Source of the DNA: Candidatus Microgenomates bacterium
Lineage (GTDB): Bacteria > Patescibacteriota > Microgenomatia > Levybacterales > UBA12049
DNA: 53,609 bases
NCBI GenBank assembly: GCA_025451195.1
Contig: JANWKV010000033.1
Coordinates: forward strand, 1-53,609
Reading direction: 5' to 3'
Part shown: positions 1-53,609 of the stretch, in pieces
How positions within the stretch are numbered: position 1 is the stretch's first letter
How the letters are laid out: the number at the start of each line of letters is the position of its first letter
Program-made: the position numbers and the translations under genes
Notes under the pieces: model-generated
Database searches by the model: none
The model's input: the letters and a program-made list of their open reading frames with translations, nothing else
What the model was told of the DNA's origin: nothing

Positions 1-2
1 CA

Positions 3-278
3 GGCACAGGTAATGAAGGAGTTTTTGGAAATATTCCGGAAGAAATAAGGGACAATGTTGAATACGGTTTGGGGCATAATGAATTTGTTGCGCAGGAATA
101 CGACCCTGTTACCAGGCAACAAGGAGTAATGGTAGATTTAATGGAGGATGAACCTGTAATTATTCGAAACGGTTTAAAAAGCAAAGAATTGGAAGCAATT
201 ATATTTGCATTTACAGGTAAGAATAAAATTCCATTAAAAGACCACAATATAGGGAACGTTACCTACACAAATCTTTAA
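3..278 (+). CDS. hypothetical protein, 5'-truncated by window edge
   Basis: Open frame runs from base 3 (GTGNEGVFGNIPEEIRDNVEYGLGHNEF...) to stop at 278; the listed start at 69 is internal. Confidence 0.5.
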   Translation, partial: GTGNEGVFGNIPEEIRDNVEYGLGHNEFVAQEYDPVTRQQGVMVDLMEDEPVIIRNGLKSKELEAIIFAFTGKNKIPLKDHNIGNVTYTNL

Positions 279-405
279 ACATTCAAGCTTTTTTCCTGAG
301 TGGCGTTAACTGGTAGGCCTCTATTTTAATTAAATAAGCTTTTAGTGACTCATAATTATATCCTATAACATTGAAATTTATATAAAAATTAGTTATAATT
401 AACGG

Positions 406-1431
406 ATGCCTAAAGAGTTATCAGCCTTACCCGTAACACAGCTGTTTAGTGCCGGAGCCGCAATAGCACGAAATAACCGATTTGTGGAAGAAGGTGGTGC
501 TCCTCTTGTTGCCAGACATGCGGTAAACGCTCCTTTCATAGCCTACAGAAAGTTTAAATGGCCGGGTTCTAGGGAGGGAGCAAGCGGAAACGGAATCTTA
601 GCAAACGTGGATGCATATCGGGAAATGAGGGAAAGAGATGGATTTTCTAAGCTTTATACAAATATGGCTTGGGTTAGAAATTTTGTGTTGCAAGGTTCAA
701 CACAACCCGTTTCACTCAGACAAGTAATAGAGATGACATCAATTGGTGAAACTCTTCCTTTATTTTTGCTTAGAGATTCTCAAAGTCCATTTGACCCAGA
801 TAGTAGAATTACAGAAGCTCAACTGCCGGAAACAATGGCTGATATGTATAAATCATTCCGAGGCTTATTTACAGCCTCGATTAATTTGGCAATTGATAGT
901 TATGACTCTCAAACTAAGATACATAATCTCGACGTTCCTTCACCAAGCGCAGAAGAGATTTATAATTTTGTGGACAGAATTAATCCCAAGCTTGTAAATG
1001 CAGGCGGCATTGGATGTCCTGCTCCAAAAGATGTAATTGTGAATGCATTTAATATACTGTTGACAGGAAAAGATACTTTGGGAAATTTATTTTCTGATAG
1101 CACAAGTGATATACCAAATTTATTACAAATGCAGGGAGGGCAAGAAAGAGTAAGAGAGTTTGCAGGAATAATGGTAGACTATGAATTTCTTGTTTCAAGA
1201 TTGAGAAGGATTGGGAATGAAGGACAGCAAAATCTGCAAATAATGGGAATAGACACGAGGGAAATGCCGGTATCAATTTTCTTTACAGCAAGAGCTTTAG
1301 GCGATGAAATTACAGAAGCAGGTCAAATATTATTAGATTTAGGATTAAAACAATTACAGGCAAACACAGTGCTTGGAAGACTTTTTAGGAGAGGATACTC
1401 ACCTGCGGTTTCTCCAGAAGATGTTCTGTAA
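406..1431 (+). CDS. hypothetical protein (341 aa)
   Basis: Long ORF with TATAAT 6 nt upstream of ATG; no family recognised. Confidence 0.75.
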   Translation: MPKELSALPVTQLFSAGAAIARNNRFVEEGGAPLVARHAVNAPFIAYRKFKWPGSREGASGNGILANVDAYREMRERDGFSKLYTNMAWVRNFVLQGSTQPVSLRQVIEMTSIGETLPLFLLRDSQSPFDPDSRITEAQLPETMADMYKSFRGLFTASINLAIDSYDSQTKIHNLDVPSPSAEEIYNFVDRINPKLVNAGGIGCPAPKDVIVNAFNILLTGKDTLGNLFSDSTSDIPNLLQMQGGQERVREFAGIMVDYEFLVSRLRRIGNEGQQNLQIMGIDTREMPVSIFFTARALGDEITEAGQILLDLGLKQLQANTVLGRLFRRGYSPAVSPEDVL

Positions 1432-1459
1432 ATTTTAAAAATTTTGATACAATAGCTTC

Positions 1460-2515
1460 ATGATAAAAAATATTGCGGTTTTGCCGGGCGATGGAGTTGG
1501 GCCGGAAATTACTGAACAAGCTATTAGGGTTTTAAAAAAAATTGCGGAAAAATTTGGTCATGAGTTTACATTTAAAAATGCTCACATAGGAGCTGCTGCT
1601 ATTGATAAAATAGGGGATCCATTCCCAAATGAAACTAAAGAATTGTGCTTAAAATCGGATGCTATTTTGTTTGGGGCAATCGGAGACCCAAAATATGACA
1701 ATGATCCAACAGCTAAAATAAGGCCCGAACAAGGCTTGTTGGCAATGCGAAAAGCGCTGGTATTGTATGCAAATATTAGGCCGATTTTTGTTTTTGATAA
1801 CTTTAGTCCAAAATCTCCTCTCAAACCGGAAGTTATAAATGGAGTTGATTTTATTGTTATTAGGGAATTAATAGGAGGAATATATTTTGGAAAAAAAGGA
1901 CGAAGCAGTGATGGTAAGTCAGCATATGATGTTAATGAATATTCTAAAGAAGAAATAGTTCGTGTTGCAAAGTATGCTTTTGAGCTTTCACAAAAAAGAA
2001 AAAAGAAATTAACTGTTGTAGATAAGGCAAATGTTTTAGAAACCTCTCGTTTATGGCGAGAAACAATCCAAGAAATGGCAAAAAATTACAAAGACGTAAG
2101 TGTTGAATTTATGTTTGTTGACAATGCGTCAATGCAAATAATAAAACATCCAATAAACTTTGATGTAATTCTAACGGAAAATATGTTTGGTGATATTTTA
2201 ACAGACGAGGCATCAGTTATAACAGGATCTATTGGTATGTTGCCTTCTGCCTCAATAGGTGAAAAAACTTCGCTTTTTGAACCAATTCACGGCAGTTTTC
2301 CCCGCGCTAAAGGTAAAAATATTGCCAACCCAATCGGATCAATTTTATCCGGTGCCATGATGCTGGAATATGCATTCGGCTTAAAAAAAGAATCAGACGC
2401 AATATATAATGCCGTCAAAAAAGTTCTCTCACTTGGCTTTGGCACACAAGATATTGCCGAGGAAAATGTTTTGTCAACAATCGAGTTAACCGACAAAATT
2501 ATTGAATTAATTTAA
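1460..2515 (+). CDS. leuB: 3-isopropylmalate dehydrogenase
   Basis: MIKNIAVLPGDGVGPEI..., ...FGAIGDPKYD..., ...ENMFGDILTDEASVITGSIGMLPSASIG...FEPIHGSFP typical of IPMDH. Confidence 0.95.
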   Translation: MIKNIAVLPGDGVGPEITEQAIRVLKKIAEKFGHEFTFKNAHIGAAAIDKIGDPFPNETKELCLKSDAILFGAIGDPKYDNDPTAKIRPEQGLLAMRKALVLYANIRPIFVFDNFSPKSPLKPEVINGVDFIVIRELIGGIYFGKKGRSSDGKSAYDVNEYSKEEIVRVAKYAFELSQKRKKKLTVVDKANVLETSRLWRETIQEMAKNYKDVSVEFMFVDNASMQIIKHPINFDVILTENMFGDILTDEASVITGSIGMLPSASIGEKTSLFEPIHGSFPRAKGKNIANPIGSILSGAMMLEYAFGLKKESDAIYNAVKKVLSLGFGTQDIAEENVLSTIELTDKIIELI

Positions 2516-3330
2516 TAACGCCTTGATCTGTATTCCATATGGCCTGAATCAATTTTAGCCCTTATTAAATTTGTGTAATAGCTGATTCCTCGAGAAGCAA
2601 ATTGCTCAAATAAATCTCTCGATAAAAGTTTATTTCCTTGTTTTGAAAATACCGACTCTAATTGTTTTCTGGCATATTCCCATGCTTTTTCCTCAGACTC
2701 GATCAGATCAAACGCTTCATCATAATATACCCTTGCGTTTGGGTTATTCAATCTATCCAATATTCCCTCCGCAACTCTTATTGATTTGTCGTTTTCGTGT
2801 CCAATTTCGTGCAATACAACAAGAAGAGTTGCTGGTTTGTTAAGTTCTCCCAAAACCACAATGTCTCGCTTGAGAGACATTCTGTAGCTGCTTGAGCGTC
2901 CGCCATAATAATCTGGCAATTCCCTGACAAAAATTGGAGCATATTGCGGAACGATATTTTCCCCACCATTTATTGATAGGTAAGTGACATTGGAAAAAAT
3001 AGCAGATTCATCAATTTCGTGAAAGGGATACATTGTATTAAAATCACTAACAAATTGAGAATTTGTTTCTGCAGGTCTAACTTTTTTTATACCTAATATA
3101 AAATTTGATTCATCCTGATCTATTCTAATCCCATTTTCATTTCTAAAGATTTGTTTAAAAGGTTGGGCTAATTCGACCGGATAATCTTTAGGCGCGCCTT
3201 CGTACTTATGTAATTTTTGCTCCGTCTGATATTGATAATATCTAAACCACTTTATATATAGCTCTTTTATTGGTCTTCTTCTTTGATTGTTACCCTGATT
3301 ATTATTTGATTCTGGTGGTCGGGGTGTCAT
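2512..3330 (-). CDS. hypothetical protein with HExxH motif (putative metallopeptidase-like)
   Basis: ORF 272 aa; LLVVLHEIGHENDKSI. Confidence 0.6.
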   Translation of the reverse strand: MTPRPPESNNNQGNNQRRRPIKELYIKWFRYYQYQTEQKLHKYEGAPKDYPVELAQPFKQIFRNENGIRIDQDESNFILGIKKVRPAETNSQFVSDFNTMYPFHEIDESAIFSNVTYLSINGGENIVPQYAPIFVRELPDYYGGRSSSYRMSLKRDIVVLGELNKPATLLVVLHEIGHENDKSIRVAEGILDRLNNPNARVYYDEAFDLIESEEKAWEYARKQLESVFSKQGNKLLSRDLFEQFASRGISYYTNLIRAKIDSGHMEYRSRRY

Positions 3331-3359
3331 CTAAATAAATTATACATTATAATTAGTTA

Positions 3360-4280
3360 ATGTTAATCTTCTTTACTCTTCTTACAAAAATAATTCCTTT
3401 GTATGTTTTTATAATTCTCGGATTTGTTGCCGGTAAGTTTTTGAAGGTAAAAAAAGAATCGATTGCGCCAATTCTAATTTATATTGTCGCGCCAATTATA
3501 GTTTTCTACGGAGTTGTAACGACAAAGATTGGATATAGCAGTCTTTCTTTGCCATTTCTTTGTTTTTTTATTTCTGTATTTATATCAACTATATTTTATT
3601 TTGTGGGTAAGTTAATTTGGAAAGATTACACAAAAAATATTTTTGCATACGCAAGCGGCCAGGGTAATTTTGGCTACTTTGGTTTACCAATTGCGTTAAT
3701 TCTCTTTCCAAAAGAAGTTGTTGGGTTATATATTATGGGAATTCTTGGTTTCAACGTATTTGATGCATCAATTGGGTTTTTCCTTGTTGCCAGGGGACAT
3801 CATACAGTATCTGAAAGTATTAAAAAAGTTATTTTTTTGCCGACTCTATATGGGTTTATTTTAGGACTTACAATTAATTTGATGCACATAAACTTGGGGA
3901 GTATATTTTTTGACGCTGTAAGCAACGTAAGGGGAGTTTATACGGTTTTAGGAATGATGCTTATTGGGCTTGGAATTTCAGACATAAAATCCTATGCTTT
4001 TGATTTTGTATTTACAAGTCTTTTATTTGTTATTAAATTTGCTGTTTGGCCGCTTTTAATGTTAGTAATATTTTTTGTAGACTCTCAATTTTTTCATTTA
4101 TACAATTCAGACATTCATAAAGTTCTTTTGTTATTATCAATAGTTCCTTTAGCTGCAAACACAGTTGCATATGCAACGCAGCTTAATGTCCATCCGGAAA
4201 AATCCGCTTTAACTGTTTTGTTAAGCACCCTTTTTGCCTTATTTTACATCCCTTTGGTAGTGACTTTGTTTATTAAATAG
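3360..4280 (+). CDS. AEC-family (auxin efflux carrier type) transporter
   Basis: Multi-TM protein, GQGNFGYFGLPIAL... and C-terminal AANTVAYATQLN typical of AEC permeases. Confidence 0.8.
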   Translation: MLIFFTLLTKIIPLYVFIILGFVAGKFLKVKKESIAPILIYIVAPIIVFYGVVTTKIGYSSLSLPFLCFFISVFISTIFYFVGKLIWKDYTKNIFAYASGQGNFGYFGLPIALILFPKEVVGLYIMGILGFNVFDASIGFFLVARGHHTVSESIKKVIFLPTLYGFILGLTINLMHINLGSIFFDAVSNVRGVYTVLGMMLIGLGISDIKSYAFDFVFTSLLFVIKFAVWPLLMLVIFFVDSQFFHLYNSDIHKVLLLLSIVPLAANTVAYATQLNVHPEKSALTVLLSTLFALFYIPLVVTLFIK

Positions 4281-4632
4281 CTTTTTGAAGCGTAGAGTAA
4301 GCCAAAAGGGCGCATTTGGTGCGGGCGGGAGTAAATTCTACTCCAATTTCTTTTAAAAATTTTTCCGGGGTTATTTTTTTTACATCAAGAATTTTTTTTC
4401 CAATCACCAAATCGGAAAGAATAGATCCACCTGCTTTTGCAATTGAGCACCCTCTGACAACAAAGGAAAAACCTTCAATTTTACCTTGATTTAACTTTAC
4501 CATTACCCGGATTTCATCGCCGCACAGCTCGTTCATTTCTGTGACATCTATATCTGCTTTTTTTAAAATGCCGTAATGATGAGGATCTTTCCAATGTTCT
4601 AAAATTATTTCTTTATACAATTCATCACTCAT
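4273..4632 (-). CDS. sufU: SufU/IscU-like Fe-S scaffold
   Basis: DELYKEIILEHWKDPHHYG..., NELCGDEI, GCSIAKAGGSILSDLV, KCALLAYSTL; adjacent to sufS. Confidence 0.9.
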   Translation of the reverse strand: MSDELYKEIILEHWKDPHHYGILKKADIDVTEMNELCGDEIRVMVKLNQGKIEGFSFVVRGCSIAKAGGSILSDLVIGKKILDVKKITPEKFLKEIGVEFTPARTKCALLAYSTLQKAI

Positions 4633-4636
4633 GGAG

Positions 4637-5881
4637 TTATTGTAGCTTAAAAATCTTTATTACTTCTTCAAATGCGCTTCCTAGCTTGTCCAAATCTTCT
4701 TTTGTATTGTACAAATATAAAGAAGCTCGTGCAGTTGCAATAACATCAAGACATTTCATAAGTACTTGCGCACAATGATGACCAGACCTTACACAAACTT
4801 TGCTTCTATTTAAAATATCCGCACTGTCGTGAGCATGAATATCTTTAAAATTAAAAGAAAATACAGACAGTCTATTTTCCGGTGTTTTTGGACCGTATAA
4901 ATCAATATATTTCTCAAATTTTTTAAATAGTTTTAAACCATATTTTGTAAGTTCGTTTTCATGCTTTTCAATATTTTTTAAGCCTGTTTTCTCCAAGTAA
5001 TCAACTGCCGCGCCCAAACCTATTACAGCTTCTTTTCTGCCTGTGCCAACTTCAAACCTTGCGGGAATATCTGCCCAGGTTGCACTCTCTTTGGTAACTA
5101 TCTTTATCATTTGCCCTCCAAAAAATAAGGGATCCATTTCTTCCAATATTTCTTTTTTTGCATATAAAACTCCAACTCCAGAAGGTCCCAGCATTTTGTG
5201 GGAAGAGAATGCAAAAAAATCACAATCAATATCCTTAACGTCAATTTTTATATGGGGAATAGATTGCGCACCGTCAACCAAAAATTTTGCTTTTATGCCT
5301 TTATTTTTATAGTAACGTATTATTTCCTTAACAGGATTAATTGTTCCCAAAACATTTGAAGCATGAGTTATTGTGACAAGTTTTATTCTTTTTAAGTCAA
5401 TTTTTGAAGAAAAAAGCTTTTTATAATCCAGCCTCAAATCCTTGTCATAAGGTAAATAGAAAAGTTCAACGCCACACTTTTTCTTTATCATAATCCAAGG
5501 GATGATATTTGAATGGTGTTCCATCTCGGTTAGAACAATAACGTCACCTTTTTTTAAAAACTTTCTTGCCCATCCGTAAGCACTCAAATTAATTGCTTCA
5601 GACGCATTGCCTGTAAAAACTATTTCTTCATTTTCGGCATTTATAAATTTTGCGACTTTTTGTCTGGCATTTTCATACATATCCGTAGATTTTTGAGCTA
5701 ATCCGTAAAGGCCTCTATGGATTGGAGCATAATATTTTTCGTAATAATTTGTTACTGCATCAATAACAATTTGCGGTTTTTGAGATGAGGCAGTGCTGTC
5801 AAGGTAAACAATTCCCGGATTGTTTTTAAAAATAGGGAAGTCTTTTTTGATTTTTAGTGGATTAAAATTAGTTTGTGCCAT
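4637..5881 (-). CDS. sufS: cysteine desulfurase SufS (likely start at MAQTNFNPLKIKKDFPIF; ORF extends to 5956)
   Basis: YLDSTASSQKPQIVIDAV, EMEHHSNIIPW, DGAQSIPHIKIDVKDIDCDFFAFSSHKMLGPSGVGVLY, VRSGHHCAQ. Confidence 0.95.
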   Translation of the reverse strand: MAQTNFNPLKIKKDFPIFKNNPGIVYLDSTASSQKPQIVIDAVTNYYEKYYAPIHRGLYGLAQKSTDMYENARQKVAKFINAENEEIVFTGNASEAINLSAYGWARKFLKKGDVIVLTEMEHHSNIIPWIMIKKKCGVELFYLPYDKDLRLDYKKLFSSKIDLKRIKLVTITHASNVLGTINPVKEIIRYYKNKGIKAKFLVDGAQSIPHIKIDVKDIDCDFFAFSSHKMLGPSGVGVLYAKKEILEEMDPLFFGGQMIKIVTKESATWADIPARFEVGTGRKEAVIGLGAAVDYLEKTGLKNIEKHENELTKYGLKLFKKFEKYIDLYGPKTPENRLSVFSFNFKDIHAHDSADILNRSKVCVRSGHHCAQVLMKCLDVIATARASLYLYNTKEDLDKLGSAFEEVIKIFKLQ

Positions 5882-6437
5882 AAACCAAAAGTTTCTTTCT
5901 TGCGCTATCTTGCTCCCTTTGTGGAAATTTGTCAATAATACTATGTAAAAATCCATTTATTATTAACATTTTTGCATCGCGTTCTGAAATTCCCCTACTC
6001 ATTAAGTAAAAAAGTTCCAAATCATTAACACGGCCCACAGTTGTTGCATGTCCTGCTTTAATATCATTTTCCAAAATTTCAAGAGATGGAATAGCCCTAC
6101 CTCTTGACGTTTTTGACAAAAGTAAAATATGAGCCGAAAGATAAGCATTTGTGCCTTTTGCTCCATGGTCTATTTTTACCAAACCTTCAAAATTAACAGA
6201 GGCAAAATCTTTAAGCACGCTTTTGACAATTACTTCGGATTTTGTGTTTTGACTTGCATGTTCAACACGGGTAAATAAATCTAATGTTTGTTCATCTTTT
6301 CCGAGTAATAAAGCTAAGAATGTAATTGTTGCACCGGGTTCGGAAAGTTTTATATCAAAAGATAACTCTGATTCTTCACCTGTCCAGACAACAGGGTAAA
6401 TCAGGTGTTCATTTTCTTTAACTACAATTTTTTGCAT
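5868..6437 (-). CDS. sufD: SufD-like Fe-S assembly protein (short form)
   Basis: SufB/D core motif GHATTVGRVNDLELFYLMSRGISERDAKMLIINGFL; position between sufB and sufS. Confidence 0.85.
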   Translation of the reverse strand: MQKIVVKENEHLIYPVVWTGEESELSFDIKLSEPGATITFLALLLGKDEQTLDLFTRVEHASQNTKSEVIVKSVLKDFASVNFEGLVKIDHGAKGTNAYLSAHILLLSKTSRGRAIPSLEILENDIKAGHATTVGRVNDLELFYLMSRGISERDAKMLIINGFLHSIIDKFPQREQDSARKKLLVYGTN

Positions 6438-7837
6438 TATCCAACACTACCTTCCATTGAAAGATCAATAAGCCTATTGAGTTCAACAGCATATTCAAGC
6501 GGTAACTCTTTAACAATCGGCTCAATAAATCCATTTACAATAAGCCCGGTTGCTTGAGTTTCGGTAAGTCCTCTGGCTCTTAAATAAAATAATTGTTCTT
6601 CGCCAACTTTGGAAACAGATGCTTCATGTCCCAGAGTTACGTCTTCTTCATTAACAATATTTGTTGGATACGTATCGGATCGGGAAAATTCATCCAAAAG
6701 CAGAGCATCACATCTAACAAAAGATTTACTCCCTTTTGCGCCATTTGCAATGCGAACCATTCCTCGGTAACTGCACCTTCCGCCGTCTTTACTAACAGAT
6801 TTTGATGTAATTGTACTACTCGTGTATGGAGCCAGATGGATTGCTTTTCCTCCTGCGTCTTGATGTTGGTTTTTGCCTGCAAAAGCCAGAGATAAAACTT
6901 CCCCTTTTGCTCCTTTGCCTTTGAGAAAAACAGACGGATACTTCATTGTAACTTTACTGCCTAAGTTGCCGTCAATCCATTCTCCAAAGCCTTCTTCTTC
7001 TACAAACATACGCTTTGTAACAAGGTTATAAACATTATTGCTCCAATTTTGGATTGTCGTATATCTAACTCTTGCACCCTTTTTAACCAAAATTTCAACA
7101 ACTGCGGCGTGCAGAGAATCGGTTGTGTAAATTGGCGCGGTGCATCCTTCTATGTAGTGAACATAACTTCCTTCTTCGGCAATAATAAGTGTTCGTTCAA
7201 ATTGACCCATCCGGGCAGCGTTAATCCTAAAATAAGCCTGCAGAGGGATTTTTACGTGAACGCCTTTTGGTACATACACGAAACTTCCACCAGACCAAAC
7301 TGCGCTATTTAGTGCCGCAAATTTGTTATCGTGGGGAGGAATAACAGTACCAAAATATTCTTTAACAATATCCGGGTATTTCTGAAGTGCAGTATCGGTA
7401 TCTGTAAAAATAACGCCCTGATTTTCCCACTCTTTTTTTAAGTTGTGGTAAATTACTTCGCTATCGTATTGAGCTCCAACTCCTGCCAAAAATTTTCGTT
7501 CGGCTTGGGGGATTCCAATTTTGTCGTATGTTTCTTTTACCTCAAGAGGAACATCATTCCAATCTCTGAATTTTTTTGCGCTAGGAGAAACGTAGTAATA
7601 AATATTATTAAAATCAATCCCTGATAAATCAGCCCCCCAAGAGGGAAGCATTTTTTCCTGGAAAATTTCCAGTGCTTTTAGCCTAAATTTCAACATCCAA
7701 GAAGGCTCGTTTTTAAAATGGGAAATTGCTTCAACAACTTTACGGCTTAAACCTTTTGGGGTTTTAAAAACAGGCTTTTCCGGCATGTGAAAGCCCATTT
7801 TGTAATTGTCTTTAATAATAGGTTGTGTATTTGTCAT
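6437..7837 (-). CDS. sufB: Fe-S cluster assembly protein SufB
   Basis: [78 protein letters not shown]. Confidence 0.96.
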
Positions 7838-8586
7838 AAATTTGAAGCGTATTTTTCATATCCTGATTTTTCAACTTCTTCGGCTAATTTTGCACTGCCC
7901 GATTTAACAATCTTTCCTTTAACTAAGATATGGACAAAGTCCGGTTTTATGTAATGCAAAAGTCTTTGGTAATGAGTGATAAGTAAAAGCCCGAATTTAT
8001 AATTTATATTTTGTATCGTATTGGCAATATAGCGCAAAGCATCTACGTCAAGGCCCGAATCCGGCTCGTCTAAAATTGCAAACTCCGGGTGTAAAAGAAC
8101 CATTTGTAAAATTTCGGCCTTTTTTTTCTCCCCGCCGGAAAATCCTTCATTAAGTGACCTTTTAGTAATATCATCTCTAAATTTTAATTCTTTGGCAGAT
8201 TCTGATAATTCATTCCTGAAAGCAATTGGTGACAGTTTTTTTTCTCCGCTTTTTTTATTTTCATTTATTGCCATACGCAGAAAACTTCCAAAGTTTACGC
8301 CTGTTACTTCAACAGGATACTGAAACCCCAAAAAAAGTCCTAATTTTGCCTTCTTGTCTGGAGTTAGGGGAGTGATGTTTGTCCCGTTAAGTTCAATTTT
8401 TCCATTTGTAATTAAATACCCCGGATGACCCATTAAAGCTTGAGCCAAAGTTGACTTCCCGCCGCCATTTGGGCCCATTATAGCGTGGATTTCCCCTTTT
8501 TTAACTGTCAAAGAAACCCCGCTTAGGATTTTTTTCCCGTCCTTTGTCTCCACGTATAAGTTTGTAATTACTAATGAATTTTTCAT
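7834..8586 (-). CDS. sufC: Fe-S cluster assembly ATPase SufC
   Basis: ABC ATPase with [37 protein letters not shown]. Confidence 0.96.
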
Positions 8587-8630
8587 GATTTAACGAAATC
8601 ATGCCGCGTAACCTCCATTGAAACGCGGCG

Positions 8631-8861
8631 CTATTTTTTGCTCCATTCTTTTTCAAGTTCATTGTTTATCTCATCAACCATCTCATCCAACTCCAGATCC
8701 GTCATTCCATGGACCTTAGCTCCTTGTTCTAAAGTATCTATATCACTGGCAATACAGCTTAGACAATGTAAGCCGTATTCGGCCAAAAGAGTAGCTGCTT
8801 TTGGACAATCCGCAGCAACATCTGCGAGAAGGGCAAATTTTGATAAAACATATGAACTCAT
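8631..8861 (-). CDS. DUF1858-type redox/disulfide domain protein
   Basis: 76 aa, ...PKAATLLAEYGLHCLSCIASDIDTLEQGAKVHGM... typical of DUF1858; upstream of sufC. Confidence 0.8.
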   Translation of the reverse strand: MSSYVLSKFALLADVAADCPKAATLLAEYGLHCLSCIASDIDTLEQGAKVHGMTDLELDEMVDEINNELEKEWSKK

Positions 8862-8985
8862 ATTTATAACTGTTTAATAGCAAGTATAGTTAAATGGCTA
8901 AAAACCATATAACCATTTTGCCGTTCAACCATTTTGTGGTTGGTTTCATGTACCTTTAATAAACTGTCCTTAAGTTTACCAAATA

Positions 8986-9014
8986 TTGACGAGCTATTAA
9001 ATACCTGATACAAT
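8986..9014 (+). promoter_or_regulatory. sigma70-type promoter of the ilvB operon
   Basis: TTGACG - 17 nt - TACAAT. Confidence 0.75.
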
Positions 9015-9023
9015 TACATAAAG

Positions 9024-9065
9024 ATGAAATCTTTAAATCTCGTTGTCCTTATTGTTGCTCGCTAA
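9024..9065 (+). CDS. ilv leader peptide MKSLNLVVLIVAR
   Basis: ATG...TAA 13 codons, 7 of them Leu/Val/Ile, followed immediately by mutually exclusive hairpins and a terminator. Confidence 0.8.
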   Translation: MKSLNLVVLIVAR

Positions 9066-9116
9066 AGCGGGTTGCAGTTGCATGGACAACTCACACCCGC
9101 GAAAGCGGGTTTTTTT
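9066..9116 (+). promoter_or_regulatory. attenuator: antiterminator arm 9067-9080 / 9087-9100, terminator 9095-9116
   Basis: GCGGGTTGCAGTTG can pair with CAACTCACACCCGC; ACCCGC-GAAA-GCGGGT followed by T7. Confidence 0.8.
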
Positions 9117-9124
9117 GTAGAAAA

Positions 9125-10846
9125 ATGGATAAAAAACAAAAAAACATTCGACAGTCTCAAGGTAAGATAACAGGCAGTCAGGCACTTTTGGAATCTCTTG
9201 TAAGAGAAGGGGTTAGTGTTATTTTTGGATACCCTGGTGGTGCAATAATGCCTGTTTATGATGCTTTGTACAACTATAAAGATAAACTTAGGCATATTCT
9301 TGTAAGGCACGAGCAGGGAGCAGGGCACGCAGCAGAAGGATACGCCCGCGTAACCGGGCGACCGGGGGTTGCACTTGTTACATCCGGTCCTGGTGCAACA
9401 AATTTAGTTACTGCAATTGCAGACGCAATGATAGATTCTGTCCCAATTGTTTGTATAACAGGGCAGGTATCTATGAGCGTTTTGGGCACAGATGCATTCC
9501 AGGAAGTTGACGTAATTGGAGTGACCACTCCAATTACAAAATGGAATTATCAGGTTACAAAAGCTGAAGAAATCCCGGAAGTTATTGCGAAAGCTTTTTA
9601 CATTGCAGGAACCGGTAGACCAGGACCAGTGGTAATTGATATAACCAAAAATGCACAGCAGGATTTAATGGAATTTTATTATCCTAAAAAAGTAGAAATT
9701 ATCGGTTATCAACCAACCACTCAGCCAAATATAAAACAAATAAAGCTTGCCGCAGACTTAATAAACAAGGCAAAAAAGCCTTATATGTTTATTGGTCACG
9801 GAATTCTCATTTCCAATGCCACATCTGAGGTTATGGATTTGGTTGAAAAAACGGGTATGCCTGTTGCATCAACACTCCATGGATTGTCTGCAATTCCCGC
9901 AAACCATCCATTATACGCAGGAATGCTTGGAATGCACGGAAATTACGGGCCAAATATGTTAACGCAAGATGCAGATGTTATTTTGGCAGTTGGAATGCGC
10001 TTTGACGACAGGGTAACAGGAAGGCTTTCAGATTACGCTAAAAAAGCAAAAGTAATCCACATAGATATAGACCCGGCAGAATTAAATAAAAATGTTCAGG
10101 CATTTGTGCCGATAGTTTCTGATGCAAAACCGGCTCTTTCGGCTCTTATAAAATACGTTAATAAAAATACACATACAGCCTGGGTCAATGAATTTAAAAA
10201 AGCTGACAAAAAAGAAGAGGAAAAAGTACATATTCATGAGTTCAAAAACGATAAGGATGGAATAAAAATGGCACAAGTCATAAAAATGCTATCAAATAAA
10301 ACCAAAGGAGACGCAATTATTGTTGCTGATGTTGGGCAGCACCAGATGAAGGCAGCAAGGTACTTCGAATATAAAAATCCACATTCGTATATAACTTCCG
10401 GTGGCGCAGGGACAATGGGATTTGCACTTCCTGCTTCAATGGGTGCAAAAGTTGCAGCGCCTAGAAAAGAGGTTATAGCAATAATTGGAGACGGTAGTTT
10501 CCAAATGACAATTCAGGAATTGGCAACAATTGCACAAGAAGGGCTTCCCGTTAAAGTAATTTTACTCAACAACAACTTTTTAGGAATGGTTAGGCAATGG
10601 CAGGAAATGTTTTACGAGAAACGTTATTCGTTTACAAACCTGAAAAACCCTGATTTTATAGCAGTTACCAAAGGCTTTGGTATAAAAGCAGAAAAAGTTA
10701 TTGATATAAAAGATCTAAGTGCCGCAATGGACCGGATGCTTGATTCTAAAGAAGCATTTTTACTTGAAGTTGAAGTTAAAAAAGAAGAAAATGTTTTTCC
10801 AATGGTGCCAAGTGGGGCAGCGGTTCATGAGATACGGTTGGAATGA
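9125..10846 (+). CDS. ilvB: acetolactate synthase large subunit
   Basis: FGYPGGAIMPVYDALY, RHEQGAGHAAEGYARVTGRPGVALVTSGPGATN, GDGSFQMTIQELATIAQEGLPVKVILLNNNFLGMVRQWQ. Confidence 0.97.
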   Translation: MDKKQKNIRQSQGKITGSQALLESLVREGVSVIFGYPGGAIMPVYDALYNYKDKLRHILVRHEQGAGHAAEGYARVTGRPGVALVTSGPGATNLVTAIADAMIDSVPIVCITGQVSMSVLGTDAFQEVDVIGVTTPITKWNYQVTKAEEIPEVIAKAFYIAGTGRPGPVVIDITKNAQQDLMEFYYPKKVEIIGYQPTTQPNIKQIKLAADLINKAKKPYMFIGHGILISNATSEVMDLVEKTGMPVASTLHGLSAIPANHPLYAGMLGMHGNYGPNMLTQDADVILAVGMRFDDRVTGRLSDYAKKAKVIHIDIDPAELNKNVQAFVPIVSDAKPALSALIKYVNKNTHTAWVNEFKKADKKEEEKVHIHEFKNDKDGIKMAQVIKMLSNKTKGDAIIVADVGQHQMKAARYFEYKNPHSYITSGGAGTMGFALPASMGAKVAAPRKEVIAIIGDGSFQMTIQELATIAQEGLPVKVILLNNNFLGMVRQWQEMFYEKRYSFTNLKNPDFIAVTKGFGIKAEKVIDIKDLSAAMDRMLDSKEAFLLEVEVKKEENVFPMVPSGAAVHEIRLE

Positions 10847-10851
10847 GATAA

Positions 10852-10879
10852 TAGTAAGTAGTAAGTAGTGAGTAGTGAG
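10852..10879 (+). repeat. tandem 7-mer repeat (TAGTAAG x2, TAGTGAG x2)
   Basis: Read directly between ilvB and the ilvN fusion. Confidence 0.9.
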
Positions 10880-10959
10880 TATTTTTGTTCCAAAACATAC
10901 TACAAACTACTTCTGAAGTATCAAAGGTGTCTTTGGGATTTTAAGGAACAAAAATAAAT

Positions 10960-12651
10960 ATGGTAACTATTAGAACGTATACAATTATTATTTTTACAGA
11001 AAATAAACCAGGGGTATTAAACAGAATCTCCGATTTATTTTTGCGACGGAAAATCAATATAGAAAGTTTAACTGTTTCTGAAGTGCAAAAAGAAGGCGTT
11101 TCGAGATTTACCGTGGTTGTTAAAGTTGATAAAAACATGATTGAAAAAATTGTTAAGCAGCTTTACAGAATAATTGAAGTTTTGAAAGTCTTTGAAAATA
11201 CAGATAGCGATTTAATCTTTAAAGAAATTGCTTTTTTTAAAGTCGCAACAAAAACCCCGGATCAACGGCACGAGATAGAAGATTTAGCCTATCTTTTTAG
11301 GGCCAGAATAAATTTTGTCGGAAATGATTTTGTGGTTATTGAAAAAACTGGTTCGGAAGAAGAAATTAATTCTTTATATGCACTTTTGCGGCCTTTTAAC
11401 GTGCGGGAGTTTGTGCGTTCCGGAAGGATTGCGGTACTAAAAGAGGAAGCAAGATTTTCCGGTAAGTTTAATCCGACTCCAAAAGAGCCGGCAGACATGA
11501 CTTTAAATATTGATGTTTCAGCAATCAAAAAAATGCAGCTTATGGCATGGGATACAAAGGGCACAATTTCTTTGGCTCAGGGAATTCCATCATTTAATTC
11601 TGCAAAACATATAAGAGACGCTGCAAAAAAGGCAATTGATGAAAATCTGGTAGATAAATATACGGCAGGTAATGGAATTATAGAACTTCGTGAAGCTATT
11701 GTTGAAAAACTTGCTAGGGATAACAAAATGAAAGTAACAACAGACCAGATTATTGTAGCCCACGGCGCAATTGAGGCGTTAATGGCTGTATTTATGGCGC
11801 TTCTTAATCCAAGTGACGAAGTTTTGGTTTTAACGCCTGATTATGCATCACACATTACCCAAACAAGAATTGCACGGCATGGCGGCAGGCCAATTTTTGT
11901 GCCTTTAACAGAAACAGAAAAGGGCTGGGTTTTAGAAGCAGAAAAACTTGAGGCGTCAATTACTCAAAATACAAAAGCAATTCTTATTTGTAATCCCTGC
12001 AATCCGACAGGTAAGGTTTATTCAATAGAAGAATTAAAAGAAGTTGCCAGAATTTCAAATAAATATAATCTTTTTATCATAACAGATGAAATCTACGAAT
12101 ACTTTACGTTTGACGGCAAAAAGCATATAAGTATTGGGAGTTTGCCGGAAGTTAAAGATAGGGTTATCTCTATTTTTGGGATTTCCAAATCATACGCAAT
12201 GACGGGCTGGAGGATAGGTTATATTGTTGCAAATAAAAATCTTATTACTCAAATATTTAAAATTCATGATTCTCTAATAACTTGCCCAACGGCTGTTTCT
12301 CAATACGCTGCAATTGCCGCAATTAAAGGACGGCAAGATATAGTTGAAGAATACAAAAAAGCATTTGAAAAAAGGCGGGGAATTGTTGTGGAAGAGTTAA
12401 GTAAAACGAAAAAGTTGTTTTTGACCAGTAAACCGGAAGGTGCATATTATGCATTCCCGAAATTTGCCAAAGAAGTTGATGATTATGAAATAGCAGTCCG
12501 ACTTATCAGGGAAGCAAAAGTAGCAGTTGTTCCGGGTAGTGCGTTTGGTCTGGGCGGAGAAAACCATATCAGGATTTCATATGGTGGAGATGAGGAAGAA
12601 CTAAGAGAGGGAATGAGAAGAATTGTTAAGTTTGTTGAGAAGAATTGCTAA
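10960..12651 (+). CDS. fusion: acetolactate synthase small subunit (ACT, IlvN/IlvH-like; ~aa 1-165) + class I/II PLP aminotransferase (~aa 180-563)
   Basis: N-term TIIIFTENKPGVLNRISDLFLRRKINIESLTV...; C-term SLAQGIPSF..., CNPCNPTGKVYS, DEIYEYFTFDG, ISKSYAMTGWRIGY in one uninterrupted frame. Confidence 0.93.
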   Translation: MVTIRTYTIIIFTENKPGVLNRISDLFLRRKINIESLTVSEVQKEGVSRFTVVVKVDKNMIEKIVKQLYRIIEVLKVFENTDSDLIFKEIAFFKVATKTPDQRHEIEDLAYLFRARINFVGNDFVVIEKTGSEEEINSLYALLRPFNVREFVRSGRIAVLKEEARFSGKFNPTPKEPADMTLNIDVSAIKKMQLMAWDTKGTISLAQGIPSFNSAKHIRDAAKKAIDENLVDKYTAGNGIIELREAIVEKLARDNKMKVTTDQIIVAHGAIEALMAVFMALLNPSDEVLVLTPDYASHITQTRIARHGGRPIFVPLTETEKGWVLEAEKLEASITQNTKAILICNPCNPTGKVYSIEELKEVARISNKYNLFIITDEIYEYFTFDGKKHISIGSLPEVKDRVISIFGISKSYAMTGWRIGYIVANKNLITQIFKIHDSLITCPTAVSQYAAIAAIKGRQDIVEEYKKAFEKRRGIVVEELSKTKKLFLTSKPEGAYYAFPKFAKEVDDYEIAVRLIREAKVAVVPGSAFGLGGENHIRISYGGDEEELREGMRRIVKFVEKNC

Positions 12652-12687
12652 TTGTAACAGGCTAAATACTAATATATAATTAAAATT

Positions 12688-13734
12688 ATGAAAATGAATT
12701 TTGGAGGAGTTGAAGAAACAGTCGTAACTCGTGATGAATTTCCTTTGGAAAAAGCACGCAAAGTTTTAGAAAAAGAAACAATTGCTGTTATTGGATATGG
12801 TGTTCAAGGTCCGGCACAGGCACTTAATATGAGGGATAATGGTTTTAGCGTAATTGTTGGGCAACGAAAGGGTGGAAAAACATATCAAAAAGCAATTGAC
12901 GATGGATGGGTTGAAGGAGAAACACTTTTTGATATAGAAGAAGCAGTTAAGAAAGGGACAATTATTTGTTATTTACTTTCCGATGCTGCGCAAATTGAGC
13001 TATGGCCAACTGTTAAAAAGCATTTAACAAAAGGAAAGACAATTTATTTCTCACATGGTTTTGCTGTTACTTTTAAGGACAAAACAGGAATTATCCCTCC
13101 AAAAGACGTAGATGTTATTTTGGTTGCCCCAAAAGGGTCAGGCCGCACGGTCAGAAAACATTTCCTTGAAGGCCGTGGAATTAATTCCAGTTTTGCTGTT
13201 TTTCAAGACGCAACAGGTAAGGCGCAGGAAAAAGTCAGGGCAATGGGAGTAGGCGTTGGCTCAGGATTTTTATTCCCGACAACATTCCAAAAAGAAGTAT
13301 ATTCCGATTTAACAGGAGAAAGAGGAGTTTTGCTTGGTGCAATTGCAGGGCTTATGGAAGCACAGTACAATTTACTTCGCAAACACGGTCATAACCCGTC
13401 TGAGGCATTTAATGAAACAGTTGAAGAAGCAACACAAAGTTTAATCCCACTTATTGGGGAAAACGGAATGGACTGGATGTTTGCATGTTGTTCAACGACA
13501 GCGCAAAGGGGAGCACTCGACTGGAAACCGAAATTCAAAAAAGCAGTAGAGCCGGTGTTTGACGAACTTTACAAAAGCGTAGAGTCAGGAAACGAAGCGG
13601 AAATAACAATTAAGGCAAATAGTAAACCCGACTACAGGGAAGGCCTTAAAAAAGAATTAGACGCGATGAAAAATAGTGAAATGTGGAAAACCGGAGCAAA
13701 GGTTCGTGAACTCAGACCGGAAAATCAAAAATAG
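12688..13734 (+). CDS. ilvC: ketol-acid reductoisomerase
   Basis: IAVIGYGVQGPAQALNMRDNGFSVIVGQRKG, VAPKGSGRTVRKHFLEGRGINSSFAVFQD, SDLTGERGVLLGAIAG. Confidence 0.96.
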   Translation: MKMNFGGVEETVVTRDEFPLEKARKVLEKETIAVIGYGVQGPAQALNMRDNGFSVIVGQRKGGKTYQKAIDDGWVEGETLFDIEEAVKKGTIICYLLSDAAQIELWPTVKKHLTKGKTIYFSHGFAVTFKDKTGIIPPKDVDVILVAPKGSGRTVRKHFLEGRGINSSFAVFQDATGKAQEKVRAMGVGVGSGFLFPTTFQKEVYSDLTGERGVLLGAIAGLMEAQYNLLRKHGHNPSEAFNETVEEATQSLIPLIGENGMDWMFACCSTTAQRGALDWKPKFKKAVEPVFDELYKSVESGNEAEITIKANSKPDYREGLKKELDAMKNSEMWKTGAKVRELRPENQK

Positions 13735-13763
13735 TTGACGGATAAAGGATATTTTGCTAACAT
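13735..13763 (+). promoter_or_regulatory. promoter for ilvA transcription unit
   Basis: TTGACG - 17 nt - TAACAT, directly after the ilvC stop codon. Confidence 0.7.
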
Positions 13764-13769
13764 AGCTAT

Positions 13770-13817
13770 ATGAAATCGATTTTTGCAGGAATTATTAATA
13801 TTATTACTACTCGCTAA
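13770..13817 (+). CDS. ilvA leader peptide MKSIFAGIINIITTR
   Basis: 15 codons, 5 Ile and 2 Thr, followed by antiterminator/terminator. Confidence 0.8.
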   Translation: MKSIFAGIINIITTR

Positions 13818-13868
13818 CGCGGGTTTGATTCCTGTGAAATCAACGCCCGCCAAGAAGCGGGTTTTTTT
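13818..13868 (+). promoter_or_regulatory. attenuator: antiterminator arms 13818-13830 / 13837-13850; terminator 13846-13868
   Basis: GCGGGTTTGATT pairs imperfectly with AAATCAACGCCCGC; CCCGC-CAAGAA-GCGGG followed by T7. Confidence 0.8.
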
Positions 13869-13929
13869 GTAGTTTATTCTCCATAGCTAAAGCTATGAAG
13901 GGTTCAGCCCTCATCGGGCTTGAAAAAAT

Positions 13930-15243
13930 ATGAAACAAAAAATAACCCAACGGCTGACTCAGGGTAAACAAAATATGAAAATAACTGTAAAAATGATTGA
14001 AGAAGCAAGAGAGCGGCTTGGAAAAGTTGTTGCAAAAACTCCTTTACAATATTCAAAACGCCTTTCGGAGAGATATGGTGCAAAAATATATTTAAAACGG
14101 GAAGACCTACAGGAAGTCCGTTCTTTCAAAATCCGCGGAGCCTACAATAAAATGTCCACCTTAACTCCTGAAGAAAAAAAACGCGGAGTTGTTTGTGCTT
14201 CTGCCGGAAACCATGCACAGGGAGTTGCTCTTTCATGTTCGCTCCTCAAAATTAATGGAGTTATATTTATGCCAACAATCACCCCTTTGCAAAAAATAGA
14301 CAGAGTAAAACATTTTGGAGATGGTTTTGTAACGATTAAACTTGTCGGGACAACTTACGATGATGCAAGCATGGCATCAAAAGAATATTGTCACGAAAAA
14401 GATATGGTTTATGTTCATCCATTCAACGATCCTCTAACTGTTGCAGGTCAAGGGACAATCGGTAAAGAAATATACGAAGATATAGATGGGGATTTAGATG
14501 TTGTTGTTTGTGCAATTGGTGGTGGAGGATTAATTTCCGGGGTTTCTTCATACTTAAAACAAAAATCCGCTCCGCCAGCTGGCGGACGACGGACCAAAGT
14601 AAAAGTTTATGGAGCCGAGCCAATGGGTAGTCCTTCCATGGTTGAGTCTTTGAAAAAAGGAAAACCTGTAAAAATAGAAAAAATAGAGACATTTGTAGAC
14701 GGAGCTGCTGTACAAATGCCAGGCGAGTTAACAGTTGAAATTTGCAAACAAAATGTGGAAGATATTTTTTTGGTGCCGGAGGGAAAGATTTGTACAACAA
14801 TGGTTGAGCTTTACCAAAACGAAGGAATAATTGCAGAGCCGGCAGGAGCATTAAGTGTTTCTGCGCTTCACTTTCTTAAAGACAAAATAAAAGGGAAAAC
14901 TGTTGTTTGCGTATTGAGTGGAGGGAATAATGATATTTTAAGATATCCCGAAGTTATGGAAAGAAGCTTGGTCTGGCAGGGGAGAAAACATTATTTTCTG
15001 GTTGAATTTGCACAAAAGCCCGGTCAACTTCGTAATTTTTTAGATAAAGCAATAGGACCAACTGATGATATTGTAAGATTTGAATATGTAAAGAGGACCA
15101 GTAAAGAAAAAGGGGCTGCGCTGGTTGGCATAGAACTTCAGAGTAAAGAAAATTTACAACCGCTTTTGGAAAAAATGAAAGAAATAGAATTAAAATTCAG
15201 AATACTTACACCTGATGATTTGTTGTACCAGTATTTGATATAA
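13930..15243 (+). CDS. ilvA: threonine ammonia-lyase (start possibly 13975, MKITVKMIEEARERLG)
   Basis: LKREDLQEVRSFKIRGAYNKM, CASAGNHAQGVALSC, GGGGLISGVSSYLKQ, LSGGNNDI; C-terminal regulatory domain. Confidence 0.95.
   Translation: MKQKITQRLTQGKQNMKITVKMIEEARERLGKVVAKTPLQYSKRLSERYGAKIYLKREDLQEVRSFKIRGAYNKMSTLTPEEKKRGVVCASAGNHAQGVALSCSLLKINGVIFMPTITPLQKIDRVKHFGDGFVTIKLVGTTYDDASMASKEYCHEKDMVYVHPFNDPLTVAGQGTIGKEIYEDIDGDLDVVVCAIGGGGLISGVSSYLKQKSAPPAGGRRTKVKVYGAEPMGSPSMVESLKKGKPVKIEKIETFVDGAAVQMPGELTVEICKQNVEDIFLVPEGKICTTMVELYQNEGIIAEPAGALSVSALHFLKDKIKGKTVVCVLSGGNNDILRYPEVMERSLVWQGRKHYFLVEFAQKPGQLRNFLDKAIGPTDDIVRFEYVKRTSKEKGAALVGIELQSKENLQPLLEKMKEIELKFRILTPDDLLYQYLI
14571..14586. repeat. perfect palindrome TCCGCCAGCTGGCGGA inside ilvA
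   Basis: Self-complementary 16-mer, extended by outer TCCG...CGGA arms. Confidence 0.9.
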
Positions 15244-15271
15244 TTTTATTGCTCACAAGTGCTAATTTTAA

Positions 15272-17053
15272 ATGAAGAATAACAAAAATTGTGACTGCGA
15301 ACATTGTGCATGTGATGATTCCGGAGAATCATCAGACACTTCTTTGCTCCGTCAAAAAAGCGCAACTCTCACAGGTAATCAGGAAGATAAAAAAAATTGG
15401 GCAAAAAGGGCTCCTGCCAGGGCGATGATGCGGGGCGTTGGTTTTAAAGACGAAGATTTTAAAAAGCCTCTTGTAACTCTTGCCGTCCCTTATACAAACA
15501 TAACTCCTTGTAATGGCCATATAAGAGAATTGGGTGATATCTGTTTTGAGGAAATAGAAAAAAACGGGGGAAAACCCATTATATTTGGTACACCTGTTAT
15601 TTCCGACGGGGAAACAATGGGAACAGAAGGAATGAAATATTCTTTGGTCTCCCGAGAGCTTATTGCGGATTGTATTGAAGCAATGCATGAAGGATACATG
15701 GCCGATGGAATTTTAACGCTTAGCGGTTGTGATAAAACAATTCCTGCCGCACTTATTCCTTTGGCGCGAAATAATAGCATTGGTCTTACTTTATACGGAG
15801 GAACAATTTTGCCTGGAAAACTGCACGGAAAAGATTTAACTGTCGTAAGTATTTTTGAAGCGGTTGGCCAGCATGCCGCGGGTAAAATTGATGACAAAGA
15901 GTTGTACGATGTTGAATGTAATAGTTGTCCTGGTAATGGAAGTTGTGGGGGAATGTATACCGCAAACACAATGGCACTGGCAATTGAAGCAATGGGAATG
16001 AGTATTCCAGGGAGTTCGAGTAACCCCGCGGTTGATACTCAAAATAAAGTATCCGCCTACAAAAGATTGGATTGCATAGATTCTGTTAAGGCTTTGTTTA
16101 ATTTATTAAAAAGAGGAATCCATGCTCGGGATATTATGACCCGCGAAGCATTCGAGAATGCAATCACAATTATTATGGCTTTAAACGGATCAACAAACGC
16201 GATACTGCATTTACTTTCTCTTGCGCATGAAGCCAAGGTTAAATTATCTATAGATGATTTTGAAAGAATTGCCGCTAGAGTTCCGTTAATTGGAGATTTT
16301 AAACCATCTGGTAAATATGTTATGGAGGATTTATTTAAAATAGGAGGCAGTAAAATGGTTTTCAAACTTTTACTGGACGCTAGACTTTTGCATGGAGATT
16401 GTTTGACAGTAACCGGCAAAACATTGGCAGAAAACCTAAAAGACGCTCCGAGTTTTCCTAAAAACCAGGATATTATTTATACGCTTGAAAAACCCTTAGC
16501 ACCTCCTGAACATCATTTGATAATAATGAGGGGAAATTTGGCGCCAGATGGGGCGGTTATGAAACTATCCGGTAAAGAAATAGAAGTGCATAATGGCAAC
16601 GCACGCGTTTTTGAATCGGAAGAAAATGCACTTGACGCAATCTTGCAAGGAAAAATTAATAAAGGAGATGTTATTATCATCCGTTACGAAGGGCCAAAGG
16701 GAGGCCCTGGTATGCGGGAAATGTTGTCACCATCTTCTGCTTTAATGGGGGCAGGTCTTGGTAAAGATGTTGCGCTTATTACAGACGGCAGGTTTAGCGG
16801 CGGAACACACGGATTTATGATTGGGCATGTGACACCTGAGGCACAAGACGGAGGGGTTATAGCAGTTGTAGAAGAAGGAGATAAGATTGAAATCAGCAGG
16901 TCAAAACGTACAATAAATGTTTTACTCTCCGAAGAAGAAATTGCAAACAGGCTTTCCAAATGGAAGGCGCCAGAACCAAGGTATAAAAGGGGAATATTGG
17001 CAAAATACGCAAAACTTGTAAGCAGTGCATCTAAAGGTGCGGTAACTTCATAA
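15272..17053 (+). CDS. ilvD: dihydroxy-acid dehydratase with Cys-rich N-terminal extension
   Basis: CNGHIRELGD, GTPVISDGETMGTEGMKYSLVSRELIADCIE, SGCDKTIPAALIPLAR, CPGNGSCGGMYTANTMA. Confidence 0.96.
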   Translation: MKNNKNCDCEHCACDDSGESSDTSLLRQKSATLTGNQEDKKNWAKRAPARAMMRGVGFKDEDFKKPLVTLAVPYTNITPCNGHIRELGDICFEEIEKNGGKPIIFGTPVISDGETMGTEGMKYSLVSRELIADCIEAMHEGYMADGILTLSGCDKTIPAALIPLARNNSIGLTLYGGTILPGKLHGKDLTVVSIFEAVGQHAAGKIDDKELYDVECNSCPGNGSCGGMYTANTMALAIEAMGMSIPGSSSNPAVDTQNKVSAYKRLDCIDSVKALFNLLKRGIHARDIMTREAFENAITIIMALNGSTNAILHLLSLAHEAKVKLSIDDFERIAARVPLIGDFKPSGKYVMEDLFKIGGSKMVFKLLLDARLLHGDCLTVTGKTLAENLKDAPSFPKNQDIIYTLEKPLAPPEHHLIIMRGNLAPDGAVMKLSGKEIEVHNGNARVFESEENALDAILQGKINKGDVIIIRYEGPKGGPGMREMLSPSSALMGAGLGKDVALITDGRFSGGTHGFMIGHVTPEAQDGGVIAVVEEGDKIEISRSKRTINVLLSEEEIANRLSKWKAPEPRYKRGILAKYAKLVSSASKGAVTS

Positions 17054-17106
17054 ATTATTCTTCGAACGAAGCGAGAAGTTCTCTCTTTGCTCGAACAATA
17101 AAATTT

Positions 17107-17925
17107 ATGTCACTTATTTCCTGCAAAAATCTTACTCTTGAATTATCAGGCAAAACTCTTCTTAAAAATATCTCATTTGAATTGTTAGAAAGTGAAGATT
17201 TGGTTGTTTTTGGGCCAAATGGAGCAGGGAAAACGCTTTTACTAACTATTCTTTCCGGAAATTTAGAGCCGACCGAGGGAACCGTAGAAGTTTTTGGAAA
17301 AAATATTTATGCCAAAGACAGCCATGAAGTGAAGAAAAAAATAGGCTTTGTTAGCCCTAAGCTTTTTGAAGATTACGATTTTGAAAGTAAAGTTACAGAT
17401 ATTGTAATGTCGGGGTTCTTCGGTTCAATAGGGATTGCAAGTGACCCGACAAAAAATAACAATAAAATTGTTAGGGAATATATTAATAGAGTTATTCAGG
17501 AGAAATACAAAGGGAATGATATTGCTTTTGAGCTTTTGGAAAAATTGCATGTAACCTACCTTAGGGATAAAATATTTGGGCATTTGTCATATGGAGAAAA
17601 GGTTAGAGTTTTAATTGCGCGTTCTTTAATTAACAATCCGCCTCTTCTTATTTTAGACGAGCCGACAACCGGTTTGGATTTACAAATGAGAGGGGAATTT
17701 TACGGCGTTGTGGAAGAGCTCTCAAAATCATCCGAAATCATTTATGTAACACACCACTTGGAAGAAATTTTGCCGGAATTTTCAAAAATTTTAATGCTTA
17801 AAAAAGGAGAAATTTTTGGATTTGACACAAAAGAAAAACTATTAACAAATGAAAATCTTTCAAATCTTTTGGATGTTAAAATAAATGTGCATGAAAAAGA
17901 TGGCCGCTACTTGGCTTGGTTTTAA
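17107..17925 (+). CDS. ABC transporter ATP-binding protein (ModF-like)
   Basis: GPNGAGKT, LSYGEKVRVLIARSL, LILDEPTTGLD. Confidence 0.85.
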   Translation: MSLISCKNLTLELSGKTLLKNISFELLESEDLVVFGPNGAGKTLLLTILSGNLEPTEGTVEVFGKNIYAKDSHEVKKKIGFVSPKLFEDYDFESKVTDIVMSGFFGSIGIASDPTKNNNKIVREYINRVIQEKYKGNDIAFELLEKLHVTYLRDKIFGHLSYGEKVRVLIARSLINNPPLLILDEPTTGLDLQMRGEFYGVVEELSKSSEIIYVTHHLEEILPEFSKILMLKKGEIFGFDTKEKLLTNENLSNLLDVKINVHEKDGRYLAWF

Positions 17926-17945
17926 AACAGTGATAAAATAGATTT

Positions 17946-18323
17946 ATGAAATACATTCAATCAGATAAAGCACCGGCTGCAGTTGGACCGTACTCACAAG
18001 CAGTCGAGGCTAACGGATTTATTTTTTGTGCCGGGCAAATTGGCATTGATCCAAAAACAAATCTACTTGCGGATGGAATTGAAAACCAAATTAAACAAAT
18101 TATGGCAAATATTTCTGCTGTTCTGGAAGCGGCAGGTTCGGATTTAACTAAAATTATAAAAACAACAATATTTATTACAAATATAGATGATTTTCCAAAA
18201 GTGAATGAAATTTACGGCCAGTACTTTACAGATCATAAACCGGCAAGGTCGACTGTGGATGTTGATAATCTTCCAAAGGGCGCACTTGTTGAAATAGAAG
18301 CAGTAGCTGTAGTTTCTGCATGA
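17946..18323 (+). CDS. ridA: RidA family enamine/imine deaminase
   Basis: DKAPAAVGPYSQAVEANGFIFCAGQIGIDP..., ARSTVDVDNLPKGALVEIEAVAV. Confidence 0.93.
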   Translation: MKYIQSDKAPAAVGPYSQAVEANGFIFCAGQIGIDPKTNLLADGIENQIKQIMANISAVLEAAGSDLTKIIKTTIFITNIDDFPKVNEIYGQYFTDHKPARSTVDVDNLPKGALVEIEAVAVVSA

Positions 18324-19816
18324 GTTCTTCAAACATTTTAATCTCAGCAAATAATATTACAATCCGCCTTCGCGACCATTTTTTATTTAACAACACTTCC
18401 TGGAAATTAAAAAAGGGAGAGCAATGGTTAATTGTTGGGGAAAATGGCAGCGGTAAAACTACATTTGCAAAAGCGTTGAGCGGCCTGTTGCCTCTTAAAA
18501 CAGGGGAGATAATTCTTAATTTTATAAAAGGAAAGTATCCATATCCGCAGATAAATAAGGATAAAATTGCTTATGTTTCTTTTGACACCCAACAGCAGGT
18601 TCTTAAAAAAGACAGCTTAAAAAGGGATTTTGATGCGTTTGTTGGAATAGAAAGCATTGGCACAAAAGTGAGAGACTTTCTCGATAATGATGAAGATCTA
18701 ATGATTTATGATGAAAACTTCAGTATAAATAGTTTCCTTGAACGCGAGCTTGCAACTCTATCAACAGGGGAGATGAGAAAGGTTTTTCTGGTGAAGGCAA
18801 TAATGCAAGATCCGACCATCCTTATTTTAGATGAACCGTTTGACGGTTTGGATAAGTCTTCTAAAGAAGTTCTAATGAGAATGATAAAAAGAATAATGGA
18901 GAATGACACGAATATTATTCTTATTGTTCACAAATCAAATGAAATTCCGGAAGGAATAACACACATAATGGTGGTAAAAGATGGGCAAATAGTAAAGTCA
19001 GGTAGAAAAGAAGACATTTTTCAGAAAACTCAGCAAATCGGAAAACCAGAAAGTCAGAATGTCAGGAAATCTGATTTTTTGAAAATCAGACAATCAGACA
19101 ATCAAAAATTTCCGAATATTACGGAAAAAGAAACCCTCATAGACATGCAAAATGTTACGGTTAAATATGGCAACAAAATTGTTTTAGATAACATAACTTG
19201 GCAATTAAAAGACGGAGAAAATTGGGCGATTCTTGGTCAAAATGGTGCCGGAAAATCAACACTTCTACAGCTAATAACAGGAGATCATCAACAACGTTTT
19301 GCAAACAATATTTCAATATTTGGTAAAAAAAAAGATGAAGGTATATCTATTTGGGATATAAAAAAGGCGATTGGAATTGTGTCTGCGGATTTAATGCTTA
19401 AACATGTTTACGAAATGAAAGCAGAAAGCGTTGTTCTATCAGGATTTTTTGATTCAATAGGGCTTTATAAAACCGCGAATCCGGAACAAAAAAATAAAGC
19501 CGGGGAGTGGATTAATAATTTAGGAATTCAGGATCTGGTAAAGAAAAACTATCAACAACTTTCCTTCGGGCAAAAGCGGCTAATTCTTATTGCCCGTGCG
19601 GTTGTAAAGTCTCCCAAAATTCTTGTTTTAGACGAACCCTGCCATGGGTTGGATACCCAAAACCGTAAGAAAGTTTTGGACATGATTGAAGAAATTGGGA
19701 ATACTTCAACGAATCTACTTTTAGTAACCCATAATCCTGAAGAAATTGTTAATTCAATAACAAATGTTTTAGAATTGGAGAATGGGAAAGTAGTGAAGAA
19801 AGTACGGCTAAGATAG
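18320..19816 (+). CDS. tandem-domain ABC ATPase (ModF-like)
   Basis: Two NBDs: GENGSGKTT/LSTGEMRKVFLVKAI/LDEPFDGLD and GQNGAGKST/LSFGQKRLILIARAV/LDEPCHGLD; 4-nt overlap with ridA. Confidence 0.88.
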   Translation: MSSSNILISANNITIRLRDHFLFNNTSWKLKKGEQWLIVGENGSGKTTFAKALSGLLPLKTGEIILNFIKGKYPYPQINKDKIAYVSFDTQQQVLKKDSLKRDFDAFVGIESIGTKVRDFLDNDEDLMIYDENFSINSFLERELATLSTGEMRKVFLVKAIMQDPTILILDEPFDGLDKSSKEVLMRMIKRIMENDTNIILIVHKSNEIPEGITHIMVVKDGQIVKSGRKEDIFQKTQQIGKPESQNVRKSDFLKIRQSDNQKFPNITEKETLIDMQNVTVKYGNKIVLDNITWQLKDGENWAILGQNGAGKSTLLQLITGDHQQRFANNISIFGKKKDEGISIWDIKKAIGIVSADLMLKHVYEMKAESVVLSGFFDSIGLYKTANPEQKNKAGEWINNLGIQDLVKKNYQQLSFGQKRLILIARAVVKSPKILVLDEPCHGLDTQNRKKVLDMIEEIGNTSTNLLLVTHNPEEIVNSITNVLELENGKVVKKVRLR

Positions 19817-19858
19817 CGGAATTGATTTATTTTATATCCTATATTATAATACTTTGCT

Positions 19859-20635
19859 ATGGCAAGGCCAGATATATCTAATTTTAGACAGTCTACTCAG
19901 GTAGAACTTGCAGGAAAGATAAACCGTTGCTTCATGCGTTCGGGACATCAGTTGCATCCTTTAGTTTTAAGGTCATTACAAAGAGTAGATAGAGCAGATT
20001 TTATTCCCGACGGTTTGGAAGAAGTTTCTATGTGGAGTGCTCATAAAAATAGAGTAATATCACTCGATTATCTAGCTTCCGGATCTTCAATGTCCCAACC
20101 ATCTCTTGTTGCTCAAATGATAGACGTTTTACAAATACCAGATGCGTTTAAGAAAAAAAAAGTTTCTGTCTTGGAAATAGGAACAGGATCAGGTTATAAC
20201 GCTGCGCTTATCTCCTCAATGAGCAAGAAGATTCATGTTGATACAGTTGATATTCACGATAATATTGTTGATCATGCAAGATCAAAGCTTGGTGGATACA
20301 AGAATGTCACGGTTTACAAAGGAGATAGAAATACAATTGGGATTCCTGGGAAAAAATTTGATTTTATTATTGTTACAGCATCCGTAAGTGAAATTCCACC
20401 AAGTTTAATAATCGACCAATTAGAAGTGGGGGGTAGAATGATTATTCCGGTATCAGTTGATCAAATTGCGCCAGGGTTTGAAGAATTACAGCTTGTTGAG
20501 AAGCTTTCGGAGTCAAATTTTAGAATACAAAAGCTTGGTTATGTTAGTTTCCTCCCGGTTATAAGTACAGATAGGGGAGGTTGGCTTCCAACTTTTGGAG
20601 ACAGGTTTTTACCCTCAAGGAGACAACAAGCGTAA
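19859..20635 (+). CDS. pcm: protein-L-isoaspartate O-methyltransferase-like
   Basis: [63 protein letters not shown]-like. Confidence 0.8.
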   Translation: [258 protein letters not shown]

Positions 20636-20652
20636 TTTGTTACAATAGCAAA

Positions 20653-21738
20653 GTGAAACTTGCAAAAAAAATTTTTTCAATAATTCAAGGCGCATCACCA
20701 TCTCTTAAAAAAAGACTTTTTTGGATTTTTGTTTTTTTAATTTCTTTCAATTTAATAGTTTGGATAATAACTTTTTTTCTTTGGCAAAAATTTCCTGTTT
20801 TTCTGGGTTTGGTTGTTCTTTCATATGGCTTAGGTTTAAGGCACGGGGTCGATGCAGACCATATCGCGGCAATAGATAATACAACCAGAAAGCTTATGAG
20901 TGAGGGAAAAAAGCCTGTTGGTGTTGGATTGTTTTTTTCATTAGGGCATTCAACAATAGTTATTCTTCTTTCGTTACTTCTTGGAGTATCTGCCGCGTAT
21001 ATAAAAAACAATATTACATTTTTAGAAGGTACTGGGGCGATTGTCGGCACACTTATTTCCAGTCTTTTTCTTTTGACAATTGGTTTAATAAACCTCAGTA
21101 CGCTTGTGAATATTTTTAAAGTATGGAAAAAAGTGATATCCGGGCAAAAAAAGAATGACGCCAAAGTACATGACCATTTGCAGCAATTTGGAATTCTAAC
21201 AAAATTATTAAAGCCGGTTTTGAAGGTAGTTACAAAATCATGGCATATGTATATTGTGGGACTCTTATTTGGTCTTGGTTTTGATACCGCAACAGAAGTT
21301 GGTCTTTTGAGTATTACCGCTATTTCTGCCAACAAGGGAATTCCTCTTTGGGAAATAATGATTTTGCCAATGGCATTTACAGCAGGAATGTCTCTTATTG
21401 ACAGTTTGGATGGAATTTTAATGCTTGGTGCATACGGTTGGGCATATGTAAAGCCAATCAGAAAACTTTATTACAACCTTAATATAACATTGATATCTGT
21501 GATAATAGCTCTTATTATCGGGGGAATAGAAGTTTTGCAGGTTATATCCTCTTACTTCAAAATCAATAATGTAATATTTAATCTTATCAAAAATGTTGAT
21601 TTTGCAAAGCTGGGATATATTATTATCTTTGCTTTTATATTAAGTTGGGGATTGTCTTTTTTAATTTACAAAACAAAGAGGTACGATCTTCTCGACAAAA
21701 ATAACGGCTCATCTCAGACAAAATACTCCAAAACGTAG
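20653..21738 (+). CDS. NiCoT-family nickel/cobalt transporter (probable GTG start 20653; ORF extends to 20581)
   Basis: GLGLRHGVDADHIAAIDNTTRKL signature, LFFSLGHSTIV, GFDTATEVGLL. Confidence 0.9.
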   Translation: MKLAKKIFSIIQGASPSLKKRLFWIFVFLISFNLIVWIITFFLWQKFPVFLGLVVLSYGLGLRHGVDADHIAAIDNTTRKLMSEGKKPVGVGLFFSLGHSTIVILLSLLLGVSAAYIKNNITFLEGTGAIVGTLISSLFLLTIGLINLSTLVNIFKVWKKVISGQKKNDAKVHDHLQQFGILTKLLKPVLKVVTKSWHMYIVGLLFGLGFDTATEVGLLSITAISANKGIPLWEIMILPMAFTAGMSLIDSLDGILMLGAYGWAYVKPIRKLYYNLNITLISVIIALIIGGIEVLQVISSYFKINNVIFNLIKNVDFAKLGYIIIFAFILSWGLSFLIYKTKRYDLLDKNNGSSQTKYSKT

Positions 21739-22139
21739 AAAGAAATTCCGGAAATTATTGCCAACAGCCAAAAAAATATAAACGTGAATGTTATCACTCT
21801 GTGCTCTTTAAAATAATTCACTCCTTTTTTGTATTTTCTCCAGGCAGTAATCATAAAAGCAATCAGCAGTATAAACATAATAAGTGAAGTTATTCCATGA
21901 AGTGCGCCAAGCCAAATGTAAGGGTCAAGTTTATTTAACACTTGCTTATGCTGTGTTGCTCTTGTTGCCATATAGCTTACGTTAAAAAGAGTTTCATAAA
22001 TTAGGGCAAAAAAGGTTGTTTTAACAGGGAATTTATTTTTTTTGTAGCCTGAGTAAAATATGTACAGAATTAAACTGGTTATTATTATTTCTGTACAGAG
22101 AGTAATCGTACTGTAAAGCGGAGCATCAGGGAGTTTCAT
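21714..22139 (-). CDS. small integral membrane protein (DUF420-like?)
   Basis: Four predicted TM stretches. Confidence 0.55.
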   Translation of the reverse strand: MKLPDAPLYSTITLCTEIIITSLILYIFYSGYKKNKFPVKTTFFALIYETLFNVSYMATRATQHKQVLNKLDPYIWLGALHGITSLIMFILLIAFMITAWRKYKKGVNYFKEHRVITFTFIFFWLLAIISGISFYVLEYFV

Positions 22140-22140
22140 A

Positions 22141-22794
22141 TTAATCTTCTATTTCTTCCAAATTATGGGAAATCTTTTTCTCGTCAAGCTCATTTCTGAA
22201 TATTTTAATTTTTTTATCTGTTGTAAAAATTGTAAAAACAACATGGCCATCGTGCGATTCATCTGCGTGGTATTTTATAAAATTGTTCTGCATAATTTTT
22301 TCCGCATCAAAGCCTAATTTTTTTGGAATATCCAGCGTAAAAGTATTTGTTTTTAATCCCAAAGAGCCTTTAAATGCTGCAATCGGTTCCAAAAGCAAAA
22401 TAAAAAGTGTTGCTAAAATTGATGATGCATAAAAGCCAGACCCAATGCCGATTCCAATTGCTGCCGTTAGCCAAAGAGTTGCCGCGGTTGTGACACCGTT
22501 TATGCGGTTAGTGGTTTTTAAAATGACTCCTGCACCAACAAAACCTATTCCTGTTACAATTTGGGCCATAAGTTGTTCGGGTTGTGGATTAAGTGTTGGG
22601 AAAATTGTTGCCAAATGGATAGAAATTCCGGCAAGAAGGGCAGATCCAACACAAATTAGCATTTGGGTGCGCATGCCGGCAGGTTTGCCGCTGCGATCTC
22701 TCTCGTAGCCAATTACAAGGCCAATAAAAAAAGCTATGATTAGTTTTACGAGAAGTGCCTGTTCAAAAAGCGGGACTATAGAATTAGGGAACAT
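22141..22794 (-). CDS. MgtC/SapB family protein
   Basis: FFIGLVIGYERDRSGKPAGMRTQMLICVGSALLAGIS, IVTGIGFVGAGVILK. Confidence 0.9.
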   Translation of the reverse strand: MFPNSIVPLFEQALLVKLIIAFFIGLVIGYERDRSGKPAGMRTQMLICVGSALLAGISIHLATIFPTLNPQPEQLMAQIVTGIGFVGAGVILKTTNRINGVTTAATLWLTAAIGIGIGSGFYASSILATLFILLLEPIAAFKGSLGLKTNTFTLDIPKKLGFDAEKIMQNNFIKYHADESHDGHVVFTIFTTDKKIKIFRNELDEKKISHNLEEIED

Positions 22795-22965
22795 ATATCT
22801 AGAATAACTAACAATTTAATAAATCTCAAGGGATGGATTAATGAAAGAGCGGAAAGATCAGTAGAAGGGGAGAGAATCGATTCCCAGAGGTTTTGTCCCA
22901 GAAGTATCTTAGCAGGGTTGTCAGGATTCGAACCCGAAAAAGCTGCTTTGTCCCAGAAATTCTTG

Positions 22966-23036
22966 CAGGGGCGGAGTGAATCGAACACTCAGTTGCGGTT
23001 TTGGAGACCGCTGGTTTACCGTTAACCGACGCCCCC
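22966..23036 (-). tRNA. tRNA-Trp (CCA)
   Basis: GGGGGCG...GCGGT-CTCCAAA-ACCGC...GTTCGATTC...CGCCCCT cloverleaf. Confidence 0.93.
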
Positions 23037-23117
23037 TGGTTAAATCCCAATAATTATACGTCATTTAACGCTTAATTGGAAATCAAAAAATCTTGATTTG
23101 TTTAATAAAACAGGGGA

Positions 23118-23294
23118 TTATTTTAACTTTTCTGTCTCTTTGTGTTCGGTTACTTTTTTACAATGCTTACAATATTTTTTAAGCAATAATTTTTCCTCTG
23201 TGTTTATTTTGTTTCTCTGAGAAATATAATTCCTGTTTTTGCATACTTTGCAAACCAAGCCAACTTTGATTCTGTGCTCTGATTTTTTAGGCAT
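23118..23294 (-). CDS. rpmG: 50S ribosomal protein L33 (not in supplied ORF track)
   Basis: MPKKSEHRIKVGLVCKVCKNRNYISQRNKINTEEKLLLKKYCKHCKKVTEHKETEKLK, CxxC...CxxC form. Confidence 0.93.
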   Translation of the reverse strand: MPKKSEHRIKVGLVCKVCKNRNYISQRNKINTEEKLLLKKYCKHCKKVTEHKETEKLK

Positions 23295-23423
23295 TTTTTA
23301 GTCCTCCTTCCTTTCTAGAGCATTATTATAACATGATTGTCTAAAGAATTGAAGCTAGAATCTTTATATTGTACTTGCTCATACAGGCTTTGGTTTGATA
23401 AAATCAAATATACATTTCTATCC

Positions 23424-23500
23424 GCCGTCTTAGCTCAGTGGTAGACGCCGTAGGCGGCTGCTTGTAAACAGCAGTAATAAAATGGCGTCCAGTTAGGCTA
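23424..23500 (+). pseudogene. degenerate partial tRNA-Thr-like copy
   Basis: GCCGTCTTAGCTCAGTGGTAGA identical to the adjacent tRNA-Thr 5' end, then rearranged; anticodon arm disrupted. Confidence 0.7.
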
Positions 23501-23521
23501 AACAATAAATAGAGATATATT

Positions 23522-23593
23522 GCCGTCTTAGCTCAGTGGTAGAGCAGCTGTTTTGTAAACAGCAGGTCGTCAGTCCGAATCTGACAGACGGCT
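23522..23593 (+). tRNA. tRNA-Thr (TGT)
   Basis: GCCGTCT...GCTGT-TTTGTAA-ACAGC...AGACGGC cloverleaf. Confidence 0.93.
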
Positions 23594-23670
23594 CAAAATC
23601 TAATGATAAATGATTAAGGGATTAGTTAATAAGAAATTAATAATTTATCGTTTATCCTTTATCATTGTTA

Positions 23671-23754
23671 GCTGGGTTCGCATAGCGGCAATTGCTTGTG
23701 GCTGTAGACCACACGGTCGAAAGGCCTTCGGGGGTTCGAGTCCCTCACCCAGCA
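23671..23754 (+). tRNA. tRNA-Tyr (GTA)
   Basis: GCTGGGT...TGTGG-CTGTAGA-CCACA, long variable arm, ACCCAGC. Confidence 0.93.
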
Positions 23755-23806
23755 CTTCTCCAAGGGAGAATTGCGTAAGGTAGAATATTTAATTCTGCTT
23801 TCAAAC

Positions 23807-23881
23807 GCCGGAGTGGCTCAGTGGTAGAGCAAGTCATTGGTAATGACTAGATCGCGGGTCCGATTCCCGCCTCCGGCTCCA
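23807..23881 (+). tRNA. tRNA-Thr (GGT) with encoded CCA
   Basis: GCCGGAG...AGTCA-TTGGTAA-TGACT...CTCCGGCTCCA. Confidence 0.93.
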
Positions 23882-23883
23882 CA

Positions 23884-24139
23884 AAAAAACATCCTCATCC
23901 GCAAATTGCATAATTTAAATGCAAAAACGTCCTAAGATGTTCCAAAAACTGCCTTTTAAATAAATTCGCTCTTTCAAACCGAAACTGTTGGTAGTTTCCC
24001 TAAGATTAAACTAGGAAGGAACAATAGTAAACCACGGCCCACTATTATATTCCTCGTCGGCCGCCTTTTGGTAGCCTACCTCAAGGAAAATGGATTTGTA
24101 GAGAAAAATTATCCCCAACAATCTCAAGTTTCAAAGAGC
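23884..24139 (-). ncRNA. putative 6S-like rod-shaped ncRNA (core 23968-24139; terminator near 23884)
   Basis: Closing stem GCTCTTTGAAAC/GTTTGAAAGAGC, TTGTTGG/CCAACAG, TTTTCCTTGAG/CTTAGGGAAA, AGGAA..ATAGT/ACTATT..TTCCT; promoter TTGACA-16-TATACT immediately upstream. Confidence 0.5.
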
Positions 24140-24145
24140 ATAGTT

Positions 24146-24173
24146 AGTATAACAAAGTGATAATTTATGTCAA
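24146..24173 (-). promoter_or_regulatory. sigma70 promoter for the 6S-like RNA
   Basis: Minus-strand TTGACA (24173-24168), 16 nt, TATACT (24151-24146). Confidence 0.7.
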
Positions 24174-24181
24174 TGATTAGT

Positions 24182-24385
24182 TTAGCGGGAAAGGGAGTGA
24201 TAAATAGACGTTGAAGCACCCAAAACCTGCAGGTTTTGTTTAACTGATACAACCAATGCCAGAATTAAGAGTGCAAGTCCAACGGTAATAATTGAGAAAG
24301 TCCAAGTAGATGTCCAAGGGGATTTTTTTGTGCTGGTTTTTCTTATATGCGTATGCGCGTGTTTTTTAATTGATTTTCTTTTCAT
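24182..24385 (-). CDS. small single-TM protein
   Basis: 67 aa, basic N-terminus then hydrophobic helix. Confidence 0.5.
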   Translation of the reverse strand: MKRKSIKKHAHTHIRKTSTKKSPWTSTWTFSIITVGLALLILALVVSVKQNLQVLGASTSIYHSLSR

Positions 24386-24431
24386 ACTCTAAAATAATTA
24401 TGAATGATTTTATAATAAATTGTCAATAGAC

Positions 24432-25079
24432 CTAAACTCCAAGAACTCCTTTGGCAAATGAAAAAAGAGTGAAGATAACGTTTTCAAGAGAAAATCCGCC
24501 AATTGGAAAGGCAAGTAAAATTAGCAGAATAAAAATTCCAATTTGCCCGAGAGACAGGAATGCATTTGCTTCTTTTTCCGGAAGGAAAAGAGCGAAAATT
24601 TTTGATCCGTCTAATGGGGGAATAGGAAGCAAGTTAAATATGGCAAGAAGTAAATTGTAGTTTACAATCATTGTTAGTAAGCCTTGTAAAATTAACACAA
24701 AAAAAGAATATTGTCCAAAACCTATAAAATCTATTACTTTTAAAAGAAGAGTGGCAACAATAGCCAGTAAAACATTTGTCAAAGGTCCAGCCAGGCTTAC
24801 AAGCGCCATGTCTTTTCTTCCGTCTCTTAGATTAAACGGGTCAACCGGCACAGGTTTTGCTCCGCCGAAAATAATCGGGCTACCGGAAACAAATAACATT
24901 AACGGTAAAAGAATACTTAGAAAAGGATCAATATGTTTTCTTGGGTCAAGAGTTAATCTTCCCATAAGACGTGCGGTAGGGTCTCCAAGACGTTCTGCAA
25001 CATAGCCATGTGCAATCTCATGAAGTATTGCCGAGAAGAGCAAAATAACAAGCCCAATGATTGCAAAAATTATATTCAT
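24432..25079 (-). CDS. site-2 protease family (M50) metalloprotease
   Basis: ILHEIAHGYVAERLGDPTARLMGRLTLDP..., FNLLPIPPLDGSKI. Confidence 0.92.
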   Translation of the reverse strand: MNIIFAIIGLVILLFSAILHEIAHGYVAERLGDPTARLMGRLTLDPRKHIDPFLSILLPLMLFVSGSPIIFGGAKPVPVDPFNLRDGRKDMALVSLAGPLTNVLLAIVATLLLKVIDFIGFGQYSFFVLILQGLLTMIVNYNLLLAIFNLLPIPPLDGSKIFALFLPEKEANAFLSLGQIGIFILLILLAFPIGGFSLENVIFTLFSFAKGVLGV

Positions 25080-25164
25080 ATAATCCTTAACTCAAATTTG
25101 AAAATAGCGTATATATTGAATTTACCTTGTATTCCTACTCTCATTTTAGTATAATTGATTCCTT

Positions 25165-25404
25165 ATGGCAATGAAGTGCATGAACTGCGGCAAAGGAGTA
25201 ATGTTTGGACACAACGTTTCCCACGCCAAAAACAGAACAGCAAAGAAATTCAAGCCTAATCTTCATTCGGCAAGAATTATGGTCGGGTCACACATGAAAA
25301 AAATGAAGCTTTGCACAAAGTGTTTGAGGATACTCAAGAAAACAACAGGCCAAGCATCAGGTAAAAAATCTAATTCCCCAGAAGTTTCTCCAACTGCTCT
25401 TTAA
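25165..25404 (+). CDS. rpmB: 50S ribosomal protein L28
   Basis: MKCMNCGKGVMFGHNVSHAKNRTAKKFKPNLHSARI. Confidence 0.92.
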   Translation: MAMKCMNCGKGVMFGHNVSHAKNRTAKKFKPNLHSARIMVGSHMKKMKLCTKCLRILKKTTGQASGKKSNSPEVSPTAL

Positions 25405-26293
25405 GATTTGGATATCCGTTTAGAAAGTCTTTTTTTGTCATAGGTTTTTTACCTTCTGGTTGAAGAAGAATTCTGGAAGATCCTGAATCACCCCGAGAGT
25501 ACTTGCTACTGCGTAGCGGCGCAAGTTCAGGATGACTGGAAGAGGGTAAAAATTTTACAGTTTTTTCCATGCCATTTATATCCATTTTTGTATAAACGCC
25601 GGGCCAGGGAAAATACGCCCTTATCATATGGTCTAATTTCTTTGGTTCAGGCAAATTTTTTATATCAAAAAATCCGTCCTTTTTTACCATTTGTTGTGTG
25701 TAGGTTGCTTTTGACTCGTCCTGTTTTTTTCTGTTTTGATGAAATTCTTCAAAACCTTTAAGAACATCTGTTAAAAGTTCTGCGCCAAGTGTGTTTAATT
25801 TAGTCAAAAGAGAATCGGTTGTGTCTGTTGGTGTTATGTCATATTCTTTTTGAGCCAAAATATCACCGGTATCCAAACCTTCTGCCATTTCCATTACAGT
25901 TACACCTGTTGTTTTTTCACCGCTTAAAATAAACGTTGGTGCAGGGGAGGGGCCGCGGTATTTTGGAAGAAGAGAATGGTGTATGTTTAGAGCAGAATTT
26001 TTAGGGAGTTCAAGCAGTTTTTTTGGCAAAAGAACACCATAGTCTGCAACAACCAAAAAATCAGGTTTATAATCAGTAATGTTTTCGATAATTCCGTCTG
26101 TTAGTTTATCTGCGGCAATTATCTGAATATTATTTTTTTTAGCCAAAAGTTTTACCGGGGTTGGTTTTAATTCTTTTTCTCTTCCAATTATTTTGTCTGC
26201 AACCGTTACAACTGCAGAAAGCCCGAAATTTTTAATTAAAGATTCTTCTACAATTGTAGAATATTTTGATGAGCCAAAAAAAATTATATTCAC
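25370..26293 (-). CDS. fmt: methionyl-tRNA formyltransferase (probable GTG start 26293; ORF extends to 26344)
   Basis: NIIFFGSSKYST..., ALNIHHSLLPKYRGPSPAPTFILSGEKTTGVTVMEMAEGLDTGDIL. Confidence 0.93.
   Translation of the reverse strand: MNIIFFGSSKYSTIVEESLIKNFGLSAVVTVADKIIGREKELKPTPVKLLAKKNNIQIIAADKLTDGIIENITDYKPDFLVVADYGVLLPKKLLELPKNSALNIHHSLLPKYRGPSPAPTFILSGEKTTGVTVMEMAEGLDTGDILAQKEYDITPTDTTDSLLTKLNTLGAELLTDVLKGFEEFHQNRKKQDESKATYTQQMVKKDGFFDIKNLPEPKKLDHMIRAYFPWPGVYTKMDINGMEKTVKFLPSSSHPELAPLRSSKYSRGDSGSSRILLQPEGKKPMTKKDFLNGYPNLKEQLEKLLGN
25478..25540. repeat. palindromic element inserted in frame in fmt
   Basis: ATCCTGAA...TTCAGGAT outer arms; inner ACTTGCTAC-tgc-GTAGC..GCAAGT. Confidence 0.8.
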
Positions 26294-26297
26294 AAAA

Positions 26298-26450
26298 TTA
26301 TTTGGGTGACTTTTTGTTTGATATTTTTCCCCCGTGTCTAACATTATTAAGCCATAATTTCAGCGCTCTCAAATAAAATTCAGTTACCGGTCGCTGTGCA
26401 TGCGCTAATTTTGCTTGTTGCCATGTCTTTGGCTTTTTCTCGGCATTCAT
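26298..26450 (-). CDS. small ORF upstream of fmt (50 aa, not in ORF track)
   Basis: MNAEKKPKTWQQAKLAHAQRPVTEFYLRALKLWLNNVRHGGKISNKKSPK, stop 5 nt before fmt GTG. Confidence 0.5.
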   Translation of the reverse strand: MNAEKKPKTWQQAKLAHAQRPVTEFYLRALKLWLNNVRHGGKISNKKSPK

Positions 26451-26454
26451 AATT

Positions 26455-26994
26455 TTACAGTTCTATTAAATCAAATACTTCCTCACCCTTTTCATTTTTG
26501 CGGGATTTGTAGAGTTTTCCTTTTTGTTCCAAAACCCTTTTTGGGAATAATATTCCCTGTAGATGATCGAATTCATGTTGAATAATTGTTGCAAAAAATC
26601 CACTATATGTTTTTGTGCGTTTTTTACCTTTTTCATCTGTAAATTCAATTTTTGCTTTTGGAAAGCGTTTTACAGTGCCCCAAATATCTTTTAGGGATAA
26701 ACATCCTTCAAGCCTTGAATTTTTTTTGGGCATTTTTTTTAACTCCGCATCTCCAATAAGTGTTACTTTTGGATTAATAAAAATTGAAAACGGTGCAGTT
26801 TTATTTTCCTTAATAATAAAAATTTGCAGTGATTTTCCAACCTGGGGAGCAGCGAGTCCTATTCCTTCCGGATCCTTTGTATTCATTAAAGTGACTTTCA
26901 TATCTTCGATAAGAGATAATATTGCGTCGTTTATTTGGGAAATAGATTTGGCAACGGATGATAAAACCGGACTTGGTGCCTGAACAATTTCCAT
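26455..26994 (-). CDS. def: peptide deformylase
   Basis: GIGLAAPQVGKSLQIF, EGCLSLKDIWG, IIQHEFDHLQGILF. Confidence 0.95.
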   Translation of the reverse strand: MEIVQAPSPVLSSVAKSISQINDAILSLIEDMKVTLMNTKDPEGIGLAAPQVGKSLQIFIIKENKTAPFSIFINPKVTLIGDAELKKMPKKNSRLEGCLSLKDIWGTVKRFPKAKIEFTDEKGKKRTKTYSGFFATIIQHEFDHLQGILFPKRVLEQKGKLYKSRKNEKGEEVFDLIEL

Positions 26995-27018
26995 GAGGCT
27001 ATTATAGCAAACTATTTT

Positions 27019-29286
27019 TTACTTTTCCCCCCAGGATTTTAGGGCGCTTTTAACAGCGCTGTCGTTTGGAACAAGGTTTTCTAATATATAGTGCATTGTG
27101 TTAACCGCTTCCTTTTCTTCCTGGGGGTTTTTCACTAAATTATTTTTATCAACAGCCTGACTTCTGAGCATTAATCCCAATGCATAATAAGCATCTCTGT
27201 AGTCGGGTTTAAGCTTCACGGTTTCCTGTAATATTGAAATTGCTTTGTCTATTTGATTGCTTTCTTGTGCATACAAAAGTCCTCTGTTGTAATCTATTTT
27301 TGCATCTGTTGGTGCTAAGCTGTGCGCTTTATCTATTGCGTCTATCGCGGGTTGTAAAAACTGCGCATTTGCCTGAGTGAATGTATACATGATTCTCACT
27401 CTTGTTTTCCAAAAAACCAGATAATTTGGATGATTTGTTGTTACATCATCACTTGCAGCAATTGCTTCCTGGACAAGTTTGCTTGCGTTTGTCGCATCTT
27501 TTTGTTGAGCAAAAGCGATTGCAAGATTAGCATCGTTTATTGACATTTCGTCTCTAAAAACTGGTTCGTCCGGTCTTGCTTCTACCGCTTTATGGATTGG
27601 GTTGTATGCCATCTGGTACTGCCCGACTTTATCCAGATTACTCGCGTAGCCGTATTCTCTGTCAGCCTGCCAGAATACCAAAAGCATATAAATAAGATAG
27701 ATGCCAATTATGCACATAACGCTTATTCCAATTTTTTGCCCGTAACCAATTTCAATATTGCTGGAATTTGCAGTTGGGAAAATAATGGCATTTTGTTGAT
27801 TTAGATAGTCATTAATAAAAAGAACAAGAAGGGGAATTATAAAAAGATAAATATTAACAATTACAACAGAGAATCCAAAAAAATTGGAAATTAAAATAGT
27901 TAAAAATGCGGTAATAAGGGAAAGCGACAAAAGCTTGTCATCTACAATTTTGCTTATATTTTCTTTTTTCTCCGGAGTTTTTCTGGAGAATAAATAAAAA
28001 TCCTTAGTGAATAAATATAAAAATAATCCAATAAAACTGAGATATGTAAGCAGTCCAAAAGCCCCTGTTGTTGCGAGATAATTCAGATATTCATTGTGAG
28101 CCTTGTTATAAAGATAATCCCATTCGGATGTTAAATTATGTCCTGCCGGCCTGTATTGATAATAAGCAAAAGCAAATGTTTCAACTCCTGTCCCAAAAAT
28201 CGGATTATGAAGCCATGCCTTAATTGCCCCCTGCCATACAAAAGCGCGGATTTTGCCGGAGTCTGTTCCGCCCAATTCTCCAAGAGGAATAATCTTATTT
28301 GCAGGAGGACTCTCAACAGGTTTTGTCCCGTAGGTTTTAGAACCGGAGGCAATTTTCTGATTGATAAAATTTGCAATTCCCGAGTAAGCAAATTTATTAA
28401 TCTGTTGTATTGGGGAGCCGATAAAAAATGTTATGAGAAAAAGAGAAAGCGCAAATAGTCCAACGTGTTTTAGTTTTTTAATACTCTCTTTGGAAAGAAG
28501 TATATATCCCAAAAAGAAAAAAACCAAAGAAATTCCAAGAGCAATAAATCCGCCTTTTGATTCGGTATAAATAAAATCAAGATAGAAAAGTAAGGTCAGC
28601 AGAAAATAATACACGGAAGAAACCACTTTTCCTTTTTTTGCTTTTGCAAGAGAAAAGTACATGCTTATTGGAATAAGAATGCAAAGGTAGGCTGACAGCC
28701 AGTCCGGCTGACCCATCGTTGAGAAAATTCTAACTTTTGGCTGGAATGCATCGGTCCAGCAGGAAACATCTAAATTTCCCCTAAACAAAAGACACGTGGG
28801 GTCATAACCAAAATGGGAGGGAAGTCCCCATAAAGAAACAATAAGTCCGGATACAAGACTGATTTTTAAAATCCTTATAATTGTTTTTTTGACTTCGGTT
28901 ATATTTGTCGCGAAAGCGTAATAAAGAAAAATATAGGTAATTGTGGAAAGAAGTCCACCGTTAAATCTTGAGTAGTATCCCCACCATGAAACGTGCCTAT
29001 CTAAAGAAAAAATTGTCGAAATTATTTGGGATAACAAAAAAAGCAAAAGGGGAATATCAAGAATCGTCCGCTGAATTTTAAATTGTCTAAGGGCAATCAT
29101 TTTTGATGTCCACATAACTCCTATGATTATTGCCAAAATAAAGGTAAGCCACATTTTGTTAAATTCAAAGAGTTCGGAAGTGTCACCCCAAAAAATAATA
29201 GGAACAAGAAGAAAAATTAAATAAAAAGACCAACGGATAACGATATTACAAAATGAAACAAAACGCATAATGCTAACAAAAATCAT
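27019..29286 (-). CDS. O-antigen ligase/Wzy-like membrane protein with C-terminal TPRs (start near 29286/29268; ORF extends to 29574)
   Basis: Many TM segments, GTGVETFAFAYYQYRP..., KAHNEYLNYLATTGAFGLLTYL; C-terminal tetratricopeptide repeats. Confidence 0.85.
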   Translation of the reverse strand: MIFVSIMRFVSFCNIVIRWSFYLIFLLVPIIFWGDTSELFEFNKMWLTFILAIIIGVMWTSKMIALRQFKIQRTILDIPLLLFLLSQIISTIFSLDRHVSWWGYYSRFNGGLLSTITYIFLYYAFATNITEVKKTIIRILKISLVSGLIVSLWGLPSHFGYDPTCLLFRGNLDVSCWTDAFQPKVRIFSTMGQPDWLSAYLCILIPISMYFSLAKAKKGKVVSSVYYFLLTLLFYLDFIYTESKGGFIALGISLVFFFLGYILLSKESIKKLKHVGLFALSLFLITFFIGSPIQQINKFAYSGIANFINQKIASGSKTYGTKPVESPPANKIIPLGELGGTDSGKIRAFVWQGAIKAWLHNPIFGTGVETFAFAYYQYRPAGHNLTSEWDYLYNKAHNEYLNYLATTGAFGLLTYLSFIGLFLYLFTKDFYLFSRKTPEKKENISKIVDDKLLSLSLITAFLTILISNFFGFSVVIVNIYLFIIPLLVLFINDYLNQQNAIIFPTANSSNIEIGYGQKIGISVMCIIGIYLIYMLLVFWQADREYGYASNLDKVGQYQMAYNPIHKAVEARPDEPVFRDEMSINDANLAIAFAQQKDATNASKLVQEAIAASDDVTTNHPNYLVFWKTRVRIMYTFTQANAQFLQPAIDAIDKAHSLAPTDAKIDYNRGLLYAQESNQIDKAISILQETVKLKPDYRDAYYALGLMLRSQAVDKNNLVKNPQEEKEAVNTMHYILENLVPNDSAVKSALKSWGEK

Positions 29287-29327
29287 CGTAGCATATTGGA
29301 AATGTGCGGGCAAGATGGTATCATACG

Positions 29328-29432
29328 TAAATATCAAATCACAAATTACAAATCCCAAATAATTCTTAAACAAAAGTTCTTGCAATTCAAAAATAATTGA
29401 TACTTGGAGCTTGGAATTTGAGATTTGGGATT
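29328..29432. repeat. AAATCCCAAAT-type inverted repeat region
   Basis: caaatcccaaat (left) and atttgggattt (right) in inverted orientation with related AT-rich units. Confidence 0.6.
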
Positions 29433-29439
29433 TATCAAT

Positions 29440-30537
29440 ATGCTTTCTTTTTTTAATCAATTTTTTAGTTTTTTCAGTAGTGACATAGGAATTGACCTCG
29501 GTACCGCAAATACTCTGGTTTTTGTTAAGGGGAAAGGGATTATGATACGCGAGCCATCGGTAATTGCACGGCATAAAAAAACCAAGCAGGTTTTGGCAAT
29601 CGGAAGTGAGGCAAAAAAAATGATTGGAAAAACCCCGGCAACAATTGAGACGGTAAGGCCTTTAAGAGGAGGAATAATTGCCGATTTTGATGCAACAGAA
29701 GTAATGATCTCCCACTATATTGAGGAAGTTCACCAGACTGTATCTGTTTTAAACAGGCCGTTTGTTCACCCAAAAGTTGTGATAGGTATTCCCTCAAGCG
29801 TTACGGAAGTACAACGCCGCGCGGTTTGGGAAGCGGCACTTGGAGCCGGCGCAAGAGAGGCATATTTAATTGAAGAATCGATGGCTGCTGCAATTGGGGC
29901 AGGTGTAAGCGTTTTTTCTCCAACAGGAATTATGATGGTTGATGTTGGCGGGGGGACAACAGAGATTGCAGTTATTTCTCTTGGTGGAATTGTTGTCAAT
30001 AAATCTTTAAGAATTGCAGGAGACAATATGGACGAGGCAATAGTGCATTATATAAGACTTAGGCACGGACTTTTACTTGGGGAACGTACCGCCGAAGAGT
30101 TAAAAATAAAAATTGGCAGCGCTTACGAAGCAAGACCCACTCATTCCAAATTAAAAAGCGAGGAGGAAAAAGAAGCGGATAAAATGGCAATTGTCAGAGG
30201 ACGCGATATAGAAACAGGGCTCCCAAAAAGTTTACGCATTTCCGAAGTTGAAGTTAGGGAAGCATTATCCCCTGTGCTTTCCCAAATTATAGAAGGTATA
30301 GCAGAAGTTGCGGAAGACGCGCCACCTGAGTTAACAGCGGATATTCTGGAACATGGAATTTTACTAACAGGCGGCGGGGCACTTTTGCCAGGATTTGACA
30401 GGCTAATTGTTGAAAGAACACATATTCCGGTTATTGTTGCCGAGGATCCATTAACTACTGTTGTGAGGGGGACAGGAAAAGTTTTGGAAGACAAAGAACT
30501 TCTATCGCGTGTTAAAGTGACCGGCGGACTGCAGTAA
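29440..30537 (+). CDS. mreB: rod shape-determining protein MreB
   Basis: DIGIDLGTANTLVFVKGKGIMIREPSV, MMVDVGGGTTEIAVISLGGIV, LLTGGGALLPGFD. Confidence 0.97.
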   Translation: MLSFFNQFFSFFSSDIGIDLGTANTLVFVKGKGIMIREPSVIARHKKTKQVLAIGSEAKKMIGKTPATIETVRPLRGGIIADFDATEVMISHYIEEVHQTVSVLNRPFVHPKVVIGIPSSVTEVQRRAVWEAALGAGAREAYLIEESMAAAIGAGVSVFSPTGIMMVDVGGGTTEIAVISLGGIVVNKSLRIAGDNMDEAIVHYIRLRHGLLLGERTAEELKIKIGSAYEARPTHSKLKSEEEKEADKMAIVRGRDIETGLPKSLRISEVEVREALSPVLSQIIEGIAEVAEDAPPELTADILEHGILLTGGGALLPGFDRLIVERTHIPVIVAEDPLTTVVRGTGKVLEDKELLSRVKVTGGLQ

Positions 30538-30542
30538 AAGTT

Positions 30543-31313
30543 ATGGCAAAAAGGCAAATTCTTTTTCTTGTATTTATATTCTGCGCTATTGTTGCGTTTT
30601 TTACCCTTTTTTTTATTAGTGATAGCAGGGGTTATATCCAAACAGTATTTTCAGGTCCTCAAACTGTCCTTTTGCATCTTTTTCAGATTTTTAAAATTTC
30701 CGATGGAAAGACCCAGCAAGAAAATAAAGCTCTTACGCTGGAACTTGCAAAAATGAATTTAATAAAAGCTGACAATGCATCACTTCACGATCAGTTTTTA
30801 ACGTCAAATCCTCCAAATAAAAATTTATTGCCCGCGCAAATTGTCGGAATGCCTTCATTTTTGCCCGGTATATCAATGCCGGAAGGATACATTCTGCATG
30901 CAGGTAAGAAAGAAAAGGTTTTTATAAATGCACCAATAATTTATAAAGATAATTTAATAGGTAAAGTTGTTAATTTGGAAGACCATTTTTCAAAAGTTAT
31001 TCTTGTTTCAAATAAAAACATGTCTTTTTCAGGTAAAACAACAGATACCGGGGCAACGGGAATTATTAAGGGAACGGGAAATGGAACAATAATATTTGAC
31101 AACGTATTGCTTTCCGATACTTTAAAGGTTGGGGATATTGTTGTGACAAGCGGAGAAGTAGACATAAACGGCAAAGGTTTTCCACCCGATCTTGTTGTTG
31201 GTAAAATTACATCGGTTGAAAAAAATCCAAGCAGCCTTTTTCAAAGAGCAAGTGTAGCGTCTCTTATAAATTTTAGTAAACTCACAAACGTTTTTGTTTT
31301 ATTATCGGACTGA
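30543..31313 (+). CDS. mreC: rod shape-determining protein MreC
   Basis: Position after mreB; TM plus PAQIVGM..., GLIGKVV-like, DNVLLSDTLKVGDIVVTSG. Confidence 0.85.
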   Translation: MAKRQILFLVFIFCAIVAFFTLFFISDSRGYIQTVFSGPQTVLLHLFQIFKISDGKTQQENKALTLELAKMNLIKADNASLHDQFLTSNPPNKNLLPAQIVGMPSFLPGISMPEGYILHAGKKEKVFINAPIIYKDNLIGKVVNLEDHFSKVILVSNKNMSFSGKTTDTGATGIIKGTGNGTIIFDNVLLSDTLKVGDIVVTSGEVDINGKGFPPDLVVGKITSVEKNPSSLFQRASVASLINFSKLTNVFVLLSD

Positions 31314-31315
31314 TT

Positions 31316-31744
31316 ATGGATAAGTTTTTTCTTGCAATATGTTTTTTTCTGGCGGTAATGCTTGAAACAACTGTAATTCAATTGCCGTTTGTACTGCTTT
31401 TACTTTTGGTTACAACAATATTTTATAGAACAGAATGGATTTTTATTGTCGGATTAATTTTGGGAATAATTATAGACGGATTAACTTTCAGACATCTTGG
31501 AGAAACAAGTTTATTTTATATTATTTTTTTACTGTTTGTCTTTCTGTACGAACAAAAATTTGAACTTAAGACAGTAGCCTTTGCCGCTCTCATGTCTTTT
31601 GTCGGGAGTTTTTTCTTTTTTCTAGTTTTTGGCTCACAAGTTTTTATCCTACAACTTATTGCCGCAACAATAATAGGATCATTGTTTTTTCTAGCATTTT
31701 CCAGAATAAAAACGCCCGTTGCCAAAAAATATAATGTTGAATGA
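31316..31744 (+). CDS. mreD: MreD-like membrane protein
   Basis: Multi-TM protein following mreC. Confidence 0.65.
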   Translation: MDKFFLAICFFLAVMLETTVIQLPFVLLLLLVTTIFYRTEWIFIVGLILGIIIDGLTFRHLGETSLFYIIFLLFVFLYEQKFELKTVAFAALMSFVGSFFFFLVFGSQVFILQLIAATIIGSLFFLAFSRIKTPVAKKYNVE

Positions 31745-31756
31745 TATAATTAAGTT

Positions 31757-32653
31757 ATGCTTGAAAAACCGGAGAACATAGAAATAAGTCTTCACAAGAT
31801 ATATGCGTTGGATGGATTGGAACTAGATGGAATATTGTTTGCCCCAAAAGAAAAAACAAATAAAATCATAATTCATATCCATGGAAAAGAAGGTCATTTT
31901 ATTCAAAATCATTTTGTTACTTATATGGGGTACACATACCCTAATCATGGATTTTCCTTCTTAACTTTTAACAACAGAGGGCATGATTATATGGCAGATA
32001 TGTTAAAAAAATCAGCAAATGGTTTTGAATGGACTACGCACGGTGCAGCATATGAACAAATAGAAGAAGCGCCTCTTGATATTAACGGAGTAATTGAATA
32101 TGTATTTGGTTTGGGATATAAAGAGATAATTTTACAAGGTCATAGTTTGGGGCCTCATAAAATTTCTTATTATTTGGGAAATAATCCAAAACATGATATT
32201 TCGAAAGTTATATTAATTTCTACGGCAGATTTTAGGTTCTTATTGGAAACAACTGTGCCTGATTGGAGGGAGAATTCCAAAAAATCAAAAGAAATGATTG
32301 AAAACGGAAAAGGAAATGAACTTATGTCCGTTAAGCTCTGGAGTAATTCACCTGTTAGCGCAAAAACATTTTGGCATTATTCAAAGCCTGATTCAAACAC
32401 ATGGGTTTTTAATTTTAGTGTTCCAGAATTGCCCTTTAAATACTTTAATACGATTACAAAACCGATATTGGTTGTTTTGCCGGACGATGATTTTGGTAGT
32501 GGTACACCGGTTAATCAAGAAATAGAAATGCTTCATCAACAAACAATTAGTAAAGATTTAACATGTTTTGTCATAAAAAATGCAGTGCATAATTTTGCTT
32601 CAAAAGAAAAAGAATTGGTAGAAAAAATAACAGACTGGTTAAAAAGATATTAG
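31757..32653 (+). CDS. alpha/beta hydrolase
   Basis: IIIHIHGKEGHF..., EIILQGHSLGPHKISYYL nucleophile elbow. Confidence 0.8.
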   Translation: MLEKPENIEISLHKIYALDGLELDGILFAPKEKTNKIIIHIHGKEGHFIQNHFVTYMGYTYPNHGFSFLTFNNRGHDYMADMLKKSANGFEWTTHGAAYEQIEEAPLDINGVIEYVFGLGYKEIILQGHSLGPHKISYYLGNNPKHDISKVILISTADFRFLLETTVPDWRENSKKSKEMIENGKGNELMSVKLWSNSPVSAKTFWHYSKPDSNTWVFNFSVPELPFKYFNTITKPILVVLPDDDFGSGTPVNQEIEMLHQQTISKDLTCFVIKNAVHNFASKEKELVEKITDWLKRY

Positions 32654-32695
32654 ATTTGATCTATTTCGTCAATTTAGCTATACTAAAATTGCTTT

Positions 32696-34090
32696 ATGCC
32701 CACGTTTGATTTTAAAACGTATATTTCTCCTTTTACCTGGCGCTATGGATCTACAGAAATGCGCCAAATTTTTTCCGAACAACATAAATATGAGCTTTGG
32801 CGTAAGATTTGGGTAACAGTTGCGCAGGTTCAAAAAAATGCCGGACTTGTTTCTTTGGAGGAGCTTGAGGATTTGCAAAAAAATCAAAATGAAATCAACA
32901 TCGAACGAATTCTGGAAATAGAAAAAGAAACAAAACACGATACAGTTGCGGCAATTAAAGAATTCGCAGAAAAAGCAAAAGTAGGCGGAGGGAAAATCCA
33001 TCTAGGTCTTACAAGCATGGATGTTGTAGATAATACTCAAGCACTTCAAACAAAAGAAGCTCTGATTCTCGTTGAAAAAAATCTTAAGGAAGTTATGAAA
33101 CTTTTTGCGCAAAAAGCAGAAGAGTTTGCAGAAACAGTTTGTTTGGGATACACGCACTTACAGCCGGCAGAACCGACAACAGTTGGATACAGAATAGCAT
33201 TTTATTTACAAGATCTTTTAATAGACTACGAAACACTGCAATTTATAAAAAGTTTACCGTTTGGCAAAGGAATAAAAGGGGCGGTTGGGACTCAGGCAAG
33301 CTTTTCACAGCTCTATAAAAACAAAAATATAGAGCCTTTACAGATGGAAAAAGAAATTATGCAAATATTGGATATTAGGTCTGTAGATATATCTACTCAA
33401 GTTTACAGTAGAAAGATAGATTTTTTGGTTTTAACACTTTTGACAAGTATTTCAAGTTCTGTTGCAAAATTTGCTGCGGATTTAAGGATTTTACAATCAC
33501 CAACAATTGGAGAGTGGTCCGAGCCGTTTGGAACAACCCAAGTTGGAAGTAGCGCGATGCCTTTTAAGAAAAACCCAATCAATAGTGAAAAGATTTGCAG
33601 TCTTTCCCGGATGATTGAAGGATATCCTCAAGTTGCGCTCCAAAATGCCAGCCATTCATATTTGGAAAGGACGCTTGATGATAGTGCAAACCGCCGCGTT
33701 ATTATGCCGGAAGCATTTTTGGCAGTTGATGAAATATTGATGACAGCAAAAAAGATAATCAGTGGTTTGGTAATTAACAAAGAGAGAATTGCATACAATC
33801 TTTCTTTATATGCGCCATTTTTAGCGAGTGAATCAATTCTTATGGAATCGTCTAAAAAGGGAGCTGACAGACAGAAAATGCATGAAGTCCTAAGAGAAAT
33901 TGCAATGAAGGCTTGGGCAGAAGTTGCTCAGGGCAAAGAAAATTCGATGAGTAGCATGCTTAAAGAAAGTCCGGATATAGTTAAGTATGTCTCTAAAGAA
34001 GATCTTGAAAAATTAATTGATGTAACATCTCATATAGGTACAGCAGTAAAAAGAGCTAAAGAAATTGCAAATAAAGTTAAACAGTTGTAA
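32696..34090 (+). CDS. purB: adenylosuccinate lyase
   Basis: KHDTVAAIKEFAEK, HLGLTSMDVVDN, GYTHLQPAEPTTVGYR, GSSAMPFKKNPINSEKI. Confidence 0.95.
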   Translation: MPTFDFKTYISPFTWRYGSTEMRQIFSEQHKYELWRKIWVTVAQVQKNAGLVSLEELEDLQKNQNEINIERILEIEKETKHDTVAAIKEFAEKAKVGGGKIHLGLTSMDVVDNTQALQTKEALILVEKNLKEVMKLFAQKAEEFAETVCLGYTHLQPAEPTTVGYRIAFYLQDLLIDYETLQFIKSLPFGKGIKGAVGTQASFSQLYKNKNIEPLQMEKEIMQILDIRSVDISTQVYSRKIDFLVLTLLTSISSSVAKFAADLRILQSPTIGEWSEPFGTTQVGSSAMPFKKNPINSEKICSLSRMIEGYPQVALQNASHSYLERTLDDSANRRVIMPEAFLAVDEILMTAKKIISGLVINKERIAYNLSLYAPFLASESILMESSKKGADRQKMHEVLREIAMKAWAEVAQGKENSMSSMLKESPDIVKYVSKEDLEKLIDVTSHIGTAVKRAKEIANKVKQL

Positions 34091-35039
34091 TTCTCTGGAC
34101 TATATTTAATACATCCATTGCACATCCCCAGGAGAGAGTGACACCAGCACCACCATGTCCATAGTTATGAATTACAACTTTGTCGTCATATTTTTCAGGT
34201 TCAATCCTTATTTTTTCTCTTGCAGGCCTAAGACCTACTTTTACTTCCATAATTTCAACATTTTTAAAATGTGGAAAAATTGCAGCACATTTTTTTAATA
34301 TTTCTTTTGTGTCTTTTGGATCTTCCTTTAAATTCCAGTCATTTTTTTGTGCAGTGCCACCCAAAACAATATCATTAAGTCTTGGAATTATATAAGCCAG
34401 GCTATTTGGGCCCTCTTCTTCAAAAACAGAATAATCAAATCCATTGGGTTTAATTTTTACAATCTGTCCGCGCACAGGATAGACAGATTTATCATTAAAT
34501 AATTCTCTTGAGCCAAGACCTGTACAATTAATTACAATTTTATTTTTTTCTAAAGCCTCTTTAATATTTTTAACTTCTTTTTTGATTATTTTTCCGCCCA
34601 ATTTTTTAAACTTTCTAACCAAATAGTCCATATAGTGATCGGTATCCATTACGAGTCCGTCAATTTCATATCCGTCAATATAGTCTTTCGCCAGTCTTTT
34701 TTTAGAAATTCTTCTAAAACTTTTAACACCGGCTTTCCACCAGGGATCCTCTTTTTTGTCGGTAAAAAACTCTGTAACTATTGTTGTTTTACAACCGTGG
34801 TCAATATCTTTTAACACCTCTTTTTGAAAGAACTCTAAAGATTTTTTTGCCCAATTAGGTACCTTTTCCAAAGGCCCGCAAATAAAGGGGTACCAAACGG
34901 CGGCTGCTTTATTAGATGTTGTAAAGGGTGGTAAGTCTTTTGCCCAGATTGTTACCTTGAATCCATTTTTAAGAAGGAGAATTCCTGTAGAAAGGCCTGA
35001 AACTCCAGCTCCCAAAACCAAAATAGATGATTTTGCCAT
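34077..35039 (-). CDS. D-amino-acid oxidase-like FAD oxidoreductase
   Basis: SILVLGAGVSGLSTGILLLKNGFKVTIWAKDLPPFTTSNKAAAVWYPF, NCTGLGSRELFND, HNYGHGGAGVTLSWGCA. Confidence 0.85.
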   Translation of the reverse strand: MAKSSILVLGAGVSGLSTGILLLKNGFKVTIWAKDLPPFTTSNKAAAVWYPFICGPLEKVPNWAKKSLEFFQKEVLKDIDHGCKTTIVTEFFTDKKEDPWWKAGVKSFRRISKKRLAKDYIDGYEIDGLVMDTDHYMDYLVRKFKKLGGKIIKKEVKNIKEALEKNKIVINCTGLGSRELFNDKSVYPVRGQIVKIKPNGFDYSVFEEEGPNSLAYIIPRLNDIVLGGTAQKNDWNLKEDPKDTKEILKKCAAIFPHFKNVEIMEVKVGLRPAREKIRIEPEKYDDKVVIHNYGHGGAGVTLSWGCAMDVLNIVQRITTV

Positions 35040-35079
35040 CCGAAGCTATTATATTAAAGCAAAAAAAGAATGCAAGAGG

Positions 35080-35676
35080 TTATTCAGAGATGAAATCGAT
35101 AGAGTTTGTATCGGGTAAGTTTTTCTTTATAATTTCAGCATATTTTGAAGGATTTGGAATTGATTCAAGAATTATTGTTTCTTTAATTGCTGGGTTGAAA
35201 ATATCAACATTCCCGTAATTAAAAATCCTTCCCAATAAATTTTGAGATAATTCAACTTCTTGAGTAAAATTACATAAGTAAATTTCTTCTTTTCTACTTA
35301 TTATTCCATGCATATGTCTAATATCTTTTTTATTTATTTCATAGTGATTGGAAATCCATTTAATACCAATCGTTAGCATTAAAAAAAATTTTACAGAGTT
35401 TAGTATTACAAAAATAACAAAGTATAAGGGCATTAAATTAGTCTGTAAATTAAGGGGAAAATGAAGGTAAATTGGAGGTAATTTTACAAAAAGGTATAGA
35501 CTGTCAAAGAAAATTTCTATAGCAACAAAACTTAAAATAATACAGTAAATGCTTTTTCTTAGAATTATCCTTTCCGGAGGGTCTCTTGAATCACCAAAAT
35601 ACCTTTCGCTTGATAGCGGATTTTTTATTCTAAAGCCATCCCTATTTAAGAAGCTCCTTCTGAATATTGTCGGCAT
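35080..35676 (-). CDS. bacterial PH (bPH2/DUF304)-like membrane protein
   Basis: NHYEINKKDIRHMHGIISRKEEIYLCNFTQEVELSQNLLGRIFNYGNVDIFN... Confidence 0.6.
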   Translation of the reverse strand: MPTIFRRSFLNRDGFRIKNPLSSERYFGDSRDPPERIILRKSIYCIILSFVAIEIFFDSLYLFVKLPPIYLHFPLNLQTNLMPLYFVIFVILNSVKFFLMLTIGIKWISNHYEINKKDIRHMHGIISRKEEIYLCNFTQEVELSQNLLGRIFNYGNVDIFNPAIKETIILESIPNPSKYAEIIKKNLPDTNSIDFISE

Positions 35677-35827
35677 ATTTCTGATTCTAAAAACATAAAA
35701 GATAAATTCTTAAAATATGCCTATAACACTATTATACCACTCTTTGCAAGTTAAATATCCTTAAGTTTTCTAATTTAATCTGAAATATCTATTGACTTAT
35801 GACTTATAGTATCTTAATATAAGAGAT

Positions 35828-37408
35828 ATGCCCAAAGATCCAACCCAAGGTAGAAAAAGTAAGGAGAAACAGCCAGGTAGGAATAGCCCGGATGTTAGAT
35901 TGCTTAGTGGTTTATATTCTTCTGCTCAAAAAATCTCAACGGATTTTCCCAATACTTCTCGAAGGGAAAGAGATGATTTTTTGTCTAATTTTGAAGCAAA
36001 TAAAGAAAGGATTAAATCTTTAATTGCTGACGATAGTCTTTACCCTTCGGCAATAATCGTGCTTGACGAAACATTTAGAGTAGCCGGAAAACTTTCAGTA
36101 AAAGACAGAAAAAAGCTTTTGGAAATAACAAGAGAAGTTGTTTTAGAGAGTTTGGGACATATAGAAAATCAAATTTCCAAGCCAGATGCGAATTTTTCCG
36201 AATCCAACAGATCAATAAAAGTTGTACTGGGAGCTGTAATTGGTGCGCAAAATACAGAAATTAATAGACTTATTACCTTTGGGCTTCATTATCAAAGTCA
36301 GATTGTCGGCAGAACCTCTCAGGAGCTTACTGCCATGGATATTGAAAGCAAATTCAGAGAAGTTTACGGTGAAGACGATTTTAAGCATAAGTTTGGAGCA
36401 TTTGGCGCTGGAATAACAAGAGGACCTGTCCATGAAAGTCAGATGGTAGGAAGGGAAATTTTTAAAAGAACTGTTGGAGAAGGCTTAAACGACGGAGAAT
36501 CCGTTATGGAATATTATAAGAGAGTTATTACTGCAAAAGGAATTGATGCAGATAAAGCAATTGCTTATTGGTCAAGAACAACAAGCAATCTTAATTTGGA
36601 TGAAGATAAAGACAGGCTGACATTAAACGAAGCACAATTAATTCATTTCTTAGCCTTAACTTCTTTAGATTCAAAAAGAGACGGCAGTGCAAAACGTCTC
36701 GTAGATAATTTCGGTATTTATGATTTTGCACGTTATCCTGAAGAAGTTCTTTTAGATCAGGATGAAAGATCAGAATTAAACGACAGGCCTTATGTAGTCG
36801 CTGTTTTTGCAAGAGGAGACTGGAACAACGCATTTTTTTATAGAGACGAGCCTTATGTTTTGGACAACTTACACACTCAGCTTACAGCAGCAGGAGGTTT
36901 AAATAAGGGCAGCGGTTATGATTTAAGAATTATTGAAGTTGAAACAGGTGAAGATATGGTTGAGTCTCTAAAAAGATTTAACAGTAAATATTCCATAAAT
37001 AGTACAAACAAAATAGCAGGAGCTTTAATTTTTGGTCACGGATCGGAAAGTTCATTAGAGCTAGGATTGGATGATCAAAAAAATGTTGCGCATTTATTAC
37101 CAGAACATATAGAAGGCGTTAGAGATTATTTTATAACAGAACCTCCAATTGTTCTTATTTCTTGTAAAACAGGTCGGCCAAACGGAATAGGTCAAAGTTT
37201 GGCAAGCTCAAGCGCTGTTATTCTTAGGGCACCTGATGAAGATACAAATATTTATGCAATAAAAGTTACAGAATTTAAAAATTCCGGTCGCGAAAGAGGA
37301 CCAAGATTACATTTTGATGTGACTTATTATTCTCCGTCAAGACAAAAATTATATATAAGCGGCAGAGAGGTTGACCTCGATAAAACTTTATCTGACTTAA
37401 ACCTTTAG
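35828..37408 (+). CDS. hypothetical protein with possible His/Cys (caspase/CHAT-like) C-terminal domain
   Basis: 526 aa; ALIFGHGSESSLELG... and PPIVLISCKTGRPNGIGQSLASSSAVILRAPDED. Confidence 0.6.
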   Translation: MPKDPTQGRKSKEKQPGRNSPDVRLLSGLYSSAQKISTDFPNTSRRERDDFLSNFEANKERIKSLIADDSLYPSAIIVLDETFRVAGKLSVKDRKKLLEITREVVLESLGHIENQISKPDANFSESNRSIKVVLGAVIGAQNTEINRLITFGLHYQSQIVGRTSQELTAMDIESKFREVYGEDDFKHKFGAFGAGITRGPVHESQMVGREIFKRTVGEGLNDGESVMEYYKRVITAKGIDADKAIAYWSRTTSNLNLDEDKDRLTLNEAQLIHFLALTSLDSKRDGSAKRLVDNFGIYDFARYPEEVLLDQDERSELNDRPYVVAVFARGDWNNAFFYRDEPYVLDNLHTQLTAAGGLNKGSGYDLRIIEVETGEDMVESLKRFNSKYSINSTNKIAGALIFGHGSESSLELGLDDQKNVAHLLPEHIEGVRDYFITEPPIVLISCKTGRPNGIGQSLASSSAVILRAPDEDTNIYAIKVTEFKNSGRERGPRLHFDVTYYSPSRQKLYISGREVDLDKTLSDLNL

Positions 37409-37454
37409 AAATGATTTAAATTTTTTCCTTGTTTTGTTACAATCTTTATGTTTA

Positions 37455-38579
37455 ATGAATAAAAAAATTGGTATTGTTGGCGGGGGGCAGCTTGGTAGAA
37501 TGCTTACTTTTGCCGCAAAAAAATTAGGGTTCAGTGTAATTATTTTAGACCCAACGCCAGACAGTCCTGCAGGACAAGTTGCAGACAGGCAAATTGTGGG
37601 TAGCTTTAAGGATGAAGAAAAAATTAAAGAGCTTGCAAAAGAGGTTGATTATTTAACATTTGAGATAGAACTGGCAAACGCAGATGTTTTGAACGAAATT
37701 TCCAAAAAAATACCTGTTAATCCTTCTGCAAAAACCCTAAATATTATTAAAGATAAGTTAAAGCAAAAAACATTTTTGCAAAGTAATGGTATTCCAACGG
37801 CTGATTTTGCGAAGGTTTTAGATAAAGGAGATGTTTTACGCCTTGTCAAAATGTTCGGCTTCCCGCTTTTATTAAAAGCAAGATTTGATGCATATGATGG
37901 AAGAGGAAATTTTTTAATAAAAAAAGAAGAAGATATTGATTGGGGTTTGGAAAAATTAGGTGGGCGAAAACTATATGTAGAAAAATTTGTACCTTTTGTT
38001 AAAGAGATTGCGGTTATGGTTGGTCGGAGCACAATTGGAGAAGTTATGGTTTATCCTGTTGTTGAAACTACGCACAAAAACAATATTTGCCATACTGTTG
38101 TTGTTCCGGCAGATGTAAGTGAAGAAGTTGGTAACAAAGCCAAGGTACTTGCTGCTTCTGTTATGGAACATTTGCAAGGAGCTGGAGTTTTTGGAATAGA
38201 AATGTTTCTGACAAAGGATGGAAAGGTTTTAATAAACGAAATTGCGCCACGTGTTCATAATTCGGGTCATTACACAATAGAAGCATGTGTTACTTCCCAA
38301 TTTGAACAGCATATAAGGGCAATTACAGGTATGGAGCTTGGGAGTACAGATTTAATTGTCCCGGCAGCTGCAATGGTAAATATTTTAGGAGAACGGGAAG
38401 GACCATCAAAGCCAGAAGGAGTAGTAAAAGCTTCAGCAATGAAGGGAGTTGAAGTTCATATTTACGGAAAATCAGAAACAAAAATTGAGCGTAAGATGGG
38501 TCATATTACTGCAGTTGGAAAATCGGCAAAAGAAGCCTTAAAAAAAGCCCTTCTTGCAAGAAAGTACATCACAATTTAA
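37455..38579 (+). CDS. purK: 5-(carboxyamino)imidazole ribonucleotide synthase
   Basis: KIGIVGGGQLGRMLTFAAKKLGF, LKARFDAYDGRGNFLI, NEIAPRVHNSGHYTIEACVTSQFEQHIRAI. Confidence 0.95.
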   Translation: MNKKIGIVGGGQLGRMLTFAAKKLGFSVIILDPTPDSPAGQVADRQIVGSFKDEEKIKELAKEVDYLTFEIELANADVLNEISKKIPVNPSAKTLNIIKDKLKQKTFLQSNGIPTADFAKVLDKGDVLRLVKMFGFPLLLKARFDAYDGRGNFLIKKEEDIDWGLEKLGGRKLYVEKFVPFVKEIAVMVGRSTIGEVMVYPVVETTHKNNICHTVVVPADVSEEVGNKAKVLAASVMEHLQGAGVFGIEMFLTKDGKVLINEIAPRVHNSGHYTIEACVTSQFEQHIRAITGMELGSTDLIVPAAAMVNILGEREGPSKPEGVVKASAMKGVEVHIYGKSETKIERKMGHITAVGKSAKEALKKALLARKYITI

Positions 38580-38619
38580 AATTCGAAATCCAAATATCGA
38601 AATCCAAAACAATGTTTGA

Positions 38620-38977
38620 ATGAAAGAAATAGCAAAACAATATGATCTTGAAGAAAGAACTATTATTTTTGCAAAAAATGTCAGAAGTTTTATCAAAAAA
38701 ATTCCAAGAACAATATCAAATATTGAAGACGGAAAGCAAATAATAAGATCTTCGGGTTCTGTTGGCGCAAATTATATTGAAGCTAATGAGGCACAGTAAA
38801 AAAGATTTCATTTTTAGAATAAAAATTTGTAGAAAAGAATCTAAAGAGTCAAGATACTGGTTGCGACTGATCAATTCAAATGGTACTATTAATCAGGAAA
38901 AAGAACGAAACGAACTTATTCAGGAGTCGACAGAGCTTATGAATATTTTTGGAGCAATTATCAGAAAATCCGAATAG
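38620..38977 (+). pseudogene. four-helix-bundle (23S IVP/Avd-like) protein, frameshifted
   Basis: Frame 1 ...IRSSGSVGANYIEANEAQ* then +1 frame SKKDFIFRIKICRKESKESRYWLRLI... Confidence 0.8.
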
Positions 38978-39035
38978 TTTTATAAATTAATATTTTTGAA
39001 TTTGTTTCGTATTTCGTATTTTGATATTCGAGCTT

Positions 39036-39554
39036 ATGAATAAACCGTTTGTTGGAATAATAATGGGATCCGACTCTGACCTTACAGTTATGCAAGACTC
39101 AGCAAAGATTTTAGATGAGTTTCAAATTCCTTACGAAATAACAGTAGTTAGCGCTCATAGAACTCCGGACAGAATGAATGAATATGCAAAATCCGCAGAA
39201 GAAAAGGGAATAAAAGTAATTATTGCGGGTGCAGGTGGAGCTGCACATTTACCCGGAATGACTGCGGCAAATACACACCTACCGGTAATTGGAGTCCCGA
39301 TTAAAACAAAAACAATGAACGGGATTGATTCTGTTTTATCAATTGTTCAAATGCCTTTTGGTATTCCTGTTGCCACAGTTGCTGTAAATGGAGCCAAAAA
39401 TGCAGGGCTTTTGGCAGTTTCAATTCTAGGTATATCAGATACAAATCTTTCAGAGAAATTAAAAGAGTACAAGAAGAGAATGGAAGAAACGGTTTTGGAA
39501 AAAGCAAAATCTTTGGAGGAAAAAGGATATGATAAGTACCTTGAAGAGAAATAA
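39036..39554 (+). CDS. purE: N5-carboxyaminoimidazole ribonucleotide mutase
   Basis: [55 protein letters not shown]. Confidence 0.96.
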
Positions 39555-39557
39555 TAG

Positions 39558-40265
39558 ATGAAAGTTCTTCTGATTAAAAACATAACACGCGAGGCACCGG
39601 GTCTTGTCCGAGAAATTTTACACCAGAGAGAAATTCCATACGATATTGTTGATCTGAGTAAGGGAGAGATCTTTCCAAACCCCGTTTTGTATAACGCTGT
39701 TTTTGTTTTAGGCGGGCCGATGAGCGCAAATGATAAAACACCCAGAATGCAGCAGGAGCTTATTCAAATAAAAAAAGCGATTGATGCAAAGATTCCCTAT
39801 TTTGGAATTTGTCTTGGTTTGCAAACACTGGTAAAATCCATTGGCGGAAAAGTTTTCACAAATGATATTGCCGAAATAGGCTGGAGAGACGAACAGGAAA
39901 ACTTTTTTGAAATAGAGCTTACAATAGAAGGAACAAAAGATTCTATTTTTAATAATATTGCTTCACCTGCCAAAATTTTCCATCTGCATGGAGAAACTAT
40001 TGGTTTAACAAACTCAATGAAACTTTTGGCGAGCGGAAGATATTGCGAAAATCAGGTAATCAAGATGGGGGAAAATGCTTACGGTTTTCAGGGACACATT
40101 GAATTAACGCCAGAACTTTTTGAAACATGGCTAAACGAAGATGAAGATTTAGGACAAATGGATACAGATAAATTAAGGCGCGACTTCGAAGCGGTCAGGA
40201 CAGAATATGTGACAAATGGCCGACAAATAATTACTAATTTTCTGAAAATTGCAAAGCTTATATAA
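39558..40265 (+). CDS. class I glutamine amidotransferase (GMP synthase-like)
   Basis: VFVLGGPMSAND, PYFGICLGLQTLVKSIGGKV, FQGHIELTPEL. Confidence 0.88.
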   Translation: MKVLLIKNITREAPGLVREILHQREIPYDIVDLSKGEIFPNPVLYNAVFVLGGPMSANDKTPRMQQELIQIKKAIDAKIPYFGICLGLQTLVKSIGGKVFTNDIAEIGWRDEQENFFEIELTIEGTKDSIFNNIASPAKIFHLHGETIGLTNSMKLLASGRYCENQVIKMGENAYGFQGHIELTPELFETWLNEDEDLGQMDTDKLRRDFEAVRTEYVTNGRQIITNFLKIAKLI

Positions 40266-40273
40266 ACCATTTT

Positions 40274-40332
40274 CATTCTGAGTTTATTTCAGGATCTCGC
40301 TTTGCTTAAGATTCCGAAACAAGTTTTGAATG
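40274..40332. repeat. palindromic CATTCTGA...-type element upstream of purC
   Basis: CATTCTGAGTTTATTTCAGGATCT vs revcomp CATTCAAAACTTGTTTCGGAATCTT. Confidence 0.75.
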
Positions 40333-40343
40333 ACAAACAAAAT

Positions 40344-41315
40344 ATGATTACAGATAAACGAATTATTAAAGCAATACCTAATTTACTTAAAGGTATAGAT
40401 ATTCCAGATCTTGGAGAAAAACAAAGTGGTAAAGTAAGAGATTTTTATTTTAAAGACAATAAAAGAATCCTTATTACAACCGACAGACAATCGGCATTTG
40501 ATGTTAATTTGGGGTTTGTCCCTTACAAAGGCGCAATATTGAATGAGTTATCTGCATTTTGGTTTAATGCAACCAAAAAGATTATAGCTAACCATATGAT
40601 ATCTACTCCGGATCCAAACGTGATGATTGGAAAAAATTGTCAGGGTATACCAATTGAAATGATAATCCGCGGTTACATAACAGGTAGTACAAATACATCT
40701 ATTTGGTATTCATATAAAAAAGGAGAACGAAAAATTTACGGTCTTGATTTTCCCGATGGTCTTAAAAAAAACCAGAAACTAGAAAAACCTGTGATTACCC
40801 CAACAACTCACGGCGGAGGGAAAGGCGGGCATGACGATAGGGTAACAAGGGAAGAAATTTTAAAAAGCGGGATTGTGTCAAAAAAAATCTATGAGCAGAT
40901 GGAAAAAGCGACTTATGCCCTTTACCAATTTGGGTCAAATATTGCGGGTAGCGCAGGTCTTATCATGCCGGATACGAAATATGAATTTGGTATTTTTGAA
41001 GATAAATTAATTTTAATGGACGAGTTGCATACGCCTGACGGATCACGTTTCTGGATTAAGAAAACATACAAGGAAAGGTTTAAAAAAGGTTTGGAGCCGG
41101 AAAATTTTGACAAAGAATTTATCAGGCTTTGGTATACAGACCGCATGGATCCTTATAAAACTAAACCTCCAGTGATGCCCCAAGAGCTTATGGTTGCGGC
41201 GTCCCGCAGATACATTGATGTTTACGAAAAACTGACTGGAAAAGAATTTAAAGTTTTTGATTATCCAATAGAAAATAGAATCAAAAAAAATCTTAAAAAA
41301 GCAGGCATTATTTAA
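40344..41315 (+). CDS. purC: SAICAR synthase (probable start 40344; upstream ORF extension is repeat-derived)
   Basis: GKVRDFYF, TDRQSAFDVNLGFVPYKG, HGGGKGGHDDRVTREE. Confidence 0.93.
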   Translation: MITDKRIIKAIPNLLKGIDIPDLGEKQSGKVRDFYFKDNKRILITTDRQSAFDVNLGFVPYKGAILNELSAFWFNATKKIIANHMISTPDPNVMIGKNCQGIPIEMIIRGYITGSTNTSIWYSYKKGERKIYGLDFPDGLKKNQKLEKPVITPTTHGGGKGGHDDRVTREEILKSGIVSKKIYEQMEKATYALYQFGSNIAGSAGLIMPDTKYEFGIFEDKLILMDELHTPDGSRFWIKKTYKERFKKGLEPENFDKEFIRLWYTDRMDPYKTKPPVMPQELMVAASRRYIDVYEKLTGKEFKVFDYPIENRIKKNLKKAGII

Positions 41316-41356
41316 CAATGGTTTTCTTCATACAACTTGGGTATAATAGCTAAACT

Positions 41357-42469
41357 ATGGGGAAACTAACCTATAAATCATCTGGTGTTAACTACGATAA
41401 GCTCGACGTCTTAAAAAGAGAAGCTCAAGTTGCCGCGGCACAAACATTTGGGATGCTTTCAAAAACAAACTTTTCGGAAAATAAAGATGCGCAGGGTGAG
41501 TCTGCTTTTGTAATCGACGTAAAAAATGCCCAATATGCTTTTGCGTTTGTTCAGGAGGGGCTTGGAACAAAAAATCTTGTGGCAGACGCCATGATGAAAT
41601 ATGAGGAAAAACCGTATTATGAGGCAATAGCCCAGGACACGGTTGCAATGATAGTTAATGATTTAATCACAGTTGGGGCCCGCCCAATAAGTATTACAGC
41701 ATATTGGGCAATAGGGAGTGAAATTTGGCTAAATAATATTAAACGAAGAGAAGATTTAGTATCAGGTTGGAGAAATGCTTGTAAGATGTCAGGTGCAGCC
41801 TGGACAGGAGGAGAAACTCCGATTTTGTCGGGTATTATAGAGGAAAATGCAATAGATTTGGCAGGCGCAGCATTTGGAGTCATTGAGGACAAAAAAACAC
41901 AACTTGTTTTGGGGCAAAATTTAAAAGAAGGGGATGCGATTATTTTATTGGAAAGTACGGGAATTCATGCAAATGGATTAACTCTGGCCCGAAAACTCGC
42001 AGGAAAAATTACCGGTGGATATATTGCAGATATTGGGAACGGAATAAGGTTTGGAGACGCTCTTTTGGTACCTACCCATATTTACTCGAGCATAATTGAG
42101 GATATTTTTTCTAAAAAACTCCCTGTTCATTATATGGTAAATATAACCGGACACGGATGGAGAAAAATAATGAGATATAAAAAAAGAGACTTTACTTACA
42201 GAATAACCAGTCTTCCAAAAGTTCCGCAGGTCTTGAAATTTATCCAAAAAGAGGCAGAACTTGATAACAGGGAAGCTTACGGAAATTTTAACATGGGAGC
42301 TGGGTTTGCCATTTTTGTACCTCAAAATTATGCCGGTGATATTATTAAAATTGCAAAGAAAAATAAAATAAATGCAATTAACGCAGGAGTTGTTGAAAAG
42401 GGAGAAAGGCAAGTTGTAATTGATCCACTAAAGTTAACTTTTAATTCCGAAAGTCTTCAAGTAAGATAA
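41357..42469 (+). CDS. purM: phosphoribosylformylglycinamidine cyclo-ligase (AIR synthase)
   Basis: DTVAMIVNDLITVGARPI, WTGGETPILSGI, LESTGIHANGLTLARKL, NMGAGFAIFVP. Confidence 0.93.
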   Translation: MGKLTYKSSGVNYDKLDVLKREAQVAAAQTFGMLSKTNFSENKDAQGESAFVIDVKNAQYAFAFVQEGLGTKNLVADAMMKYEEKPYYEAIAQDTVAMIVNDLITVGARPISITAYWAIGSEIWLNNIKRREDLVSGWRNACKMSGAAWTGGETPILSGIIEENAIDLAGAAFGVIEDKKTQLVLGQNLKEGDAIILLESTGIHANGLTLARKLAGKITGGYIADIGNGIRFGDALLVPTHIYSSIIEDIFSKKLPVHYMVNITGHGWRKIMRYKKRDFTYRITSLPKVPQVLKFIQKEAELDNREAYGNFNMGAGFAIFVPQNYAGDIIKIAKKNKINAINAGVVEKGERQVVIDPLKLTFNSESLQVR

Positions 42470-42471
42470 AA

Positions 42472-42987
42472 TCAATTTTCATCAATCCACTTAGGAATTT
42501 GCGTTTGTAAGGCATCCATTTGTTGGAAAACATTAATTAAACAACTTGATAATTGCCTCTGGTAATCAATGCCTTGGGAATTAATTCCTCTTACAGGTCT
42601 TACAACAGAAAATCCATTCCCATTAGGTACGCCAATATATGCGGTATCTTCGAGTAAAATAAGAGCATTCCTTTCTCCCAATTCTTCGTCAGGTCCAGCT
42701 CCTCTAGGATTTTTTACCAAAACGCGAACATTTTCAAATTGAAAAGTTTGACCTTTATTATCAAACCATTCACCATCAATTTGCACTCTTGCTGTATAAG
42801 CAGATGCAGCGTGTAATCCCATGTACATAACTCTTTCTTGATTTATTACAGGTTTAACTCTTAACAAATTGGAAAATAATACTTCTGCGTTGGCACAAGT
42901 TGGATGTGAATAATAATTTCTCATTTCCGGCGCGTTAGGTATGGTATTCAAAAAACTATGTAACCGTTCTCTTCTAATTGCTGCCAT
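42472..42987 (-). CDS. hypothetical protein (start probably 42987, MAAIRRERLHSFLN)
   Basis: ORF with TATAAT 9 nt upstream of ATG on minus strand. Confidence 0.6.
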   Translation of the reverse strand: MAAIRRERLHSFLNTIPNAPEMRNYYSHPTCANAEVLFSNLLRVKPVINQERVMYMGLHAASAYTARVQIDGEWFDNKGQTFQFENVRVLVKNPRGAGPDEELGERNALILLEDTAYIGVPNGNGFSVVRPVRGINSQGIDYQRQLSSCLINVFQQMDALQTQIPKWIDEN

Positions 42988-43069
42988 AATTATAGGATTA
43001 TAATGTAATTGCAAAATTTTTACAAATAAGTAAATTATTGTATGTTATACTGGTACATAAAATTCCCAT

Positions 43070-44869
43070 ATGAAAAAAGTTAAAGTTGGTGCTGCGTTTT
43101 CGGATTTTGTATATAAAGAGGATCCTATTTTAAAAAAAATAAGGAAGAATAAAGTCCTAAGAGATGACGAAGTAAAAACACGTACGTTCTTTTTCCCAAT
43201 CCTTTTTTTAATTTGTTGTTTTATACTTCTGGGCAGACTTTTTTACACACAGGTAATTGCCGGCAGCAATTATCGCGCACTTTCAGATACAAACAGAACC
43301 CGTACAGAGGTTATACATGCTCCAAGGGGTATTATTTTTGACAGAAACGGAAAACCTCTTGTCTATAATATGCCTGGATTTAGGGAAGAAAAAAATGGAA
43401 AAACAACTTTTATAGACCAAAAAAAGGCACTTAGTATTTTAGCAAGCGGAAATACAAATTTAGAAATAGATAGCCTTAGAGATTATCCTTATAATGACGA
43501 GTTTACTCATGTTGTAGGATATGTTGGTCAAATTTCTCAAGACGAATTAAAAATGCCCGATTTTGCAGGATACTCCTCGCAGGATGTTGTTGGGAAAATG
43601 GGTATTGAGCAGGAATACGAAAAATATTTAAAAGGAGCAGACGGAAAAAAACTTTTAGAAGTTAACGCAAATGGTGTAGTTGTTAGAACTCTTGGGCAAA
43701 CAGATCCTATACCAGGTCAGAATATTACCATTACAATAGATTCGGACTTGCAAAAATCAGCATACGACGCAATGAATGGAGTTAGCAAAGGAGCGGTAAT
43801 TGTCAGTAAGCCAGATGGAGAGATTTTGGCAATGGTTTCAAAGCCTTCATTTGACCCCAATCTTTTTACACAAGGAAAATATTACGATCAAGCAGTCGGA
43901 AGTTATAAAACAGTAGAAGAGGTTTTGGATGATTCTCAAAACCAGCCGCTTTTAAATAGGGCAATCACAGGCGTTTACCCCCCCGGGTCTACTTTTAAAC
44001 TTGTTGTTGCTGCAGCCGGGCTTGAAACTAAAAAAATTGATAAAAACTTTACATTAGAAGACACCGGAATTTTGCGGGTCGGTAACTTTTCTTTTTCCAA
44101 CTGGTATTTTTCCCAATACGGAAAAACAGACGGACTTATAAATGTTGTAACTGCGATAAAACGTTCGAATGATATTTTTTTCTACAAACTTGCCGAAACT
44201 TTAGGGGTTGACGAAATCTCTTCCGTTGCAAAAAATTTTGGAGTCGGACAAAAATCTGGAATAGATTTGGAGGGCGAACAACCGGGACTTCTTCCAACAA
44301 AAGAATGGAAACAAAAAACGCTGAATGAACAATGGTATTTGGGAGACGATTACCATTACGGAATAGGACAGGGATTTTTGTTAACAACTCCTCTTCAGGT
44401 TAACGATTGGACACAAGCAATCGCAAATGGCGGGACGTTTTACCAACCGCATTTGCTTAAAAATCAAAAACCGGAAATTAAAAATCAAAATTTGCTAACC
44501 AGGGAAAATTTTGAATTAATCAGGCAGGGAATGGTTGAAGCGTGCAATACAGGCGGGGTTGCATGGCCTTTGTTTGGGTTTAAAGTAGCAAATACTACTC
44601 TACAAGTAGACGGAAAAAACTTTTTAGAAATTCCCGCGAGCATGTCTGCCTCCCAGAAAGAAGTTGGAGTTTCGATAGCTTGTAAAACCGGTACCGCCCA
44701 ACATGGAGACGAAGAAACGCTTCCTCATGCGTGGGTTACTCTTTTTGCCCCTGCTTACAATCCGGAAATTGTTGTAACAGTTTTGGTTGAAAGTAGCGGC
44801 GAAGGTTCAAATGTTGCAGCCCCGATTGCCAAAAAAATATTAAGTGACTATTTTACAAAAAAGAATTAA
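43070..44869 (+). CDS. mrdA: penicillin-binding protein 2
   Basis: TEVIHAPRGIIFDRNGKPL, PGSTFKLVVAAAGLE, KRSNDIFFYKLAE, SIACKTGTAQHG. Confidence 0.93.
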   Translation: MKKVKVGAAFSDFVYKEDPILKKIRKNKVLRDDEVKTRTFFFPILFLICCFILLGRLFYTQVIAGSNYRALSDTNRTRTEVIHAPRGIIFDRNGKPLVYNMPGFREEKNGKTTFIDQKKALSILASGNTNLEIDSLRDYPYNDEFTHVVGYVGQISQDELKMPDFAGYSSQDVVGKMGIEQEYEKYLKGADGKKLLEVNANGVVVRTLGQTDPIPGQNITITIDSDLQKSAYDAMNGVSKGAVIVSKPDGEILAMVSKPSFDPNLFTQGKYYDQAVGSYKTVEEVLDDSQNQPLLNRAITGVYPPGSTFKLVVAAAGLETKKIDKNFTLEDTGILRVGNFSFSNWYFSQYGKTDGLINVVTAIKRSNDIFFYKLAETLGVDEISSVAKNFGVGQKSGIDLEGEQPGLLPTKEWKQKTLNEQWYLGDDYHYGIGQGFLLTTPLQVNDWTQAIANGGTFYQPHLLKNQKPEIKNQNLLTRENFELIRQGMVEACNTGGVAWPLFGFKVANTTLQVDGKNFLEIPASMSASQKEVGVSIACKTGTAQHGDEETLPHAWVTLFAPAYNPEIVVTVLVESSGEGSNVAAPIAKKILSDYFTKKN

Positions 44870-45333
44870 TAGATTTTATACGGGGAAACAGTCGGGCTTT
44901 CGTACATTATTGCATTCTGTTTTACCGAGGGAGTTGGGCTAATTAAATTTCGGTAGTTTCCTATCATATGTTCGTTGTGAATCTGTTTAACCTCTTTTAC
45001 AACAAAAAGTAAAATTAATCCAACAAATAGAATAGAAATTATAAGAGGCAAAGAGATAATAAGTTTAACCCAAACAGGCCATGACCGCATCCATGCCCAC
45101 ATAAAAATAATTCCAACTGGATAAATAAAAATTAAAAGAAGAATAGTTACAATCATTTGGGTGTCGTAGGTAGGACCCATAGATGATATAATTTTAGGTC
45201 TGGTTACTTTTTCTTTTCGTTTTTCATTTTTCGCTTTACGCTTTTTCTGTGGCATATAGACAGTGTTGCATGTCTTTTTTGTTGTTGTCAAGTGAAGCAA
45301 AATCCTGACAAGAAAATTTCTATAGATTATCAT
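44866..45333 (-). CDS. hypothetical membrane protein
   Basis: TM segments; no family recognised. Confidence 0.5.
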   Translation of the reverse strand: MIIYRNFLVRILLHLTTTKKTCNTVYMPQKKRKAKNEKRKEKVTRPKIISSMGPTYDTQMIVTILLLIFIYPVGIIFMWAWMRSWPVWVKLIISLPLIISILFVGLILLFVVKEVKQIHNEHMIGNYRNLISPTPSVKQNAIMYESPTVSPYKIY

Positions 45334-45339
45334 TAAGTT

Positions 45340-46425
45340 ATGGAAGAAAAATATTATTGGTTGGGGTTTTCTTATTTTTCCGGAGTCGGGCCAAAGAGGT
45401 TTAAACTTTTACTTTCTGAATTTAAATCGGCAAAAAATGCCTGGAACGCGAATAAGGAGGATTTAGCCTTTGTAATTGGAGAATTGTACGCTGATAATTT
45501 TATTCAATTTAAAAAAAATTTTTCTTTTCAAAAAGAAACAGAGTTATTAAAAAGAAAAAAAATTGAATTCATTACGTTGCAGGAAAAAGAATATCCGCAA
45601 CTTCTCAAAAAAAATCAAAATTCACCTTTTTTACTGTATGTAATGGGAAATATTTCAATTCTAAACAGGTCAAAAACAATTGCGGTTGTCGGTACCAGGA
45701 AAATCACACAATACGGAAAAGATATTACGAGAATGTTAACCCAAGGTCTTGTAGAAAACGGATTTGTTATTGTTTCGGGATTAGCATTTGGAGTAGATGC
45801 TAATGCTCACTTAACAACTTTGGAAAATAACGGGGAAACAATTGCCGTTTTGGGATGTGGGGTTGATTGCTGTGCTCCTGTAAATAATCAGTATATATAC
45901 GACCAAATACTTGACAGAGGTGGTACAATTGTTTCATCATTTCGTCCCGGTGAAAAGGCAACGAAAGGATCTTTTCCTGCAAGGAATGCAATTATCGCGG
46001 GACTTTCTTTGGGCGTTTTGGTAACAGAAGGAGCAGCAGACAGCGGATCTTTAATTACGGCACGTGATGCGCAAAAATTAGAAAGGCCTATTTTTGCAGT
46101 ACCCGGGCCAATTACAAGCAGTCTTTCAAAAGGGTCAAACAGTTTGTTGCAAAAAGGGGCAATAGCGGTAATCAGTGCAGACGATATTCTAAAATCTTTA
46201 AATATTCAAAAGATTAAGATAAATCAAAAATCCGTTGAGGCGGGTATTGCTGGTTCGTACGATGAAATTATTATTATAAATGCTTTGAAATCCGGACCCT
46301 TGCATTTTGATGAGATCGTAAGGAAACTAGGAAAAGAGACAAAACTTGTTAGCGGATTATTAAGCTTGATGGAAATAAAAGGATATATTTCTTTAAATAG
46401 GGATGGAAAATACTATAAAAATTGA
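45340..46425 (+). CDS. dprA: DNA processing protein DprA
   Basis: IAVVGTRKITQYGKD, VSGLAFGVDANAHLTTLENNGETIAVLGCGVD, FPARNAIIAGLSLGVLVTEGAADSGSLITA. Confidence 0.95.
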   Translation: MEEKYYWLGFSYFSGVGPKRFKLLLSEFKSAKNAWNANKEDLAFVIGELYADNFIQFKKNFSFQKETELLKRKKIEFITLQEKEYPQLLKKNQNSPFLLYVMGNISILNRSKTIAVVGTRKITQYGKDITRMLTQGLVENGFVIVSGLAFGVDANAHLTTLENNGETIAVLGCGVDCCAPVNNQYIYDQILDRGGTIVSSFRPGEKATKGSFPARNAIIAGLSLGVLVTEGAADSGSLITARDAQKLERPIFAVPGPITSSLSKGSNSLLQKGAIAVISADDILKSLNIQKIKINQKSVEAGIAGSYDEIIIINALKSGPLHFDEIVRKLGKETKLVSGLLSLMEIKGYISLNRDGKYYKN

Positions 46426-46456
46426 TCTATAGAATTTAATTTCATATAATTTGTGG

Positions 46457-47197
46457 ATGATTGACAGATTAAAGCGAGGATTGGATCTTTATCTACGCAG
46501 GAAAAATACGATTGTTGTAAAAGGTTTACGAAGAATTTCTTCAGAAGAAGGAGAGCATTATAGAAGTAGTCAATTGAAGAGAGCAATGGATATAGGAATA
46601 GCCCTCCCTTTATGGATGGTTACACTTCCTGTTCAAGGTATAGCCCGGGGTCTTGTTTGGCTTGAAGATAATGGGAAAACTACCTATATTGACTCAAACC
46701 GTTTTGCTTTAAGCAACGAAGATGCAAGAAGCATTCTTCCTGTAAGAAAAATAAGATCAATGAAAATTAACGCTGATAGCTTGCAAGTTCCAATAAATCT
46801 AAGAAATACTCAGAAAGATTCTCGTCTAACAAAAGTGGGGAAAATTATTCGTAGACTTAATATTGATGAGTTGCCGCAGCTTTGGCAGGTGGTTAGAGGA
46901 CAAATGACATTAATCGGACCAAGAGCTGTAAGAGAAGATGAAATTTATGGTTCTGATGGTTCTTCTGGTATTACAGATCATCCGTCATTCAAGGATTGGG
47001 AAATAGCCTATCAGGGAAGGCCTGGAATATTAGATCCTAGAGCTGCTATCTATGGAAGAGATAGAAAGGGAGGAGAAATTAGACTCAGAGTTAATGCAGA
47101 TATATTTTATGCAAAAAAAGCGAGTTTGGGTTTAGATTTGTACCTTTTAACAAGATTCTTACTTGGAATTAGGAGAAGAAGATATCGCAGTATTTAG
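46457..47197 (+). CDS. bacterial sugar transferase (undecaprenyl-phosphate type); ATG at 46457
   Basis: LKRAMDIGIALPL, DSRLTKVGKIIRRLNIDELPQLWQVVRGQMTLIGPRAV. Confidence 0.88.
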   Translation: MIDRLKRGLDLYLRRKNTIVVKGLRRISSEEGEHYRSSQLKRAMDIGIALPLWMVTLPVQGIARGLVWLEDNGKTTYIDSNRFALSNEDARSILPVRKIRSMKINADSLQVPINLRNTQKDSRLTKVGKIIRRLNIDELPQLWQVVRGQMTLIGPRAVREDEIYGSDGSSGITDHPSFKDWEIAYQGRPGILDPRAAIYGRDRKGGEIRLRVNADIFYAKKASLGLDLYLLTRFLLGIRRRRYRSI

Positions 47198-47253
47198 GTT
47201 TAATACTTGACAAGCTTGATAGTATATAAAGGATAATGGTTTAATACAATTTT

Positions 47254-49356
47254 ATGAAATTAGTTATTGTTGAATCTCCAACCAAAGCAAGGACTATTAG
47301 CAAATTTTTAGGCAGTGATTACGAAATCAAAGCCTCTATGGGGCATGTCTTGGATTTGCCAAAATCTACTTTAGGAGTTGACGTTGATCATAATTTTACA
47401 CCCCAGTTTGAAATGCCGCCTGATAAAAAAAGCACAATAGATCAGTTGAAAAAACTTGCAAAAAGTGCGAAAGAAATTATTCTTGCAACAGACCCAGACC
47501 GCGAAGGAGAAGCAATCTCATCCCACATTCAGGATGTTTTATCTGAAGGTAAAAACAATAAAGAAAAGTTTTCAAGAATAGTTTTCCACGAAATCACAAA
47601 AGAAGCAATAGAAGAAGCCCTAAAAAATCCGGGCAAGGTAAACGAACATTTGGTTAACGCACAAACCGCAAGACGTATTTTAGATAGATTGGTTGGTTAC
47701 AAACTGTCCCCAATTCTTTGGCAAAAAGTTAGAAGAGGTTTATCCGCGGGGCGCGTTCAGTCTGTTGCACTTAGACTTATTGTGGAGAGGGAAAGGGAAG
47801 TGGAGAAATTTAAAAAAGAAGATTACTGGACAGTTATTGTTTCGCTTTCAAAAAAATCGCCTGCCAGCCCGACTGGTGTGCAGAGCGAAGCGTCCGGGGA
47901 GCTAAATGATGAAGGGCAGGGGGTAGATTTTGAATTGACCGAAATTAATAATAAAAGAATCGAACTTCAAAATAGTTTTCAGCTATATGATGGCAAATAC
48001 ACAATTACTAAGACGACTATAGATTCAGAAGAAAAAGCAAGAAACACAGAAGAAGACCTTCATAAAAAAACTTTTACAGTTGCCGATGTTTCAAAAAAAG
48101 AAACAAAAAGAAGTCCGCAGCCGCCATTTACCACATCTACTCTTCAACAAGAAGCGGCCAGGCGTTTTGGATTTTCCGGCAAACGGACAATGAGTCTGGC
48201 GCAAAAACTTTATGAAGAAGGGTATATAACATATCACCGTACAGATTCGGTTAATTTATCATCTGCTGCAATTTACCAAATGCGAAGTTTTGTTGAGAAA
48301 GAGTTCGGTAAAAAATACATTCCTGAGGCGCAGCGGATTTATTCCACAAAACAAAAATTGGCTCAAGAAGCACATGAGGCAATAAGACCAACTAAAGCTC
48401 ACACAACGCCACAAATTGTAAGTGCCGATTTAGGAGCATCTTATGCAAGGGTATATGAGCTTATTTGGAGAAGGGCAATTTCTTCCCAAATGTCAGATGC
48501 TCTTATAGAGTCAACGTCTGTTACCGTTTTCGCAACGGGTAATTCGAGTTCGGAATATAAACTTAAAACAAACGGATCTGTGCTTCTTTTTGAAGGATTT
48601 CTTAAAATGAACCCGTTTGGTTTACAGGATAAAAAGCTTCCAAACTTTATTGCAGAAGAAAACCTTAATCTAATAAGTATTCTAACCGAAAAACACGAAA
48701 CTCCACCGCCTCCCAGATATAACGATGCCTCACTTATAAAATCTTTGGAAGAAGCGGGAATCGGCAGGCCGTCCACATATGCGTCAATTATAGGGACGAT
48801 AGAGACAAGAAATTATATAGAACGGGAACAAAACAGGTTTATTCCAACTCCTGTTGGTAGTGCTGTCAATGATTTTCTGGTTAAAAACTTTTCCGACATA
48901 GACGATATTCCGTTTACAGCCTCAATGGAAGACAGTCTTGATGCAATTGCAAATGAGGGAAAAGATTGGGTGCCGATGATTAAAGATTTTTACACCCCGT
49001 TTGAAAAAAAATTAGAATCTGTTAAAAAGGCCGACAGAATAGAAATTCCTACAGAAGAAACAGGAGAAAAATGCCCCAAAGACGGTGCGCCTTTAGTTAT
49101 ACGCGTTGGAAAATTTGGGAAATTTATAAGTTGTAAAAATTTTCCTGCGTGCGATTTTAAAAAAGCATTTGTAATTGAAACTAATTTTGAATGCCCTAAG
49201 TGTTTGAAAGAAGGAAGGCAAAACGGAAAAATTATTGCCAAAAGGACAAGAAAAGGCCGGACGTTTTATGGATGTTCAAATTATCCCTCCTGCGACTTTG
49301 CGGTTTGGAAACTTCAAGACATCAAAAAACAAGATAAAACACCGGAAAAAAAATGA
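47254..49356 (+). CDS. topA: DNA topoisomerase I with C-terminal zinc ribbons
   Basis: MKLVIVESPTKARTISKFLG, DPDREGEAISSHI, GYITYHRTDSVNLS; CPKCLKEG...GCSNYPSCDFAVW. Confidence 0.97.
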   Translation: MKLVIVESPTKARTISKFLGSDYEIKASMGHVLDLPKSTLGVDVDHNFTPQFEMPPDKKSTIDQLKKLAKSAKEIILATDPDREGEAISSHIQDVLSEGKNNKEKFSRIVFHEITKEAIEEALKNPGKVNEHLVNAQTARRILDRLVGYKLSPILWQKVRRGLSAGRVQSVALRLIVEREREVEKFKKEDYWTVIVSLSKKSPASPTGVQSEASGELNDEGQGVDFELTEINNKRIELQNSFQLYDGKYTITKTTIDSEEKARNTEEDLHKKTFTVADVSKKETKRSPQPPFTTSTLQQEAARRFGFSGKRTMSLAQKLYEEGYITYHRTDSVNLSSAAIYQMRSFVEKEFGKKYIPEAQRIYSTKQKLAQEAHEAIRPTKAHTTPQIVSADLGASYARVYELIWRRAISSQMSDALIESTSVTVFATGNSSSEYKLKTNGSVLLFEGFLKMNPFGLQDKKLPNFIAEENLNLISILTEKHETPPPPRYNDASLIKSLEEAGIGRPSTYASIIGTIETRNYIEREQNRFIPTPVGSAVNDFLVKNFSDIDDIPFTASMEDSLDAIANEGKDWVPMIKDFYTPFEKKLESVKKADRIEIPTEETGEKCPKDGAPLVIRVGKFGKFISCKNFPACDFKKAFVIETNFECPKCLKEGRQNGKIIAKRTRKGRTFYGCSNYPSCDFAVWKLQDIKKQDKTPEKK
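47858..47925. repeat. GC-rich in-frame insert in topA
   Basis: tcgcctgccagcccgactggtgtgcagagcgaagcgtccggggagc contrasts with AT-rich flanks; encodes SPASPTGVQSEASGEL. Confidence 0.55.
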
Positions 49357-49483
49357 AATCAATCGTTTAAGCTACGCTTTTGCAGGCAGGCCAACTTGTG
49401 ATTTTTCTGTGTGGAATTCAGTAAATCAAAAAAGAATCACAAGAAAAAAATATTAAGAAGACAAAGGATAAGAAAGTTTAAAT

Positions 49484-50674
49484 TTAAAACAACACATTTT
49501 TCTTTGATGGAATAAGAAATAACAGTAAAACACTTCCGGCAAAAGCGAAAATTGCGCCATAAATAAATGTTGCCTGTGGAAAAATATTTGTCCACAAAAA
49601 TCCTCCAACAAAACTTGCAATAAGTCCTGTGAGACCAATTGTTGTTGAGTACCAGCCAACAGCGCTTGCGCGATTTGCGGGACTTACAAAATCGGTTGCA
49701 AACGCTTTTCCAACAGCTCTGAATGTTCCGTTAAAAATTCCATACAAAATAAACAAAAAACCAATAAGTAAAAAATTAGTGCTCATTGCAAACCCTAAGT
49801 AGCAAATCAAGAAAACAGCAAATGCAAAAAAAAGTATATTCTTTCTGCCAAATTTATCGGATAAAAATCCCATTGGGTAAGAGCTTATTGCGGCAATTAA
49901 ATTAAAAAAAGCATAGATTAAAATAGTAATTTCTAAAGAAACTCCAATTTGTTTTGTCCATAAGATTAAAAATGCGGTACTTGAATTTCCAAGACCAAAA
50001 ACAGCGGTAACAAATAAATAATTCCAGTATTGTTTTGGCATTGAAAAAGAGAACGGATATTTTCTCACTCCTTGTTCAATATTTTCCGAAATTGATTTTT
50101 TTTGTTCTTTAACTAATAGGATCATCAAAACAGCTAGAAATCCGGGGATAAAAGCAAGATAAAAAATCCACCTGATTGGAACGTGAATAATAAATAATAG
50201 TAAAATAGCTAAAAGCGGGCCTAAAAAAGCACCCAGATTATCTCCAATTCCCTCAAGACCAAACGCTTTCCCCCGGTTTTTGTCCGTTGCCGATTGTGCA
50301 ATTAGACCGTCTCTTGGGGCAGATCTTATTCCTGTTCCAAGTCTGTCCAAAAATCTTACCGCTAAGACTTGTTGCCAGAAAAAAGATATGCCAAAAACAG
50401 GTTTTGTAAGGGCGGCAAGAGCGTATCCTAAAAGAGCAACCGGTTTCCTTTTTCCAAATTTGTCGGCAAAAGTGCCGGAAAATCCCTGGACAATATTTTG
50501 CGTTGCTGTTGCTATTCCCTCAACGATCCCAACAATTGCTGCAGGAGACTTAAGTGTTTGGGTTATAAAAACGGGAAGTACAGGGTAAAGCATTTCCGTT
50601 GAAATATCTGCAAAAAGTGAAGTGAAAGTGAGAAGAAATGTATTTCTGGAAAGACCTGAAAAAAACTTTTTCAC
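49484..50674 (-). CDS. MFS transporter
   Basis: FADISTEMLYPVLPVFITQTL, DRLGTGIRSAPRDGLIAQS, 12-TM pattern. Confidence 0.9.
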   Translation of the reverse strand: MKKFFSGLSRNTFLLTFTSLFADISTEMLYPVLPVFITQTLKSPAAIVGIVEGIATATQNIVQGFSGTFADKFGKRKPVALLGYALAALTKPVFGISFFWQQVLAVRFLDRLGTGIRSAPRDGLIAQSATDKNRGKAFGLEGIGDNLGAFLGPLLAILLLFIIHVPIRWIFYLAFIPGFLAVLMILLVKEQKKSISENIEQGVRKYPFSFSMPKQYWNYLFVTAVFGLGNSSTAFLILWTKQIGVSLEITILIYAFFNLIAAISSYPMGFLSDKFGRKNILFFAFAVFLICYLGFAMSTNFLLIGFLFILYGIFNGTFRAVGKAFATDFVSPANRASAVGWYSTTIGLTGLIASFVGGFLWTNIFPQATFIYGAIFAFAGSVLLLFLIPSKKNVLF

Positions 50675-50699
50675 ATAATTAGTATATCATCACATTTTA

Positions 50700-51638
50700 T
50701 TGATAGATATTTTTTTGTTTAGATTCTATTTACTTGACAACTTAGTCTATAAGGTAAACAATAAAAGAGTGAGAAAGATTCTGCCTGTCTTTTTGACAAC
50801 GTTAATTCTGTTGGTAATTGCGTCAAGTAAAATTTCTGGATCTTTAGCCGACGAGCCAATGACAACAGGTGTGCAATCTTTTTCTATTCCTCCAACAAGC
50901 GAAGGTCCGGGTTTGTTGCTTCCCGATAGCCCGTTTTATTTTTTGGATGAAATTAAGCAAAATATCAGATTGGCTTTTGCAGTTACCCCCACACAAAAAG
51001 CAAATGTATATTCATCAGTTGCGGGAGAAAGGGTTGCAGAGCTTCGTTTTGAGCTAATTAAAAATAATGTTTCCGCAGCGGAGATTGCGGTAAGAGGCGT
51101 AAGAGAAAATACCGCCTATGCTGTTAAGGAAGTTGCAGACGCAAAACTTTGGGGAGCAGACGTGGAAAATCTGGCAGGAGATATTAATCAAAAAATTAAA
51201 ATGCATTTACAAATATTGGACGGCTTGGAAAATCAGGCAACAGGCGAGCTCAAGGCAGAAGTTACGGTAGCGATTGCATCTCTTACAGAATCCAAAGGAA
51301 ATGTTGAAGCATATTTATCTAAAGCAGAAATAGACAGCGAAATGAAAGATGATCTTAGAATGTCGGTAATCCGTTCAGCCCAAAATACATTAAATGATGC
51401 AGACGAACTAAAGAATAATTTAACACTCTTACAAAAACAGCAGGAATCAGTTTCTTTTGTAATTACCCCAGCATCTAAAAAAACTACTGCAGCAAAACAA
51501 AAGCAAAATTTACCAACTGCTTTGCAATCACAATCACTTACTGATGCCCAGGATATAACGACTAAAGCACAGGCTATTATGGATAATCTTGATACTACCT
51601 TTAAGATTAATACTCCAACACCAACTCCCCGCAAATAA
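50700..51638 (+). CDS. DUF5667-like exported protein
   Basis: Signal-like N-terminus; GLLLPDSPFYFLDEIKQNIRLAFAVTPTQKANVYSSVAGERVAELR. Confidence 0.75.
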   Translation: MIDIFLFRFYLLDNLVYKVNNKRVRKILPVFLTTLILLVIASSKISGSLADEPMTTGVQSFSIPPTSEGPGLLLPDSPFYFLDEIKQNIRLAFAVTPTQKANVYSSVAGERVAELRFELIKNNVSAAEIAVRGVRENTAYAVKEVADAKLWGADVENLAGDINQKIKMHLQILDGLENQATGELKAEVTVAIASLTESKGNVEAYLSKAEIDSEMKDDLRMSVIRSAQNTLNDADELKNNLTLLQKQQESVSFVITPASKKTTAAKQKQNLPTALQSQSLTDAQDITTKAQAIMDNLDTTFKINTPTPTPRK

Positions 51639-51671
51639 GAGAATTATTATATAGTTTGATATAATTACTTG

Positions 51672-52208
51672 ATGATAAAGTTAGGGGCTAAAGAACTTAG
51701 AACAACAAAAGCAGATCCGGAGGTAGCCAAAAATCTTAAGAAAAATCCAATTTATATAATTTGTGATAATGTAATTGATACTTACAACATTGGTTCCATC
51801 TTCCGTTTGGCAGACGCTGTTGCTGCGGAAAAAGTTTATTTATGCGGAGTTTCCGAAACCCCACCTAACACAAGAATCAAAAAGGCCTCAATTAATACAA
51901 CAGAGTGGGTAAAATGGGAATATTTTGAAAAAACAGAAGACGCAATTGCAAATCTCAAATCCCAAATTCCAAATATCAAAATTGTCGCAATTGAACAGAA
52001 CGAAAGATCGGTTCGGTTTGACAAAGCAGAATATACATTACCAATTGCTTTTTTGGTTGGCAATGAAACAACAGGAATACCACAAGAAATACTGAACATG
52101 TGCGACCAAATTGTTGAAATTCCTATGTGGGGAGTAAATAAATCTTTAAATGTTATGGTTAGTTTGGGAATTGTATTATTTCAGGCGGTTAGGCTTCCTG
52201 AGCATTGA
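51672..52208 (+). CDS. TrmH/SpoU family RNA methyltransferase (ATG 51672)
   Basis: DNVIDTYNIGSIFRLADAVAAEKVYLCG, FLVGNETTGIPQEIL, IPMWGVNKSLNVMVSLGIVLF. Confidence 0.92.
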   Translation: MIKLGAKELRTTKADPEVAKNLKKNPIYIICDNVIDTYNIGSIFRLADAVAAEKVYLCGVSETPPNTRIKKASINTTEWVKWEYFEKTEDAIANLKSQIPNIKIVAIEQNERSVRFDKAEYTLPIAFLVGNETTGIPQEILNMCDQIVEIPMWGVNKSLNVMVSLGIVLFQAVRLPEH

Positions 52209-52233
52209 CAAGTCTTTTAAATAAAACTATAAT
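52205..52233 (+). promoter_or_regulatory. perfect-consensus sigma70 promoter upstream of rrn
   Basis: TTGACA - 17 nt - TATAAT. Confidence 0.75.
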
Positions 52234-52278
52234 TACAGTTGGTATGTAAAACATCCTCCGAAGCTTTGGGAAAACTTT

Positions 52279-52299
52279 ACCCGCTTTGGCGGGTTTTTT
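52279..52299 (+). terminator. intrinsic terminator between promoter and boxA
   Basis: ACCCGC-TTTG-GCGGGT followed by T-tract. Confidence 0.8.
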
Positions 52300-52317
52300 C
52301 ATCTAAAAATCATATTA

Positions 52318-52331
52318 GCTCTTTAACAAAT
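52318..52331 (+). promoter_or_regulatory. boxA-like rRNA antitermination element
   Basis: GCTCTTTAACAAAT closely matches the rrn boxA TGCTCTTTAACA. Confidence 0.7.
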
Positions 52332-52533
52332 TGCACCAACATACAGCATAAACAAATACCCTCAGTAGTAAAATACTTCGGGTATGAAGTCTTTCTAATC
52401 CATGCCTTCCGGTCTGGAAAGAAAGACTAACACTTCTTGAAAATCAAGAAGTGGTAGGAATCCCGACGAAGTTAATTTTTTTGCCCCACACCATTTAGGT
52501 GAGGGACTGCAAAAATTTTGACCGAGTCAAAAT

Positions 52534-53500
<967 letters not shown>

Positions 53501-53609
53501 CCTTCGACACTGGTGTTCTTGCGAATATCTACTAATTTCTCCTCTACACTCTCTGTTCCACTCACCTCTCCCGAACTCAAGATCCTCAGTATCAAAGGCA
53601 GTTCTGGAG
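53501..53609 (-). other. inverted fragment of a foreign 16S rRNA (assembly chimera)
   Basis: Reverse complement reads CCAGAACTGCCTTTGATACTG...CTTGAGTTCGGGAGAGGTGAGTGGAAC...GTGTAGAGG.GAAATT.GTAGATATTCG.AAGAACACCAGTG. Confidence 0.88.

What the first reader, a model, noticed from the sequence alone, without database searches (positions are those of the whole stretch)
8986..9116. Leader-peptide attenuator of the ilvB operon (MKSLNLVVLIVAR) on a near-leaderless transcript
Seen: TTGACG-17-TACAAT promoter; an ATG only 9 nt after the -10; a 13-codon ORF with L,L,V,V,L,I,V; its TAA abuts GCGGGTTGCAGTTG, which can pair with CAACTCACACCCGC; that arm overlaps the terminator ACCCGC-GAAA-GCGGGT-T7; ilvB follows at 9125. 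Known: this is the logic of enterobacterial ilv/leu attenuators. Inference: stalling at hungry Leu/Val/Ile codons leaves the antiterminator free, while a ribosome at the stop codon masks its 5' arm so the terminator forms. Ribosome-mediated attenuation on a leaderless leader ORF in a CPR-like genome seems undescribed.
Basis: partly seen in the sequence, partly recalled or inferred. Interest (0 to 1): 0.85.

Follow-up and report, generated by a model that had tools for sequence, protein, structure and literature searches.

The report
Starvation-sensing switch before ilvB operon
The stretch before this small bacterium's branched-chain amino-acid operon carries a tiny leader gene and three competing RNA hairpins that should let a ribosome starved of leucine, valine or isoleucine switch the operon on; the switch is of a classic kind, but it is conserved across an ultra-small bacterial lineage where we found no report of it.

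Summary
Every relative whose operon head is sequenced has a BCAA-rich mini-ORF, antiterminator and intrinsic terminator. This covers 14/14 ilvB-bearing genomes of the same family and about 42 operons in five families of the class. The switch always precedes the operon's first gene, whether that is ilvB, ilvE, ilvD or an aminotransferase.

Four results point to translation sensing. Control codons favour CTC/GTC, read by G34 isoacceptors. The last control codon lies 13 nt from the antiterminator arm, about a ribosome's leading edge. The three arms covary. The same genome's leuA has a Leu-only leader (MKSLNLGLLLLTV).

Near-leaderless initiation is likely (-10 to start usually 5-13 nt). It has precedents in Corynebacterium ilvBNC and Sinorhizobium trpL. 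Bacteroidota, whose IlvB is closest, also have ilv leaders, so transfer of operon plus switch is plausible. The genome behaves as CPR (1.17 Mb; no L30 in 40/40 relatives). No experiment was possible. Verdict: a real, new member of a known kind.

The parts
8986..9014 (+). sigma-70-type promoter TTGACG-17-TACAAT with TG before the -10
   Evidence: position relative to the leader start conserved in relatives
9020..9022 (+). inferred transcription start (6-8 nt after the -10), giving a 5' UTR of about 2-4 nt with no room for a Shine-Dalgarno
   Evidence: inference from promoter position; not measured
9024..9065 (+). leader ORF (ilvL-like), MKSLNLVVLIVAR, TAA stop at 9063-9065
   Evidence: homologous ORFs in all testable relatives
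9039..9056 (+). control codons CTC GTT GTC CTT ATT GTT (L V V L I V)
   Evidence: codon choice biased to CTC/GTC across 40 leaders; last control codon 13 nt before segment 2
9057..9072 (+). protector hairpin 1:2, GCTCGC-TAAA-GCGGGT, stop codon in the loop
9067..9080 (+). segment 2, 5' arm of the antiterminator (GCGGGTTGCAGTTG)
9087..9100 (+). segment 3, 3' arm of the antiterminator; its last 6 nt are the 5' arm of the terminator
9095..9116 (+). intrinsic terminator 3:4, ACCCGC-GAAA-GCGGGT plus T7
9125..10846 (+). ilvB, acetolactate synthase large subunit (TIGR00118 above cut-off)
10960..12651 (+). ilvN (acetolactate synthase small subunit, ACT) fused to a class I/II aminotransferase
12688..13734 (+). 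ilvC, ketol-acid reductoisomerase
13930..15243 (+). ilvA, threonine ammonia-lyase
15272..17053 (+). ilvD, dihydroxy-acid dehydratase

Best explanation
This is a ribosome-mediated transcription attenuator for the ilvB-ilvN/aminotransferase-ilvC-ilvA-ilvD operon, on a leaderless or nearly leaderless transcript. The ribosome probably starts at or within a few nucleotides of the 5' end (inferred). With ample charged Leu, Val and Ile tRNAs it reaches the stop codon and covers segment 2; after release, segment 1 (the last sense codons) pairs with segment 2. Either way segment 3 is free to form the terminator with segment 4, and transcription stops before ilvB. When a BCAA tRNA is short, the ribosome stalls on CTC GTT GTC CTT ATT GTT. 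Its leading edge then ends just before segment 2, so it blocks segment 1 but leaves segment 2 free; segment 2 pairs with segment 3, the terminator cannot form, and the operon is transcribed. Shown by sequence: all elements, their conservation, arm covariation, codon choice, spacing, and matching specificity in the leuA leader. Inferred: transcription start, translation, stalling, and the starvation response.
For: Conservation: 14/14 ilvB-bearing genomes of the family have the element, and in the class set all operons with a readable head have it, across five families and different first genes. RNA: the antiterminator overlaps the terminator arm in 24/24 type-A leaders, combined p about 2e-20; arms 2, 3 and 4 change together, GCGGG/CCCGC/GCGGG, GGGAG/CUCCC/GGGAG, GGAGA/UCUCC/GGAGA; the protector hairpin has combined p 7e-4. 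Translation: ILV is 48% of leader codons vs 24% in genes; CTC is seen 32 times vs 7.1 expected and GTC 43 vs 16.5 expected from each genome's own long ORF; tRNA-Leu(GAG), Val(GAC) and Ile(GAT) genes are present; codon choice of this sort is predicted by attenuation theory (PMC1183508). Geometry: the distance from the last control codon to segment 2 is 13 nt in nine of ten directly comparable family leaders and 12 in the tenth, including two genomes that place the stop differently. Specificity: leuA leaders are Leu-only, L vs I+V 73:13 against 121:230 in ilv leaders, p=1e-17; the window genome's own is MKSLNLGLLLLTV. trpE of two relatives has Trp leaders.
Against: There are no RNA-seq, ribosome-profiling or expression data. 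With the ribosome placed at V11, the full-length minimum-energy fold still shows the terminator beside a weak segment-2 hairpin (-17.2); the antiterminator wins on energy only when stalling is at L9 (-20.7), so switching at the last codon must rely on the antiterminator forming first. The protector hairpin is weak or absent in G046, G020, G050 and G266. P-values treat related genomes as independent. In G050 and some other-class genomes the -10 to ATG gap is 24-26 nt, so leaderlessness is not universal. The CTC and GTC excess is partly constrained by RNA pairing.
Confidence: 0.93

Rival explanations
1. Constitutive intrinsic terminator after a short untranslated RNA (or the end of a small RNA), with ilvB expressed by read-through and the ORF incidental.
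For: Terminator is strong; promoter-like sites are common by chance here; 2.3% of short ORFs in the window are as ILV-rich.
Against: ILV-rich ORFs are present in all testable relatives, with codon choice biased to specific isoacceptors, constant 13-nt spacing to segment 2 and leuA leaders switching to Leu-only.
Confidence: 0.03
2. A metabolite riboswitch, T-box or protein-bound antiterminator controls the same terminator.
For: ilvB genes elsewhere can be under ppGpp riboswitches (PMC10272879); a T-box-like leader seems to precede trpE in this genome (below gathering score).
Against: No Rfam family matches here or in 20 related loci; only about 50 nt lie between stop codon and end of the U run, leaving little room for an aptamer; the conserved information is codons plus three mutually pairing arms.
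Confidence: 0.02
3. Dual control: besides termination, the terminator's 3' arm doubles as, or hides, the ribosome-binding site of the first gene, so the antiterminated form also opens translation. This would add to the main explanation, not replace it.
For: In several relatives the start codon follows the U run directly and the arm is purine-rich, e.g. G091 GGGAGGATTTTTTTATG and G050 GGGAGATTTTTTTATG.
Against: In the window ilvB starts 8 nt past the U run and the arm is GCGGGT, a poor anti-SD match; in family f8 the first gene is often 25-136 nt away.
Confidence: 0.15
4. The leader encodes a functional hydrophobic small protein and the RNA hairpins are secondary.
For: Peptides are hydrophobic and short; S. 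meliloti peTrpL acts in trans (PMC7298713).
Against: Only the identity of control codons is conserved; synonymous codon choice is under selection; the last residues follow RNA pairing.
Confidence: 0.02

Closest known systems
Corynebacterium glutamicum ilvBNC attenuator / ilvB-II motif (PMC11857589, PMC10272879)
   Same: BCAA leader peptide (MTIIRLVVVTARRLP, 15 aa), transcription start one nucleotide from its start codon, antiterminator and terminator, same operon function
   Different: 292-nt leader region with larger hairpins, Actinobacteria; here about 100 nt, with the stop codon inside a mini-hairpin and the gene right after the U run
Mycobacterium tuberculosis ilvB1 attenuator (PMC13236596)
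   Same: Leader uORF with an LVVI control stretch; terminator vs antiterminator decided by where the ribosome is; stop-codon ribosome masks the antiterminator
   Different: 166-nt leader, not counted as leaderless in the paper; described as a two-structure switch
Sinorhizobium meliloti trpL (PMC7298713)
   Same: Leaderless leader ORF, RNA starting at the ATG, 14 aa
   Different: Trp control codons, Alphaproteobacteria
Enterobacterial trp/ilv/leu attenuators (Rfam Trp_leader, Leu_leader; general knowledge)
   Same: 1:2 protector with stop codon near its loop, 2:3 antiterminator, 3:4 terminator
   Different: Shine-Dalgarno-led leader ORF; no sequence relationship (Rfam 11.9-13.5 bits, far below gathering)
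Bacteroidota ilv operon leaders (seen here)
   Same: ILV-rich leader ORF plus terminator before ilvD/ilvE; closest IlvB relatives (about 60%)
   Different: Usually a longer stretch between promoter-like sequence and ATG and longer spacing to the terminator, no stop-abutting GCGGG arm

Membership tests
Leader-peptide (ribosome-mediated) transcription attenuator | Short translatable ORF rich in codons for the regulated amino acid | tested here: met
   MKSLNLVVLIVAR; 40 leaders average 48% ILV
Leader-peptide (ribosome-mediated) transcription attenuator | Intrinsic terminator between leader ORF and first structural gene | tested here: met
   9095-9116; relatives
Leader-peptide (ribosome-mediated) transcription attenuator | Antiterminator mutually exclusive with the terminator, its 5' arm reachable by the leader ribosome | tested here: met
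   Overlap 6/6 here, 24/24 in relatives; p about 2e-20; arm begins 4 nt after the first base of the stop codon
Leader-peptide (ribosome-mediated) transcription attenuator | Protector (1:2) hairpin | tested here: met
   Window p=0.007, set p=7e-4, weak or absent in four genomes
Leader-peptide (ribosome-mediated) transcription attenuator | Downstream genes make the sensed amino acids | tested here: met
   ilvB, ilvN, ilvC, ilvA, ilvD
Leader-peptide (ribosome-mediated) transcription attenuator | Leader is translated and read-through rises on starvation | not testable with these tools
   needs expression data
Leaderless mRNA | Transcription starts at or within a few nt of the start codon | tested here: inconclusive
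   -10 to ATG gap 9 nt here, 6-13 in most relatives, exactly 6 in G045, G052, G055, G001; no 5'-end data
Rfam cis-regulatory leaders (Leu_leader, Trp_leader, T-box, riboswitches) | Score above the family's gathering threshold | tested here: not met
   No match in the element
CPR / Patescibacteria genome | Small genome lacking ribosomal protein L30 | tested here: met
   1.17 Mb; PF00327 in 0/40 relatives vs 13/14 controls; organism name not available

The most novel reading that the evidence does not exclude
Leaderless or near-leaderless, isoacceptor-tuned leader-peptide attenuation is the standard control of BCAA (and leu, some trp) operons across Patescibacteria. It travels with the operon between Patescibacteria and Bacteroidota as a self-contained regulator that needs only RNA polymerase and ribosome, and it works with the reduced CPR ribosome.
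Probability: 0.55. Interest if true: 0.7.

Novelty: new member of a known kind. Interest (0 to 1): 0.55.

Why it matters
We found no paper linking Patescibacteria/CPR with leader peptides of this sort, attenuators or leaderless control in the held library. Regulation in these mostly uncultured bacteria is little known. A conserved attenuator implies that BCAA synthesis there is live and demand-controlled, that transcription and translation are coupled, and that ribosomes lacking L30 start efficiently on near-leaderless mRNAs. It is a compact, testable regulatory part (about 100 nt) and a clean example of control-codon choice following tRNA isoacceptors. The ilv, leuA and trpE leaders give matched specificity controls within one lineage.

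Tried and rejected
MAFFT alignment A2 slid the arms by 1-2 columns, so an automatic pair count was dropped and arms were compared by each sequence's own fold.

The Bacteroidota loci were expected to be a negative control. They were not: 29 of 37 terminator-before-gene sites have ILV leaders. So 'unique to CPR' is rejected.

Riboswitch and T-box readings of the ilvB leader were rejected.

His leaders: no convincing one found in 21 hisG loci.

Terminator arm as Shine-Dalgarno: kept only as a secondary idea because spacing varies.

Full report
OBSERVATION. They are promoter TTGACG-17-TACAAT (8986-9014), ATG at 9024, MKSLNLVVLIVAR, TAA at 9063-9065, arms 9067-9080 and 9087-9100, terminator 9095-9116 and ilvB at 9125. 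The operon behind it is ilvB, an ilvN-aminotransferase fusion, ilvC, ilvA and ilvD. By itself the promoter is at chance level and an ORF this rich in I/L/V is a 1-in-43 event. A scan for the whole arrangement on both strands of the window returns only this place.

CONSERVATION. Of 73 genomes of the same family, 14 have an IlvB at 60-100% identity, and all 14 have the element. In eleven it precedes ilvB, with peptides such as MKFTKNLVVLIVTR, MKYNVTQLIIVLINR, MSFVNKSIAIIIITH and VKKFAIVTLVLLDLA. In the three where ilvE is first it precedes ilvE (MNKNSLLLVVDLLILVEK, MQNYLLSLFGIVLVEAC, MSLIQELVALQVALLIVVEK). Of 385 class genomes, 38 have IlvB at E<=1e-120. Wherever the operon head is not cut by a contig edge, a leader is found before the first gene, in families f1, f8, f42, f25 and f5. 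For G136 the automatic pick is wrong and the true leader is MTARHGNEINILSIIVLVIGQGKMREA, read; G248's leader is cut at its start by the contig edge. Other classes of the phylum have it in part: G481, G495, G515 and G438 yes; G708, G735 and G701 not seen.

RNA STRUCTURE. In 24 type-A leaders the antiterminator overlaps the terminator's 5' arm in all. Sixteen are individually better than shuffles at p<0.05, and the combined p is about 2e-20, though relatedness makes it optimistic. The three arms change in concert. Across 25 leaders it exceeds a composition-preserving null with combined p 7e-4, but is weak or absent in four. Families f25 and f5 use a longer variant: the control codons lie among CCTCTC/GTCCTT stretches that can pair with GGGAGGC, which in turn can pair with the terminator's GCCTCTC (read from sequence, not tested statistically). 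So the full protector / antiterminator / terminator logic is present.

TRANSLATION SIGNATURES. Control codons are chosen by isoacceptor. CTC makes 32 of 121 Leu codons against 7.1 expected from each genome's own long ORF, and GTC makes 43 of 97 Val codons against 16.5; NNY codons dominate for Leu, Val and Ile (p from 4e-15 to 5e-8). The genome carries tRNA-Leu(GAG), tRNA-Val(GAC) and tRNA-Ile(GAT). Attenuation theory predicts such choice (PMC1183508). The distance from the first base of the last control codon to segment 2 is 13 nt in nine of the ten directly comparable family leaders and 12 in the tenth, even where stop codon and arm are placed differently (G002 vs G000). From general knowledge of ribosome footprints, that is about where the leading edge of a ribosome with this codon in its A site ends. 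In family f8 the distance is more variable, 7-16 nt.

SPECIFICITY. leu operons of the class have Leu-only leaders, e.g. LLLLGE encoded by CTC CTT CTT. The window genome's own leuA has MKSLNLGLLLLTV with its own antiterminator-like arm and hairpin, sharing its first six residues with the ilvB leader. L vs I+V is 73:13 there against 121:230 in ilv leaders, p=1e-17 (the leuA leaders were picked for Leu runs, so this p is optimistic). Two relatives have Trp leaders before trpE.

LEADERLESSNESS. The -10 to start gap is 9 nt here and 6, 6, 6, 6, 7, 7, 9, 10, 12, 13, 13, 17 and 26 nt in the other family members. Inferred 5' UTRs are 0-7 nt in nearly all, too short for a Shine-Dalgarno. This is inference from promoters only.

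IDENTITY OF THE HOST. Size 1.17 Mb, a class of about 1-Mb genomes, and no ribosomal protein L30 in 40 of 40 relatives while 13 of 14 controls have it agree with CPR/Patescibacteria; that CPR lack L30 is general knowledge.

HISTORY. In a quick tree the IlvB of f1, f8, f42 and one f5 genome fall in a fully supported clade together with Bacteroidota IlvB, and Bacteroidota ilv operons also carry ILV leaders, with a longer promoter-to-ATG stretch where a promoter is recognisable. Exchange of operon plus attenuator between the two groups is plausible; the direction is unresolved.

COMPARISON. It works like, and by all sequence features tested is, a leader-peptide attenuator. Leaderless examples are known in Corynebacterium ilvBNC and Sinorhizobium trpL, and an ilvB1 version was shown in M. 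tuberculosis. No report for Patescibacteria/CPR was found in the held open-access library; subscription papers are not covered. Hence: new member of a known kind, in an undescribed and broadly conserved setting.

Noticed in passing
L282 (own genome G000:C36), about 200 nt before leuA: Paralogous leucine-specific attenuator: promoter, MKSLNLGLLLLTV*, CGGTGGG/CCGCC arms, terminator-like hairpin, in front of leuA; Leu-run leaders precede leu operons in 11 class genomes including this one.
   Followed up: yes
L204 1947-2168 (minus), own genome, upstream of trpE: T-box-like leader (AAGGUGGCAACGCG plus terminator) upstream of trpE; Rfam T-box 21 bits, well below gathering (93).
   Followed up: partly
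L192 from 438 and L201 from 1308 on the reverse complement (trpE of G171, G242): Short ORFs with Trp codons (IWQSW; LWRASPFW) followed by a terminator right before trpE: probable Trp attenuators in the same class.
   Followed up: partly
window 10960-12651: Acetolactate synthase small subunit (ACT, ALS_ss_C) fused to a class I/II aminotransferase in one ORF; the ORFs after ilvB in G024 and G025 (L002, L004) look alike in length and start.
   Followed up: partly
L031-L110 (mostly Bacteroidota ilv loci): ILV-rich leader ORFs plus terminators precede ilvD/ilvE operons in 29 of 37 terminator-before-gene sites; no Rfam search was run on them.
   Followed up: partly
L148 3734-3846 (G264): BCAA-rich leader MKNQVLSIVVLITPLTAVSCNN and terminator in front of a pyruvate kinase-like gene, suggesting BCAA-attenuated pyruvate supply.
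   Followed up: no
L114, L113, L112, L010 at first-gene starts: Terminator 3' arm (GGGAGG, GGGAGA) followed by T7 and ATG looks like a Shine-Dalgarno with a U7 spacer: possible extra translational control.
   Followed up: partly
window 406-1431: 341-aa ORF directly before leuB with no Pfam or NCBIfam match.
   Followed up: no

Follow-up and report, generated by a model that had tools for sequence, protein, structure and literature searches.

Analysis of a 53,609-nucleotide stretch of DNA (the window) from the draft genome of a CPR (Patescibacteria) bacterium, G000 (1.17 Mb in 62 contigs), points with high confidence to a ribosome-mediated transcription attenuator with its own promoter, through which the charging of tRNA-Ile controls ilvA and probably also ilvD. 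The region lies at positions 13735..13868 of the forward strand (+), as do all features of the window described below, and combines a promoter, a short leader-peptide ORF, an antiterminator stem and a terminator stem, of which the last two cannot form together. All of these elements occur where a sequence-only reading of this DNA had placed them, and eight orthologous leaders, together with folding of the RNA at successive ribosome positions, support its proposals of an attenuator, of a codon content that fits ilvA and of a predicted leaderless start.

The ilvA leader and its distribution

The attenuator is the second of two in a cluster with the gene order attenuator-ilvB, AHAS small-subunit/aminotransferase fusion, ilvC, attenuator-ilvA, ilvD. 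Its promoter (13735..13763) begins with the -35 box TTGACG (13735-13740), directly 3' of the stop codon of the upstream neighbor ilvC (ketol-acid reductoisomerase; 12688..13734), which has a -10-like TATAAT 7 nt ahead of its own ATG. A 17-nt spacer leads to the -10 box TAACAT (13758-13763), preceded by a TG and followed after 6 nt by the ATG of the leader at 13770, the predicted transcription start. The leader ORF (13770..13817), predicted to be leaderless, encodes MKSIFAGIINIITTR followed by a stop codon, with five Ile codons, all ATT, and two Thr codons. Within it lie the sensing codons Ile8-Ile9-Asn10-Ile11-Ile12-Thr13 (13791..13808), where a ribosome A site frees strand 2, and strand 1, ACTCGC (the Thr14-Arg15 codons; 13809..13814). 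Beyond the ORF come strand 2, GCGGGTTTGATT (13819..13830), which forms the antiterminator when paired with strand 3 (13838..13850), and the intrinsic terminator GCCCGC-CAAGAA-GCGGGT with its T-run (13845..13868; hairpin 13845-13862, T-run to 13868), whose 5' arm is the shared segment 13845-13850 of strand 3.

The gene downstream of this Ile-rich leader is a biosynthetic one, as befits an attenuator: ilvA, coding for threonine ammonia-lyase (13930..15243; NF006390 and TIGR02079, NCBIfam models over the cut-off). Homology of its product starts at about 13975, and the gene start is either 13930 or 13975. It is followed after 28 nt by ilvD (dihydroxy-acid dehydratase; 15272..17053), which is probably under the same attenuator. 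The first attenuator of the cluster, upstream of ilvB (8986..9117), has the promoter TTGACG-17-TACAAT, the leader peptide MKSLNLVVLIVAR ending in a stop codon (9024-9065) and a terminator at 9095-9110 with a T-run. Between ilvB and ilvC, a single 563-aa ORF (10960-12651) fuses an acetolactate synthase small subunit (ACT and ALS_ss_C domains) to a class I/II aminotransferase.

We surveyed 73 genomes of the same family, 15 of which carry ilvA, and found an Ile-rich attenuator directly 5' of ilvA in eight of the latter; in the other seven ilvA stands close behind a same-direction gene that is ilv or leu by sequence. The eight leader peptides are MKSIFAGIINIITTR, MNMKFAGIIGIIITR, MVVQLKLRIFIAISTR, MNKNQIITITTIPS, MKKFSSIQIISIISIMES (with a GTG start), MNKKLIIAITTTLL, MLIKKAQIIINIITP and MKIQKITIIDFITS. 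Ile is kept in all eight and Thr in seven, and the comparison across relatives therefore did not refute the sequence-only reading, which had named a lack of Ile conservation as grounds for doing so. Most of these leaders adjoin an upstream gene other than ilvC. The family's ilvB genes have a leader immediately upstream in 11 of 14 cases and farther upstream in two more (G020 and G050), the remaining match being G046, and beyond the family V/L/I-rich leaders also begin operons, ilvB operons among them, in several further families of this class. The same scan applied to 74 ilvA loci, mostly from other phyla, gave two matches.

Alternative pairings, ribosome position and codon content

The whole ilvA leader folds with a z-score of -3.6, and its antiterminator pairs 13819-13830 with 13838-13843 and 13845-13850 (-14.4 kcal/mol, z -2.9). 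This much of the previously proposed pairing scheme is real, but that scheme had overlooked a third arrangement: in the minimum-energy fold strand 1 (13809-13814) pairs with 13819-13824 while 13778-13794 pairs with 13826-13841, and the terminator stays free. The antiterminator region is thereby bound by leader codons, and RNA that is not being translated is predicted to terminate. The same three alternatives are open to the ilvB leader of the window. A covariance model attempted on 17 leaders gave no common pair with RNAalifold because the stems vary in both sequence and position, and we therefore compared each leader's own strands with strands swapped between loci. Complementarity of strands 2:3 and 3:4 proved locus-specific (0/5000 permutations each, phylogeny ignored), and that of strands 1:2 more weakly so (74/5000 permutations overall and 13/5000 for the ilvA leaders, phylogeny again ignored).

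To follow the ribosome we folded each leader with a ribosome on every codon, the RNA being covered to 13 nt beyond the first A-site base, an edge assumed from E. coli-type ribosomes, and recorded whether strand 3 was occupied before strand 4 was synthesized. In the ilvA leader the paired probability of strand 3 was 0.99 with the ribosome on the Ile codons, 0.25 with it at the stop codon and 0.02 with no ribosome, and this stall/finish switch was matched by 1/100 spacer shuffles. For 34 leaders, drawn from ilvA and ilvB-type operons, the mean switch was 0.64 versus 0.07 in shuffles; 29 of them switched beyond their shuffles (at most 5/100 shuffles as good), and one of the 11 ilvB leaders (L039) gave no switch in this folding. 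The flip from antiterminator to terminator falls mostly 2-4 codons ahead of the stop, just 3' of the Ile codons, and in the ilvA leader it sits between Thr13 and Arg15. The codons are placed as the mechanism demands: strand 2 stays free while the ribosome is stalled and is covered once it has finished, and the modeled ensembles would favor the antiterminator in the first state and the terminator in the second. At equilibrium with the whole terminator present, a stall at Ile11-Ile12 still favors the terminator, so for those codons the antiterminator must form first.

These results suggest the following course of events. RNA polymerase would begin the leader RNA with the A of its ATG or with an adjacent nucleotide, and the bare 5' end would be loaded with a ribosome. 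When Ile-tRNA is short, the ribosome would stall at Ile8-Ile12 and keep strand 1 unpaired; strand 2 (13819-13830) could then pair with strand 3, blocking the terminator and allowing transcription of ilvA. When Ile-tRNA is ample, the ribosome would reach the stop codon and cover strand 2, whereupon strand 3 would pair with 13857-13862 and transcription would stop at the T-run. Were no ribosome loaded, strand 2 and the RNA beyond it would be bound by the leader codons, again leading to termination.

The Ile content of the leaders also exceeds chance. Five Ile in 14 codons has p ~0.006 at the Ile frequency of the window, and for the eight orthologous leaders pooled (37/113 Ile) p is ~1e-12. Taking as the sensing window the last five codons ahead of the switch point, which in the ilvA leader read I-N-I-I-T, we obtained frequencies of I 0.53, T 0.20, V 0 and L 0 for the ilvA leaders versus I 0.35, L 0.22, V 0.27 and T 0 for the ilvB leaders. 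Thr occurs in the sensing window at 4/8 ilvA and 0/11 ilvB loci (p 0.018), the near-end Thr of the ilvB leaders falling 3' of the switch point, within strand 1. As Thr13 of the ilvA leader lies inside its sensing window, a shortage of Thr might contribute to the control of ilvA. The ilvB leaders hold 3-6 Ile in five genomes where ilvA is part of the ilvB cluster and has no leader of its own, and 1-2 Ile in five genomes with a separately led ilvA (p 0.009 between the groups, with a smaller effective n since two of the first five genomes share one genus). The idea that the leaders were retuned by codon content is thus supported both by the differing sensing windows and by an Ile count in the ilvB leaders that follows the make-up of the operon.

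The start of the leader and rival explanations

The gap between the -10 box and the start codon is 6-7 nt in 8/8 family ilvA leaders (judged by eye in L009 and L013, where the script had chosen another equal-scoring box), and from this constancy leaderless translation is predicted. In the family's ilvB leaders it is 6-7 nt in 6/11 and 9-17 nt in the rest, and in leaders of other families 8-14 nt. None of 21 family leaders has an SD-like motif upstream. In the window at large, a near-consensus TATAAT stands exactly 6 nt ahead of the ATG in 11 of 47 ORFs, versus about one per position elsewhere, and an SD-like motif precedes just 2 of the 47; leaderless genes therefore look common here, and the ilvA leader fits the rule. 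Leaderless translation looks like a main mode in this lineage.

These observations also weigh on the possibility that the attenuator works without a leaderless start, on RNA reading through from ilvC, whose ribosomes would re-initiate at the leader ATG, 36 nt 3' of the ilvC stop. It is true that ilvC is co-oriented with the leader, with 13734 as its last base, and termination-reinitiation can span such a distance. We nevertheless regard this as improbable, given the absence of an SD-like motif and a 6-7 nt spacing that recurs in each of the eight ilvA leaders, the majority of which stand behind unrelated genes.

We give scarcely any credence to a ribosome-independent RNA sensor, either a T-box or a metabolite riboswitch, running the terminator with the ORF as an incidental passenger. 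Weakly scoring T-box-like elements before trpE in the source genome and its relatives lend this some color, but a covariance-model search of the ilvA leader against Rfam, including the T-box family RF00230, found nothing at the gathering threshold. Only 75 nt separate the start codon from the terminator, and the codon content of the leaders tracks the downstream gene. The best-scoring leader families in Rfam were Phe_leader (17.3 bits, threshold 55), Leu_leader (15.8, threshold 50) and Trp_leader (14, threshold 41), and we dropped a T-box or riboswitch identity for this leader since it has no Rfam match. Equally implausible is the view that the ilvC unit simply has its 3' terminator here, with an ordinary promoter region for ilvA behind it and a short ORF that arose by chance: the hairpin does lie 110 nt 3' of the ilvC stop, and in this A+T-rich genome 5 of 368 window ORFs of 10-22 aa have at least five Ile, but the promoter precedes the terminator rather than following it, and eight genomes, mostly with a neighbor other than ilvC, share the ORF, its Ile codons, the distance from the -10 box to the start codon and the alternative stems.

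Related attenuators, origin and known systems

The ribosome-mediated attenuator upstream of ilvA has counterparts elsewhere in the lineage. A third attenuator of G000, with the leader MKSANIVLTTTTTPF, precedes an aspartokinase-like gene (contig G000:C17, upstream of 4297; L239 ~1390-1590). It has a leaderless-type promoter, TTGACA-17-TATCAT with a 7-nt gap to the start codon, and a terminator, GACCTCCGCAAGGAGGTT, with a T-run; in ribosome-position folding it switches just after its run of Thr codons. In relatives, aspartokinase leaders carry runs of Lys (MNIQIVSLLKRTKKQPF..., MEFRLILNKKKLPF..., MKNQNLVLLSMTKKNLL...) and trpE leaders carry pairs of Trp (...IWQSWHTLK..., ...AAWWNLSKRG), with the predicted switch within a few codons after these; such loci in other Microgenomatia stand at the heads of aspartokinase (L242, L247 and L254) and trpE (L222, L224 and L233) operons. 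The trpE of the source genome itself is instead preceded by a T-box-like element of 21 bits, and relatives give T-box-like matches of up to 32 bits (E 0.0007), the threshold being 93 bits. The sub-threshold matches before trpE (L234 at 2835-3056 on the - strand, L231, L232 and L226) show a GGTGGCAACGCG/GGTGGCACC-like motif and a terminator, and are possibly divergent CPR T-boxes. In one family, f25, longer BCAA leaders upstream of ilvD-ilvB (L212, L218 and L219, ending in ..IGQGFTWEA.., ..IGQGFSWEA.. and ..IGRGNFWEA..) differ in layout, their strand-2 sequence GGGAGGC being part of the reading frame. At threonine synthase loci no attenuator was found near the match, and most of these matches begin inside the gene.

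Tentatively, and with rather more doubt than assurance, these leaders could be seen as a series of codon-swappable leaderless attenuators in Microgenomatia, serving Ile, Ile/Val/Leu, Thr, Lys and Trp, with the ilvA copy responsive to Ile only from its own promoter; read-through RNA would terminate by default because the leader ATG there is not at the 5' end.

The origin of the ilvA copy had been ascribed to duplication of the ilvB leader. The leaders do not bear this out: ilvA-ilvB identity is 0.66 within a genome versus 0.65 across genomes, and the ilvA leader of the window is closest to that of the sister genome G024 (0.82) rather than to its own ilvB leader (0.74). A recent ilvB-to-ilvA duplication accordingly finds no support in leader similarity. 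The Arg-stop ending shared by the two leaders is probably imposed by the pairing of strands 1 and 2 (CGC-TAA-GCG), and so is no independent evidence of descent.

A different resemblance is seen 3' of the terminator, where 13869..13907 has 82% identity to G000:C17:4210-4248, just 3' of the aspartokinase attenuator. The alignment extends to the gene start with a score of 101 (shuffle maximum 57). Homology of the two attenuators themselves was not supported, the attenuator part alone scoring 33, near the shuffle mean of 31 for the longer region. By alignment, then, the DNA 3' of the terminator is common to the ilvA and aspartokinase leaders, with no such signal in the attenuators. The ~106 nt between the terminator and the conserved IlvA start (13869-13974) are absent from G024 before ilvA, and no copies of the shared stretch were found in viral contigs.

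To our knowledge, how CPR bacteria regulate their genes has hardly been studied because nearly all of them are uncultured, and a literature search, with subscription papers and preprints mostly outside it, found no papers on attenuators in these bacteria. A conserved attenuator series that needs a ribosome behind RNA polymerase would imply coupled transcription and translation in reduced CPR genomes, as well as amino-acid-responsive control. A natural comparison is offered by ilvB leaders whose operon includes ilvA and those whose operon lacks it, and in it codon content follows gene content. As the leaders are ~100 nt long and predicted to be leaderless, they can be tested as cell-free DNA templates with no need to cultivate the host.

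The 1:2, 2:3 and 3:4 strand logic found here is that of the enterobacterial ilvGMEDA, ilvBN and thrABC attenuators, and the enterobacterial thr leader likewise mixes Thr and Ile codons. The leader ORFs of these systems are SD-led, unlike the predicted leaderless ilvA leader, and as far as we know enterobacterial ilvA lies inside the ilvGMEDA operon and has no attenuator of its own. Streptomyces lividans, of a different phylum, likewise has a single genome with leaderless leader peptides that serve several amino acids (IlvL, LeuL, TrpL and ThrL); there ThrL precedes thrS and IlvL precedes ilvBHC, and no ilvA-specific leader is reported (PMC8079986). The 5' end of the attenuator RNA coincides with the ATG of the leader peptide in Sinorhizobium meliloti trpL, as is predicted here, though that system uses Trp codons ahead of trpE(G) and its peptide also acts in trans (PMC7298713). 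Also comparable is the ilvBNC attenuator of Corynebacterium glutamicum, with a BCAA-codon leader peptide (MTIIRLVVVTARRLP), a terminator/antiterminator switch, a start codon one nucleotide from the transcription start and no ribosome binding site; this actinobacterial leader of 292 bp uses Ile, Val and Leu codons, whereas the CPR leader of ~100 nt before ilvA(-ilvD) uses Ile (and Thr) only (PMC11857589). Classical attenuation and leaderless leader peptides are thus already known, and what is new is the lineage, the target, with its ilvA-specific Ile(/Thr) code, and the evolutionary pattern.
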